From NCBI GenBank assembly GCA_949825025.1, contig OX463781.1:34299221-34363220 (forward strand): DNA of 64,000 nt, in the 5' to 3' direction. Each line of letters begins with the position of its first letter. Positions within the stretch are counted from its first letter, which is position 1. A model generated the notes under the pieces. It ran no database searches. It saw nothing but the letters and a program-made list of their open reading frames with translations, and was not told where the DNA came from. The position numbers and the translations under genes are program-made. The stretch is from Siphlonurus alternatus. Lineage: Eukaryota; Arthropoda; Insecta; Ephemeroptera; Siphlonuridae. Positions 1 to 64,000 of this stretch are shown piece after piece.

Positions 1-274
1 ACTCTGAAACAATAAACAAATAAAAAATAATAGAACTATTGACCTGAAAAATAAAACCTGCTAGAGCTAGTGAGAGTAATTTTCCAGGATTTATAGACGT
101 TCATAAAATTATAAGTAAGACTTTTCCAAGTTAAGATTATGTCACAATTATCTAGATTCCAATAAAAAACAATTGTCACTAGAACTTCTTTCCAGTGTTT
201 TATTTGCAAATTTTTTCCTCCAAGACACAAAAACATTGCCCTTTTTTGAGGAACTATTTGCAGGCAGAGCTCAC

Positions 275-3200
275 CTGGTGCTTCAGTCCTAACGTGTACT
301 TGACAAGACTGAAGTTTAGTCGATTCCGTTCCTCCTCTTCGTCTTTCTCCTTCTTTTCCTTTTTTTCAATTCGTTTCCGTTCCTCGCGCTCTGTTGCTGT
401 TAGCCTCTGAAGCTTTGTGTGTCCTGCAAGTAAGGATTTATTTTACCTTGGAACCAACTAATTTTGAAAAGTATAAACTATTAATACTTATAAAAATGAA
501 GTGCAAGCTGCAGGTTTTACTGGTCACAATGTCACCTAAGATTGTGTTGCAAATAATGTCAAGAAATTTTATGAACTTTTTGACCTGTCTTCCTTTATTG
601 CATTTTATAACGTTAGTAATTTTTTGAAGGTCCACAACAAAATATTATAGAGTTAACATTTTGTTTGAACAGTATAACAAAGCTACGGCCAACTATTGGC
701 AAATAAGCTTCTCTTTGATGAAAAACTGTAAATTGTGAGTAAAAAAGTGAAACACTGAGTCTCCATCGCAGGAAACAAGTCTTACCGAGGGACTCATGCC
801 AGACGGAAGCAAAGACGACCGGCTTGAGGCAGACTTGCAGCACGATGAGGGCTCTTGCAAAGTCCCGGGGGTTTACACATGTGGTGACAGAAGAGAGCCA
901 TTGCTTGCGTAGCAGCGGCCAGTTGGGGTGCAGGAATGCCACCTGCAGGCTGGACTCAAGCTGGATCACCGTCTGACGTAGCGTGCTCACCAGCAGGGCA
1001 CGCGTGCCTGCAAAGAGAAACAGTGACTAACATTGCAAATAACAGGTGAATGCTTAGATACATTACATCAACTTCAACCTAGAGCAGGGCTTCTCAACCT
1101 TTTTGAGACATGGAACACTATCACAAAATCATAGACTGCCCACAGAATACTTAAAGGGTTTGGGGGGCGCCAGTAATTTGCAACAGGCATTATTTTTTTT
1201 GGAAAATGATTTTTTTTTTCCGTAGATTTTAACTGCAAAAATGTAACGAAGTGTATGTTATTTGACTTATTTTCACTTAAATCAGAGAATTTAAATACTT
1301 ACTGTAGTTTCTACTAAAAATAAGCATTTTTTAATTCACAGTTCTGTATCTTTTAAAATGAGTGCTTTTAAAATAATACTCCAAGGAATTAACTTCCATT
1401 TTTAGAGGTTTAATCAGCTAAATTTTATTTTTATATTGTAAAAATGAAAGAACAATAATAAAAAAAGAATCACTGTAGTTCACAATGTTTCACTGCATTT
1501 GGAAACAACTCACCGTGCACTTGTCCGGACCACTTGAACTCAGAAGCCTGAGTTAGGGAGAATTTGTGGGAGAGATGTCTCTTCTTGTCACGCTCCTCGT
1601 TGCGTTGAGACTTGGTGAGAGCCCCGGAAGTTGTTGTGTAATGATTCAAGTAAGCTTTGAAACCGTTTTCCATGCCCAGTTTGAAGAGGAACGTGCCTGC
1701 AAGCAGAGTAAAATGTTTACAACTATTTATTTGCTTCAGAACGGAACACTAATGCCAATTCAGAAAGAGACCCATCAATAAAATAAATATTAGTCATGAT
1801 GCAATACTAAATTTCTCTTGCTAAGCCTTGCCTGCCATTGCATTCTCAATTGTTTAAACCTTATGAAATTTGTGCTAAAGTTTCATCATCAACTTTGGGA
1901 TCATCAGTACCTGAGGCCAGCTGGTGCGCCTTGAGTCTGGTCATGCGTGCCCCCTCGTCCTCTTTTTTGCCGTCCACTTCGCCTGCACGAACGGCAGAGC
2001 GACGTCGTAGGTCCTCCATGTTGAAGGTGCGCGGCGTGAGAGAGCCAGTCTTGGACCTTGTCACTATCGTGTGCTTGCCTGAGAACATTTACCACATGAT
2101 AAAGCATAGAGCATTTCAAAATAAAAGCACTGCGTTAATGTAAACATTATTTTGATGGAATGAATTTGCTGGTATGTTAGGTACTGAATAAATAATATGC
2201 ATACTTTTTTTTTTTTGTACTTTTAAATAAAATGCACAGTATCTGCAATGTTATGAAAAAATTAATTATGTTTCATTGAATTACCTTTTAAGTTAATTGT
2301 TGTAGCTGAAAGCTGTAATATTATAAAACTTGCAACAAAATTAATTTTTAAAAAAATTTCATTTTTAGTTACAACAGCCCGACCTTAGGCTACAATACAT
2401 ACATACAATGTGAACCTTATTTCCATAATAACCTTGTTACAATTTATACTCTAAGGAGAAGTTATAAATTTTTCATGTCTCCTATCACACGAGGAACTTA
2501 CCGTCTTTGCCAGTCTTTGGTTCTCCCCCCTCCTCCTCTGCTTCTTCCTTCTCAAACTCTGGCTCCGCCTCTTCTGTCTGCTCTTCTTTGCTGGCCACAT
2601 CACTTGACGGTGCCACTGCTGCCTCCCCCTCCCCTGGAGTGCTGTTTGAGGCAACCTGCTCTGTGGGCGTGGTGGAGACTGTTGTTTCTACGCTAACCTC
2701 AGCCTGTAAGATGATTAACTGTGCTTTCAAAAATGCATTTTTCAAATATAAAATAAAATTTTGATAAGCAAATTTTAAGATTTTTCTTTTCTTAATGTTT
2801 TAGATTTAATCTTCAGTTAATTGATTGGTTGGTTGGTATTTTAGGACAATTTACATTTTTTGGTCTGTATGCCCCCTAGTGAGGAAAAATGCTTATGTCA
2901 CATCATGATGCATGATTACATGAAAATAGTTTTAACCATGAATATTTTAGCATGCAATACTAAACCTGAGCCACACACACACTTCATTACTTTTTTAAGA
3001 AGATAAAAATTAAAATCTTAAACATCAATCAACACATCTGATTTCCTGCTACACACAAAAGGGACAAATGAGATTACTCACGGCCACAGTTTCCTCACAC
3101 TCTGCCTCTGGCACCTGCGGCTCCTCTTGGTCAGCAGGGGTGTGTTCAGTGGGTACAGGCACCTCACCTTCCTCCTCCTTGGCCAGCTGTTGGCGCTCCA

Positions 3201-6200
3201 GCTCCTTTTGCTGCTCCTCACGCTCCTTTTGCTGCTTCAGTATTGACGCTGCACACACCCAAGATATCACATTATAGACAAGATATAAACTTGACTTCTA
3301 TTACTCAGAATTAGACTCACAAACTATGGAAATTTTCGCAAGAAATTTCAACATTATTAAAAATTAAACTAAAATTGAACAAAAAATAGTTGTTTAAACT
3401 TTAAAATCAACATGATAAAATGTAAATAAAGGTTACAAAAAATAAAAAAAATCATAAGGTTGAACATACCATTCTCTGAGTCTAGGTATGACTTTTTGTT
3501 TCCTTTCTGCTGTCCAGTGACTTTCTCTGTGATCTCCATCTGACGGATAATCTCGTCCCGACAGTCTCCAATCTCTCGGCACAGCACTGCTTCCATGTCC
3601 GAGTCATCAAGTACGCCCAGCAGAGCATCAAGCTGCACAGCTGTCGAGTAGTACCAAACTTCCCCCTCCTCACTCTCTCTGTGAACACAATCACAAATTA
3701 TTGAACACTTCTCACCTTGAAAAATGTCCCTCACCACGAGATTGTGGCAATAACAGTAACGTAGCACAGCATTTGAAGAATAGATTGATGTCATTACTAT
3801 GTCTTGCTATTTTTTTTTTTTTTTTTATTTATTATTATTATTTTTTGGTATTATGATTGAGGTCTGTACATTTTATACTGGTATTGCCAGGCACGTTTTC
3901 CAGGTAACGGAAAAATTTAAATACTGTATTCAGTTTAGTCAGAGTACTGTACCCAACTGTATACTGTGTACATTATGGTTAAACTTAGGCATTGTTAACT
4001 TTAATATGAATCAACAAAGTTAAACCAACAAAGATGGTATGGATAGAGTTGAAAAGGTTCATTTTCATGACTTTTTTTAGCTTCTAACTAAGTCTCTTTT
4101 AAAGTTAAACTTAATTTATTCAATCAAGTTTATCCAGAAAAAACATGAAAGGACAATAAAATACAATTCATTAAATGCAACTAAAGCCAGTAATACATGA
4201 TACAATTTTCCTAATTATTGCATACAATTTTTCCTTGCAAGAAAACTTAATCTCCATTTGTTTGTATGGAGAGGAGATTTTCTTGCAAGGAAAAATTGTA
4301 CTGTATAATGTAGGCTTAAAGTAGTTCTAAATTAACCTTCTTCCATTTCCAATCATAAGCTGTATTTTTTACTGATAATTAAGCTTCATGAAAATGGAAG
4401 AAAGGCCATACTCTCAAATATATTTGGTGCACTCACACAAAGATTCTGCGAGCTAGGAACCAGTACTTGCGGCCCTGCCTGTCATAGCCAAGGTGCTCCT
4501 GCCGGTACAAGATGCTTGTTTTCTCAAGGGCGGAGGCGCAGTCGTAGACCCCGGGCACCTGGTGGGCCTTGCAGAGACTGCACTGCCAGTCGTTGGGGGG
4601 CACTTCTTCCATGGGAGGGTCCACACACTCAAGGTGGAATACAGCAGGACATGTCTCACAGCACAGCAACTTGCCCACACGATGGCATATCCGACAGTGG
4701 TCGTCATACTGAATATTGCCTGCAACCAAAATTATATAATTATGGCAGTGTTAGAGAAAGGAACAAAAAATCTGTGTAACCTGAAAGTTAGGAATTTTAA
4801 TATAAGAATACTGACAATGCCACGGCAAAAATGACTACAGTAACAGAATTTGACACCAAAAATTATAGAAATTTCAAGTGTTCTAAGGATAGAGCCCCCC
4901 CCCCCCCCTAAAAAAATAAAGGCTATTTATTTTATTATTATGAAATATCATAATTATAATCTTTAATTTTATTCCACAGCCATTTATTGAAGCTATTAAT
5001 TTGGGAAATTCTTCCACCTTTAAGGGTTGTTCAGATTTTAAAATCTCACTCTACTGTACTGAGTCTATTGAAATAGCTATCGTTAGTATACATTTAATAG
5101 GATGGTGCAAACTGAAAAATCTGCTAACCTCTGAAATTTAGGTTCTTTTATCTGATGACAAGAAATTTTATAACGAAAGACATCAGATCAATAAGTAACA
5201 TAATTATACTACAGTACGTAATACATTTTTTAATTCTTGTCTGGAGCCTTTGAAGATAATACAGTGTGTCACAACCATTATTAATATATATTTTCAGTTC
5301 TGTAAATTTATGTTGCTGCGTCAAAGCATATAAATTGCAGTATTTATTATTTTATGCTCACAAGACGAAGTAGTTTGTACTTCCAACAATGCATCAATAC
5401 CGTACACATTTATTAGTATGTAGTAGTTTAGGGTATTTGGGCTGCTTGAAATTTATACCTACCATATTTTGCAAAAAGCTTAACTACTCCCCCCCCCCCC
5501 CCACTCTTCATCATAGCAGAAAATACTTAAAATGCTTAGCAGAGCAAAAATATATACAAAAGTACAGCTCAGCAGAAAGTAATAAAATCAAGCTCATAGC
5601 GTTGAGATACTGTGAAGCTTTTGTCAGGTGATAAGTTTTTAACATTAATATAAAAGTTGTTGGTATTAAATTATCAATTTGCACAGTATTTAATGCTAAT
5701 ATTACTGTATTGTAATAACTTATTACAGTAGTAATAAATTATTCTTTTAAATATATTTATTGATTACAAATATATTTTGGTACCTGTAAGCAGAGCGACA
5801 AAAAAACAAAATTTACCAGTGTGACTAGTGTATACATACACGTACCAATTTCATCCAATATTTATCATGATAAGAATAATTCCAACTGAGTGCATGCTGC
5901 TACACAATACATGTACTGTATTGTACTGTTAATTGTCACCTCGGAAAATTTTTCTGACCAATAGATGGACACTAGTAATATGCATACACAAAAACAATCT
6001 GTTGTCCAGGAAATATTTTTAAGTTTTTTCCGCATCTGTAATAAAATAGATCAAAGGGCAAGATAGTTACCTTCGTTGAGCAGCTCCTCTCTCACAGGGT
6101 TGGTGGTGAGAAACTGGTCTGTGAGGAACTGAAGCACCTCCAGACGATCCTCAACGCTCACAAACGGGTACTCATTCTGACCGAGGATGTTCATGAGCCG

Positions 6201-7115
6201 TCCTCGTGAGAAGAACTCCTTGTCGCTCTCTACGTAAGAACGTAGAGCCTCTGGCCACGTCATGGTGTCAACGCAATACAACAAAATGTTGACACTGTCT
6301 CGGTGGTCAAGAGGACCGTAATGTGTTTGCTGAGCATCCTCTTCACGTAACAGGGCTTTTAGCATAGCTACGTGAACCTCCGCCAACAAAGCACTCTGCT
6401 CTTCAGACATGAGGCATGCACATAGGTCTTCAAATCTAAATGGTGATAATCTAGCAAGGTTACTAAAATGTCGAATCACTTCGTAAATACCTAAAGCCTT
6501 CATGGCTAATGATCTAGGTATAAGTAAATCATCTGATGATTGTGGTAATTCCAAAGGAGGAATTTCTTTTTCTTGTAACCACAATGGAATAGGGCTGGGA
6601 CGCTGTGATGATCTACGAGGTGTACCAGCCCCAACAGGACTTAACCTGGATACTGAAAATTCACTGTCACTTGAATTATCAACTTCTGTAAAAGTGTCAT
6701 TATCTTCTCCACTTTCACTTTCGTGGAATATTTCTTCTTCCAAATCACTTTTATTGCTAGCAGAATCATCTCCAAAATCCGAACCATAGTGATATTCAGA
6801 ATCTTTTTCATCTACAGCATCTGGATTGTAGCCTCTACGTTGATATGCTGAACCTGCACCTCCTCTTCTACTGGATCTGTTTCTCCCTCTTGAGCGAAAT
6901 CTCGAACTACGGCGTCCGACATCACTCACGGCCGGAGAAGAGGCTCTCGAGGCCGAGGGAGTACTTGACTGGGAATTTGGTGTTTCTGAACCCTTGGTTT
7001 CTCGATTTAGTAAATATTTAGGTTTTTTTAATAAATGCATTTGAAACTTTTTAGGTCTCTCCATCACTACAGACTTTGGGGGTCTACCCCGCCTTTTCGA
7101 ACCCCTTGTTGACAT
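275..7115 (-). CDS. BPTF: NURF301/BPTF nucleosome-remodelling subunit, N-terminal nine exons (partial)
   Basis: This is the large subunit of the ISWI-containing NURF remodeller, which reads histone marks in the nucleus. Nine exons join in frame to 876 codons: 7115-6071, 4719-4437, 3678-3470, 3248-3082, 2703-2502, 2078-1911, 1696-1514, 1007-786 and 423-275, all GT-AG. Seen in the protein: an AT-hook (KRRGRPPK, residues 7-14), Ser/Arg and acidic stretches, a DDT domain (about 200-265), and a C4HC3 PHD finger (C357, C360, C369, C372, H377, C380, C395, C398) followed by the WHIM-like GYDRxGRKYWFLARRIF block. Later come acidic low-complexity exons, the TRSKTGSLTPRTFN block, the NEERDKKRHLSHKFSLT block and a Lys/Glu helix ending GLKHQ. 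The start at 7115 opens the only long exon. The rest of the gene (Q-rich, C-terminal PHD, bromodomain) lies beyond the left edge. Family identity is very sure; exact exon edges are predictions. Confidence 0.95.
2818..2876 (+). repeat. dispersed 55 bp repeat motif, copy 1
   Basis: The core reads GGTTGGTTGGTATTTT, then a variable stretch, then TTTTGGTC and TATGCCCCC. It recurs in the same orientation near 58,128 and 63,248. It lies in a BPTF intron. This is the most diverged copy. It is probably the conserved part of an interspersed repeat whose flanks have decayed. Confidence 0.5.
4186..4315. mobile_element. small palindromic MITE in BPTF intron
   Basis: A long hairpin: a left arm with CAATTTTTCCTTGCAAG is mirrored by CTTGCAAGGAAAAATTG, around a short CCAT...ATGG loop. 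The outer ends, about AGCCAGTAATACATGATAC and its degraded mirror ending in GGCT, are imperfect. The right flank is TTAA and the left flank CTAA, so a decayed TTAA target duplication is possible. No coding capacity. Confidence 0.55.
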
Positions 7116-8861
7116 GTTTACTTTTTTTTTTTATTTACCTATCACTGGACGTTAGTTAACACGTGGGTTTTGAAAACATCCCACAAATTTCAAATGCAAT
7201 GGCACTGTCTTTTGCAAAATGGAATCCATGATTGTAGCGAGCACTTTGCGCGATATTTCGTCGATGATCACGTGATCATGCAAAGCCAAAGTAGGCCTAT
7301 TTTTAAAGCTCTGCTTACCCGTGGGCACCCATGCACACAAACAGGCGGCACATCCCACAAGTCTAATATCTTCCAAGCATCTTCGACGACACTTCGAAGA
7401 ACCAAATAATCATTCCGACGCGAAATGTAAAATGTAATGCAAGCTTATGGAACTGTTTGAGAACAAGTCACTGATTGGTCCTTCAGAAAGCCGCCATTAC
7501 AGGCCTCACATTACTATTTGAGATGCTTCTCTTCAATTAAAGCTCAATCAAAATACAAAATAAAATGCAACATTGCATTTTACATTAGTATATAAATTTA
7601 AGAAACATTTTATCAGTCACATATCCTAAAATGCCCATTTTCAACTTTGGCTTGGGACATGACACAGTAAATTAATTGACCAATAAGGGATCGCGTTACA
7701 ACGAAAGTAATTCTACATATGATCCATAGGTGGTAGCACAATCGAAAAATGAACCAATGGTAACGCTCCTATTTACGTTTAAATCATAATTAAAAAATGC
7801 ATAAAATGCATAAAAACTGCATTGTTATTTCAAACTAAATTATTTCTCAACAAAATTAATTTTTCAATGTTATAGTTTGAAGTAACAACAAATTAATCTT
7901 CAAAACTTGCAGCGAGCTACGCAGCTACTTCCGACCCGGAATACCCGGATTCGGGAATCTGAAATAAAAGGAAACTCTTCGATCGCATATTTTGTATTTA
8001 CATATTCCAATCCGGATCGTAAGATTCATAAACGGCGTAAACCCAAACATGATTTATTGATTTTAATTTAAAATTTTATTTTTTAAAAAATAAAATGTCC
8101 CGCATTATAACAATTTATTTTTCTATTTGTGACGCAACTTACTTAAAAAAGGGAGGGGTGACAACGAACTAAACCGAACTAAACGAAGCAGCGGGCGGGA
8201 AGTGAAATCGATCAAAAATCATCATCATTTTTTAAAATTGCAGCTGAATAATCGGAGAAAATATAATATATTGAATTAATATTCAAATTCGGTTTTAAAA
8301 TGCATTTTTAAATATTATTGTTCTATCTGCCGTATTGGTGGTGGGGAAAAAAAAATCGGTTATTATGATTCGAACCCATCAGAGACTCGTTAATTTTACA
8401 ACATTGAATCATTTGCATCACAGCACAGCGTCCGCCGGCCGCAGCTCGCAGCAGACGCCGGCGCAGGAGCCAATCATCTTTCGGGCCTTGCTTTCGGGCA
8501 ACATCGGGCTATTCGGGCTTGCTGAGCTGAGCTGAGCCGAGGCTACGAGGCGAGACAAAACGAACCCGGCCGAACCCGGCTTGGCTCCCGGCAAACCCCG
8601 CAAGCCCGGCAACCGGCAACCCGGCTACGACTCTACGAGGTTAACTACCGGCTCCCGGCCGAGAACAACAGCTGTGATTGCTGTAATGCTGTGAAGAGTG
8701 TGAAGTGTACGAGGACGTTGAGGACGAGTGCGAGGCCTGCTCCGCCTGCTTGAAGCGAGCAGTGTATTTATGGTGTAAGTTTCATTTTTCATTTATAATA
8801 GCTAATTACTTAACTACAGTCGTATGCATACAGTCTAACTTATTTTTCTTTCATCCCCCAG
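7116..8861. promoter_or_regulatory. head-to-head promoter region between BPTF and AIMP2
   Basis: No coding exon is recognisable here. The BPTF start codon and the first AIMP2 coding exon diverge from this interval. The 8,410-8,765 part is markedly richer in G+C and CpG than its surroundings and probably holds the AIMP2 transcription start and noncoding first exon (possible donor GTAAGT at about 8,775, acceptor CCCCCAG ending at 8,861). The BPTF 5' UTR is expected just above 7,115. Start sites are inferred, not seen. Confidence 0.5.
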
Positions 8862-9000
8862 GTAAAATATTTGAAGGGAGCTCGAATCTGCTGTGTGACA
8901 CCGCGGCCGGGTCACAATATCTCCACTTATCAAACGTCTAAGCAATATAAGCATTCAGCAACGAGTGAATTTGAACGAAAGCATGAATGTAACGAGTGAA

Positions 9001-12000
9001 ATGTATCATATTAAACCCATTTTTGAACTTGACCAAAAAATACCATTGCCTAAATGCATGTATTCCATGAAGAATTTACACGTTCAAAATGGACTAGACT
9101 CCAACAAGAAAGAGTCAAAAACAAGTTTGAAAATTTTGGAACAGGTTAAGAGAATTTTAAAGGTCTATTTTAAATTTTAACCTCTTCTTCTATCGTGAAT
9201 TTATACATATGCATTCATCATGATGCAGTGGCATGTGCATTAATATTATATAAAATATATATTATATACCCTGCTAGCTGGGGGGAGAAAAAGCCAAGGC
9301 TCTATTAGTATACATGCATACCGGTCAAACGAGTTTTAAACATAGAAGCAATTATTTTCTTTCATCAGTACCAGTGTATATGCATACTAGCTATATTATA
9401 TACATAGTATACATTAATTACGATACAGAAAGCTAGTATGCATCATGATACAACTATATGAGTATGAGTATGCATACACAGTCTGTTTATTTACATTCAT
9501 TACAACAAAAAGGGTCCATTTTTGTAGTTAGCAATTCAAGCTAGAGGTTCAATCTTTCTTATTCGTCACGTTTAGCTCCGGTCTAGGTCACTGCATTGGT
9601 CACTATCTCGACTTATTCTGATCCCTGTCTGCTGGCAAAATGTATAGCATTAATAAGAGAGACTGAAAGAAGACAGCTGAAAACCCCTATTCTTATTGAC
9701 GACATTCGTAATTATGTAGTATCATGGCATAGTAAACATCGTCACCATATATGCTGAGTAAAATAACTGTCATTCTTATCATTCATTTGTATGTGGTTTG
9801 TAATTAGAATTTCACTGGCCAAGCAGAAAGACACCCAATCATTTTTTTTTTTTTTTTACGAAAACTAAGTTGAATATGAACTTTAGGATAACATAATAAT
9901 AGCTCTCTCTTCTTTGCCCTCGGACGTAAGGTTTATTTTCTATATTATAAGAGGGTCATTTTAATTTTACTTATAATGTATAAAATGTACACTACTAGCT
10001 GTATATTTGTGTTCAATAAACAAATTATTATTATAAGGTTGATTGGGTGCAGAAAGAGTACACTGATGGGGGGGGGGGGGGTAACGAACAAACCAAAATT
10101 TACAAATGTTTAGAATAGCGTTGGAAAATAGTAAAAAAAAAAAAAACTCTTTACAGACTGTTCTGAAGAACTAGTTGTTCCTTAAGGGACATTACGAGAA
10201 AAAGTTTTTATTTTCCTATAGTTGCCATGCCACTGTATAATAATTTTACAGATAAATTCACTTTTAATGCTAAATGCCTAAATGGAGTATCTACAGTACC
10301 TTCGACTTTTTTATTGCAGTAATGGATAGAGGGTACAAAGTTATGCCGCTCTGATTTTTTTCAGATTTTTTAGCTAAAAAGTTTTGCCGAAGTCGGGTTT
10401 GAACCCACCTTCTTTTAAGTCCTATCCTTTTATTAAGAGAAGCATCCAGAGGCGTCACTTTCTCTGTACTTTCAATAATTTTTTAAACATATAGTTCCCA
10501 GACTAAAAAATCTAAAAAAAAAAAAAAAGAATCAAAGTAGCATAACTTTGCACCCTCTACCCATTTCTGCAATAAAAAATTTCGAGGTTGATATTCCTTT
10601 CTAATATGAAAAATCTATTGTTAATTATTTGACTTTTGATAAAGTTTTGGTTACTATCATGTATTGTACTATGTAGTACAGTACATATATACTTTTTCAT
10701 GACTATCATACAAGAGTAATGAGTGCATGTTGTAGTACAGCTAATATCCTACTAATATGCCTCCCCAGTTGTTAATTACCAGATACTTTTTTATAATAGA
10801 TGTTGCCACTTTGATATTTCTGTATTTAGATTTTACTGCAGTATTAGTAAATTCACTCATCTGTCAAATACATGGTCCTGCCTCGTAATTTTGTTTATTA
10901 GTTTCACAAAGGGGCATTCACAAAGCCTTAAGGCCACATTTAGGGCTCGATAATTTAAGACCAGAAATTTTGGGTCTAAAAAGCATGCCTAAAATCGGGC
11001 TTTAAATTATCGAGCCCTAAATGTTGCCTTAGGGCTTTGTGAATGCCCCTTACATTAAATAACACAGTTCGTACATTGTGACAATTAACATACTGACCGG
11101 TATGCAAAGTACAATGCACATCCTGCATGCTTTTTTTATTGCAGATATGATAATACTCTGATTGTTTTCAAAAATTTTAGAGTCTGCGATTTTTTTTTTT
11201 TTAAACAAATTATTGAAAAGTACAGAGAGAGAAGCGTCAATATAAGTTTTAGTTCTTAATATCAGGATAAGACTAAAAAGGGTCGTAAAAAAACTTTTTA
11301 GCAATACTTCTTCCTGACCTCTAACAAAACTTCAGAGCAACATAATTTTGTGCCCTCTATTTCTGTAAAAAAAAAAAAAAATGCAGATTGTCCATTATTT
11401 AATTACAGTGAAAGCTGGAAATAAAAATATATATTCTGTCTCTATTGTATTTATCTTCATAATTAAACAACTGTGGAAGTAAACTTGTTAAGAATGCATG
11501 ACAGAGCCCTACGGTTGATAGACTATTAAATTATATACTTGTTAAAATTAACATTGGCACGGTTCCAGGGCAGCATGTCTAAAATACTGGGGGTTAGTTT
11601 CAACGCTCTTTTAGCACTGATTTAGCACACATTTTTACTGTCATGTAACGAGCCTGCTACTACATAATTATTATTTTATTAAACTCCTGATATTGGCACA
11701 AATATTTTCTGAGTTTTAGCCTTAATGCATGCACATACAATAAGAATCAACTTTTTAATTGTATTTTTGTGCATACTGTATGTACATATCAATCTATACA
11801 GTACTTATAATATTGAAAAGTATTATTACAGAATGAATATCATAGTAAAATTTTAACACCTCTCAAAATGCATGAATGAACGGAATGCTTTTCATAATTA
11901 TTTGACAAAGTGACACAGATCAGGCGCAGATCCGGGAAGGGGGGGGGGGATTAGCCCCCTAAATTTTGGATTTAACGTATGCATTTCCCCCACTCCACTT

Positions 12001-15000
12001 TTTTGCTAATTTTTCATTAACATCAGCCTTATGGAGACAGCCCCCCTCCCCTTCCCCCCAAAATTTGGTTCTGGGTTCGCGACTCACAAACTTAGATTTC
12101 TTCAGCCTATAATCATAATTGAAAAGAATTGTTACTTTATTGGGAGCAAAATTAATGTTTTTAAAAACACTGAAGCTAGCAAGAATATGGACACAATGCA
12201 ATGCTTTACCATTACAGGAACCATTGCCTGAAGTGGCCATGCTAGAGAGTCAACAGGAGGAGATTCTGAAGAAGCTGGCGCTGCTCAAAGAGCAAATTGA
12301 GAGGTTCCGTGGCCAACTGAACCAGCCGCTGAGTAAGCCAACCACCTCTGCCGCTCACTGCCCTCCTGCAGGAAGCTTTGTAAGTGTCTCTGCATGTAGT
12401 CTTAGCATGGAGAGTTTACGTCTGGGGAAACGACATAGTTCCAGTTGTTATATGATATAGTTATGGTATGGAGAGAAAATTGAGTAGAAAATGTCGTTTT
12501 AGGCAATTTTCAGATGTAAACTCTTGCTTTAGAAATTTAAAATAACATAAAATTTATTAATTAATGTATTTCATCACTTGGCTAATTCTATTGTAGTAAT
12601 CTGCAGAAATTTTGAATTTTCTTATTGATCGAGAGCTTTTCCGTTCTCTTTTCGAAGCAATTTTGGACGGGGCTTTAATGCTAAGAATTTTTATTTTACT
12701 CTAATTATTTTGCAGTTCAGTATTATGTTTTCTTTTTAAATTATGTGCATTACCAGCATAACAAATCTAGAGACGATATCGTAGCCAAGCCTGCTGCAAC
12801 CTCGTCAGCCTTATATCACTGTATTGGAGTTGGTGCACATCTTACTTGCCCCTAAAGTATTAATGTCGTAGACTGCTTTGTGATTCTCCAGAGTTTGAAT
12901 TGACGTTGTTTATACTAAATAAAACCCTCTTGTATTTTTATCACATGTAACAAAACATTGTTGTTCCGTATGAAGAGCAATATTACTTTGAGTATATTAT
13001 TGTACAATATATATTTGAAATTGAAACAGTTTGTCTTTATGATTATGTCATTAAAATAATTTGATTGGACCAAATACATAAAATTAATACATAACAAGAA
13101 AAAGAACATGCTATTACAGAAAACACAAAATATTAATAATTGCTTAAAAATCAAAAGATCTTAAATGATAAAAATGGTGGCCCTGAAAAAGGCCAATTTT
13201 GAACTTATTTACCAAAAGATAATAGCAGCGATACTGCTTAATTTAACCACTAACTTTCCTCACTTAGCGTTTCTTGCAAGTCGGATGTACAAGAAGCAGA
13301 TTCTTGTTCTGACGCCACCTCTAACGGTGTCTTGTCTTTGGCCGCCACCTCTAACGGCGTTTCGTCTGTGTCCGCTACCTCAACGGCGTCTCGTCCATGG
13401 CCGCCACCTCTAACTGTGTCTCGTCTGTGGCCGCCACCTCCAACGGCGTCTCGTCCGTGGCACAAGTCTCGCTACTCAGATTTTTATCCTTGGTGTCTGT
13501 GGAGCTACAATTTGAGCATGCACAGCATTTTTGTCCTCTCCCCTTTCTCTTTGTCTTGGCATAGAGGCATGTGACAGTGCACTGCTTCACGCTGTTGACA
13601 CTGTTGTCAACCTTGCGCTTCTTCTTGTCTACGCAGCATGCACAAGTGCAGCACTTGCTATCTTTCAGCCAAGTGTTGGTCCTCCTTGCCTCTGTGAGGC
13701 ACGTCTTTTTGAGGTTCCTCAGCCCATACTTATTAACTCCAGACCGAGAGTTAGACGGAGGGTTGCAGCACCCGCACGGGGCGGTGAAGTCACTATTAAC
13801 CATCTTCTTTGCTTTCATTTCTTTAGAATTCATGAAATTCTAATTCTTGATTTTTAAAATATTCTAATTCTTGAAGTTAGAACTTTTTAAATACTAACTA
13901 AGTTACTAACTGAAAAATTATTCCAACAATCAAAATTAATTCATCCCTTAATTAAGTAAAAAATAAATGAACCTGCTGCTAGACATGAATTAACTGTCAT
14001 TACATTCTTGCACTTTAAAATTTGACAGTTATATAATTAAATATTTTTTTCTGACAGTCCTTCAGGTTGAAAACTTACACATGTTCTTAAAATAAATTAA
14101 AAATAAAATAAAATAAAAAAATCAACTTTTTAAAGTAGAATTGTCAAATATTTTAAATCAATTTTACTGTATTATACAACTATATTATAAACTAAATTAA
14201 AATAATTTTGATTTTTTCCAAGCATGTACTTATAACTGGAGTTGGATAGAATAAATACTGTAAATAGGATTTTTTTTTTTTTTTTTTTTTTTTGTAATTT
14301 TATGCTATTAGTTACTACTACAGTATATTGACTGTGGCTTACAAGTTTTACAACTGTCTGCTCATATCTAAATGTGAAAAATACATGGTTCTTAAAAATT
14401 CTGGTGATACAACCTTCTTGTCGAGTTGCTGATCATCTGATTGACTGTTGCAGACGCAGGAGGTGCAAGACCTGGTAGTGTATGCCAGTCCTTCCTCGCC
14501 TCCCTACTCTCTGCTGGCTTTGCGTGAGCTCTGGGGCGTGTCCGTGAGCATCTCTAGCCATGCCCACTCAAGCCTGACGGGTCCTGTGCCGCAGAAAATT
14601 GTTCAGGCGTTTGAGCAACGACAGCAACCTGGGCAGCTGCACATCACATTGGTCTGGAAACAAGGTGAGCAGCACAGCATGCCACTGTGATCAATTTTTT
14701 TTTTTTATTGTAATAGCAACTTTGTGGGGGTTGATTTGATGTTCCGAAGTTTTGTTTCATTAAGAATTAGCTGTTTATATTAACCATAACAACAGTTCAA
14801 TTTGATTCTGATTCTGATTTTTTTTTTTTTTTTTTTTTTTTTTTGCTAAACTTCAGTACAATCTGGTCATTTTCCAATAGAAGATAACATGTAATCAACA
14901 ACTGTCTTGTGTTCTTCTCTTCATCTGATAGACATTCCTTAAAGGAGGGGACTTGCTTTGACTTTAAATTTTAATGTTTTTATTGTATTGATTCACCAAA

Positions 15001-15787
15001 AGAAACGCCACCCTTCCTTACTTCCCCAACTTCCAGTCGTTGAAAGTAAGGCTTGAAAAAAGTTATGTCAATGACATATTCCACTCCACAAAAAATTTTT
15101 AAGCGCGCTTCTGAAGAAACCCCTCAACGATTCGTTAATTGTGACTTCAAATTATTTCTGCGGGGTGCAATACGTCATTGACACAACTTTTTTTTAATGC
15201 CTTAACTTTCAACGGCTGGAGGTCTAGCTGAGAAGGAGGGGAATTATGTTTCAGTGAATCAAAAATGCTTAACAATATAGAAGTTGAAGCGGTTTTCCTC
15301 CTTTTACAATTTTTTGCTTATGAACAATGAGTAATAGACTTAAATTGTCTTGCAAACATAAATATGTCAAGGCTTCCTTGACAAACATTTCAAAGCTAAA
15401 GATTAAATTTTTACCATAGTTGGCCAGCACCCACGCCTGGTGTTGTCTCCCACAAGCCATGCTGAACTTCAAGGAGAGGTGACCATCTTGCGCCTACTGT
15501 CTCGCCTCGGCCCATCTCCCCTCGACTCTCTTTCTGCTGAGAAGGCGAGTGCCGCAGACTGGGCGCTGGACCTCATCTTCCAGTTAGCCGAGGCCTCCGC
15601 GCCAAAACGAGAGCTGGCAGCCTCGCTGCAGCGCCTGGTGGCTGGATCAGCAGGCTGGCTGATGGATAGTCGTCATCCCACCCTTGTAGATGCAGCACTC
15701 TGGTCTTACCTCAAAGGAGAGAAGACCATGGAGTGCCCAGTCAAGCTTACCAACTGGATGAAGAACTGCGACAAACTCTTTCTCTAA
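9001..15787 (+). CDS. AIMP2: AIMP2, scaffold of the multi-tRNA-synthetase complex
   Basis: AIMP2 (p38/JTV1) is a non-catalytic cytoplasmic scaffold that holds lysyl- and other tRNA synthetases in the multisynthetase complex. Four coding exons join in frame: 9001-9144, 12218-12379, 14454-14664 and 15420-15787, giving 294 residues (human protein 320). The start MYHIKP matches the family N-terminus (MYQVKP in vertebrates); an in-frame ATG at 8,983 is an alternative. Residues 34-42 carry the conserved CMYSMKNLH block, followed by a leucine-rich helix (about 56-82, EEILKKLALLKEQI) and a GST-like fold in exons 3-5 with PSSPPYSLLALREL, HITLVWKQ and the C-terminal LVDAALWSYLK, NWMKNCDKLF. An upstream noncoding exon probably ends near 8,775, and the coding exon extends up to the acceptor at 8,861. 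AATAAAATA lies about 20 bases after the stop. The introns are loaded with MITEs. Confidence 0.93.
10300..10588 (+). mobile_element. palindromic MITE, family P1 copy 1
   Basis: The arms of about 75 bp are inverted: TTTTTTATTGCAGTAATGG followed by AGAGGGTACAAAGTTATG on the left is mirrored by CATAACTTTGCACCCTCT and ATTTCTGCAATAAAAAA on the right. The centre contains a GTCGGGTTTGAACCC stretch resembling a pol III B box. It lies in AIMP2 intron 1. A reverse-oriented relative lies 550 bp downstream. Confidence 0.6.
10909..11051. mobile_element. 143 bp palindromic MITE
   Basis: Nearly perfect terminal inverted repeats of about 50 bp: AAGGGGCATTCACAAAG at the left end and CTTTGTGAATGCCCCTT at the right end, continuing through GGGCTCGATAATTTAA and its mirror. 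The spacer is short. No convincing target duplication was found. It lies in AIMP2 intron 1, between two copies of another MITE. Confidence 0.7.
11133..11391 (-). mobile_element. palindromic MITE, family P1 copy 2 (inverted)
   Basis: It shares with the 10,300-10,588 element the TTTATTGCAG end, the central segment around TTGAAAAGTACAGAGA (here in the opposite orientation) and the GTGCCCTCTATTTCTG end. It is more degraded than copy 1. Confidence 0.45.
11922..12083. mobile_element. degenerate GGATCC-type hAT MITE-like sequence
   Basis: It starts CAGGCGCAGATCCGG and runs into G- and C-rich tracts and CCAAAATTTGG, like the better preserved 15,980-16,164 element (CAGGCGCGGATCCAG). The right end (CTGGGTTCGCG) is poorly conserved and no target duplication is visible. 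Confidence 0.35.
13250..13833 (-). CDS. unrecognised cysteine-rich protein with decapeptide repeats, one frameshift
   Basis: No family is recognised. The start at 13,833 opens a frame of 152 codons that is basic and cysteine-rich, with clusters CGCC, CCTCACC and CCACSNC separated by Lys/Arg runs, somewhat like a metal-binding or DNA-packing protein. Its end is a tandem array of about five 30 bp units encoding TDETPLEVAA-like decapeptides. In the third unit one base is missing relative to its neighbours (near 13,380; CTACCTCAAC against CCACCTCTAAC). This shifts the frame, yet the same decapeptide continues in the next frame to a stop at 13,250. It is antisense to AIMP2 within an intron. It could be a young gene, a decayed retrocopy or a chance frame; the repeat register kept across the shift argues for past coding. 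Confidence 0.35.
14988..15262. mobile_element. 275 bp palindromic MITE
   Basis: Imperfect inverted arms of about 100 bp, beginning TTGATTCACC and ending in the mirror GTGAATCAA. Inside are paired TCGTTGAAAGTAAGG / CCTTAACTTTCAACGG and TATGTCAATGACAT / GTCATTGACACAAC. It lies in the last AIMP2 intron. Confidence 0.6.
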
Positions 15788-15979
15788 TAATGTCTTCCAT
15801 TCATAAATAAAATATACTTATTGGTTATTACAAATTAAATAGTTCTTCTTTTGTATCCTTAATTCTGCTTCCATAATTTTGTTAATATTTTTTTTATAAA
15901 ATTGCTCAAACAAGAAAAGAAAAGAGACTAGCTATCTCACATTATATGGTTGAATGAACTTTAATCACACTGCATAAAC

Positions 15980-16164
15980 CAGGCGCGGATCCAGTGGAGG
16001 GGGGGGGGGGGGGCGATGGGGGCGATCGCCCCCCCCCCCAAAAGGTCCCAAAATACATTGAAGGTATTACCACACCCCACCCATCGCCCCTCTCCCACTC
16101 CAAAATTTAACATTGCGGGATAGGGCACCGCCCCCCCCAAAGCCGCGGGCTGGATCCGCCCCTG
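15980..16164. mobile_element. 185 bp hAT-type MITE with 8 bp target duplication
   Basis: The terminal inverted repeat is CAGGCGCGGATCCAG at the left and CTGGATCCGCCCCTG at the right, with G and C homopolymer runs inside. It is flanked by GCATAAAC on both sides (15,972-15,979 and 16,165-16,172). An 8 bp duplication is characteristic of hAT transposases. Non-autonomous; sits just after the AIMP2 polyadenylation region. Confidence 0.85.
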
Positions 16165-16180
16165 GCATAAACAATATTAA

Positions 16181-16527
16181 GGGTAAGGTAACGCCACCAA
16201 TGTTAAAAAAAATCCCTCTCACAAAAATTCTGAAAAAAATTTAAAATGTTCTCCTCTACACCCCCTATCAGTAGCTAAAATATCAGGTATACAAATACGA
16301 TCTAGTTTTTGAGTTATGAATTTTTAAAGTTGACCAATTTAACATGGGAGTTTCATTTCTCCATGTTAAAGTAGTCAACTTTAAAAATTTATAACTCAAA
16401 AACTAGATCGTATTTGTATACCTGATATTTTAGGTACTGATAGGGGGTATAGAGGAGAACATTTTAAATTTTTTTCAGAATTTTTGTGAGAGGGATTTTT
16501 TTTAACATTGGTGGCGTTACCTTACCC
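16181..16527. mobile_element. 347 bp full-length palindromic MITE with TTAA duplication
   Basis: The whole element folds on itself: GGGTAAGGTAACGCCACC at the left and its exact complement GGTGGCGTTACCTTACCC at the right, with arms of about 165 bp around a short spacer. It is flanked by TTAA on each side (16,177-16,180 and 16,528-16,531), the target of piggyBac and Kolobok transposases. Near-identical arms suggest recent insertion. It lies 8 bp from the end of the preceding hAT MITE duplication. Confidence 0.85.
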
Positions 16528-16579
16528 TTAAATAAATACTAAGAATGTTGATATACAAAGATTTTAATAATAATAATAA

Positions 16580-17155
16580 GATTCATTCTTGGGCACGGTA
16601 TATAGGTTTAATGATTGTGCTGATAGGCAACAGAGGCTAATTATGTGTAACATTCCCAGTTTGGATTCTCAGTGGTGTAAAATTGATATGTCTTTTTTTA
16701 ATAAGTGTCTGTCAGGTCGTTATGATCTGAATGTGTTCAGCCCTGAGAGGGTGTCAGTCAAAGTGCATAGACCTGGTTTGCGTGACAGTCAGGTTGCGCT
16801 TTCTACGCCCATGGGAAAGTCAGCTTACCTAGCTTCTTTCTTTCCCCGTGTAGTCAAGGCATACAACTCTTTGCCTCCCTCAGAAAGGTTCCTTTTACCT
16901 GACGTGTGATATATATGCTTTTGTATATATCAATGTGTTTGTTATTTTATTAACAGTTACTTTTTATTTTATGTATTTTGACGAAGTATAAGTTCAATAT
17001 TATTGTCTGATTTATATATTTTCAGTGGGTGAATGTACGCATTTTGTGTATGGACTTTCGTCTTTTACATTCACCAATTGGGTTATGGGTATTTATTTAT
17101 TATTATGTTTCCCTCCAAATTATGTATTTTTAACCCAATAAACAATTATTATTAT
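16580..17155 (+). mobile_element. 3' end of a non-LTR retrotransposon, 5'-truncated
   Basis: A 106-codon frame (16,589-16,909) has the C-terminal signature of arthropod non-LTR polymerases: SGRYDLNVFSPERVSV, KSAYLASFFPRVVKAYNSLP. It is followed by a 3' UTR ending AACCCAATAAACAATTATTATTATTA, an (ATT)n tail. A reverse-oriented copy of this 3' UTR lies at 29,970-30,250. It fills the AIMP2-UBE2I gap. Confidence 0.75.
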
Positions 17156-17159
17156 TATA

Positions 17160-18840
17160 ATGATTAATAAGATTAATTAATTAAAAAATTGTGAGAGAGG
17201 ATACATTTTTACAAAATTGCTGATCTATTCGGCTTGCGGCATTGTTAAGATGATGAATAATTTTATGTGGCTTTATTTTTAAAATGAAAAAAAAAAATTA
17301 TATAAATTTTTTTACAATTTTTATCTCTTTCTTATAAATATAAATACTAGCTGCGTCTATATAATATTACTGTCAAATAATATGCACCTCTTTACTGCAA
17401 GCTCTCGGAGCATATATATACGTAATATATATTATTGAAATGCATAAAAAAGGAGCTTCCTTCAGATCTTCAGAAACCCTCTGAGCTTCCTTGTATCCAG
17501 GAAAATTTTGAATTAGCGCCAAGAGGCGTCTTGCGCTTTTCGTTTTTCGGCTTTCTTGCAAAGCAAAACTACAAACATAGGAAAAATATCTGTGTAACAC
17601 AAAAAAAAATTAAAAACGCTATTTAAATAAACAAAGAATATTTATTCTTACCGAAAAGAAGAAAAAAATAAATATTCAGAAATATTACACTTTTTTTGTA
17701 AAAATAGTGTGGCTGACTCTCCAAATGATATTTTGGAATTATAAAATTAGGGGATGGAATCTCTTTTACGAGTTTTACGTTGGAAGCACTGGTGTCGCGT
17801 ATCGCAAGATCCCAAACAGTGCGAAAAAGCACATAGACATATAACGCAAATTGTAGCTAAACTTTGTGAATTTTAACTTTAAAAAATACCTTTCAAGAAT
17901 TTTGGCAATATAAACTGATTTGGTAAGTAATTTTTACAACATTCGTATTGCTAAATCGTCGTGAAAAGACGACGGAAATGAAACATGATTCCTGTGGACA
18001 TTGTGTCACAAAACTCGCAAATAATGAAAGCGATGACCCTAAAAGTAAACCAGTTTAAAGTATCATTTCATAAATATTTTTTAGCTGCTTTGTAGAAATA
18101 AATAGGGAGCTTCTTTATTGTAAAAATACTTGTAAAGTACCTCGTGAGCATTTTTATACTGTACTTTTTCTCCGAACCTCGCCTCTCGCAAAGTCTAGCA
18201 GACTATGCATTATGCATAATTATCATACTGACTGACTGACTCTAGCAACCGATCGAAATGGGCGGGAATGGAAATTATGCATGCCGTTTGCCGTATGATA
18301 TGCATACACAGTATGTATGCATATGAAAATATCAATCCATACAAGCATAATATGCATAATTATTATATAATTATGCATATCCTACAGTAAAAATAAACAC
18401 AGTGTCAAAAATGTGTTGTATGCATACAGTATGTACTGTACCGTTGGATGGTGTTGGACCTGGAGCGGGACATATCATAGAGAGTGTTTATATTATGCTG
18501 TACATGGTATGCATAATGTGTTTGATGTATCATGTATGTATTAGGTATGATTGCATATCATTAATGCATGCAGTGCCCTTGATGCAGTATGCATACATAT
18601 GCCTATATCATTGAAAAACTGGTGTATGCATTTGCATTTGAAAGAAAAAATAGAGTAAACTAGTGTATTATAATCTGTGTATGATATTATATGTATGCAT
18701 AAATATGCTTGATCACATACAGGTCATACAGTATGAAAAAATACAAAAATGCAAAAATAAAGCTTGTAAGAATATTTTCTGATGCGATGGCTCAATTAAT
18801 GCACTGATTAGTAATCTGAGATAATGTTTTGTTGCCAACA
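17160..18840. other. AIMP2-UBE2I intergenic stretch, no gene seen
   Basis: AT-rich, with no supported coding exon. The UBE2I promoter and noncoding first exon must lie here; a TTTGGTAAGTAA donor-like site near 17,920 is one candidate. From about 18,180 to 18,720 the sequence is unusually dense in TATGCAT and GCATAC words. Confidence 0.5.
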
Positions 18841-18849
18841 GAAGCCACC

Positions 18850-21482
<2,633 letters not shown>

Positions 21483-24400
21483 CTTGGGGGGCACACAGGC
21501 CGCCATCGACCACCAGAGGCGGGAGGAGCTCATCACCAACCTTGCCATAGCTGCGAGGAAGAGAACTACAAAGACAACGTGCTTAGCTAGCCAAAAGAGC
21601 TACATTTCAAGTATTAATTGATTGAGAGAAAAATTAACACCAATCTGCTCCATTGTTGTATTTTTGACTACTGCATAGGTGACTTTGTATTTCTCAGCAT
21701 TCAATCGTCTCATATTTTCATGTATCATTTAATGTATTTTGTAATGCTGTACCGGAATTAAACAAGTTGTGTCATGGATAGTTTCTAACAAAAGTTCCAA
21801 TTTTTTACTGTCACAAGAAACACGGAGATTTTTTTTTTTTTTTTTTTTTTTTTCATGTGAAGACGGGAATTTTTCTTAAAAACTAGATTATTTATTGTGT
21901 ATTGAAGATAAGATGTACAGTAAATATTTCTTCTTAAATTTCAATGAATATTTAATATAATAAAATTTGATTTCTTTATTTTCTTATTAGCTTTAATCAG
22001 AATTTAATTCACTATGCTAAATAATATTAAGAGCTTTCAACATTAACAGCATTACAGATATTTATAACATTTTTTTTTTTTTTTTTTTAATATAATATAA
22101 ATGATCCAACAAGCTTAAAGTTGGGTGCTGCCAGTTGTCACATCTGTTTTAGCTCCATATCTTTTTAATAGCTGTGTGGCAGCAAAGTTTTATATAGCGG
22201 GGCAAAACTTAACGTTTGATGACTGGAGATTTTTTTTTTCATTGTGTTTCGTTTATTATGTAAAAGATGAACATCTGTTAATTTATTCAAAATTAAAATC
22301 TCACTCAAATTTTGACTTTAAAGGGTAAATAATATGAAATCGTGGGAACAATCATTCTCACTGTGCCTCCTTTTTATGGTTGGTCAGGTGCATTCACTTT
22401 CAAGTCATTCTGCTTGAATGGGCCACTTGGTCCTAAATTGTCCCAGCTCAAGAAGCAATCAGTTAGTGGTCCATATTAGCTCGAATTCATGAAAAGTCTG
22501 TACTCTGTGTACATAAATATAACTGAAGAATAGAACTTAATTTTTGAATCTGGTAAAATGACTTCTATATACACCAGTGGTTTAGAATAGAGAGCTGACT
22601 ATTGTTGAAATCCTTGCCTTTTAAAGATACATTTCTCAGCATAATTATTTGCAAGTTTTTCTTGGAGGATTTTGCTGTTAAAATGTTGCAGGCACTCTAC
22701 AGTTTTAACAATATGCCACTGGTGCTGTGTTAAGGTGCTGGTACTCAATTATGAGGTTATCCGTTATTTATTTCACTTTTATCAACTGACTCCACCCTTT
22801 TCAATCACATAACACAACTGGTTTATTTATTATCTTACGATAAAAAAAAAAGAAAAGAAAACACTTAACACTAAAATATTAACCAATGTGGTTTGCAAAT
22901 TTGTTGCTGTTGTGATTTATTTTTTAGTTGCACACCAAATTATAGATTCATTAACTAATTGATTGTCTCATCGGTCATGTGTATTTTGTACTTGCAACTC
23001 ATTGCAATTTTTAATTATGGTGTTTTCTTTTTTGTTTTTAAGCAACCTTATTATTACTTTGACATAAATATCTAGTTAATTATTATTTCTTGCAGCAGTT
23101 ACATATATGTAGCTTATTATTAATTAATGTTATTTATAATTCTGTACTGTATCAAAACAAAAATAAATATCATAGACGCAAAAAGATGTACTTTTCTCTT
23201 TTTAATATTAATTATTTGTTGAGATTAGTCCTATTTGCAATAAGGGGAGAAGATAGGGTTTGGATTCGAGTTGCTCCCCCTCCTTAATTTGCCATTGAAC
23301 ATGACCATTATTGAATTGATGCCGTTCAATAACTACCCGGTCTTTTTTTAAAAATAATTTCAGGATACTTTTATATATTTTCCATAAAAATTAATGTTGA
23401 ATAAAATATAAAAAAGGAAAATTATAATTTAACATTGGAATGGTAAATATACAGCTTAATTTTAAAACTACAATTTTTAACAAAAAATTAATTTATCAAA
23501 GTTTTATATATAAATATACTGCATATGTCACAGCTAATAGGCGCAAGTCTTATTATTATTATTTATAATATATAATTAACAGAATATTCAGTATTATAAT
23601 AATATAAGATCGGGCAAGCAAAAGTTATTTACTAATGTGGCGCAGATCCAGAAGAAAAAAAAAAAAAAAATAGGGTAAAAACTAGATTGCTAGACTTATC
23701 CCCGAGTAAAGGTGAGCCTGCATGAGCCTTCTCCCCCCCCCCCCCCCTCTTCTCATGACTACACAATTTGAGAATAGAAGGGAGGAGATTTGCTTTGTAT
23801 AATATATCACTGCCATGTCAAGTTTGAATAGCATAAATATTTTATTGGGTAGCTGCTCGACCATCTAAAATGTTTTTCGGTATATTACAGGCTGCTAGCT
23901 TTGTTAGAACACTGCACTATTCCAAAAGTTTACAAAAATAGTCAAGGACCGTGCATGAATTTGCGGTTCTAAAAGCCATCCTCCCCATTCTATTATAATA
24001 TTATACCCTTTACAAAACTTTAAGCTCATTGCAGTATTTGTGTATGATGCCTATATATTGGCTTTTTCAGTAATAATTCATAATATTATTACAGCCCAAT
24101 TAAAGATTAATTGAATTGGCAATGTCCTTCCTTATATATTGCAGCGGGGGGCCTCCCCTTTAATCTGCCTATTTATGTGAAACACTCGATCCAGTTTGTG
24201 CCTCATTTATAACCTCAAGCATTTACCATAATATATATATTATGCAATATGCTGTATTTCTATACAGTATTTAACCTATAGCAGTTATTTTTTTACCTAA
24301 AAAATATAATTAATTAGAAATAGAAACAATGATAATAATGTTTAGTACTTTGTTGTATTAAATATTAAAAGATTTTAAACATCTCAGAGCATATCATATT

Positions 24401-26016
24401 TACACAGTTAACAAATGCACAATTTCATTTTGTATATTATATACACTATAATACTATTTTTACAAAAAAGACAATCCTACAAAACATTTATTTGGCAATA
24501 CAAAGCAATTACGGTAAACTTAATCGTTTGAAACTGTTGCAAGATAAATTACTTTTTTACAATTGATTAATTATGCATATTGTACTAAAATTTGTTTTAA
24601 AAAATCGTTTATGAAATTAAAATGTACTTTGTTAGTCAATTTACAGATTTTTATAAAATATTATTTTTATTTCCTTTTTACAACAGTTAGAATTTTCTAT
24701 GTTTTTTACAAATTCAGCATTTTCATTATCTATAATTATATATTGCAAAGTAATAAAAATAAACTAGTTGTAAAATTCAACCCAAATAATTACATATTTA
24801 GCAGTTTGTGGTGTATTCGAGAGCATGGCAGGTTGGCAGTGATTTAGGCTGGCTTAATCATTGGTTGGTTACCATGCAATCATGGTTGCTCTACTTACTA
24901 TAATATGGTGTTGACACAAATAAGACCCATGTATAAGGCTCAGCCACTCAGAGGGCGCAATTCTTGTCACATGACAGCAACTACGCCCAGTGATATTGGA
25001 TAAAAAGTGGAACAGTTTACTCTTGAAATTTGAAAATTGGTGATCGTGACTGCACCATAGTAGAGCCACCATGCATGCAATGGAGGAACTTGTTTTTCAA
25101 CACTGTTCACAGTGCTTCCTGGGGCTCCTAATATACTCACAATCAGTAGACGTACAAGTACCATTTCTAAGTGGGGCACGTATGTTGAATGCACAACATT
25201 TTACATACACCTAATTGTTAAAAAGATAACAGATTGATTGCGAAAAGCTCATAGAGGATCGAGCATAACAATTTTGATAAAAGTTTTAGATATAATTTTT
25301 CTGTTTCACCTGAAACTATTAATTTTTACATGAGTCATTATGTATTAATTAACTGCCAACTACCAAAAGATATTGTATTTTGACGCTTTGATTTTGTGAC
25401 ATATATACAGTATAGCTAAGGGAAAAAGCTTGACTCACATGCATTCAGTGACATCACGGGATGTCAAAGAGTCCAATTCTAATTTCTGTATGTATATAGT
25501 AATACAATAGGGTAAAGAGTTAGCACACATGAAAAATCAAAACATTTAGTTAAATTGCATGAGAGATAAAAATTCTATCAACTGTACCTTTGTCAAAAGT
25601 TGTGAACTTTTTTAAAGAAATGAACAATAACAATGTGTCAGAGTATTTTGTCTATGAAGGAATATATTCATGATTTTGTCTATCATGTATTGTATAGTAT
25701 AATTGTAAAAGTTTCTCAGCCAAAATACTGACGTTTCCTATTGCAATTGAGATGATCGTAAGGAGGTAACAATTTAATTTGATTTTTAGTCCAAATGCGA
25801 CCAAGAAATATATATTTAGAACTTATTTTATTAGTTATTACATTTTATGTAAACTTTTAGAAAATAATTATATATTTATAAAATATAGATGCTGATTGTT
25901 TATTACTTTGATAAATTTCTATCACAGATTTTGTTAGCTGGGGATATTTATTCACAGATTTTACAGATCAGTGCATCTGTGTATTGGTGTCCACAACACC
26001 AATATTTGTGATAACT
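21483..26016. other. UBE2I-CENPI convergent intergenic region, no gene seen
   Basis: Contains the 3' UTRs of both genes and AT-rich sequence with long A, T and C homopolymers. I see no supported coding exon. A weak inverted repeat around 24,880-25,080 (CATGGTTGCTCTACT and its mirror AGTAGAGCCACCATG) may be an old MITE. Confidence 0.5.
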
Positions 26017-29000
26017 TCACTGAGTAGTCCGTTTCTCTTCACCACCTACTTGAAATGCGTTAATGAAGGCATGGATATGTGGTAGGTGATTTTCACAGTA
26101 GATTTCCAAGTCCTAGACAAGACAGACAGATAAAAACACTGTTAGAATGGCAAACTATTAAAACAGGGGTAGTAGATATGTTGGTTATATTATTTTTCAA
26201 CACAAAAAAAAGTTAATATAGTAAAACAGAATATTAATTCATGACTGCATGGTCCACACTGTCAACCACGGACATGCTCTAACCTTAGTGTCGAGACAAA
26301 AGCCAAGCAAGTTTTGAAGCAGTAGTCGCTGAGGTGCCAGAGCGGGATGTACCGCCAAGCCGAGGCTCTCCTGGTCGTCACACATTTCACGCAGGCGGGT
26401 CAGCGTCTCTCCAGGCACCTCACGGAGCAGAAGCACTGGCGTTGTATCTTGGAAGTACTGGAAAACGAGAATTGCAGATATATTTATGATTATCCACAGA
26501 GAGCAACAATTAACAAATCTCCTTAAATAAAACAATTCAAAATATTATTTTTGTTTAAAAATTAAGTAAAGAACCTTTGCAACAGATTGATTCTGGTTCA
26601 TGTGTTGCTGTAATATTGTTTGGTATTTCATGATATAGGACATAGGCTACATATTTTACTACAAATTGTAATGAATACACTAATTACATAATCAAATAAG
26701 TAATTGACTGCTAGACATGGATATACTATAAGTTTACAAGAATTTTTCATGTTTAATAGAGTTAACATTTGCAAAGTAGGAAACAAAACGTAGAAAATAT
26801 ATAAACTTACGTTTGGCATCAGCAGAATGTGCAGAAAGTTGCCAGCAATTTCGTTGATCTGCCTGATTTGGGCCCTGAAGAGTCGGCTTTTGTACTTATA
26901 GTGCTGGAAGACTTCAAACCGGTGCCTGCAAGTGAGGGTACACATACATTAAGGGAGAATGGTTGTCAGTCAAGAGGAGATGGTTCATAGTCTTTGTACA
27001 GTAATTATTAAAATTATTGAATTGAATTAAAAAATTATTACAAAAAAATTGCATATATATGTCCATGCGGTCTCATGAGAGTCCTTGTTAGATTTCCATT
27101 ACAGTACATTTAATAACATCAAAGCCTGCAGGTTCAATACACCCAAGTCCTTACTTAAGCAGTAGGTCGCAGGCCGAGTCCAGAAGCCAGTCCTGCGACG
27201 ACAGCAGGCAGGCGAGCATCAGGGAGGGGGGCGGCACCGTCCACAAGTTGAGCTTGACTGCTTTCAGCTCCCAGCCCATCAACTGTGCACATCGTCACAA
27301 TATAAGACAGAGTTGCAACGTTGGAGGGCAGGAAAGCGTTATATTGTTTTGTTTGTTTTTTTTAAATTATAGATCTCTGGATGCAACCTGTTGGCTTTTG
27401 AGTTGGGGAAGATGGGACTCCAAGGTTGTTGCATTACAGTTTTTCCCTCTCACGTCAGTCAGCATCTTGATCTGGGGTTCCAAGATAATTTAGCTTGGTG
27501 TATGTTCTAATGTTAATACACCATGGAATTATGAACTTGAACAAAATTTGACATAACAAAAGAAATAAGACAGAAAGTTGAACGGGGAAGCTGATTGCAC
27601 CACGGAATCAGGGGGATTATGACGCAGGTGAAACTCACGGTTTTGTAGAAGGAGAGGGCCTCATCAATGAGCAGCAGACAACTGCTAGGCTTCTCCGAGG
27701 CAATCGCGATGTTGCACAGCTTGATGTGCAGCTCCCCGCAGTGCCTCAGGGTGCTCTCCGCGGGCCACTTGAGGTGCTCCTGGGGCGAGTGATGCACCTG
27801 CCAGTGCTGCCAGCAGACGACTTGTTACTACGTCACCACCTCAATGAGTCTCACAAACGTTATCTTTATGTGCTAGCATTTTAAAGAGGGGCGGCCAAAA
27901 TAGTTAAAAATATTCTAATATTGTTAATAATTTTATAGGAGAACACAAATGATTTCAAAATGCATGTCACTGAAAAAACTCCCATTGATTTAAATTATTT
28001 TTTAATGTAAGTAAGATGGAAGTGAATTTTAATTTCAAGAATTTTATTGGTTTTCCCTTTTAACACAAGTTACCTAAACAGTATAATATATATAATAGTT
28101 AAAGGAGCTTCAGCTTTTATATTTTCATTGTTTAAAAAAATAATGTTGAACTTATTAGTGCACCCAAAAGAGCCCTTTTTAAGAGTTTCATTAGTAACAT
28201 TCAAAAAGCTTGCTGAGCAAAGTGGGTCTTTTTTAATGTTGACTGCTGGAACTCATAAAAGTCGGAATCATATGGAAGGTTTTGAATTATCATTACAGTA
28301 TTGCATTACATTGCAAACATAAAAACATACACAATGAGAAATGGTTAGTAAAGAATGCATAAACTGTATTACAAACTGTATTACAGTAATTTGCAGTATC
28401 AATATCAACATTATTTATATTATTCTTAAACCTGTTGTTCCTCTGGCTCTGGTCCGAGAGGTCCCCGGTTTGATTCCCGAACACGGCAGACTTTTCGTGT
28501 CTTGGGATGGGTGTGACTGATTACTAGATTATGGAGTTGGTAGGAGGAAGGCAGTTACGGCTGTCTATACTCTGCTGCCCTGCAGTATTGCACTGCCACT
28601 GCAGGCTGCACAGATCCGGTAGTAGGAGCCCAGAAGAGTGCAGGAAAGGGTTCTGGGAGCCTGGTAAGCCCCAGCATGGTCACAAGATAACTCTTACTGA
28701 CAAGGCTAAATATTGGCCTGGCCACACCCGAATGGGTAAAATGGTGTCAACGGTTACAAGAGTATCTTAAACCTTAATTAAATTAAATACCGGTAAGAAG
28801 TTTTAGTGCTATGAACAGTTTAGCTGAACAAATTTAGTTATGCAAAGTTAAAAGTACATACCAGGTTGAGAATCATTTCTCCAACTTTCTTCAATATGAA
28901 AACTCTGGTCTCCAGGTCAGATGACACAAAGTAATACTCCAAGGGCAGCAGGATTGAAGCATACAGTTCTGTAGGAGGTCAAATGTCAAATTGTTGATTT

Positions 29001-32000
29001 TAGCCTCAATATTTTCAGTAGCAAAATTTGATACGTAGTTACGTACTATGCCTAACCTACTTTCCCTATTACTAAGGAAAAAAACTAGCCTATCCACATA
29101 ATTATAATACCCCTCTTCACTTCATTTTATAGAAAGGAAATGTTAGTACTATTCTGTTGATTCTATTCACTGAAATTAGGTTTACCTTATATCAAGTTTT
29201 TAGCTAATTATTTTTAACAGGAGTGCAATCTCCCTCACTCAAAATTGAGTTTTAGTTAACAATAAGTTGCGTAATAATGAGTTTTTACTGTACATATATC
29301 GACGCCTCAGAATGCAAACCATGTAACTACAAAAAAAATTTATGGAACTTTGACCCTTATGTTCTAGTGAGATAAGGTTTAGAGTTGCATCAAATTTTTT
29401 TGTAGATACGTGGTTTGCATTCTGAGGCGACGATATATTGTAAACAAAAAGGTTTGTTACAACCATTGTGAGTAGAAGACTCAATCTACCTACTACAAAG
29501 TCACCAAGAATCTATCCTGATAAAGTTTACTTTTGACTTATAAAGGAAAGAAAAATAACTTTTACGAGAAATTATAAAACTGTTTTGTTTACAGCTGGTG
29601 TTCAGATACAACTACAAGGGTCAAGAAACAAGGGGAACTCACCGTTGTATGTGGAGAAGAAGGGCCTCGTCATGAGCTCCAGTACGAGGGTGGTCATCTG
29701 CTCATCGCCCTGGCACTGCAGGAAGAGGGAGACGAAGCGAGTGATGACTGCAGAGCTGCTCTGGTGACTTTCTTGCATGCGCACCAATCCCCGCAGCAGC
29801 TGCAGCATTGAAGCCTCGGAGCAGCGGCGACGGTCTCGTCTGTCAATCACTGTCAACAACACGTCAACAGTTGCAACTTCATTTAGTAACACCAAACGTC
29901 CCCTCGGAACATAAGTATCTTGGGAACAAAGTATTTGCTATGCGAATTTAGGTTATATATTATGTAATTAATAATAATAATAATAATTGTTTATTGGGTT
30001 AAAAAATACAGTTTGGAGGGAAAAATATTAATAAATAAACATCCAAAACCCAATTGGTGAATGTAAAAGACGAAAAAGTGCATACACAAAATGCGTCCAT
30101 TTACCCAAAGAAAATAATATAAATCAGACAATAATATTGTACAGTAACTACTTCGTCAAAATCAATAAAATAAAAAATTAAACAATTAATGAAACAACAA
30201 ACACATAATTGATATATATATATATATATATGCAAAAGCATAATATATGTAATTGAAGCATAATTGCAGGAAAACTTTACCGTAATTACTGTACAGTAAA
30301 CTAAGTAATTTTTATTTTATTTGTGCTGTTCATATATTACAGAAAAAGACTTGTTGGGAAGGGAGATTGTTAGAGCACTAGTATTTTTTTTTTTTTTTTC
30401 TGATTCATTGTTTGTTTTGTCTTAGATTTGTGGCTGAGTGGCAGCCAGTCTCACCGAGCATCAGATTCTGCAGCAGAGTGTGGCGAAAACGCTGCCGAAC
30501 TTTCTCCTCTGCAAACTGCAGGTACATGAGACCACCACTACTGGAGAGCAGTGAGAGGGCTTGCGCAGGGCACTTGGAGGTCAGAAGGTAGCAGCCCAGC
30601 TCTAGCATGCTGCAAGACGAGCATTACAAGGGCGGTGAAGTATTTGCCAACACTTGTATACAGATGTGTGCTTGAATGGACAATCTTCCTGAAATTTGTA
30701 TTGCATATTTGGATAGAAGACTTCGAATTGTGTATTGTCAAATTTTTCCAATTTTTTTTTTAGCTCTCTAAACACCCTTTGGTTGGAAGACAGAATATAA
30801 TAAATAATTATAAATCTTTATTTAAATTAAGGAAAATAAACCATTTAGGTTGTGATTATCTTGGTAAAAGAAAAGGATAGGAATAACCAGCAAGGCCTTA
30901 CCGATCGAAAGAGTCACAGCAATCTCACTCTTCTTGTGACTGAAGAAGCATCTCCACGATGCGAAACGTTTCAAAAATGTAAATAACTTTCAAGTGTACT
31001 GTGACCACAAGATTTTCACCTGCTGTGACTCTTTCGATCGGTAAGGCCTTGCTGGTTATTCCTATTCTTTCCTTTTACCAAGATAATTATAAATCTTTGT
31101 AAATTATAACAAAAGCAACCTGAAAAGATAAGAGAAGGTCTCTGTTTCTACTAGAAGTAAAATGGCTTGAATGTCAAAACATAGATTGAATAATATCCAA
31201 ATGGTTTGAAGACTGTAACCAATGTTTTATATAATCACTCACGTTTTATTCTCAACCATCAGTCGGACAGGATTCATGACAATGTTCTCCAGAGTACTTA
31301 GCTTGATGAAGGAGAGAGGAGGAACCATTGCATAACCGTCCTGCTTCTGTCCTTTGGCCTAAAACAAGCAGAGACATCTTGTATACTGTACACATAGGCA
31401 GCTACAAAAATGTTAACATGCAAGCACAGTTTCAGCTCGTCAGGCAGGTAACACCATCAAAAAGTATAGATGGAATACAGCAGCTCAATAAAGAAAGCTA
31501 AAGGACCAAACATTGAAATCTAATTTAGTTTTCAAGTACAGTATAGCTAAAAAAAAAAAAAAAAAAAAAAATGTAAAATACTGTATTGAAGTCTTCTTAA
31601 ATTGGATATTTGTTTAGAGCCTACCTCTTCAACTAAAAGGAAAATCAAATCACCCAGAAATAAGATTGTAAAAATCACTATACGTACTTTCAAAAATATT
31701 TAAAAAAAAAAGTTTTTGATATTAACATAATTTTTTATGGTTTGTTTATTCATGATAAAATAATTTTTGAGACAACATAATTATGTTGATACTTTCATAT
31801 TTGTCACATCAATACCGAGTGATTCTAACATCGTTGCAAACTCACAGGTCGCTCAATTGCCCAGCAAATTTTGTTTTTCTTTGGACTGGAGACGTTTCTG
31901 TCTCCGTCCTCCAGTCTTGTGCAGAGTCGTTGTATGGCCGCCATCAAGTCCACCTCCCCTGCGTTTCCGAGCATCGCCTGGGACAGCACCGGGATTGGCT

Positions 32001-34914
32001 CGGGGACCTTGTCAGGACGCAGCGTCTTGTACAGGCTGCAAGCATTCCACTGGCGTTATTACATATCTTACAACTGTTTATATCATGTAGTGTTTTAATG
32101 GTCATAAATAAATGTAGAATAGCAGATAATGTCATTGTTTATGCTGATAGTGTACCTGCTCTGTATAAGTCAATATTTGGAATTGCACGAACTTTACCTT
32201 TAATGTTTTTGAGCAGTGTATGAAGGTGTGATTGTTAAATGGCAATAAACTAGTGTTTCATTCCCTTAAATCACAAATCTCCTTGTCTCTTGGAGCTAGC
32301 TTCAACAAATTAGACTAGGGTAATGTTTAAGTTATGTTGTGGTGTGCAAAGTACAGCACAAACTTTTACTATAATTCCCAAAAGCAACAAGATTAATATC
32401 CAAAGACTATCAGAGCATCATCCAAGTTTGTCATCCAAGAGCTATGTGCCGCACCACATGATGCATGCCCAAAGTTTAGCTACATGTACCGTTACGGGAC
32501 ACAGTCATTATTTGAAATTTTTTAATCGTAAGATATGGTGGTTTCTGATGATCTTCGACTGATACCAAGAAGTTTAAAGCAATGATGATGGTTCATGGAA
32601 TAGAGCTGCAGAACTCAAACTGATTTGCATAATAACAATTTCAAATATTTGCTGTACATATTCTTTAACTATCAGCAGCAGCCACACTTAAAAACGCCCC
32701 TCACTTCTTCATCTGCAGTGAGAAACTTATTATTATCTTGTTAAGTTTACCTGAGAAGAGCCAAGACGTAGGGCCTTCTGTCTTTCTCTTTCAACCTCAG
32801 CAGCCGCACAACTCTGAACCTTGTAATCAACTCAGGCACGGTCAGCAGCTGCAGCAACTTACATGAAGGCCCTTCCTGTGAAGGAAATGTTTGTATTAAA
32901 CAATCATATAGGAAATTTTTGTATTAAACAATCATTAAGTGGCTGTTATTAACAAAGTTCTTACCAATCTTTCACGGTTCAATGCCTTGAATAGAATTTC
33001 GTACGCCCACGTTAGAGATTCAACCTCGATGATCCCGAATTCCAACATTCCTACAAGAAAACTAACATAAGGACACAAACATTATTTGTACATGACAAGC
33101 CTACCAATGAACCACATGAGTGCAGTTTTAAGTGCGGTAAACGGCAGGTCATCAATATAGCTGACGAGCCACAGCATGAGCTCTCTCACCACGGTGGGGG
33201 TTGGCTGTCTTGTGGGGATGAGGCAGCGCAGAATGTCCTGCTGAGCCGAGGCACCTGAGGAACAAACATGTAGTGAGATTGGCCAGGGAAGGAAACTTGA
33301 GAAAAGTGATGTTTATTTACACCAAACAGTAAGTAGATAATTGGATAGCTGGACTACAACTTTGTTTGACCTATTGGAGTGGAGAGAATGGGGTAACAAA
33401 GAAAGAAATTCATGCAAATAAGGTACTATTGTAAAACATAAAATTACAACATTTTAACTCCAATAGTAGTACTGAGATACTGAGGATATTTTGGAGGAGA
33501 AAATAATGTCATAAATATCTATATACAGTACATAAATATATAATAAATTAAAAAAATAGATATGTACATAATATATACTTAAGGGATTATAGAAGATTTT
33601 ACATAATAATGGAAGCTATTAGGGCTAACCCAGCTCATGAATTCAGGAGGAATACAGCACATTTATGATTTTCCAGTATCTTTTCTCTCTCTCCCCCCCC
33701 CCCCACTCCCCCCCCCCCCCCTTTTCACTCCCTTCCCATCTACATTTCTTCTGTGGAATGAAGAACATACTACTAATTATTATTTTTTTACTGTGATTAT
33801 AAATATGAAATCAAAAATGATATTCATAGAAATAGTGCATATCTCTCTCCTGCTAATAGGAGGAGTCCACATAATTGACCTCATAAAGTACCAATAGATG
33901 GCATTGAAAACAGCCTCTATAGAATCAGTATGACTCAACTACACGTGTACTTTAGCCAGTAGCAAAGCTCAGATATCAAAACATTGACACTTTTAGAATC
34001 ACCCAGGTAAAATCCACCAGATGTCCATACCTGTCTTTATGACGTCAATAGTGCTTCCCTACTCTATAATAAACTACCTGATTAAAAAAACCTTGCTTGT
34101 ATTTTTAAATGATAGTAAGTTATAATAACTATTATGATGTAAAGGAATTATTTACTCAGCACAAAAAATCTTAATTATTATATTTTGTATTGTGTATATA
34201 CTGTATATTGTCTTATTTAATTCTATTACATTTTTTTATGTAATTATGTTATGTACAGTACTGTATTTTGACTTGTTCTAAACATACATGTATGTCACAG
34301 AACTTAATAAAAATCTAATTCTAAAAGAACTAAGAATAGAATGTATCAGATTTTTCTTTGTAGAGATGGTTCATCTTTTTTTTTATATATGTATATGATA
34401 TTTAATTGTACAGTACATTAAATTTCCAAACAGACAGCTCAAATTCATGAAATCAATTACAGTCTTTCAAATTTTAATTCTGTTCATGCCTAAAATGAAC
34501 ACATTATCAATCAACAACTCTTTCTAAGTTCAATGTATCATGTACCAGAAATCAGCTTGTGGTGGGGAATTTCTCCAATTTAGACAAAATGACAAAATTA
34601 AGCTACAATTAGAATCGGAGGGGGGGAGGGGGGGGAAGAATGGACTGACTGAAAATGTTTATAACTTCTTTGCAGGCACACATTTTACAGTATAAACTTC
34701 TGGATGTAAGGTTGTGACTTTCTTTGCATGACATTTTCTGAAGTTATATGGTATTAATGCTGATGAATACACTCACTTAATTTCTTGATGTCGACGTCCG
34801 TAAAGGCCATGACGAGCGCCTCCATCTCCTCGGAGCTGAGGCCGTCTTCCAGCATGCTCTGCACAGTCTTGAGCAGCAGCATGAGGGACTCCTTGTGCTT
34901 CTTGGATTCTATAA
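26017..34914 (-). CDS. CENPI: CENP-I (Mis6) kinetochore protein, N-terminus not found
   Basis: CENP-I is a HEAT-repeat-like component of the constitutive centromere-associated network (CENP-H/I/K/M). Fourteen exons join in frame with GT-AG sites: 34908-34777, 33254-33105, 33050-32965, 32875-32751, 32035-31846, 31358-31243, 30609-30455, 29849-29643, 28968-28862, 27806-27639, 27282-27155, 26925-26811, 26457-26284 and 26112-26017. They give 648 residues (human 756). Family marks are the early block GMLEFGIIEVESLTWAYEIL with ITRFRVVRLLRLKEKDRRPY (VKPFRVRKLLDL in vertebrates), LYKTLRPDKVPEPIP, and the late VHPALAPQRLLLQNLLGF block. The first exon found may start at 34,908 or 34,914; both leave a split codon, so at least one upstream coding exon is missing. 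The acceptor of the 27,639 exon could also be at 27,797. SINE, MITE, non-LTR and Penelope-like insertions lie in introns. Confidence 0.88.
28436..28770 (+). mobile_element. tRNA-like SINE, copy 1
   Basis: About 335 bp shared, in opposite orientation, with 48,680-48,985. The head contains a pol III B-box-like GGTTTGATTCCCG. The body includes CGGCAGACTTTTCGTG, GGAGCCCAGAAGAGTGCAG and GGCCTGGCCACACCCG. It sits in a CENPI intron. The A-box side is unclear, so the tRNA origin is an inference. Confidence 0.65.
29293..29438. mobile_element. 146 bp palindromic MITE in CENPI intron
   Basis: The left arm ATATATCGACGCCTCAGAAT... with GCAAACCATGTAACTAC is mirrored by GTAGATACGTGGTTTGC and ATTCTGAGGCGACGATATAT. 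Arms about 50 bp. A half copy lies at 20,262-20,335. Confidence 0.65.
29970..30250 (-). mobile_element. non-LTR 3' UTR fragment
   Basis: Reading on the minus strand, it repeats the 3' UTR of the 16,580-17,155 element, including CAATTGGGTTTTGG, TTTTTAACCCAATAAACAATTA and an (ATT)n tail. No coding part is left. Lies in a CENPI intron. Confidence 0.65.
30820..31082 (+). mobile_element. Penelope-like relic with hammerhead-like motif and 16 bp target duplication
   Basis: The insertion is flanked by a 16 bp direct repeat ATAATTATAAATCTTT (30,804-30,819 and 31,083-31,098). Within it, inverted arms of about 66 bp (30,855-30,921 and 31,021-31,087, slightly overlapping the right repeat) enclose a hammerhead-ribozyme-like core. 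CTGAAGA is at 30,940-30,946, stem II is GCATC/GATGC (30,948-30,952 with 30,958-30,962) and GAAA follows at 30,963. Stem I pairs 30,932-30,938 with 31,006-31,012. The base before the expected cleavage position is A instead of U and stem III is unclear, so activity is doubtful. Such motifs are known in Penelope-like elements. Lies in a CENPI intron. Confidence 0.55.
33300..34770. other. CENPI intron, no embedded gene seen
   Basis: AT-rich intron with a C-homopolymer tract near 33,693-33,721 and a G tract near 34,620. No coding or element structure is recognised. Confidence 0.4.
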
Positions 34915-36535
34915 CTAAGAGACACAAAGAAAATTCAGAAAAAAATTATTATTACTCGATCTTACACGACTTAATTAACACAAAGGATTTTCTTGTTTTT
35001 TTAAATCAGCTTTTTTAATTATGATTTCAAACATTATTTTGGTAAAGGCTTGAGTTTAAGTTATGGAACATTGCTCTATTTTTTAATGTCACATATCCAC
35101 AAATTAAAAAAATAAAACAAATTTAAAGTGTTGATACGTACGCCATACCGGTACAGTATAATACATTATAATAGCGGCACCATGCTTAGACTCCGCAAAG
35201 CTCTGCTGATGCTACTGTAGTCAATTTGCTGGTCTCTTTGCACTGCATACAGCACTGTATGTACAGAGCTTGCAGTACGCCTACTGCATGTATGTATGTA
35301 CCAATGGGGGACTTGAAAGTGTCTATATGCATACACAGGTCTTAAGGTGCTTTCACATATTCGAAAATCGCTACGGAGTTCCGTAGCTATGCCGTAGGCC
35401 TTTCACATATTCTCGTTCATCTGCGGCAGCTGCGGCGGAAAATCATGTGAATGCCGTAGCAAAATCAAACTCATCTTGATTTTGCTACGGAGTTCCGTAG
35501 ATCGATTGCGAGGTGCTACGGTGCAGCTACGGTGCGCCGCAGCAAAATCAACACATTTGCTACGGAGTGTTTCCGTAGCGATTTTCGAATATGTGAAAGC
35601 ACCTTTATGGATGATGTTATACAGGACATTTGGCATAAAAGTGATGAAATTGAAGTATTATTGAGAAGAATGAAAGCAGCGACGCAGCGACTGATCTTTA
35701 CTCCCCAAATTCAATGCACATCATTGCCGATATGATGTACAGTATGCCAAACAGCAAAACGCTTTTAAGTCTCCCATTCGTGCACATATTATCATAGCCT
35801 AGCCATCCACAGCTATACAGTATGCAGCTATTATAGACAGTATGCATACAGTAATTTTAATGCTTAATGTTCTATGCGTATTTTAAATTTTAAAAAAAGA
35901 AGCTTAGAGGGGAAAGAGACAGCTCGGTCAGCACACTATTTATATGCATACATATATCATGTATAAAATATGATATGAGCAAGAAGGGACTGCAAAAACT
36001 ACATGCACATATATAATACCACATATGCATACCCACATACCGTTATATTGTACCGTACAGTATGTATATTTTATATGCATACTGAGCCAACCAGCCAACT
36101 CACCATTATGATTTTGTATGGTTCTTAAAAGCTTTATTAACGCCTTTACAGACATTATTATGAATAAATATTAATATCCTAGCTACAAGAAATCATTATT
36201 AAATTTAAAAACAATAGAAAACTAGACATATGGTAAAAAAATTGCAGGAAAAACAGATAAAAATGCTGAACTGCTGAAGAAGCTTTCAAATTTCAAAGCA
36301 AAGCTGGGCGCCTGGGCGTAACTGCCAAAAACATATGTAACAGATTCCCGCCAATTTTTTATGCAGTTTCGGGGTTTCGGCGGTTTCGGTCCGTTTCGGT
36401 TTCGGTTTTTCTTGGTTTTCTTGGCTCTTTTGTTTAAAATGCGGCATAGTTTTAAATGCACATTTGGCCGATTTCGATTTCGGGCCACATTGCACGGGAG
36501 GCCGGCATGCAGTGTGTGCGGCAGAGGGTCTCTAG
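34915..36535. other. region upstream of the first CENPI exon found
   Basis: The missing 5' exon(s) of CENPI should lie here or beyond the transposon block. I cannot identify one. It contains a MITE (35,346-35,603), TATGCATAC-rich sequence around 35,940-36,080 and a run of TTTCGGT-like words at 36,365-36,415. Confidence 0.4.
35346..35603. mobile_element. 258 bp MITE with TTAA-like flanks
   Basis: The terminal inverted repeats are GGTGCTTTCACATATTCG at the left and CGAATATGTGAAAGCACC at the right, then GCTACGGA/TCCGTAGC repeated internally many times. The left flank is TTAA and the right flank TTTA, consistent with a mutated TTAA duplication. Confidence 0.75.
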
Positions 36536-36662
36536 ATTTAGATTTTAGATTTAGATTTTAACGCTCTGCGGCAAATGTGGCTAAACCACGGTGGCTCGCA
36601 ATATAGTGCTCAACGCACTCTTAAATCCCCCGTAACTCTCCGCCCCCACCACCTCGGACGGC
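36536..36662 (-). mobile_element. 3' terminal fragment of the B/D non-LTR family
   Basis: On the minus strand it encodes SYGGFKSALSTILRATVV followed by a stop and ends in a TTTAGA-type tandem tail (36,530-36,560). It abuts the 3' tail of element B, so two 3' ends of one family lie in tandem. It closely matches 19,120-19,286. Confidence 0.75.
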
Positions 36663-37983
36663 AGGGATAAAAAGATAAAAGATAAAAATTTAGTTTATAC
36701 TGCGGCAGTTGTGGTCACACCACTATGGCTCACAGTTTGTGTCCTGCTTGAGGTCTTGAGGTAACCAGCTCCTTGAACTTCTCAATCCTGTCCACGCCCA
36801 CCTCCGCAGACCCCAGCAGATTCCACTCTCTCGCCGTCCTCCTGATAAAAGAATACTTTCCCACATCATTGTAATTGCTACCCTGATACTCGAGCTTCCA
36901 TTCATGGTCCCTTCTCCCCAAATATCTTCCCCTGTCCACTTTTCCACTCATCTCCTCCCAACCCTTGGCATTCCTTGTAATTTTGTACATTGTTGTCAAT
37001 CTAATTTGCCTCCTCCTTTCCTCCAGTGAGCTCCATCCCAGTTCTCCAATCATTTGTGTGACACTCTCCCTTTCCTTATGAATTTCCCTTCCGTCACTCA
37101 CCAGTTTCCAGCTTCCCATTTTGCCAGTCACTCTTCTGGCCGCTCTTCTCTGTATCTTTTCCAGTTCCTTCTTTATTCCCTTCGTCCTATATGGGTCCCA
37201 AACGTTGCATCCATATTCTAACATTGGTCGGATAAGTGTTTTGTACGCTTTTTCCCTGATTTCCCTCCCCGTTCCTTTCAAATTTCTCATTACAAACTCC
37301 AGATTTCTTCTTCCTTTATTTGTGATGTATGCAATTTGGTCATTCCAGTTAAGCTTAGATTGCATTACCACCCCTAAATATTTATATTTCTTTTCCTCTT
37401 TAAGTTCAGCTCCGTCCATTTTATATATCGCTGTGCTTCCTGCTCTTTTCCTACTAAATTTGACTGTGCTACATTTATCAACATTAAGATGCATTTTATT
37501 TTCCTTTACCCATTTACCTACTATATTCAGATCCTCCTGAAGTATTTTCGTGTCGTCTTTGTCCTTAATTATTTTATATATAACACTATCATCTGCAAAC
37601 AGTCTCATTTTTGATTTAATTCCTGTTCCAATATCTTCAATAAAAATAATGAACAAAATAGGCCCCAGTACGCTGCCTTGAGGAACTCCTGACGTTACCT
37701 TTTCTTCCCCCGACATTGTTTCTCCTAACTTTACCCTCTGTACCCTGTCTGTCAGAAAATCCTCCACATATTTAGCTAATTGTTCTTCCTGCAGTGCCGC
37801 TCTAACTTTCCTCATTAGTATGTCATGCGGTACCTTGTCGAAGGCTTTTTCAAAATCCAAAAAGATTGCATGTGTTTCCCCCCCACTGTCCAGGCATTCC
37901 TCTAGTTCCTGTGCTAGCCCTAGAATTTGTGTATCACATGAATACTTTTCTCGAAACCCATGTTGTCGTGATCCAAAAAATCC

Positions 37984-38703
37984 CCCAGCAAACCAAAACC
38001 TGCTGGCCTACAGCTGGCCACAGACCGGCTTGCCACTGCTCTCATGCGCTGGCAAGCCATGCTGGTTCTGCGCTTTTCTTGTATACCGGCCAGATGCTGG
38101 ACCCAGCGCTGGCATGCCATCACAAAATTTAATTTAATTTGCAATTAAATTAAAATCATTCAGTATCACCTGAAAATTATTTTTATGCTTAATTAATATA
38201 AGCAAAATAAGAAAAAAATATAAAATTGAATAAAAAAATTGTCACCACCAGGAATCGAACTCAGGACCATTGGCACCGTAGGCAGGTGTCCTATCCCCTA
38301 CACTTGAGTGATTGTTAGTAAATATTTGATGTTAGTGCTTACTTATTATTCAAAATATTTGAACTTGTACGGATATGACGATTTCAACACAAACTGTAAG
38401 AAAAGTAGCATAAAAGTATAATTTCTTTGAAATTTTTAATATTTTCTTACGAATTTAAGTTGAGGGATGTTAGAAATACATGTTTCAAAAATAAAAATTA
38501 TTTGTCCCGAAAAAATTTCAAAATCAAAATTTATGGATGGCATACCAGTGCTGGCCAGCATATGGGCCTCTGAAGGCAAGCCGCATGCTGTCACTCCGTC
38601 AGATGGCCGACTGCTGGCCTCTGCTGGCAAGCCATCTGCCAGCAGTACCAGCAGCAGACCAGCAGCTGGCCAGCTGTAGGCCAGCAAGGCATGGTTTGCT
38701 GGG
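37984..38703. mobile_element. 720 bp inverted-repeat element inserted in element B ORF2
   Basis: The ends are CCCAGCAAACC...GCTGGCCTACAGCTGGCC and its mirror GGCCAGCTGTAGGCCAGC...GGTTTGCTGGG. Sub-terminal regions are dense in GCTGGC/GCCAGC words; the middle is AT-rich and carries a tRNA-like stretch. Removing it with one CC copy restores the polymerase frame, so a 2 bp CC duplication is the most that is visible. No transposase; superfamily not recognised. Confidence 0.8.
38241..38313 (-). other. tRNA-like sequence inside the inverted-repeat element
   Basis: On the minus strand it reads TCACTCAAGTGTAGGGGAT (A-box-like region) and, about 35 bases later, GAGTTCGATTCCTGG (a good B box), ending GGTGGTGA, which pairs partly with the start TCAC. 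The anticodon stem is poor, so it is a tRNA-derived or degenerate sequence, not a confident tRNA gene. Confidence 0.4.
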
Positions 38704-40595
38704 CCGTTCCTCTCCAGTTTATACCTAATATATTTTACAACCATCTTTTCCATAACTTTTGAGACTACAGACGTAAGACTTACTGGTCTGTAGTTTTTAA
38801 CATTATTTTTTGCTCCTCCTTTATATATTGGTACCACCCATGCTTCTCTCCAACCATCTGGCATTTTACCACTATTTATGATCTTTCTAAAAAGTAATGT
38901 TTGGTATTTGCAATGTTTATTTAAATTTAGTTTTAGAAAACTCGCTGTGATTCCATCAGGCCCTGGTGCTTTCCCCTTCGCCAGACTAAGTAAGGCTCTC
39001 CTAACGTCCTTGTATCTAACTCTGAATTTTTTATCCCTCCCTGATTCAATATTTCTACTGTCTCGATTTTCTCTATCTACTTCATCGTCTTTCCTCGTCT
39101 CCTCTTTTTTTTGAAAAACCCCCTTGTATTGTCTAGATAAAGCGTCAGCCTTCTCTTTATCCGTGGTATATATTGCCTGCTCGTCCTTAAGTACTGGTAT
39201 ATCATTCCTTGCTAGTTTCCTACTTCTAACATGCTTGTACAATTTAGTCCAGCTCTACATTTTGTTTCCTTCATCGAACATTTCATTCATAAAGTTTCTT
39301 TCCGCATTACTCTTCTCCCTGTTTAGCTCATTTTCCGTTGTTCGTAAAGCTGCCTTGTTTATCATACCTCTTTTATGCTGGTTATACTGCTTCCTAGCTT
39401 TCCGCTGTAGTCTCCTAATATTTTTATTCTGGAAACATTGCGATGAATCGCCTCCAGCTATCATTTTTACCGGTACGTATCTATCCCTTACTTCATTACA
39501 AATTTTTACATAGCTCTCCCACATTTCATTTACATTTTGTTCCTTCCCTGCCCACTCGGTATACCTCTCCTCAAGCTCTCTTTCCATTTCTACAATATCC
39601 GAGTCCTGGTAGCGCCAAAGTTTCCTCTTTTTATCTATTCTTTTTGATTTCTCGAAAACCAGCTCTACTACCGGAATTTTATGGTCGCTGATGCCGTCTA
39701 TTACCTTAGAATTTTGCCATATTTCTACTGGCCTGATCAGCACTACATCCAGTAAATTTTTAGTGCCATTCCCATGATCTCTAGTATATTCATCCACTAC
39801 TTGATTGAAATCTCTATTTACTATCTTAGCAGCTAATTTCTGGGTTTCCGCTCCCCTAATCTCACACCTGTTAGTCCAATCTACATTCGGAAGGTTAAAA
39901 TCTCCCATTATTATGGTAGTGTCGTCCTGCCTATATTCGTCTATTCTATTTATTATTCTTCCCAAAATTACATTGTTTTCCCTGTTGTCCTTTGGTCTGT
40001 ATCCAGCAATTATTTTAACCTTCTCACTTAAAATTTTAAATTCAATGCCTAAGAGTTCGCACTCTTCTTCTATCCAGTCCATTTTTCCTTGCAATTCCTT
40101 TTTAATTGCTGTTAAAATTCCACCGCCTCTCCTATTTCTGTCCTTTCTAAAAATATCATAGCCTGGCAACTGTAACTCTGAATCCAAAATAGAATCATCT
40201 AAATATGTTTCTACTACTACAATTACGTCCGGATCACAACAATCAATTTTTGAGCCTAGCTGTCTAATTTTCCCCAAAAGCCCTCTAGCATTTACATGCA
40301 TTAGTGTAATAGAGCCCCCCCTAGTGTTATTAGTAATTTGAAATGTCTTACCTTTGACTGCATTTGTTTCCTCCCCGGCGATATGGTTTCCCTCCTCGCG
40401 TGGCCTGCCAGCTGTCCTGGTAGATTTTATGTCAGCAGATGTTTTCTTTTGAGTATGCTTTTCCTTGTTTTTTCTTTCCATTATTTCATCGTTGTTTTCA
40501 AATTTTTTCGTCGTTTTTCCTATACATTTCGTAGTTGTTCCATTTTTATATTTCCCTTTTCCCCCCTCCCCCCATGTTGTGATCCGGTCCCTTCC

Positions 40596-42191
40596 TCAGC
40601 AGTCTAGAAGACTGCTAAGGAAACGACCAAGATGTTTCTCGACATGTGCCGCGTCCTTGGTCCATTCACCCTCGTTGATTTCCACCTCGTTCCAGACCTG
40701 GTTCACAGGGTTGAAATATTTCACCCGTTTTTGCCTGCAGATATCCATCATGACGTAATGTACATCCTCTCTTATTACATTGGGTGCACTCCAGTTGTAC
40801 AGTGGCCCTACCACCTTGATCCTGCAAGACTTCGCAGCCGAGTCCAGTGTTTTGTCGAGGAGTTTTCCAAAGCTGGCTCTGAACGCATTTTTCCTTGTTC
40901 CGAGTGCTTCGTTCAGTGCACATGTGCCCAGGTACAGTACAATTTCCTTGGTCTGTTCTGTAATTGGTGCTCCATCCAGTAACTTTTCCATAGATTCCAG
41001 TGAACTACCTTGGCTACACTGGTCTGGGAAGATCATGGCACCCTTGATTGATGTCACGACGTTCAGGCTGTCATCTCCGATGACTACTGCCATTTCTGAT
41101 GGCCTAGTATACACAGTGACCTGGATACCTGATCCTTTGAACACTCTGTTGATTTCCTTCTTGACCTCCTCCCAGTTGAGTTTGTCGATCCCGCACCCAA
41201 TCCTTGGCATCGCCAGCTTGCTTACTTCGTCGCTGAGGATTTGCTCTTTCAGGGCTTCCAAGCATCGCACCAGGTCTCTCATGTTGGGTTTTTCAGTTGA
41301 CCTATCCTTGGTGATCATATAGTAGAGTTTCCGTCCTTCACGAATGAGAGTTGCAATCTCTCCAATCCTTTTGTTCTGATCTCGCAGCACGTCCACACCT
41401 CCGAAGTTGTCTTTAAAGTAGTATGCTATTCCCGCACTGAGGCTCAGGTCAGCACCCACACAGTGAGCGAATGCCACCGACTTGTCCTCAACTTTGAAGA
41501 GATCTCCTTCAATCTCCTCAAAGCACCATTCAATAATGGCTGGGACCATTTCCATAACAGTAGGGAGTGTGTCCAGTCGTTGTTTTTTCATGTTTCCTAT
41601 TTCTAGTTCAAGGTCATTAACCTTTCTTTTTAGATTGTCGGTCTCCATTTTGTTTGCTGCTTCTTTCTTTTTATTTTCTATTAGGTAATGATTCATCTTT
41701 TTTTCTACTTCGGTTGCTACCTTATCTTTAATCATTTCTATCAGCAATTCATATGATAGGCCATCAGTATGCTGAGTTAACACTTTCCTGCCACTCTCTG
41801 CTCGTAGTCCACGGTTACCAGGGGTGGTATATGATTTCCGTTGTACTTTCTTGACAGACTTTCCACTTTCTTGAGTTCCCAAATTTTCCCACCCTGAGTT
41901 ATGATTTTCCCCACTATCCTTCTCCGAGTCCCTCTTCCCCTCATTACAATTACAATTGGGACAGAACCACTTGGATTTGTTGCCTGCTTTTTGCATTTTT
42001 CTGTACTCTGTTGGGTTTATATTTGCACATCCAGTATGGTACCAGGTACGACAATTTTTGCTTTCACATTCGATGCCTGGGTCGTCTGATTCAACTGGGG
42101 CCTCGCATCCACCACATGGGAACACAGCCTTTGCTGGAGCCTCAGGTGGTTGCATTTCCATGGTTTGTTTATTTTCCATATTTTTAGCCAT
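40596..42191 (-). CDS. Element B ORF1: PHD finger, TARG1-like macro domain, SGNH-like domain
   Basis: 531 residues, intact. Residues 26-80 form a C4HC3 PHD finger (C26, C29, C42, C47, H52, C55, C77, C80). A Lys/Glu-rich, probably coiled-coil, segment spans about 155-205. Residues 227-362 look like the macro domain of the ADP-ribose hydrolase TARG1/OARD1: EGDLF (228-232), AHCVGADLSLSAGIA, FGGVDVL, YYMITKDR (K295 at the position of the human catalytic Lys84) and AMPRIGCGIDKLNWEEV (D336 at the position of Asp125). Residues 368-530 resemble the SGNH esterase of CR1-type ORF1: GDDSL (S375), LGTCALNE in place of GTND, and DAAH (D513, H516). PHD and esterase modules are known in CR1-like ORF1. The macro domain is the surprise. 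Likely an RNA-binding particle protein; ADP-ribose removal is inferred from residues only. Confidence 0.88.
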   Translation of the reverse strand: MAKNMENKQTMEMQPPEAPAKAVFPCGGCEAPVESDDPGIECESKNCRTWYHTGCANINPTEYRKMQKAGNKSKWFCPNCNCNEGKRDSEKDSGENHNSGWENLGTQESGKSVKKVQRKSYTTPGNRGLRAESGRKVLTQHTDGLSYELLIEMIKDKVATEVEKKMNHYLIENKKKEAANKMETDNLKRKVNDLELEIGNMKKQRLDTLPTVMEMVPAIIEWCFEEIEGDLFKVEDKSVAFAHCVGADLSLSAGIAYYFKDNFGGVDVLRDQNKRIGEIATLIREGRKLYYMITKDRSTEKPNMRDLVRCLEALKEQILSDEVSKLAMPRIGCGIDKLNWEEVKKEINRVFKGSGIQVTVYTRPSEMAVVIGDDSLNVVTSIKGAMIFPDQCSQGSSLESMEKLLDGAPITEQTKEIVLYLGTCALNEALGTRKNAFRASFGKLLDKTLDSAAKSCRIKVVGPLYNWSAPNVIREDVHYVMMDICRQKRVKYFNPVNQVWNEVEINEGEWTKDAAHVEKHLGRFLSSLLDC

Positions 42192-42424
42192 TTTATTGAT
42201 TTAATTAGCAGTGTTTCAACGTAATAATCCACAAAATAAACCTCGTTTCTTACCTTGAAAGAAAACACGAGACTTTAGTTCCACTTTTCTTCCGCTGTAT
42301 GGCTGATGGCACTGTTTTCCCACCTTTTCTTGCCGTCAATTTTCCGCGATTTTTATTTCGTTGATTTCCAGTTATTTCGCGATGTACTATCCGTAATTTA
42401 TGAATTATGCGCTTTTCACGATAT

Positions 42425-43525
42425 TAAATTAAATGATTTTTATTATTTTATGCTTTCCAATATGCTAATTCAATTCTAATTTGCACTAAAACACGAGCAC
42501 TGACACACGAGCGATGTTCCTGTTCCAGTTCCAGTTCCCCATTCAGCACTCCCTCACTGTTCGGTTTATGAAGGAATACTTTCCCACATCGCTTCCACTC
42601 TACCCCTGAACTCCAGCTTCCACTGATGATCCCCCCTCCCAATATATCTACCTTTCCTAGTTCTATCGCTAAACTCGCTCCAACCTGCCATCTCCCTATT
42701 AACTTGAGAAACAAATTTCCTAATCGGTTGTACCTTCTCCTTTCCTCGAGTGGCTCCCACTCCAAAGTCTGAATCATTTTCGACACGCTTTCATAATCTT
42801 TCCACACCTTTTTGTCATCTGCAACTAATCTCCATTTTCTCATTCTACCCATAACTCTTCTAGCAGCCCTCCGCTGAACCTTTTCCAACTCCTTCTTTCC
42901 AATCTGCCTATATGGGTCCCACACACTACATGCATACTCCAGTATTGGTCTCACTAAGGTCTTATAGGCCTTGTCTCTGACAAATACAGTCGCCCCCTTC
43001 AGATTTCTCATAACAAACTCCAAATTTCTCCTTCCCTTTGACGTTACATACCTAATATGTTCATTCCAATTCAGCTCTCTCTGAAGAACCACCCCAAGGT
43101 ATTTATATTTATCGTCCTCCCTAAGTACCTCGCCTCTCATTAGGTATACTGCATCTTCTTTTACTCTTTTCCTACTAAAATTAACTACCGAACATTTGCC
43201 AACATTAAGACTCATACCATTTTTGTCCACCCACCTACCTACAGTGTCTAGATCTTCCTGCAGCTTCCTCTTATCTTCCTCATTTACTATTTTCCTATAC
43301 AATACACTATCATCAGCAAACAGCCTCATTAAAGAATCTACTCCCTCCGGCAAATCTTCAATAAAAATCAAAAACAAGATTGGTCCGAGGACGCTCCCCT
43401 GTGAAACTCCTGAGGTCACCCTAATCTCATCCGAAAAAGTTGATCCAATCTTCACTCTTTGGACCCTATCCCTTAAGAAATCCTGTATCAAGTCAACCAA
43501 ACATTCATCAAGCATACACTTGAAC
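42425..43525 (-). mobile_element. Element D: 5'-truncated relative of element B, 3' part
   Basis: Holds the last two thirds of a reverse transcriptase (42,448-43,525): QDFLRDRVQRVKIG, SGVSQGSVLGPILF, the FADD box, EYACSVWDPYRQ, VQRRAARRVMG and KGRYIGRGDHQW. It is clearly related to element B, with a frame change near the C-terminus. Its upstream end continues on the far side of element C at 47,578-47,622 (DKVPHSIVIDKLRRKF). The 3' end merges into AATAATAAAAATCATTTAAT beside element B. Confidence 0.85.
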
Positions 43526-44457
43526 ATGGCTGGCGACGATGACGCAAAAGTTTGTAGTGTCTGCGAAGAATCGCTAAATAAGGCTGAAAAATTTGTGACT
43601 TGTGGTTATAATTGCTCAAAATTGTTTCACTTACATTGTGCTGAAATAACTGAGACAGACTACAAGACCATAAACAGAAATAAGCACTTAATTTACAAAT
43701 GTGCGAGTTGCACCTACAATCAAGATACAACCGTCGACAGGTTGGTTGAAGAGCTTGTAAAACTAAAAACAGGCTTGGAAAATGTTACTCTTATATCTCA
43801 AAAGCATGATCAGCAACTGGAGGATTTACATTCGATAAAAAATCACTTCCTGGAGAAGCAAAATACTGTAAAAGACCATTTTCCTGAGGTAAAACAGAAA
43901 ACAGCTGATCGACGACCTGTAATACGCAACCCGCACAACACGACAACATCATACGCGGGAAAAATTAAAGCCTCTACAGCTGTGATGGACCAACAACATC
44001 AGTATGCATGTATGCATATGAATCCTCGATGGAGAAAAACGTCGATGAACATCTCACACGAGATAAAGATGATGACGAAAATCACCAAGACTTCACGGAG
44101 GTTCGCTACGACCGCCGCCGCCGCCGCCGTGAACATAAAATCGGCACAGCTAGCAGTGACTCAAGCTGCCCGCTAGTTGCAGCAGAAAAGAAGGCGTACA
44201 TCCACGTCTGGCGCCTTCATCCCAAAACTACATCAGACGAGGTTAAGAAACACGTCGACAAAACATTAGGTTGTGATATTGAGATTGAGACTTTAAAAGC
44301 AAGAGGTCCGTATGCCTCATTTAAAATTACAGCAGACTTCAAATTATTAGAAAAAATTCAAGATACGTCACTTTGGCCTCAGAATGCACTTATTGATCAA
44401 TTTAAATTTAGACCTCAGAAATCAGCTCCTGTAAAACAGCCCTTTTCATCAACATAA
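43526..44457 (+). pseudogene. Element C ORF1: PHD finger plus coiled coil and RNA-binding-like C-terminus, frameshifted
   Basis: Starting at the ATG at 43,526, the protein opens with a C4HC3 finger (CSVCEESLNK, CGYNCSKLFHLHC, YKCASC) and a predicted helix (LVEELVKLKTGLENV). A frame change near 44,000-44,020 moves the coding to the next frame, which continues with an acidic/basic linker (DKDDDENHQDF, then an arginine run) and a conserved C-terminal block (KAYIHVWRLHPKTTSDEVKK, ARGPYASFKI, SLWPQNALIDQF) of the type seen in PHD-containing ORF1 proteins of arthropod non-LTR elements. Stop at 44,457. The frame extending upstream of 43,526 is antisense to element D and not part of it. Confidence 0.75.
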
Positions 44458-44461
44458 GGTA

Positions 44462-47411
44462 TGTGTTACACCGGAAGCTATTTGCTCTCTTTTTCATGCC
44501 AACATTCAGGGCTTAAGTAATAAACTTCTTCCACTCGAAAACTTTCTTAAACCTTTTCCGCATCTCAAAATTGTTTGCCTAACTGAACATTTTCTAAAAT
44601 ATGGTGATTATTCTAGTCTAAAAATAAATGAATTTAAATTAGCAAGCATCTTTTGCAGGCAAAATAAAATACGAGGAGGTTCTTGTATTTTTGTACATGA
44701 ATCTCTAGAGTTTAAAGAAAGGACTGACTTAAATAAGCTTGCTGAAGAATTTAATTTTGAATGTTGTTGTGCAAATATTTCTTTTTTTGATACTTCTTTT
44801 ACTTTTGTATGTTTGTATAGATCACCAAAAGGCAATGTTGATGTGTTTTTTAATAAACTAGAAAGAATTACTAAGATAATATATTCTGAAAAGAGAGTTC
44901 CTATCTTATGCGGGGACGTTAATATAAATTTATTAAATAATAATTCTACTAGAAAAGAATTTAATTCTATATTAAATATGTGTAATCTTAATCCTGTAAT
45001 TTTCACGCCAACCAGGATATGCAAAACAACAGAAACTCTGATAGATAATATTTTTATCCCTAAAACTTTTTCATTTGATGTTTCTGAAATAAAAGTTTTA
45101 CCTTTTTATCTCTCTGATCATGAGTCACAATTAGTATCTTTCTTTAATAACAAGTCAAATGGGAATATTTCTGATAATAATATAAATCAACAAAAAAGAT
45201 ATTTTTCAAAGAAAAACATTAAAATATTTAAAAATTATTTGAAGCATGAATCATGGTCCACTGTTTATGAAAAAAATGATGTTGATGAAATGTTTAATGA
45301 ATTTCATAAATTATTTTTAAAATATTTTGAAAAAGCTTTTCCACTAATACAAATCCAGGAAGAAAAAAATGCAAAAAATAATAAAAGTAAAGCAAAAATT
45401 GATTTTATGACTACTGGTTTAAAAATATCAAGGGAAAAATTAAGAAATTTAAAAAAATTAAATAAATTATATCCTACTATATGGACTGATGAATATGTAA
45501 AAAAATATAAGTATATTTATAATAAATTAATTAGACTAGCTAGTAAGAAAAAAAACACAAGGCTTATAAATAATTCTGAAAACAAATCAAAAACAATGTG
45601 GGATATTATAAGAAGGAAACATGGTAAAACCATAGGGAAGGGTAAAATTTCAAATATAACTGTAAATGAAGAAAGTATTAATGATCCTCAAAGTATGGCA
45701 CAAATTTTTAGTGATTATTTTGAAAATTGCATATCAGAATGTAAAGACAAAATTGACTCTGCTACTCAAAATTCAAATATTTATGGTTTTATTAAAGTAA
45801 ATCCAAAATCAATGTTTTTGTCACCTTTAACAAATAATCAATTGCAAAAAATTATCAGACATTTAAAAAATAAAAAGTCATATGGTTTTGATAATGTGTC
45901 AAACTTTGTTCTGAAGTCCTGTTCAGAAGAGATTAATATGGTTATCACAGACATAATTAATCAATCTTTTATTGATGGTAAATTTCCTTCTGCTCTCAAG
46001 CATGCAATCATAAAGCCTGTTTACAAAAAAAGGATCAAAGACTGATGTAGCAAACTATAGACCTATAAGTCTACTCTCTGTGTTCTCTAAATTATTTGAA
46101 CAAGCATTTCTGATAAAATTCCTGCCTTTTTTAGAACAAAATCAAGTCCTATCAGAATTTCAACACGGATTCCGTAAAAATAAATCTACGGAAACAGCTA
46201 TGTTTCAATTAATTGACAGTTTATTAGAGAGTATAGATAACAAAAAGCAAACTGCTGGAATTTTCTTGGATCTGTCTAAAGCATTCGATATGGTTGAACA
46301 TGAAATTTTGTTAAATAAACTTTATAAATATGGAATCAGAGGACAAAGCCTCAACTGGATAAAATCTTTTCTTGAAAATAGGACACAGACAGTAGAAATA
46401 CCTTCCATTATAACTAATAATATGGTTAAATTTTACTCTGAGGAGAAAACACTTGTATACGGCCTTCCGCAGGGCACTTGTCTGGCACCGATACTTTTCA
46501 TATTATACATAAATGATTTGCCTTTAATTATAGATCACAGCAACTGTATGTCTGTGGAATATGCTGATGATTCTAATTTAAAAATAACTGGTGAAAATAA
46601 TAATGTACTCATAAATAACATAATAAGTTCAATTGAAAAGGTTAAAGTTTATTTTAATAATCTTGGTTTAATACTTAATGTCAATAAAACAGAAATTTTG
46701 CAGTTTCAGAATATTAAAAATAAAAACTCAACAATCACATCAGTTTCTGCAGCTGATCAATATATCACACTTAAAAACAATACAAAATTCTTGGGTATAA
46801 TTGTTGATGAAAATTTGAGATGGATAGATCATATAGACTATATTTGTAAAAAACTCTCCTCAGTAATTTTTGCTATTGGTGAACTGAGGCATGAATGTGA
46901 AGTTGAATGTTTAAAAACTTTATACTACTCAAATTTTTATTCACTTTTGAAATATGGCATCATTTGTTGGGGATATTCTCCTGATTTTAATAGACTGTTT
47001 AAACTACAGAAAAAAGTAATACGTCTCATGTATTTTGTAAAGAGGAGGTATTCTTGTATAAATCTATTTAAAAATAATGAAATTTTGACACTGCCAAGTA
47101 TTCTTATCTTTGAAAGTGTAAGCTATGTTAAAAAGAATATGGATGTTTTTAAACAGCATGAAGTAAATCATGGTCATAATACAAGAAACTTAAAACATGT
47201 GATAGCACCCAAATGGTGCAGACTTAATATGTACAAGAACGGTCCGTTTCTTAGCTGCCTCCGATTATATAATAAGTTACCAAGTAAGATTAAATGTATT
47301 GGAAATGTGAAATTATTTCAAACAGCTGTGAAAAAAATGTTAATTGACAAGTGCTTTTATAGTGTGCAGAAATACTTGGACTATGACTTTAATGATATCA
47401 TTGTAAATTAA
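44462..47411 (+). pseudogene. Element C ORF2: endonuclease plus reverse transcriptase, one frameshift
   Basis: From about 44,462 an AP-type endonuclease is encoded without an obvious ATG (LFHANIQGLSNK, CLTEHFLK, RGGSCIFV, YRSPKGN, CGDVNINLL, LSDHESQL). The polymerase follows (KNKKSYGFDNVSNFVLK). An extra A in a run of seven near 46,026 shifts the frame after KPVYKK; the next frame carries NYRPISLLSVFSK, FQHGFRKNKSTE, GIFLDLSKAFD, GLPQGTCLAPILF, the catalytic YADD box (EYADDSN) and a C-terminal WGYSPDFNRLFKLQKKVIR motif to the stop at 47,411. The rest looks intact, implying recent activity. ORF2 start may be by reinitiation or overlap with ORF1. Confidence 0.88.
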
Positions 47412-47577
47412 TTTTTTGTTTTTAATGTTATATAATAGTGTAATTGTCTTTTTACAGCTTAGCTAGTTACTATTGACTTGTCCTAAAAACCTAAACATAT
47501 ATCATGTATTGATATTATGATTGTAGGAGAAATGGAATTAATAAAAATATTTTGAATTTTTTTTTTAATTTTGAACT

Positions 47578-47622
47578 TTCTCCTTAATTTATCTATCACG
47601 ATGCTGTGCGGAACCTTATCAC
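47578..47622 (-). mobile_element. Element D, upstream remnant
   Basis: Minus-strand translation gives DKVPHSIVIDKLRRKF, directly continuous with the D reverse transcriptase once element C is removed. The homology ends at about 47,622, marking the 5' truncation of D. Confidence 0.75.
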
Positions 47623-47774
47623 GCCACAGCTAGAGACCACATTAATGTTATCTGGGCCAAATTGCCCGATTTGGTACCCAGAGACCTGGATAATATGCAC
47701 GGAGATCCCGATCTGGGCTCTCGTAAATCTCGTAATGTCCGCTCTGTATATATAATAATGAGGTCGAGCGCGCG

Positions 47775-47904
47775 AGCATACATGCAATGGCGCAGTGCAT
47801 TAATTGACCGGTTCTCGATAGATCACCGAAGTCAGGCTACGTCGAGCGTGGTTATAGTACTTGGATGGGTGACCGTTTCAAGCAAAAATTACGCTGCTGA
47901 ACGG
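47775..47904 (+). pseudogene. 5S rRNA-like sequence (pseudogene or 5S-derived SINE head)
   Basis: The internal control region of 5S rRNA is well kept: ACCGGTTCTCG, GATCACCGAAGTCAGGC, ACGTCGAGCGTGG, TAGTACTTGGATGGGTGACCG. The first about 35 bases and the last about 25 (AAGCAAAAATTACGCTGCTG) diverge from ordinary 5S, so the ends would not pair well. It is either a decayed 5S copy or the promoter head of a SINE3-type element. Confidence 0.7.
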
Positions 47905-48679
47905 CTGCTCCCTCCCTGGGGTAAATTCTTCTCTCTTAATTTCCACGTACCCAATGCAATATGAGATGCAATTCAATTGAAATCAGCTGTGTGTGAAAAT
48001 CGTAAATTTCCCATAAAGTCTATACTGTATAATGTATAAGCAAAATTTATACACAAAATCAACAACAACAATGAACTGGGGTCAAGTTTTGCTTGTTTAT
48101 TTTCTGATAAAATAGGTTTTTTACAAGTCACCTATTGTTCATTTTGCTGAAAAAATCGTCTCTGAAGCTCGTCAGAGCTTCATGATGTCTGCGGACGGTA
48201 GCGCCACAAACATTCACGACACTATATATACCGAAAAAATAAATTTGTATGACTTCCCAATAAGTCTGTTCGTAAATGCATGATAATTGATTCATTAATT
48301 ATAAGAATCAATCAGATGAACTTTCTTCAAAAGGAACATAAGGACCGGTCTTTAATATTATAATTATATATTTTCTGATTGTGTATATTTATTTTCAGTA
48401 TTTATGAACAGAAATAATAACACGTACACGACTGACAGCAAACAGCATGCAGTGTACTTCATCACTTGTTGTAATAAATATGATAATACATTTATAATGA
48501 TAATATAATTAAATAGGTCATCAAGGTCATGCATAATGTATTATGAATTTATTATATTTTATGCTTCAACAGACGATCATTATATATGTATAATATATAA
48601 GCCATATCAAGAAGATCATATCGCAAAACAGATAAGACGTCTGGAATCTGCATGGATATTTTTATTTTATATAAAATAC

Positions 48680-48985
48680 CCTTGACGCCGTTATTACCCT
48701 TTCGGGTGTGGCCAGGCCGATATTTTAGCCTTTCCAGTAGGAGTTATCTTGCGACCGAGCTGGGGCTTACCAGGCTCCCAGAACCCTTTTCTGCACTCTT
48801 CTGGGCTCCTACTACCAGATCTGTACAGCCTGCAGTGGCAGTGCAAGACTGCAGGGCAGCGGAGTATAGACAGTCGTAAACTGCCTTCCTCCTACCACTC
48901 CATCATCTAGTAGTCAGTCACACCCATCCCAAGTCACGAAAAGTCTGCCGGATTCGGGTATTGAACCGAAGGACCTTAATAATAA
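48680..48985 (-). mobile_element. tRNA-like SINE, copy 2
   Basis: Reverse-complement relative of 28,436-28,770 over about 300 bp, including CGGGTGTGGCCAGGCC, CTGCACTCTTCTGGGCTCC, CACGAAAAGTCTGCCG and the B-box-like GGTTCAATACCCG at its head (read on the minus strand). Confidence 0.65.
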
Positions 48986-48989
48986 TAAT

Positions 48990-51330
48990 ATAAATATTAC
49001 ATTCTTTACCGATGTCTGCCTGCAGAACTTTAATTATAGTACCATTATCAGCGACTGACGTGCATATCATCAAATAATGCATCATCTGTGTTACTTAATT
49101 GCTTATTTATTGGTTACATAATACTTGTGGAAAACTGGAAATATAATTTTAATATCAAATTACTTTGTTGTTCATTTCATAAATTACTACTTTTTGACGT
49201 TTTTGCTAACATTATGATATTTATTTCTTATATTTAAAAGGTTATAAAGACTTAAATTAAATGAAGCAGTCACCAAAATTTGCGCAAAAAAATATAAATT
49301 ATCAAAACTGACTCAACTGTAACTGTAGCGCTATAACAGTTGATAATTTATATATTATATTTTTTATTATTTAAGCGTCGTTACAGCCCTATGCAAATTT
49401 GCAGCCTCACCACACAAAGTAGTAATAATAATGTGAATTAATTATACCAACTCCTGGTGACTCAACTCCCAATTTAATTTCAGATTATAGCTGTATCCTG
49501 AAGCCTGTAGCAGAAGGTAGCAGACCGCTCTGGCTGGAGCATGATCCCCCAAGCGCCTGAAAGCTATGCAACTTTTCTATTATTTCTGTACTGCAAATTG
49601 CATAACTTTCAAGTATAAATCCTGACAGTGCCATCTATTGATAATTTATATAAACAACTCTTCACCAAAAAAATGATTATTGATATGAGATGCCTGGTTA
49701 AATACGCCGTGTGGCAAAAATTAGAACTATTTCAATATATCCAAACTGAAAAGAGCGCTAAAGAAACATAATTCTGGTAAAACTAAATACGTGAATCTCG
49801 TCTGTAGCAAATTTTGATAAATTCATATAACTTAATAATTTAAGTCTTTATACATTTTTAAATATAAGAAATAAATAATTAAAAATTAATTAAATAAAAT
49901 TAAAAATTACAGCAAAAACAATCCTTTTGTGAATACGATCGCTTTATTTTTCCTTTAGAACATAATAATTTATTTTATGGAACAACACATTTATAATTCA
50001 AATACCGTCAGCGTGTACTATAACTAATCTTAATTGACAATCTGATTATTCTGATCTAAGATTTAAAAATAATTAATCAACTTAGATTAAAACAAACCTA
50101 ACTGCTAAAATGTGTAAAATGAATTATATATAATTATTAATAAAAGATAAAGTATTGATTTTACTCCCGTTATTATAGTAAAATTGAATTATCATGATAT
50201 TGATATGTATTGTATCATCTCGCTATTGAAATTCGAATTTACGTTATAATCATAAATTTTATTAAATTAAACATTATTTACTTAATTTTTAATTCTTAAT
50301 AATTATTGTTTCAACATAATTTAAAAGCATTAAATGCACATATACAATTAATATTAATTTTATAATTAAAGTTTCATTCTTTATTATGATTGATGAATAA
50401 AACATAAATTACATGAAAATACTATCAATTTTCAAGATAATTAAAACACAAGTTCCATTTACAATTAAATTGGTAGGCTGCACGTATAGGAAGAAAAGGA
50501 TTTAGACGCTAGCTCGGGGCAAGTGTCTGGACTAGGAAGGACCCTGAACGACGGCCCTGCGTCACTATATCAGGAAGCTAAAGACGCGACCTCGAACCAA
50601 AAGCTTCCTACTTGACGGCTAATGTTTTACCGCCTGCACGTAACACCCGTGCTATATAAATTATATTATTTTCATGATGACTTTTGGCTGGTTTACTAGA
50701 AAATGCAACTTTATTTTATAAAATTTATTTTATTTAATTATTTTTTCGTTCAACTTAATTAATTTGTGGATTTTACTTCTATTCTTACAGATAGAAAGTA
50801 TATCGAAATAGATAAAATGCAATGAGAAAGTAAAAAAAATTAAATGCATGAATTACGATGCTTTCGCCAGTAAATAATAAAATAAAAGTCATTTTACAAA
50901 GTAATTAAAAATATGGTAGATCGTAAATTTAATGTAAAAAAGGAAGTATTGTATGCATGCATGATTGTATTATTTTACTAAACTTTTTAAAGAAATTTTA
51001 TTAATTAAATTCCTCTCTGGAGTTAAAAGTTTTCATCTTTTCAGGTAAAACATTAAAATTTAGTATATAAAAATGTTTATTTACTTTATTTACTTGGCAA
51101 CATCGCTTGAAAAGTTAGTGGTCACGTCAAGTACAACTGGATAAAAAAAAAAAAAAAAAAAGGAAAGAAAGAAAGAAAGAAAGCTTGTCTTGTTTCGAAC
51201 GAAATCAAAAGTTTTAGAGGAGAGGAAAGGAGAAGATGTAAAATGTTTTTTTGTTGGCAAAAGTTCTCTCTTCCCTCACTACGTTATATGTATGTCATGA
51301 GGCTTTTTTAATGACGTCACATAAATACAG
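48990..51330. other. gene-free AT-rich stretch
   Basis: No coding exon is recognised. Around 50,480-50,650 a GC-richer stretch on the minus strand contains GGTTCGAGGTCGCG, a weak B-box-like word, possibly an old SINE. From 51,143 there is an A run followed by a GAAA microsatellite. Confidence 0.45.
51143..51182 (+). repeat. poly-A plus (GAAA)n microsatellite
   Basis: About 18 A residues followed by GGAAAGAAAGAAAGAAAG. Simple sequence. Confidence 0.8.
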
Positions 51331-51339
51331 GTTTATGAT

Positions 51340-51642
51340 TGGCTGGTTACGCTAGCTTCACTTCCCCTCTTCTGGCGCGTCGCGCACAGTCAAGGCTTCG
51401 TAGACTTCTCAACCACCGGCTAGTATCAGTCCGGTAGCGTAGAAAGAGGTGTGAGTTGTGAATAAGCAAGTGTGGTGAATAATATTTCTTCGGGCGCACC
51501 GGCTGTGGAAGAACAAGTGCACTTAAAACATAAGTTATTTTAAGTAAATATATACACAGTGTTCTAACAATTATATATTTTATTTATAACACCAAATAAA
51601 AATTTTGGTGTTATATTTTTATTATAATAAATTATTTAAATC
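51340..51642 (+). promoter_or_regulatory. promoter and 5' UTR of the downstream plus-strand gene
   Basis: A CpG-containing patch (TTCTGGCGCGTCGCGCACAG near 51,370-51,390) stands out from AT-rich surroundings. An unspliced leader leads to the ATG at 51,643. A CCAAT-type word (GATTGGCTGG) is at 51,337-51,346. The start site is inferred to lie around 51,390-51,430. Confidence 0.4.
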
Positions 51643-51702
51643 ATGTCTACTGCTGTGATGTCAACTTCGGCGAGTTATGATTTTGGAGACATAATCTTTA
51701 AG
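51643..51702 (+). CDS. putative first coding exon of an unidentified gene
   Basis: The ATG in AAATCATGTCT opens 20 codons, MSTAVMSTSASYDFGDIIFK, ending at a strong donor (AAG|GTAAGA) in phase 0. The preceding 300 bases look like a promoter and leader. No second exon is recognised before 64,000, so the first intron would be at least 12 kb. The product is not recognised from 20 residues. Confidence 0.45.
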
Positions 51703-54700
51703 GTAAGATGATATTTAAACCTCAGTTGGTATTAAAATGTTTCGAGTTGAGAGAAATTACAAAGTAGGCTTGTGTGCCGGAGAGAGCGAGCGGTGGGCAG
51801 GCGCGCCTCGGGAATGAGGAGCAAAGAGAGAGTTAGCTCAGTGAGGTGGGAAAGTTCCTGCCTTCTTCACGTCCTAACCATCCACGTTGGTGGAAATGGA
51901 GCAGGCAGCAGAAGACAAAAGTGTTTGTCCCCGTTTACCTAAATCCCTTTCTTTTATCACCTTTTTTGGGCGTGTAAAAAAATTGCGTTTTTACATTATA
52001 TTTTTTTTATAATACATAGATTATAGATTGAATGATATGCATACCCCATGTTAATTTTAAAAAAAAAAACAAGCTTGTTGAGATAGATTTTTTAAGATTT
52101 TTATTTTCAATAAAATTTAATTTCTTTTAGCTATTAGAGATTTGGAAATAAAAAAAAAATGTTATGGGTGATTTTGTTTTGAACTTTTTCTTCTTATGTA
52201 TCGGTATATCCAAAGTTCGTGCCTTATCAAGGCGTACATATTTGCTGCTACAGATGGTTTTAAATCTGTACGCCTGCGGTTGGCTTCAACATTTCAGTAT
52301 ATAAGCATTGCTATGCATTACAAAGCAGGAAGCAGCTCGTGTAATGCAGAGCAGCGGGGAACGCGAGGCCACTTGTTGCGCCCCGTTTGGTTTTGTCTGA
52401 TGCCACGCCCACTAAAATCAAATCACGTCGCTCTTTACGTTCGAATCTGAGAATTCAATTTTACATTGGGGTAAATGACGAGTATTTTTTGAAGTTACGT
52501 TTTCAACAGATATTCAAAATATATTTCGTGCGAATATAACACTGGTATAATATCCATCTTTTTTCTCCGAGCCTTTCCGGTCAATGCAGATTTCGAGTAC
52601 ATGCAAGTTTTTCTTGTGGAATCGCAAAATATACAAAATCATATGCACAGTAGGCACGGCTAATAGACTAGTACAAAAATTACTGCTCCTTTTTTATTAT
52701 TTGGGTTATAAGTTAATCGGTGTTTTAACAGAACAACACAGAAATTAATAATAAATACGCATGCTAACAAGGTTTTTGTAAGTTGTGGTTAATTTGTACG
52801 TAAATCTGGCAAGATGCTAATATAGTAGCTCTATATGAAGACTACAACGGCCAAACTAGCAAAAGACTAGCAGTTCACATAGGTTTCTTTTCGTAAATGA
52901 ATACATCAACATAATTGTGTTATGTGTTCCAATTTTCCAATCATTTTTGCGCTAATCAATCTAAATAATTGGACGTGCTATATAATATACTTACTAAAGA
53001 AAGTCTACAAGAAGATTTTAAATTGCAACCATTGAGGGATGTTATAAATGCTGATACAATAAAAAAAGAATTAAAAATAAAACTGCATTCTGTTTGCACC
53101 ACCCATGAAACCTCGAGTCGAGAACAGTTTTGGTTTAAAGTAGATATGAAATACCGTAGTTACTTGCCGTCTAGTGGAACCGTATATAACCCATATTGAT
53201 AAGTGCAATGAGTAACCGAAGTGAACTACAACAATCGGTCATGGGTATTAATATTATAATCTATATTATATATGCGTAACAATACACCGGTATACGGCTA
53301 TCATAATAATATATGTCCTAAACGGTAAACTATATTCCCGGTGTGTATATAGCAATTTATTATTTTTTTTTTAATTTACAACATAATTGTCAATTAGCCT
53401 GCATTCTTTAATAAATAATTCTTTAATTAATAAATAAATAAAATAATTAATTTCATTGAAATGTCGGAAATACCCTTTCGTGTCTTATTGACTTTCATTA
53501 ATTAATTGTCTGAGTTAATAATTTTCTGCCTCACTTGGACATATCAAGCTTATAGAAAACTAGAAAGTGTACACAGGGTATGAGTTACGAAAAACAGACC
53601 GCTCATCTATTAAATTTAAAATATTTATTAGTCTTTTATTAAACACAGAAAGTGTACATATTAACAGCACTAGAAACATACATTATAGAAAAACATTACA
53701 ATAGAACACATAAAACATACATACAAAACATATATAATAGTTACAGAATAACATAACAATAGAAAATGATAATAAAACTAAATTTAAAATATATTGTATG
53801 CATAGTGAACGTACTGAATTTCGAATAATTTTTGTGGCGACGTTAATTAAAGAATTTTTTCAAAAAGAGATCTGACGATAATTACATTACGACCGCAAGT
53901 ATTTGGTGCTAGACTGTACGTTAATTATAGGTTGGAGGCGTTACTCACGTCACAAGACTCATGAGTGTACACTTGCGACCTTGACGAAGTTCCACGACGC
54001 AGTAGACGTTCATGTGACGTATTAATTCTTAAAGTAACCGATACTCGACCTCATGTTGCATGGAAACCACTTGCCGTTTCCTCCTCAACATATTTCGCGT
54101 CATTATTAAAATTCATGTACTCATTTGTTTACATTAAATTGGTCATAATATGATATCATTTTTTTTACCACAACTGATCAGGTCTATTTTCTCTTTTCTT
54201 TAAATTTATTTCATTATCCTTTTGTTTTGTTATGTTATTATAAACATCCCTAAACAAAACACAATATATATATAAATAAAATGTTGATAAAATGAAACAT
54301 TGTTCTCTGCATGGTAAAACGAACTTTGATTAATTTCATCATTAAAATGAGAATGGTCCACTTGTTTTGATTTTATTGCGAACGATAGCGAAACTGGCGG
54401 CGTCTGCTGGAGGCAAACAGGTGGGCGCGGCCGGCACTGACCTACGCCACACGTGTGCCACATTCAACGCCCGAGCGAGCGCATGCCTGCTGTTGTTGTT
54501 GCAGTACCGTGCAGCACGACTCGCCGCTCGCGTGATGATGAGGGCATGCTGCTCTTCAAACCGGCTAGATCGGATTGGATTTGAATGGAACAATTTATTG
54601 AGAATGTCTTTGGATAGTTTGGACTATTACCTTCACTGGCGGTCGCTTCAGTAGCAAAGTTTAAAATAAATTTAAATGTTTTCCTCATTTAAATGTCTTG

Positions 54701-56253
54701 CCCACAATAATTTGACATGACTTGCCAGCACGATCATTACTTATATGTACTTTGTGTTCGTTAACGTCACCACGCAGTCTACGATGAACTTTGTAATATG
54801 GCTCTTTTTGGGGGGATTTGGTGCTCTTCTTGCCTCTAAAAATTGCATACGGTGCATACTCTGTACCGGACCTAGTGTACGTACTCTGTACTCTTTGCCT
54901 CTTGAGACTGATGCATGAAATCATAGACGTTCGTGATTATTTTACTCGATGTTGTGGTTAATTTAAATTGGTGACTAATTACTTTTTTGTCGGATTTCCG
55001 TAAGATTCCCCTTGTTAATTGGTGTTCACAAATAACAATTTTGTGATATGGTCATGAGATATTTGTTCATGAATTGTTGCTATAAATTATTATCGAATAA
55101 GCCGGTGTTTTGTATGCATATTTGATTTTTAGTTTGACGTTATATGCAATTATATAGAACCTCGGAACAGCATGAGCTTTACTCCTGCCTAATTTGCTGG
55201 CGCTGCAGCTCTAAAAAAAGACAAAGAAATGCAAATTTGTAATTTTGAAGGAGGTAGAAAGAGCACCTAGTCTGGCGTCCAACTGTCTTACAAAGTTCAA
55301 GTTCACCACGTCTCTATCGACTGCATGCATGGTAACGCCTTCAAATACAGCAGTGGTACCCAAAATTGTGCATCTCTTAACAGCATGCCAAAAGTTACTG
55401 CTATAATATGTGCCTATGTATGTTTGTATTCATTCGGTTCATATTAATATAAAATATTTAAACTATTTTTCTTAAAATCTTGTTTGGGATAGAGTGGATA
55501 TACCTATATAGCTAGGGTACAGTACCAACTCGGTTATGCAAAGATTTCTTTGTATCGTGGATCTGAAGTTCCAGTGATTGTGTTACAAGCATTGTTCAAA
55601 GTGTCAGTAAGATCTGTAATTAATGTAATTATATTTATTAATTATAACTAACACGAGGGACTTACCGGTATACCATAAGCGGTTAGTTTGTGTTGCCACC
55701 TAATTCAATTAAAATTAATTGTGTCATAATCCAAGACACCAAGGTTTTACACGGAATTACTCGCTTGACCAACAATTTCCAGCTTATTAAACTTTGTAAT
55801 AGCTTAATGACGTGTTGTTATGTGTACGTTTTTTGTGTTGCATGCTTGCTTACACAAGAACGTACGTAATATAACGACAAGATGATTATATGAGTCATGT
55901 GTGACGTCACATGTACCATGTACCCAGAAAGTAAACTTAAAACAACCACCTCAAAATTATTAAATAAATATATTTAGGAATTTTCTTGCAGTAATCGAAG
56001 TTCAATTCTATACAGAGGAAAAAGAGACCATTTTCCATGAATTTAGTCCAAAAATGGGCCATAGAGTTGAAGGTACCTAAAAGGCTCTGAAAGGGACATT
56101 GTTGTGTTGGAAGAAAACAATGACAGTTAATTGTTATATACCGTATTCAGTCTTTTTCTCTCCCTGTTTTAGTACGACAAAGCTTGTCCATTATACAACA
56201 GTAGCCAAGCAGGATTTGTTTACTGAAGAAAATCAAATACAGTACTTATACCC

Positions 56254-56286
56254 AAGATCCCTTTACTTACTAAGTAAAGGGATCTT
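56254..56286. repeat. perfect 16 bp hairpin
   Basis: AAGATCCCTTTACTTA is followed by one base and its exact complement TAAGTAAAGGGATCTT. No T run follows and no neighbouring gene explains it. Confidence 0.7.
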
Positions 56287-58127
56287 GCTTATACCGGACT
56301 GGTAGGATCTAAATAGTAGCAATCGACGAAACTCTCGGGGAGGGCAAATATATCTCCTGCATCCTTATAGTCAATCCTATTGTCATCCCTTGAGATTATT
56401 GGGACTTATTCTGGCTGCGCATACATTATGGGTACAGTTTTGTTTTGATGTTCAATAGTTTCGCGATTAATAATACAATATCATTAATTAAAAAAAAAAA
56501 AAAAATGAAGCTTTGTAATTACGGTACTGAGGCTGTAGTGCAGAACTTGTTTTCATTGTTTACTGGTTTGACTGCATGGAACTTGATGTCGCTCCATGTT
56601 ATCATTGGTCACCAACATGCTTGGTGCTCGGCCGTTTATCGTTGGTGGCACTCTCTCTCGCTCATGATCCATCCATTCACTCGCGTCTTCTTATCAGTGT
56701 TAGCTGCTGCCGAGCCCTACAAGGCTGCTGCATCAGCAATATTAACCATAGTCTGGATACCACATAAAGTGTTCGTTATCTATAGTTCGTACATACAGCG
56801 AAGTCGCGTACCATTCATAATATAATATCACCTTGGGTTCATTTTAGAATTAAATCATAAACATTTTATCAGTTTTAATATCTAATTATACTCTGAAAAT
56901 GCTTGGCTCTTTCGCCGATAATTTTTAATAATTCGGATTGATAATTTTAAATTTTCTCAAAATTTGCATGCCAAATAACATGCTGCTGTTATCACCTCGA
57001 GTGAACAGGTCAGTGCCATCACAAACTTCATTGCCAAACGGCGCTATCACTGCGACGACCATTCAAGCGTGCTGCACATTTTTTTGCATGCTCGGACATG
57101 ATAAGGTTATGCGTTGACATTGACACCACAAAAATGTACAGTTTTTATTGACGATGGATTTTTCTGTACTGTATGTACTACATGGAGAGCGAGAGACGTG
57201 ATACAATAGTAGCATTAGATGTGGAATTTCATGCCTGGCAATTTTGTTTTCTCTTGAAACCAACGCGTCATAACCAAAATATATAATTATTATAATAAAA
57301 TATAATATATACAAATATACATTATAATTATTGATACTATTGTTAAACTTTTTTTTTAATAAAAGTATTTTATACCTCATTAAAATTGTTGATAAATTAT
57401 CTGCCACTTGCCTTTGTCAATCAAAGTAATCAACCATTTATTCAATCAGACATGCATACATCAGAAGGGTGGCTTTGTGATACAGAGGAGTGACATCTGT
57501 GCATGCCATGGCAAGCGCAGTCACAGTTGGTGTGACAGAAGGAGCATAAAATAGAGCATCTCATGTTAAATTCAGGTCTAGTAAAGTGTTAATTATTTAT
57601 CACACCAAACCTCGTGATCAAAAAGTTCACAAATAATTTATAAACTCTAGAAATGGATATTTATGAACAACATTAATGACAGTATTATAGTAATAAAATG
57701 AAATCTCGTATATGTAATATAGTGCGTACATGTGAACAATAAAAGATGGTGGCAATAAATACTTTTTCTCCGTAAGTCAATATCTTTCAAGGATTTCGTA
57801 TAATACAGTACATGCAAGTAGGCCAAATATGTGAAGTCGCGAGTGCAATATTTTACTGTGATTTTCACGGCCGATCGCCTTGTTATCAGCTCTGGTAAGG
57901 TTCCTTGGTCGCCGCCTCGGTGTGTCATGTTATCTATACATGTCTGCAAGGTGACAATGACATGCACGTGGTTGACACGCGCAAATTTAGCGTGGGGACT
58001 TAGTGGTTCTCAACCCATGACCCAGTGTTAACAAGCTAGAAAATCTTTGCCAGTTCGTATAAATTTTGTAAATCTTGAGTTACACCAAAATTCGTAAATC
58101 TTGAGTTACGCCGAAGTATGGCGTGTT

Positions 58128-58184
58128 GGTTAATTGGTTGATATTTTGGGGCAACTGACACATTTTGGTCATGTATGCCCCCAA
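58128..58184 (+). repeat. dispersed 55 bp repeat motif, copy 2
   Basis: GGTTGATATTTTGGGGCAAC, ACACATTTTGGTCATG and TATGCCCCCA, closely matching the copy at 63,248 and more loosely that at 2,818. Confidence 0.6.
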
Positions 58185-59032
58185 GTTTGGAATATGTTCG
58201 CTTCCAGTTGTTCATTGAAACACGCAATTTCTATTCGCCATCTATATATATATATATTTTTTTTTTTGTTTTGCGTGATGATAATATGCATGATGACTGC
58301 GTGCAGCTCTTAAAGAAAGTAAAAGACTATACAGTGTAGTCCACTATTGAATTGAATTTATTGATGCATTGACTTGGGGTCTCTGTGGACCAAGCAGTCA
58401 TTGTCCGTAAAATTAAATTAAAAACATCAGGTGTTTCTAGCTCCGCAAGTCACGTGTTAAATTAGTACTTTTTTATAGCTGCAGCAGCAATAAATTATCA
58501 AGATAAAGAGGTATGAACCATATTTTTTGTTAACTACAACCTACTATGTCATGCAGCACTTCTACTTTATGTTTGCAAGTTAATGCATTTCAGATCCCTG
58601 CATTATTTATCCTTTTACATACGTGGCATCAATAATCTATTTGTTGGTGCATTCAAGTAATTAATTTATACACACTCATTGATAAATATGATGTAATCAG
58701 CTGAGCATTGCAAGCAATCAAGAAATATAAGTAATATTAATCTCAGTAAACATTATAAATCATTCCAAGTATATTTATTACGGTAGACAATGTTAAAATG
58801 TCGAGACCCAACGCTTGTAAGGTTCATATCGCTTTATTTTTGCTTATGATTATAGTCTTTGCGTACAAACGCTCCTTGCGTGCTGTCCCGGTAGTTTGTG
58901 GTGGGCGACCTTGGCTCGCAGTGAAAGTCGTAGCATGCTGGACGCCGGCAGCAGCCAGCAGTTATTATAATGGCTCCTCCAGCCGGCTGCAGGTTCCGGG
59001 TCAAGGAGGATAGATAGGGAGGACCATCTTAC

Positions 59033-59155
59033 CTGTCCATCAATGCTAATCAGCGATTCAAACCTGTGTTCAACAAAGTTCAAACAATTTGCAGAAACAA
59101 CCACTCCAAAGAAATTTTTATGAAGCTCGAATCTTTTCTTTGCAAGTGCTGCCAT
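59033..59155 (-). CDS. possible minus-strand first exon, unidentified
   Basis: An ATG at 59,155 opens 41 codons ending FESLISIDGQ at a good donor (CAG|GTAAGA) in phase 0. There is no partner exon that I can identify and no recognised family. It may be a chance frame within a repeat. Confidence 0.15.
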
Positions 59156-59431
59156 CTGGTGGCCACCATGGTGTCCCTGGTCTCGAAATTTACTTGCATC
59201 AAGATTGGTCTTACACGAACTTTATTATTTTATGGAATAAATACAAACATTCAGAAGTTATGAGTTACTGCACAATTTTTTTTATATTTTTTATAATCAT
59301 TTTGTAATCAGTTTGTGTTTGTTGTTATAATAATTCAAAACATATTGCAGTGACATGTGAAATATGGAGACCGCCATTTTGATTTAAACAAAACTTACAA
59401 GTCATATACTGAAATCTCTTCTCCTCATTGT

Positions 59432-59518
59432 AACCTTGGGCATAGCTCGTTTGGAAAAGCGCTCGACTTCAAATCTGATATCGCTCAGCGACGTGGGTTC
59501 GAATCCCAGTCGGAACGG
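59432..59518 (+). pseudogene. degenerate tRNA-like sequence with long variable arm
   Basis: The A-box-like TAGCTCGTTTGG, the anticodon-loop-like CTTCAAA (TCA), a variable arm TCGC/GCGA and a perfect T arm with B box GTGGGTTCGAATCCCAG are in the right order. The acceptor stem does not pair (TTGGGCA against TCGGAAC) and the anticodon stem has mismatches. It is probably a tRNA pseudogene (Sec, Ser or Leu type) or a SINE head. Confidence 0.45.
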
Positions 59519-59870
59519 AAAACTTTTTAATTATTTTTTAATGCTTCGTTTCACTCGGTGCCATGATTTCATTCAACCATTATTTCATTATAAAAATTAT
59601 TTTTAATTAATAACTAATCCACGCATGATAAAGAAAATAATAAAAATAAATTAAAAATTGTTTTTACACTTATAAATTTTCGTTTGAATACTTGAATCTT
59701 GAATAGCATTATACCGATAGAAAATATTTATGAAATAATAACTAAAAAAAAATATCCTTGCAACACATCGGCATCAAACCTGGGTCTCCAGGTAGATTAC
59801 GTAATAATATAATTCATTAATATGCATCTCGTATTAACTATATCAATTCCCATTCACGGGATTACACTAC

Positions 59871-60097
59871 AGTTAATTTGACATTACATCCGGAAGTAGC
59901 CGGAAGTATCAAATTTGTGTTTTTCTGTTTGTAATTCAGTTTTGAAACTTTACAAAGTGGTTTGAAGTAGAAATACCGACCTGCTATGTGAGAAATTGTA
60001 TCACTCTGAAATATGAATAGAATTATTTAAAGACCAGAAACCTTACACTTCCAGCTACTTCCGGATGGAATATAATGTAAATTGGACTATACGTAAT
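59871..60097. mobile_element. 227 bp MITE with imperfect terminal repeats
   Basis: The left end ATTACACTACAGTTAATTT with ACATCCGGAAGTAGCCGGAAG is mirrored by CTTCCAGCTACTTCCGGATG and AAATTGGACTATACGTAAT. A TA duplication is possible but not certain, so a Tc1/mariner-type origin is only a guess. Confidence 0.5.
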
Positions 60098-61371
60098 ATT
60101 AGCGGGAATATTGCGGAAGCGGAAGTTTCGTTTCCCGTTTCCGGTCATCTTCGCAATCGCGCCAATCTTCAAAAGACGTGTTGTGTGGGAGGAATTTATT
60201 TTATCAATTTATATAATTTATTTAGTAACAAATGAAAGAATAATAGTACTGAAAAATCAGAAATAAATCAAGTAATAGGCTTGTAGAACTTAGAGATCAT
60301 AAAGATCAAAATAAAGGCATAAAATAGCAAATTGTCTGAAAGCCGTATCCTAACGCGGGTTAATTTCGAGACCAGGCATCGATCCGACAACACTGTCTCT
60401 CCGTGTACATCTTGCATCACCGTACAAAAACAGCTGATCGAGCACAAGCTGGCTTCTGCCACGCCCCCTCTCTTCCCACTCCCTATGTATTCTCCTTGTT
60501 CCGGGTCGGTCTTGCAGCGCCTGCCCAACAGTTGACTGCACACAAGCGAAGAAGGCTCGCTCCTCGTATGACAAAATAAGAGTGGGCGTGCCTGCCGCCG
60601 CTTCATTTTTGTCCATCGACATGCATGGTGGTGAAACTTTCATAGAAATTTCCATGCGCGTGCATCATTTCTTTTTGCTGATAGGTTTAAATTAAATCCC
60701 AGTTTGTAAAGTACATGTACCTCGAAACAGCATAGACGTTACCCCTGCAGCCCTTTTATTGTGGGTATTGCCACGTGGGGTTCTTTACATGGCAAGACTG
60801 CAGCGTGCTCCTAAAATTTTAATGCTGCATGATCTGCATCTCTCTCTTTTGGAGTTGTAGCGCCTGAAAATCAGGTAGAGAGTAAACTCCTCCAAAATAA
60901 CTCCTTTTGCTTATAGAAGACTACGTTTAGCCTTACTTTTAATTTATGTACAGTATGTGTATGTTATCGTGAAAGTTAGGTTTATAAAGAAAGACTTCAT
61001 AAAATACGCTGTGCTGTAAGTAGTCTACTTCATAGCAGTGAAATATAATAATCATGTAAATATGAATTAATAAGAGACTTTATTTTCCTTTATTGTATCC
61101 GATTGTAGAGAGAATGTTTGTTGATATTTGGTAGTATAGCAACAACTTCAATGCAGCGGCAGGATGGCCCTCCGTATTGTTTTGAGTGAGCGTGAGAGTT
61201 TTGTAGATATACCTCGTGACCTCAAGCCTTAATTCAGCCACTGCTTTCTCTTCATTGTATGGTCGTTAACGCTACGAAGAGGTGTTTTCTTTTAGTTTCT
61301 ACCTCTGAACACCGTGAAAACCACTTAATTTTGCTTTCGTTTAAACTAAAGAAATATAGATTGCATCTTAA

Positions 61372-61833
61372 AGGTGAACTGAAGGGATTGCTTTTTTTTT
61401 CCATTAGGGAACCTTATATTACCTATCCCATCCATCTGCACTAATTTTTTCATGGCAGATACTTATTGTGCTGCTGTAGGACAATTAGTGAAAAAGTGAA
61501 GTTGTGACGTATTAGCGACGGTTGGTTGACTTAAAACTCGCCGCCGTGAAAAAACACACGAGCGACCGCGGGAACTGCCGAGAGAGTGGCGTTCGCGAGC
61601 CGATCGCTGCTCCCTCGGCAGTTCCCGCGGTCGCTCGCGGTCGCTCGTGTGTTTTTTAAGGCGGCGAGTTTTAAGTCAACCAACCGTCGCTAATACGTCA
61701 CAACTTCACTTTTTCACTAATTGTCCTACAGCAGCACAATAAGTATCTGCCATGAAAAAGTTAGTGCAGATGGATGGGATAGGTAATATAAGGTTCCCTA
61801 ATGGAAAAAAAAAGCAATCCCTTCAGTTCACCT
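61372..61833. mobile_element. 462 bp palindromic MITE with TTAA duplication
   Basis: Arms of about 200 bp, almost identical: AGGTGAACTGAAGGGATTGC at the left and its mirror at the right. They continue through TTCACTTTTTC/GTCACAACTTC words to GGGAACTGCCGAG and CTCGGCAGTTCCC around a 40 bp GC-rich centre. TTAA flanks at 61,368-61,371 and 61,834-61,837. No coding potential. Confidence 0.88.
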
Positions 61834-63247
61834 TTAATTAATACTCTCGATGATTTAGCACGAAAGTCTTCAATTTTGTCACCTTGGCATCATATTGTTT
61901 TGTCACTTTATTTAAATACCAAGTTGTTAAAACAAAATACTCTTGCTTAACTGTACGGATATTAGTTAGGATAACGGCGAAATTTATATATATTTTCTAG
62001 TGCAGCATGTTATTATCAGATTTGTTCCGTTTCCTCTACTTGTCGCTTCCGTATTTAGAGCTTCCGGTTTGTTCATTGTGCACGCTGATGTTTTCATATA
62101 CATAGGAAATAATAAAATTATTATTTAGCTTACCAAAATATATCACAATTTTTTTTATCACCTATTCTTAGCATTAAAAAAAACGCTTTAAAATATTATT
62201 AATTGTAACGTTTTATGAAGAACTATAATGGAAGCCAAGTTTGATTAAAAAACTTTCTAAGTTTCGATATTTTGGCTGTGTGTTTGCCAAGTTAATTTAT
62301 AATGCGGTGACGTGGTAACTTATAAAGATATAAAATTAACAACAGTGGCAACTCGAAACTGCATGGTTTTCGCTGTAATGAACAATTTTAAACTAACTTC
62401 GGTTACGAAAGAATGGAAAATACACATAATCGTATTTGTAAATTTGAATACACTTGATACTCCATTATATTATACATTGATACTATTGATAGTATATTGT
62501 ATACTGGATTTGTTAATCACTAATTAATATTCTAAAGGTATACATACATTGTTAATGTGAGAAAGTGCGTTATACTTATTAATGGATGACAAATAAATCC
62601 TGGAAACGGCAAATTATGGAATTTCCCAAAATTTCCAATTCAAAAATAAATTAATATAAATAATAATAATAATTTTTATTCCAACATAAAGGTCGTACAA
62701 GACTACATTGATCACGTCAGAAACATAGCATACACTAAAACAAATAATACACTAATAACTTTTATCCTTTCGGCAACTCATGCAGAATTCACAATAAATA
62801 ACACTTAGGACATTACCTTTTTTATTTTTAGCTATTAAGAACAATAGTTACATATTTAATTTTAAATTTTTGTATGAACTGACCAAAAGTTACTGTTTTT
62901 GCGTCCTGCATGTTTGTGTAAATCAGTGAGGACTCATCAGAGGAGTATGAGTTGTCTCGTTGAATTACGCAAGAGACGTGTGGCTAACATTACGTTACTA
63001 TGGCGTACGTGACAATCGCGACCTGCTCTCTGTCGTGGAGAAACTACTTATACTCATTTGAGCATTCCAACGACCGCATGTATATTTCCACCCAAAGTAC
63101 TATTTCCATTAAAAACATTTTTTATCAATGTTTTAATTGTTTTGTTTTTACTTTCATTGTCAAAATATAGATGAATATAGATTCCGATATACTGCAGTAT
63201 ACAGTAGATGAATATAGATGTACTGATGTACTATAATGAAATATATC

Positions 63248-63302
63248 TGGTTGGTTGGTATTTGGGGGCAATTAACACATTTTGGTCATATATGCCCCCA
63301 TG
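63248..63302 (+). repeat. dispersed 55 bp repeat motif, copy 3
   Basis: GGTTGGTTGGTATTTGGGGG, ACACATTTTGGTCATA and TATGCCCCCA. Best match to copy 2 at 58,128; followed by a T run. Confidence 0.6.
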
Positions 63303-63834
63303 TTATGTTATTTTTTTTTTTTTTTTTTGCTTGTGTGCATCTCCGTATTCTCCGTATTAATTATTTAAATTAATAATTATTTCTATATATTAATACATTT
63401 AGTAACAAATTTTAACTACATGCAACTATATTGGGTTCAGACATATAAACATAAACATATCGTATAAACAACCAAATAATAATTGTCAGAATTTTTTAAT
63501 TTAATACATTTTAAGTTTTGAACCGAGCTATAGTGCATATAGGTGCTGACGGGTTGAATCAATCGCGATTAAGTTGGCAATTATCTTTTTTTTTTTTATT
63601 ACTATCATCACATGTGAAGTTTAAGTTATCTGTCGTGCCAGATAAAATTAATCAAAGGGTAATTCTGCACACTTGTGATCTCATTGACTTTTAACAATTT
63701 TGTTTCGATTATCATTATCTCTCCGTTTTTAATATATTAGTTGATAACAATCTACTTGTCATGCAATGTTTAAAGTACTTGGTATACCGATGTTTTCTGG
63801 ATTTGTATCCAGAATCACACAGTAAGGGGGGTCG

Positions 63835-64000
63835 CAGACAGACTTCGCATCGCATGGTATCGTATGACTTCGTATGATAAAAATTTAGAACCGGCTCTAA
63901 ATGAGAAACTTACGATGTCATACCATACGATACCATGCGAAGCTGTGTGCGCGCGCATATCTGATCGCATAGTTTCTTAATTTTTTTATCATACGCTGCG
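63835..64000. mobile_element. palindromic MITE cut by the window end
   Basis: It starts GGGGGGTCGCAGACAGAC and contains repeated inverted words CGCATGGTATCGTATGA / TCATACCATACGATACCATG. The right terminus (ATCATACGCTGCG) begins to mirror the left end at the very edge of the window. Confidence 0.65.

Follow-up and report, generated by a model that had tools for sequence, protein, structure and literature searches.

A TARG1/OARD1-type macro domain with the Lys/Asp dyad is encoded inside ORF1 of a LINE in the genome of Siphlonurus alternatus. The domain, recognized by both sequence match and predicted fold, covers residues 223-362 of the ORF1 protein and is encoded on the minus strand at 41106..41525 of the window, that is, of the 64,000-nt stretch of contig OX463781.1 that was analyzed. 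A sequence-only reading of this DNA had proposed that the macro part matches TARG1/OARD1 from end to end and keeps the two catalytic residues, and both proposals were borne out. Human TARG1/OARD1 was matched by residues 227-362, over the whole length of the domain, with an E value of 5.3e-37 and 48% identity. Furthermore, K295 (codon at 41307..41309, minus strand) and D336 (codon at 41184..41186, minus strand), the equivalents of TARG1 Lys84 and Asp125, respectively, are invariant among ORF1 and the 5 proteins compared with it. In the Pfam scan, ORF1 just missed the general macro model. The predicted fold of the domain was closest to that of TARG1.

The domain is part of a non-LTR retrotransposon that runs along the minus strand from a point beyond 42191 to about 36533. 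As described in the sequence-only reading, an intact 531-residue ORF1 is located just upstream of the endonuclease and reverse transcriptase, which were both identified by Pfam on the same strand. ORF1 (40596..42191, minus strand; 531 codons plus stop) is open throughout and encodes, in this order, a PHD finger, a predicted coiled coil, the macro domain and an SGNH-like domain. Its stop codon is separated by 114 nt from ORF2 on the same strand, the N-terminal part of which corresponds to the endonuclease (39255..40481, minus strand; PF14529, 2.9e-10; PF03372, 1.9e-7) and the C-terminal part to the reverse transcriptase (36730..37815, minus strand; PF00078, 2.8e-16). In this copy, ORF2 is not intact but contains an in-frame stop codon (39257-39255) and an insertion of ~720 bp within the reverse transcriptase coding region (37984..38703, unstranded), bounded by 37-bp terminal inverted repeats that are 89% identical. 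Thus, the locus itself is non-autonomous, because its ORF2 is broken, damage that bears on the activity of this copy and not on the kind of element it represents. The terminal inverted repeats of the nested ~720-bp element begin with CCCAGCAAACC...

A short tandem repeat of the AATCTAA type, detected with TRF (36533..36560, minus strand), is probably the 3' end of the element. A 3' fragment of a related element is present on the plus strand at 19010..19277 (50% amino acid identity over 70 residues); its DNA is 88% identical to the 3' region of the element over 137 columns, and the match ends inside the AATCTAA-type repeat. Directly upstream of the element, a related reverse transcriptase fragment was found (42448..43527, minus strand; 61% amino acid identity over 271 residues; PF00078). 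A comparison of 42200-42760 with 36400-36560 revealed no exact 9-20 nt repeat that could represent a target-site duplication, the 5' end of the element is not defined, and no second ORF1 copy was found in the window. The end of the upstream fragment at 43527 adjoins the ORF1 start of a second, distant LINE (43526-47411, plus strand), which has a PHD in its ORF1 (43526-44176; PF00628, E 1.5e-4, just under the cut-off) and a reverse transcriptase (46200-47411; PF00078, 6e-23) ~25% identical to that of the first element over 240 residues. The window also includes two ORFs that are host gene exons, one with DDT (3e-17) and WHIM1 (2e-6) domains (6057-7130, minus strand), which we take to resemble the NURF301/BPTF family, and one that is weakly WSD-like (3372-3806, minus strand; E 0.076).

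Upstream of the macro domain, the Pfam analysis confirmed the PHD finger proposed earlier at residues 26-80 (41952..42116, minus strand; PF00628, E 1.1e-5), the domain that characterizes Type III (PHD) ORF1s. The finger also matches the Pygopus PHD (E 7.4e-7), its best PDB matches being Pygopus-type PHDs, and contains C26, C29, C42, C47, H52, C55, C77 and C80. The AlphaFold2 model, in which the PHD part is poor (pLDDT < 50), includes a long helix, a predicted coiled coil, at residues 147-206 (41574..41753, minus strand), through which ORF1 is predicted to self-associate.

For the C-terminal domain (residues 364-531; 40599..41102, minus strand), the proposal of an SGNH/esterase module held for the predicted fold, which is SGNH-like, but not for the catalytic set, which is degenerate and unlike that of the known esterases. 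Sequence searches with this domain returned nothing usable for SGNH, the assignment of which comes solely from the predicted fold; designed-repeat PDB matches (best E 0.008) and a match to baeRF_family10 (E 0.023, in 1 of 3 members) were put down to chance. Judging from sequence alignment rather than superposition, the Ser-Gly-Asn-His active site is not conserved: ORF1 has GDDSL, and GTCA where GTND is expected, the Ser is shifted by one residue, and the oxyanion Asn position is occupied by Cys, Cys and Val in the 3 aligned proteins, 2 of which retain DxxH. We propose, tentatively, that the SGNH-like domain is a binding module or a scaffold rather than an esterase.

Protein searches yielded five relatives of ORF1 (P0001-P0005), which we infer to be LINE ORF1s as well; two of these searches scored the 7,997 candidates with the most shared words and a third scored 368, the second adding nothing. 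The full architecture is present in one of the five, P0001 (549 aa), which has the four parts in the ORF1 order and is 53% identical to ORF1 over 96% of the query. The architecture is partial in P0002 (483 aa), which begins inside the PHD finger, so that this part is only partly seen, and continues with the linker, macro domain and C-terminal domain. P0005 (365 aa) consists of a TARG1-like macro domain followed by an SGNH domain (Pfam OSK, 7e-13). The alignments of P0003 and P0004 with ORF1 are convincing over the macro domain only, and since this domain is the sole part common to the two proteins, their remaining alignment columns carry no evidence. P0003 is labelled as coming from the mayfly Ephemera danica but is flagged UNVERIFIED_CONTAM, and the label is uncertain.

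Comparison by part showed that ORF1 and P0001 are 68% identical in the macro domain, 62% in the C-terminal domain, 55% in the PHD finger and 33% in the linker; for P0002, the corresponding values are 44%, 25%, 25% (over 24 residues only) and 20%. Because the macro domain is the best kept of the well-aligned parts and the Lys/Asp dyad is identical in all proteins compared, the ORF1 hydrolase is likely to be active. Several further observations were made on these and other proteins. P0003 and P0004 have the TARG1-like macro domain preceded by a long head and followed by a tail of low complexity; they could be proteins of viruses or of other retroelements. P0005, with an apparently complete SGNH domain, possibly represents a second element type. 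P0001 carries a precomputed Pfam label, PF27108.1, that is absent from the local Pfam scan. The ORF1 model is also matched, probably via the macro domain, by proteins from several RNA viruses associated with insects and from invertebrate iridescent viruses.

The nucleotide composition of ORF1 changes close to the start of the macro domain. GC3 is 37% in residues 1-222 (83/222) and 56% in residues 223-531 (173/309; 41525-40599; Fisher P 2.4e-5), compared with 37% in the endonuclease ORF (153/409 codons, stop included). A free breakpoint search placed the best step after residue 230, with a score that was reached in 1 of 2000 permutations, and the step was also detected at fourfold sites alone (P 0.02). 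A change this sharp is what would be expected if the macro segment were a private insertion or an assembly chimera with no role in the element, but this explanation is very improbable: the frame is open throughout ORF1, the step takes in the SGNH-like domain too, and P0001 has the same four-part order. A private host exon, one of the circumstances under which the sequence-only reading would have been abandoned, was likewise rejected, given the shared domain order of P0001, seen whole, and of P0002, as far as it can be seen. Since the GC3 step spans the macro and SGNH-like domains together, and not the macro domain alone, the two look like one block joined to the PHD-coiled-coil head, a picture that fits the modular evolution of ORF1 described for CR1/L2 elements (PMC4120745). 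Alternatively, the step could stem from a constraint on codon use.

Capture of a host ADP-ribose hydrolase, as proposed earlier, is thus upheld as to the presence of a TARG1-type domain, whereas a host OARD1 gene is a plausible but not a settled source, given the identity of 48% to the human protein against 31-37% to phage records. The latter range refers to the best 8 of 40 matches, and these 40, all below 60% identity, were found among 50,697 records of the phage collection. In viral contigs, 23 stretches contained the pattern, of which 7 were relatives at 34-35% identity; when seven viral-contig rows were compared with the ORF1 macro domain, the values were 34-37%. Scans of the viral contigs with ORF1, the C-terminal domain, the endonuclease and the reverse transcriptase as queries recovered no relatives. 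One scan of prokaryote genomes with a single narrow pattern produced 13 pattern stretches and no relatives. In an unrooted tree of 14 rows, the viral-contig rows were split from the ORF1-type rows and human OARD1 with support of 100/99, and within the group including the human protein only the pairing of ORF1 with P0001 was resolved (96/91). Together, these comparisons make a phage or bacterial source of the macro domain less likely. The direction and source of the capture can be inferred only, because human OARD1 also shows 35-49% identity to the viral-contig rows and the identity comparison took in human but not invertebrate OARD1.

As for the role of the domain, we favor, with slightly better than even confidence, the reading that the ORF1 protein travels in the RNA-protein particle and, while the element is copied and inserted, strips mono-ADP-ribose from the host proteins or nucleic-acid ends that it encounters. 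TARG1 cleaves off ADP-ribose that is attached to Glu/Asp or to the phosphate ends of DNA and RNA, and with the D125A mutation it no longer acts on DNA ends (PMC5725667, PMC8053099). Aboard the particle, an ORF1 protein with this activity would reach the nick, a site of PARP action, and would clear it in the way that TARG1 does in vitro; priming, second-strand synthesis and ligation could then proceed. The least certain steps are the recruitment of the particle to chromatin, which the PHD finger would mediate, and the removal, at the nick made by the endonuclease, of ADP-ribose from Glu/Asp or phosphate ends. According to a review, PARP1 and PARP2 promote retrotransposition of human L1, which drops by about half upon loss of either and by about 80% upon loss of both (PMC8535693), and hence removal of ADP-ribose at the nick could hurt the element. 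Removal of mono-ADP-ribose need not, we reason, cancel recruitment based on chains.

Macro domains may also bind without hydrolyzing, and since TARG1 binds poly-ADP-ribose and RNA, the main rival explanation is that the ORF1 domain is a binder rather than an eraser, holding RNA or poly-ADP-ribose and either replacing the absent RRM/CCHC or anchoring the particle at PARylated nicks. RRM, CCHC and Tnp22 indeed had no Pfam match in ORF1 at E values up to 1, TARG1 is reported to interact competitively with RNA and poly-ADP-ribose and to relocate upon DNA damage in a poly-ADP-ribose-dependent manner (PMC5928194), and binding is also compatible with PARPs helping L1 (PMC8535693). However, the domain is about neutral in charge (22 K+R versus 23 D+E), and the dyad, dispensable for pure binding, is nonetheless present in 6/6 proteins; we therefore regard a pure binder as unlikely. 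We are similarly doubtful that the domain counters ADP-ribosylation-based host defence or silencing, in the manner of viral macrodomains, instead of damage signalling at the nick. SIRT6 silences mammalian L1 through mono-ADP-ribosylation of KAP1, according to a review (PMC4695847), but this evidence is mammalian. The best rows of the structure search with whole ORF1 include Frankliniella- and Thrips-named virus proteins and Kadipiro virus, the aligned part presumably being the macro domain. No defence target is known for this element, and KAP1 is not known from insects.

If hydrolysis at insertion is indeed its role, the element would represent an animal LINE lineage with its own eraser, in which a chromatin-reading, self-associating ORF1 protein carries a TARG1-type hydrolase that cleans the nick, cDNA ends or element RNA, a scenario that we advance tentatively, at somewhat less than even confidence. 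An ADP-ribosylhydrolase in the particle would be a first among known retrotransposons and would tie retrotransposition directly to ADP-ribose signalling, for which opposite roles are reported in mammals, PARPs helping L1 (PMC8535693) and KAP1 mono-ADP-ribosylation silencing it (PMC4695847). Compared with other parts of LINEs, ORF1 proteins are less well understood. Here, the Lys/Asp dyad allows a simple genetic test that involves two residues only, and the macro domain is a natural tool for finding out if ADP-ribosylated DNA or RNA ends remain after target-primed reverse transcription.

Consistent with the earlier statement that no described non-LTR ORF1 with an OARD1-type macro domain was known to its author, there was no LINE with a macro domain among the matches listed in the openly licensed literature. 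The publication joining macro domain, non-LTR retrotransposon and ORF1 concerns, in the text available, an L1 insertion in MACROD2, and where two further candidates bring up macro domains in the text available, bacterial conflict systems are the sole context. The N-terminal PHD finger followed by endonuclease and reverse transcriptase is shared with ORF1 types III, IC and IIC of CR1/L2 LINEs; the other ORF1 domains in that census of 448 elements are RRM, CCHC, Tnp22, zinc-finger/leucine-zipper and esterase, and the word 'macro' is absent from its accessible text (PMC4120745). Type IV esterase ORF1s (ZfL2-1, CR1) similarly combine a predicted coiled coil and an SGNH-like fold upstream of endonuclease and reverse transcriptase, but their active site is strongly conserved (PMC3905857), unlike the degenerate set found here. 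Bdelloid retroelements with captured GDSL esterase/exonuclease ORFs have also taken up accessory enzyme modules, although the esterase is ORF3 of LTR elements and not a LINE ORF1, and neither 'macro' nor 'ADP-rib' occurs in that paper (PMC5408684). P0005 has the same succession of TARG1-like macro and SGNH domains but lacks the PHD finger and coiled coil, and its GDS, GTND and DxxH motifs look complete. Finally, human TARG1/OARD1 (C6orf130, an ALC1-like macrodomain hydrolase) resembles the ORF1 domain in sequence, predicted fold and the Lys84/Asp125 equivalents; however, TARG1 is a free-standing single-domain enzyme, whereas its counterpart in ORF1 is joined to other domains in a single retrotransposon protein.
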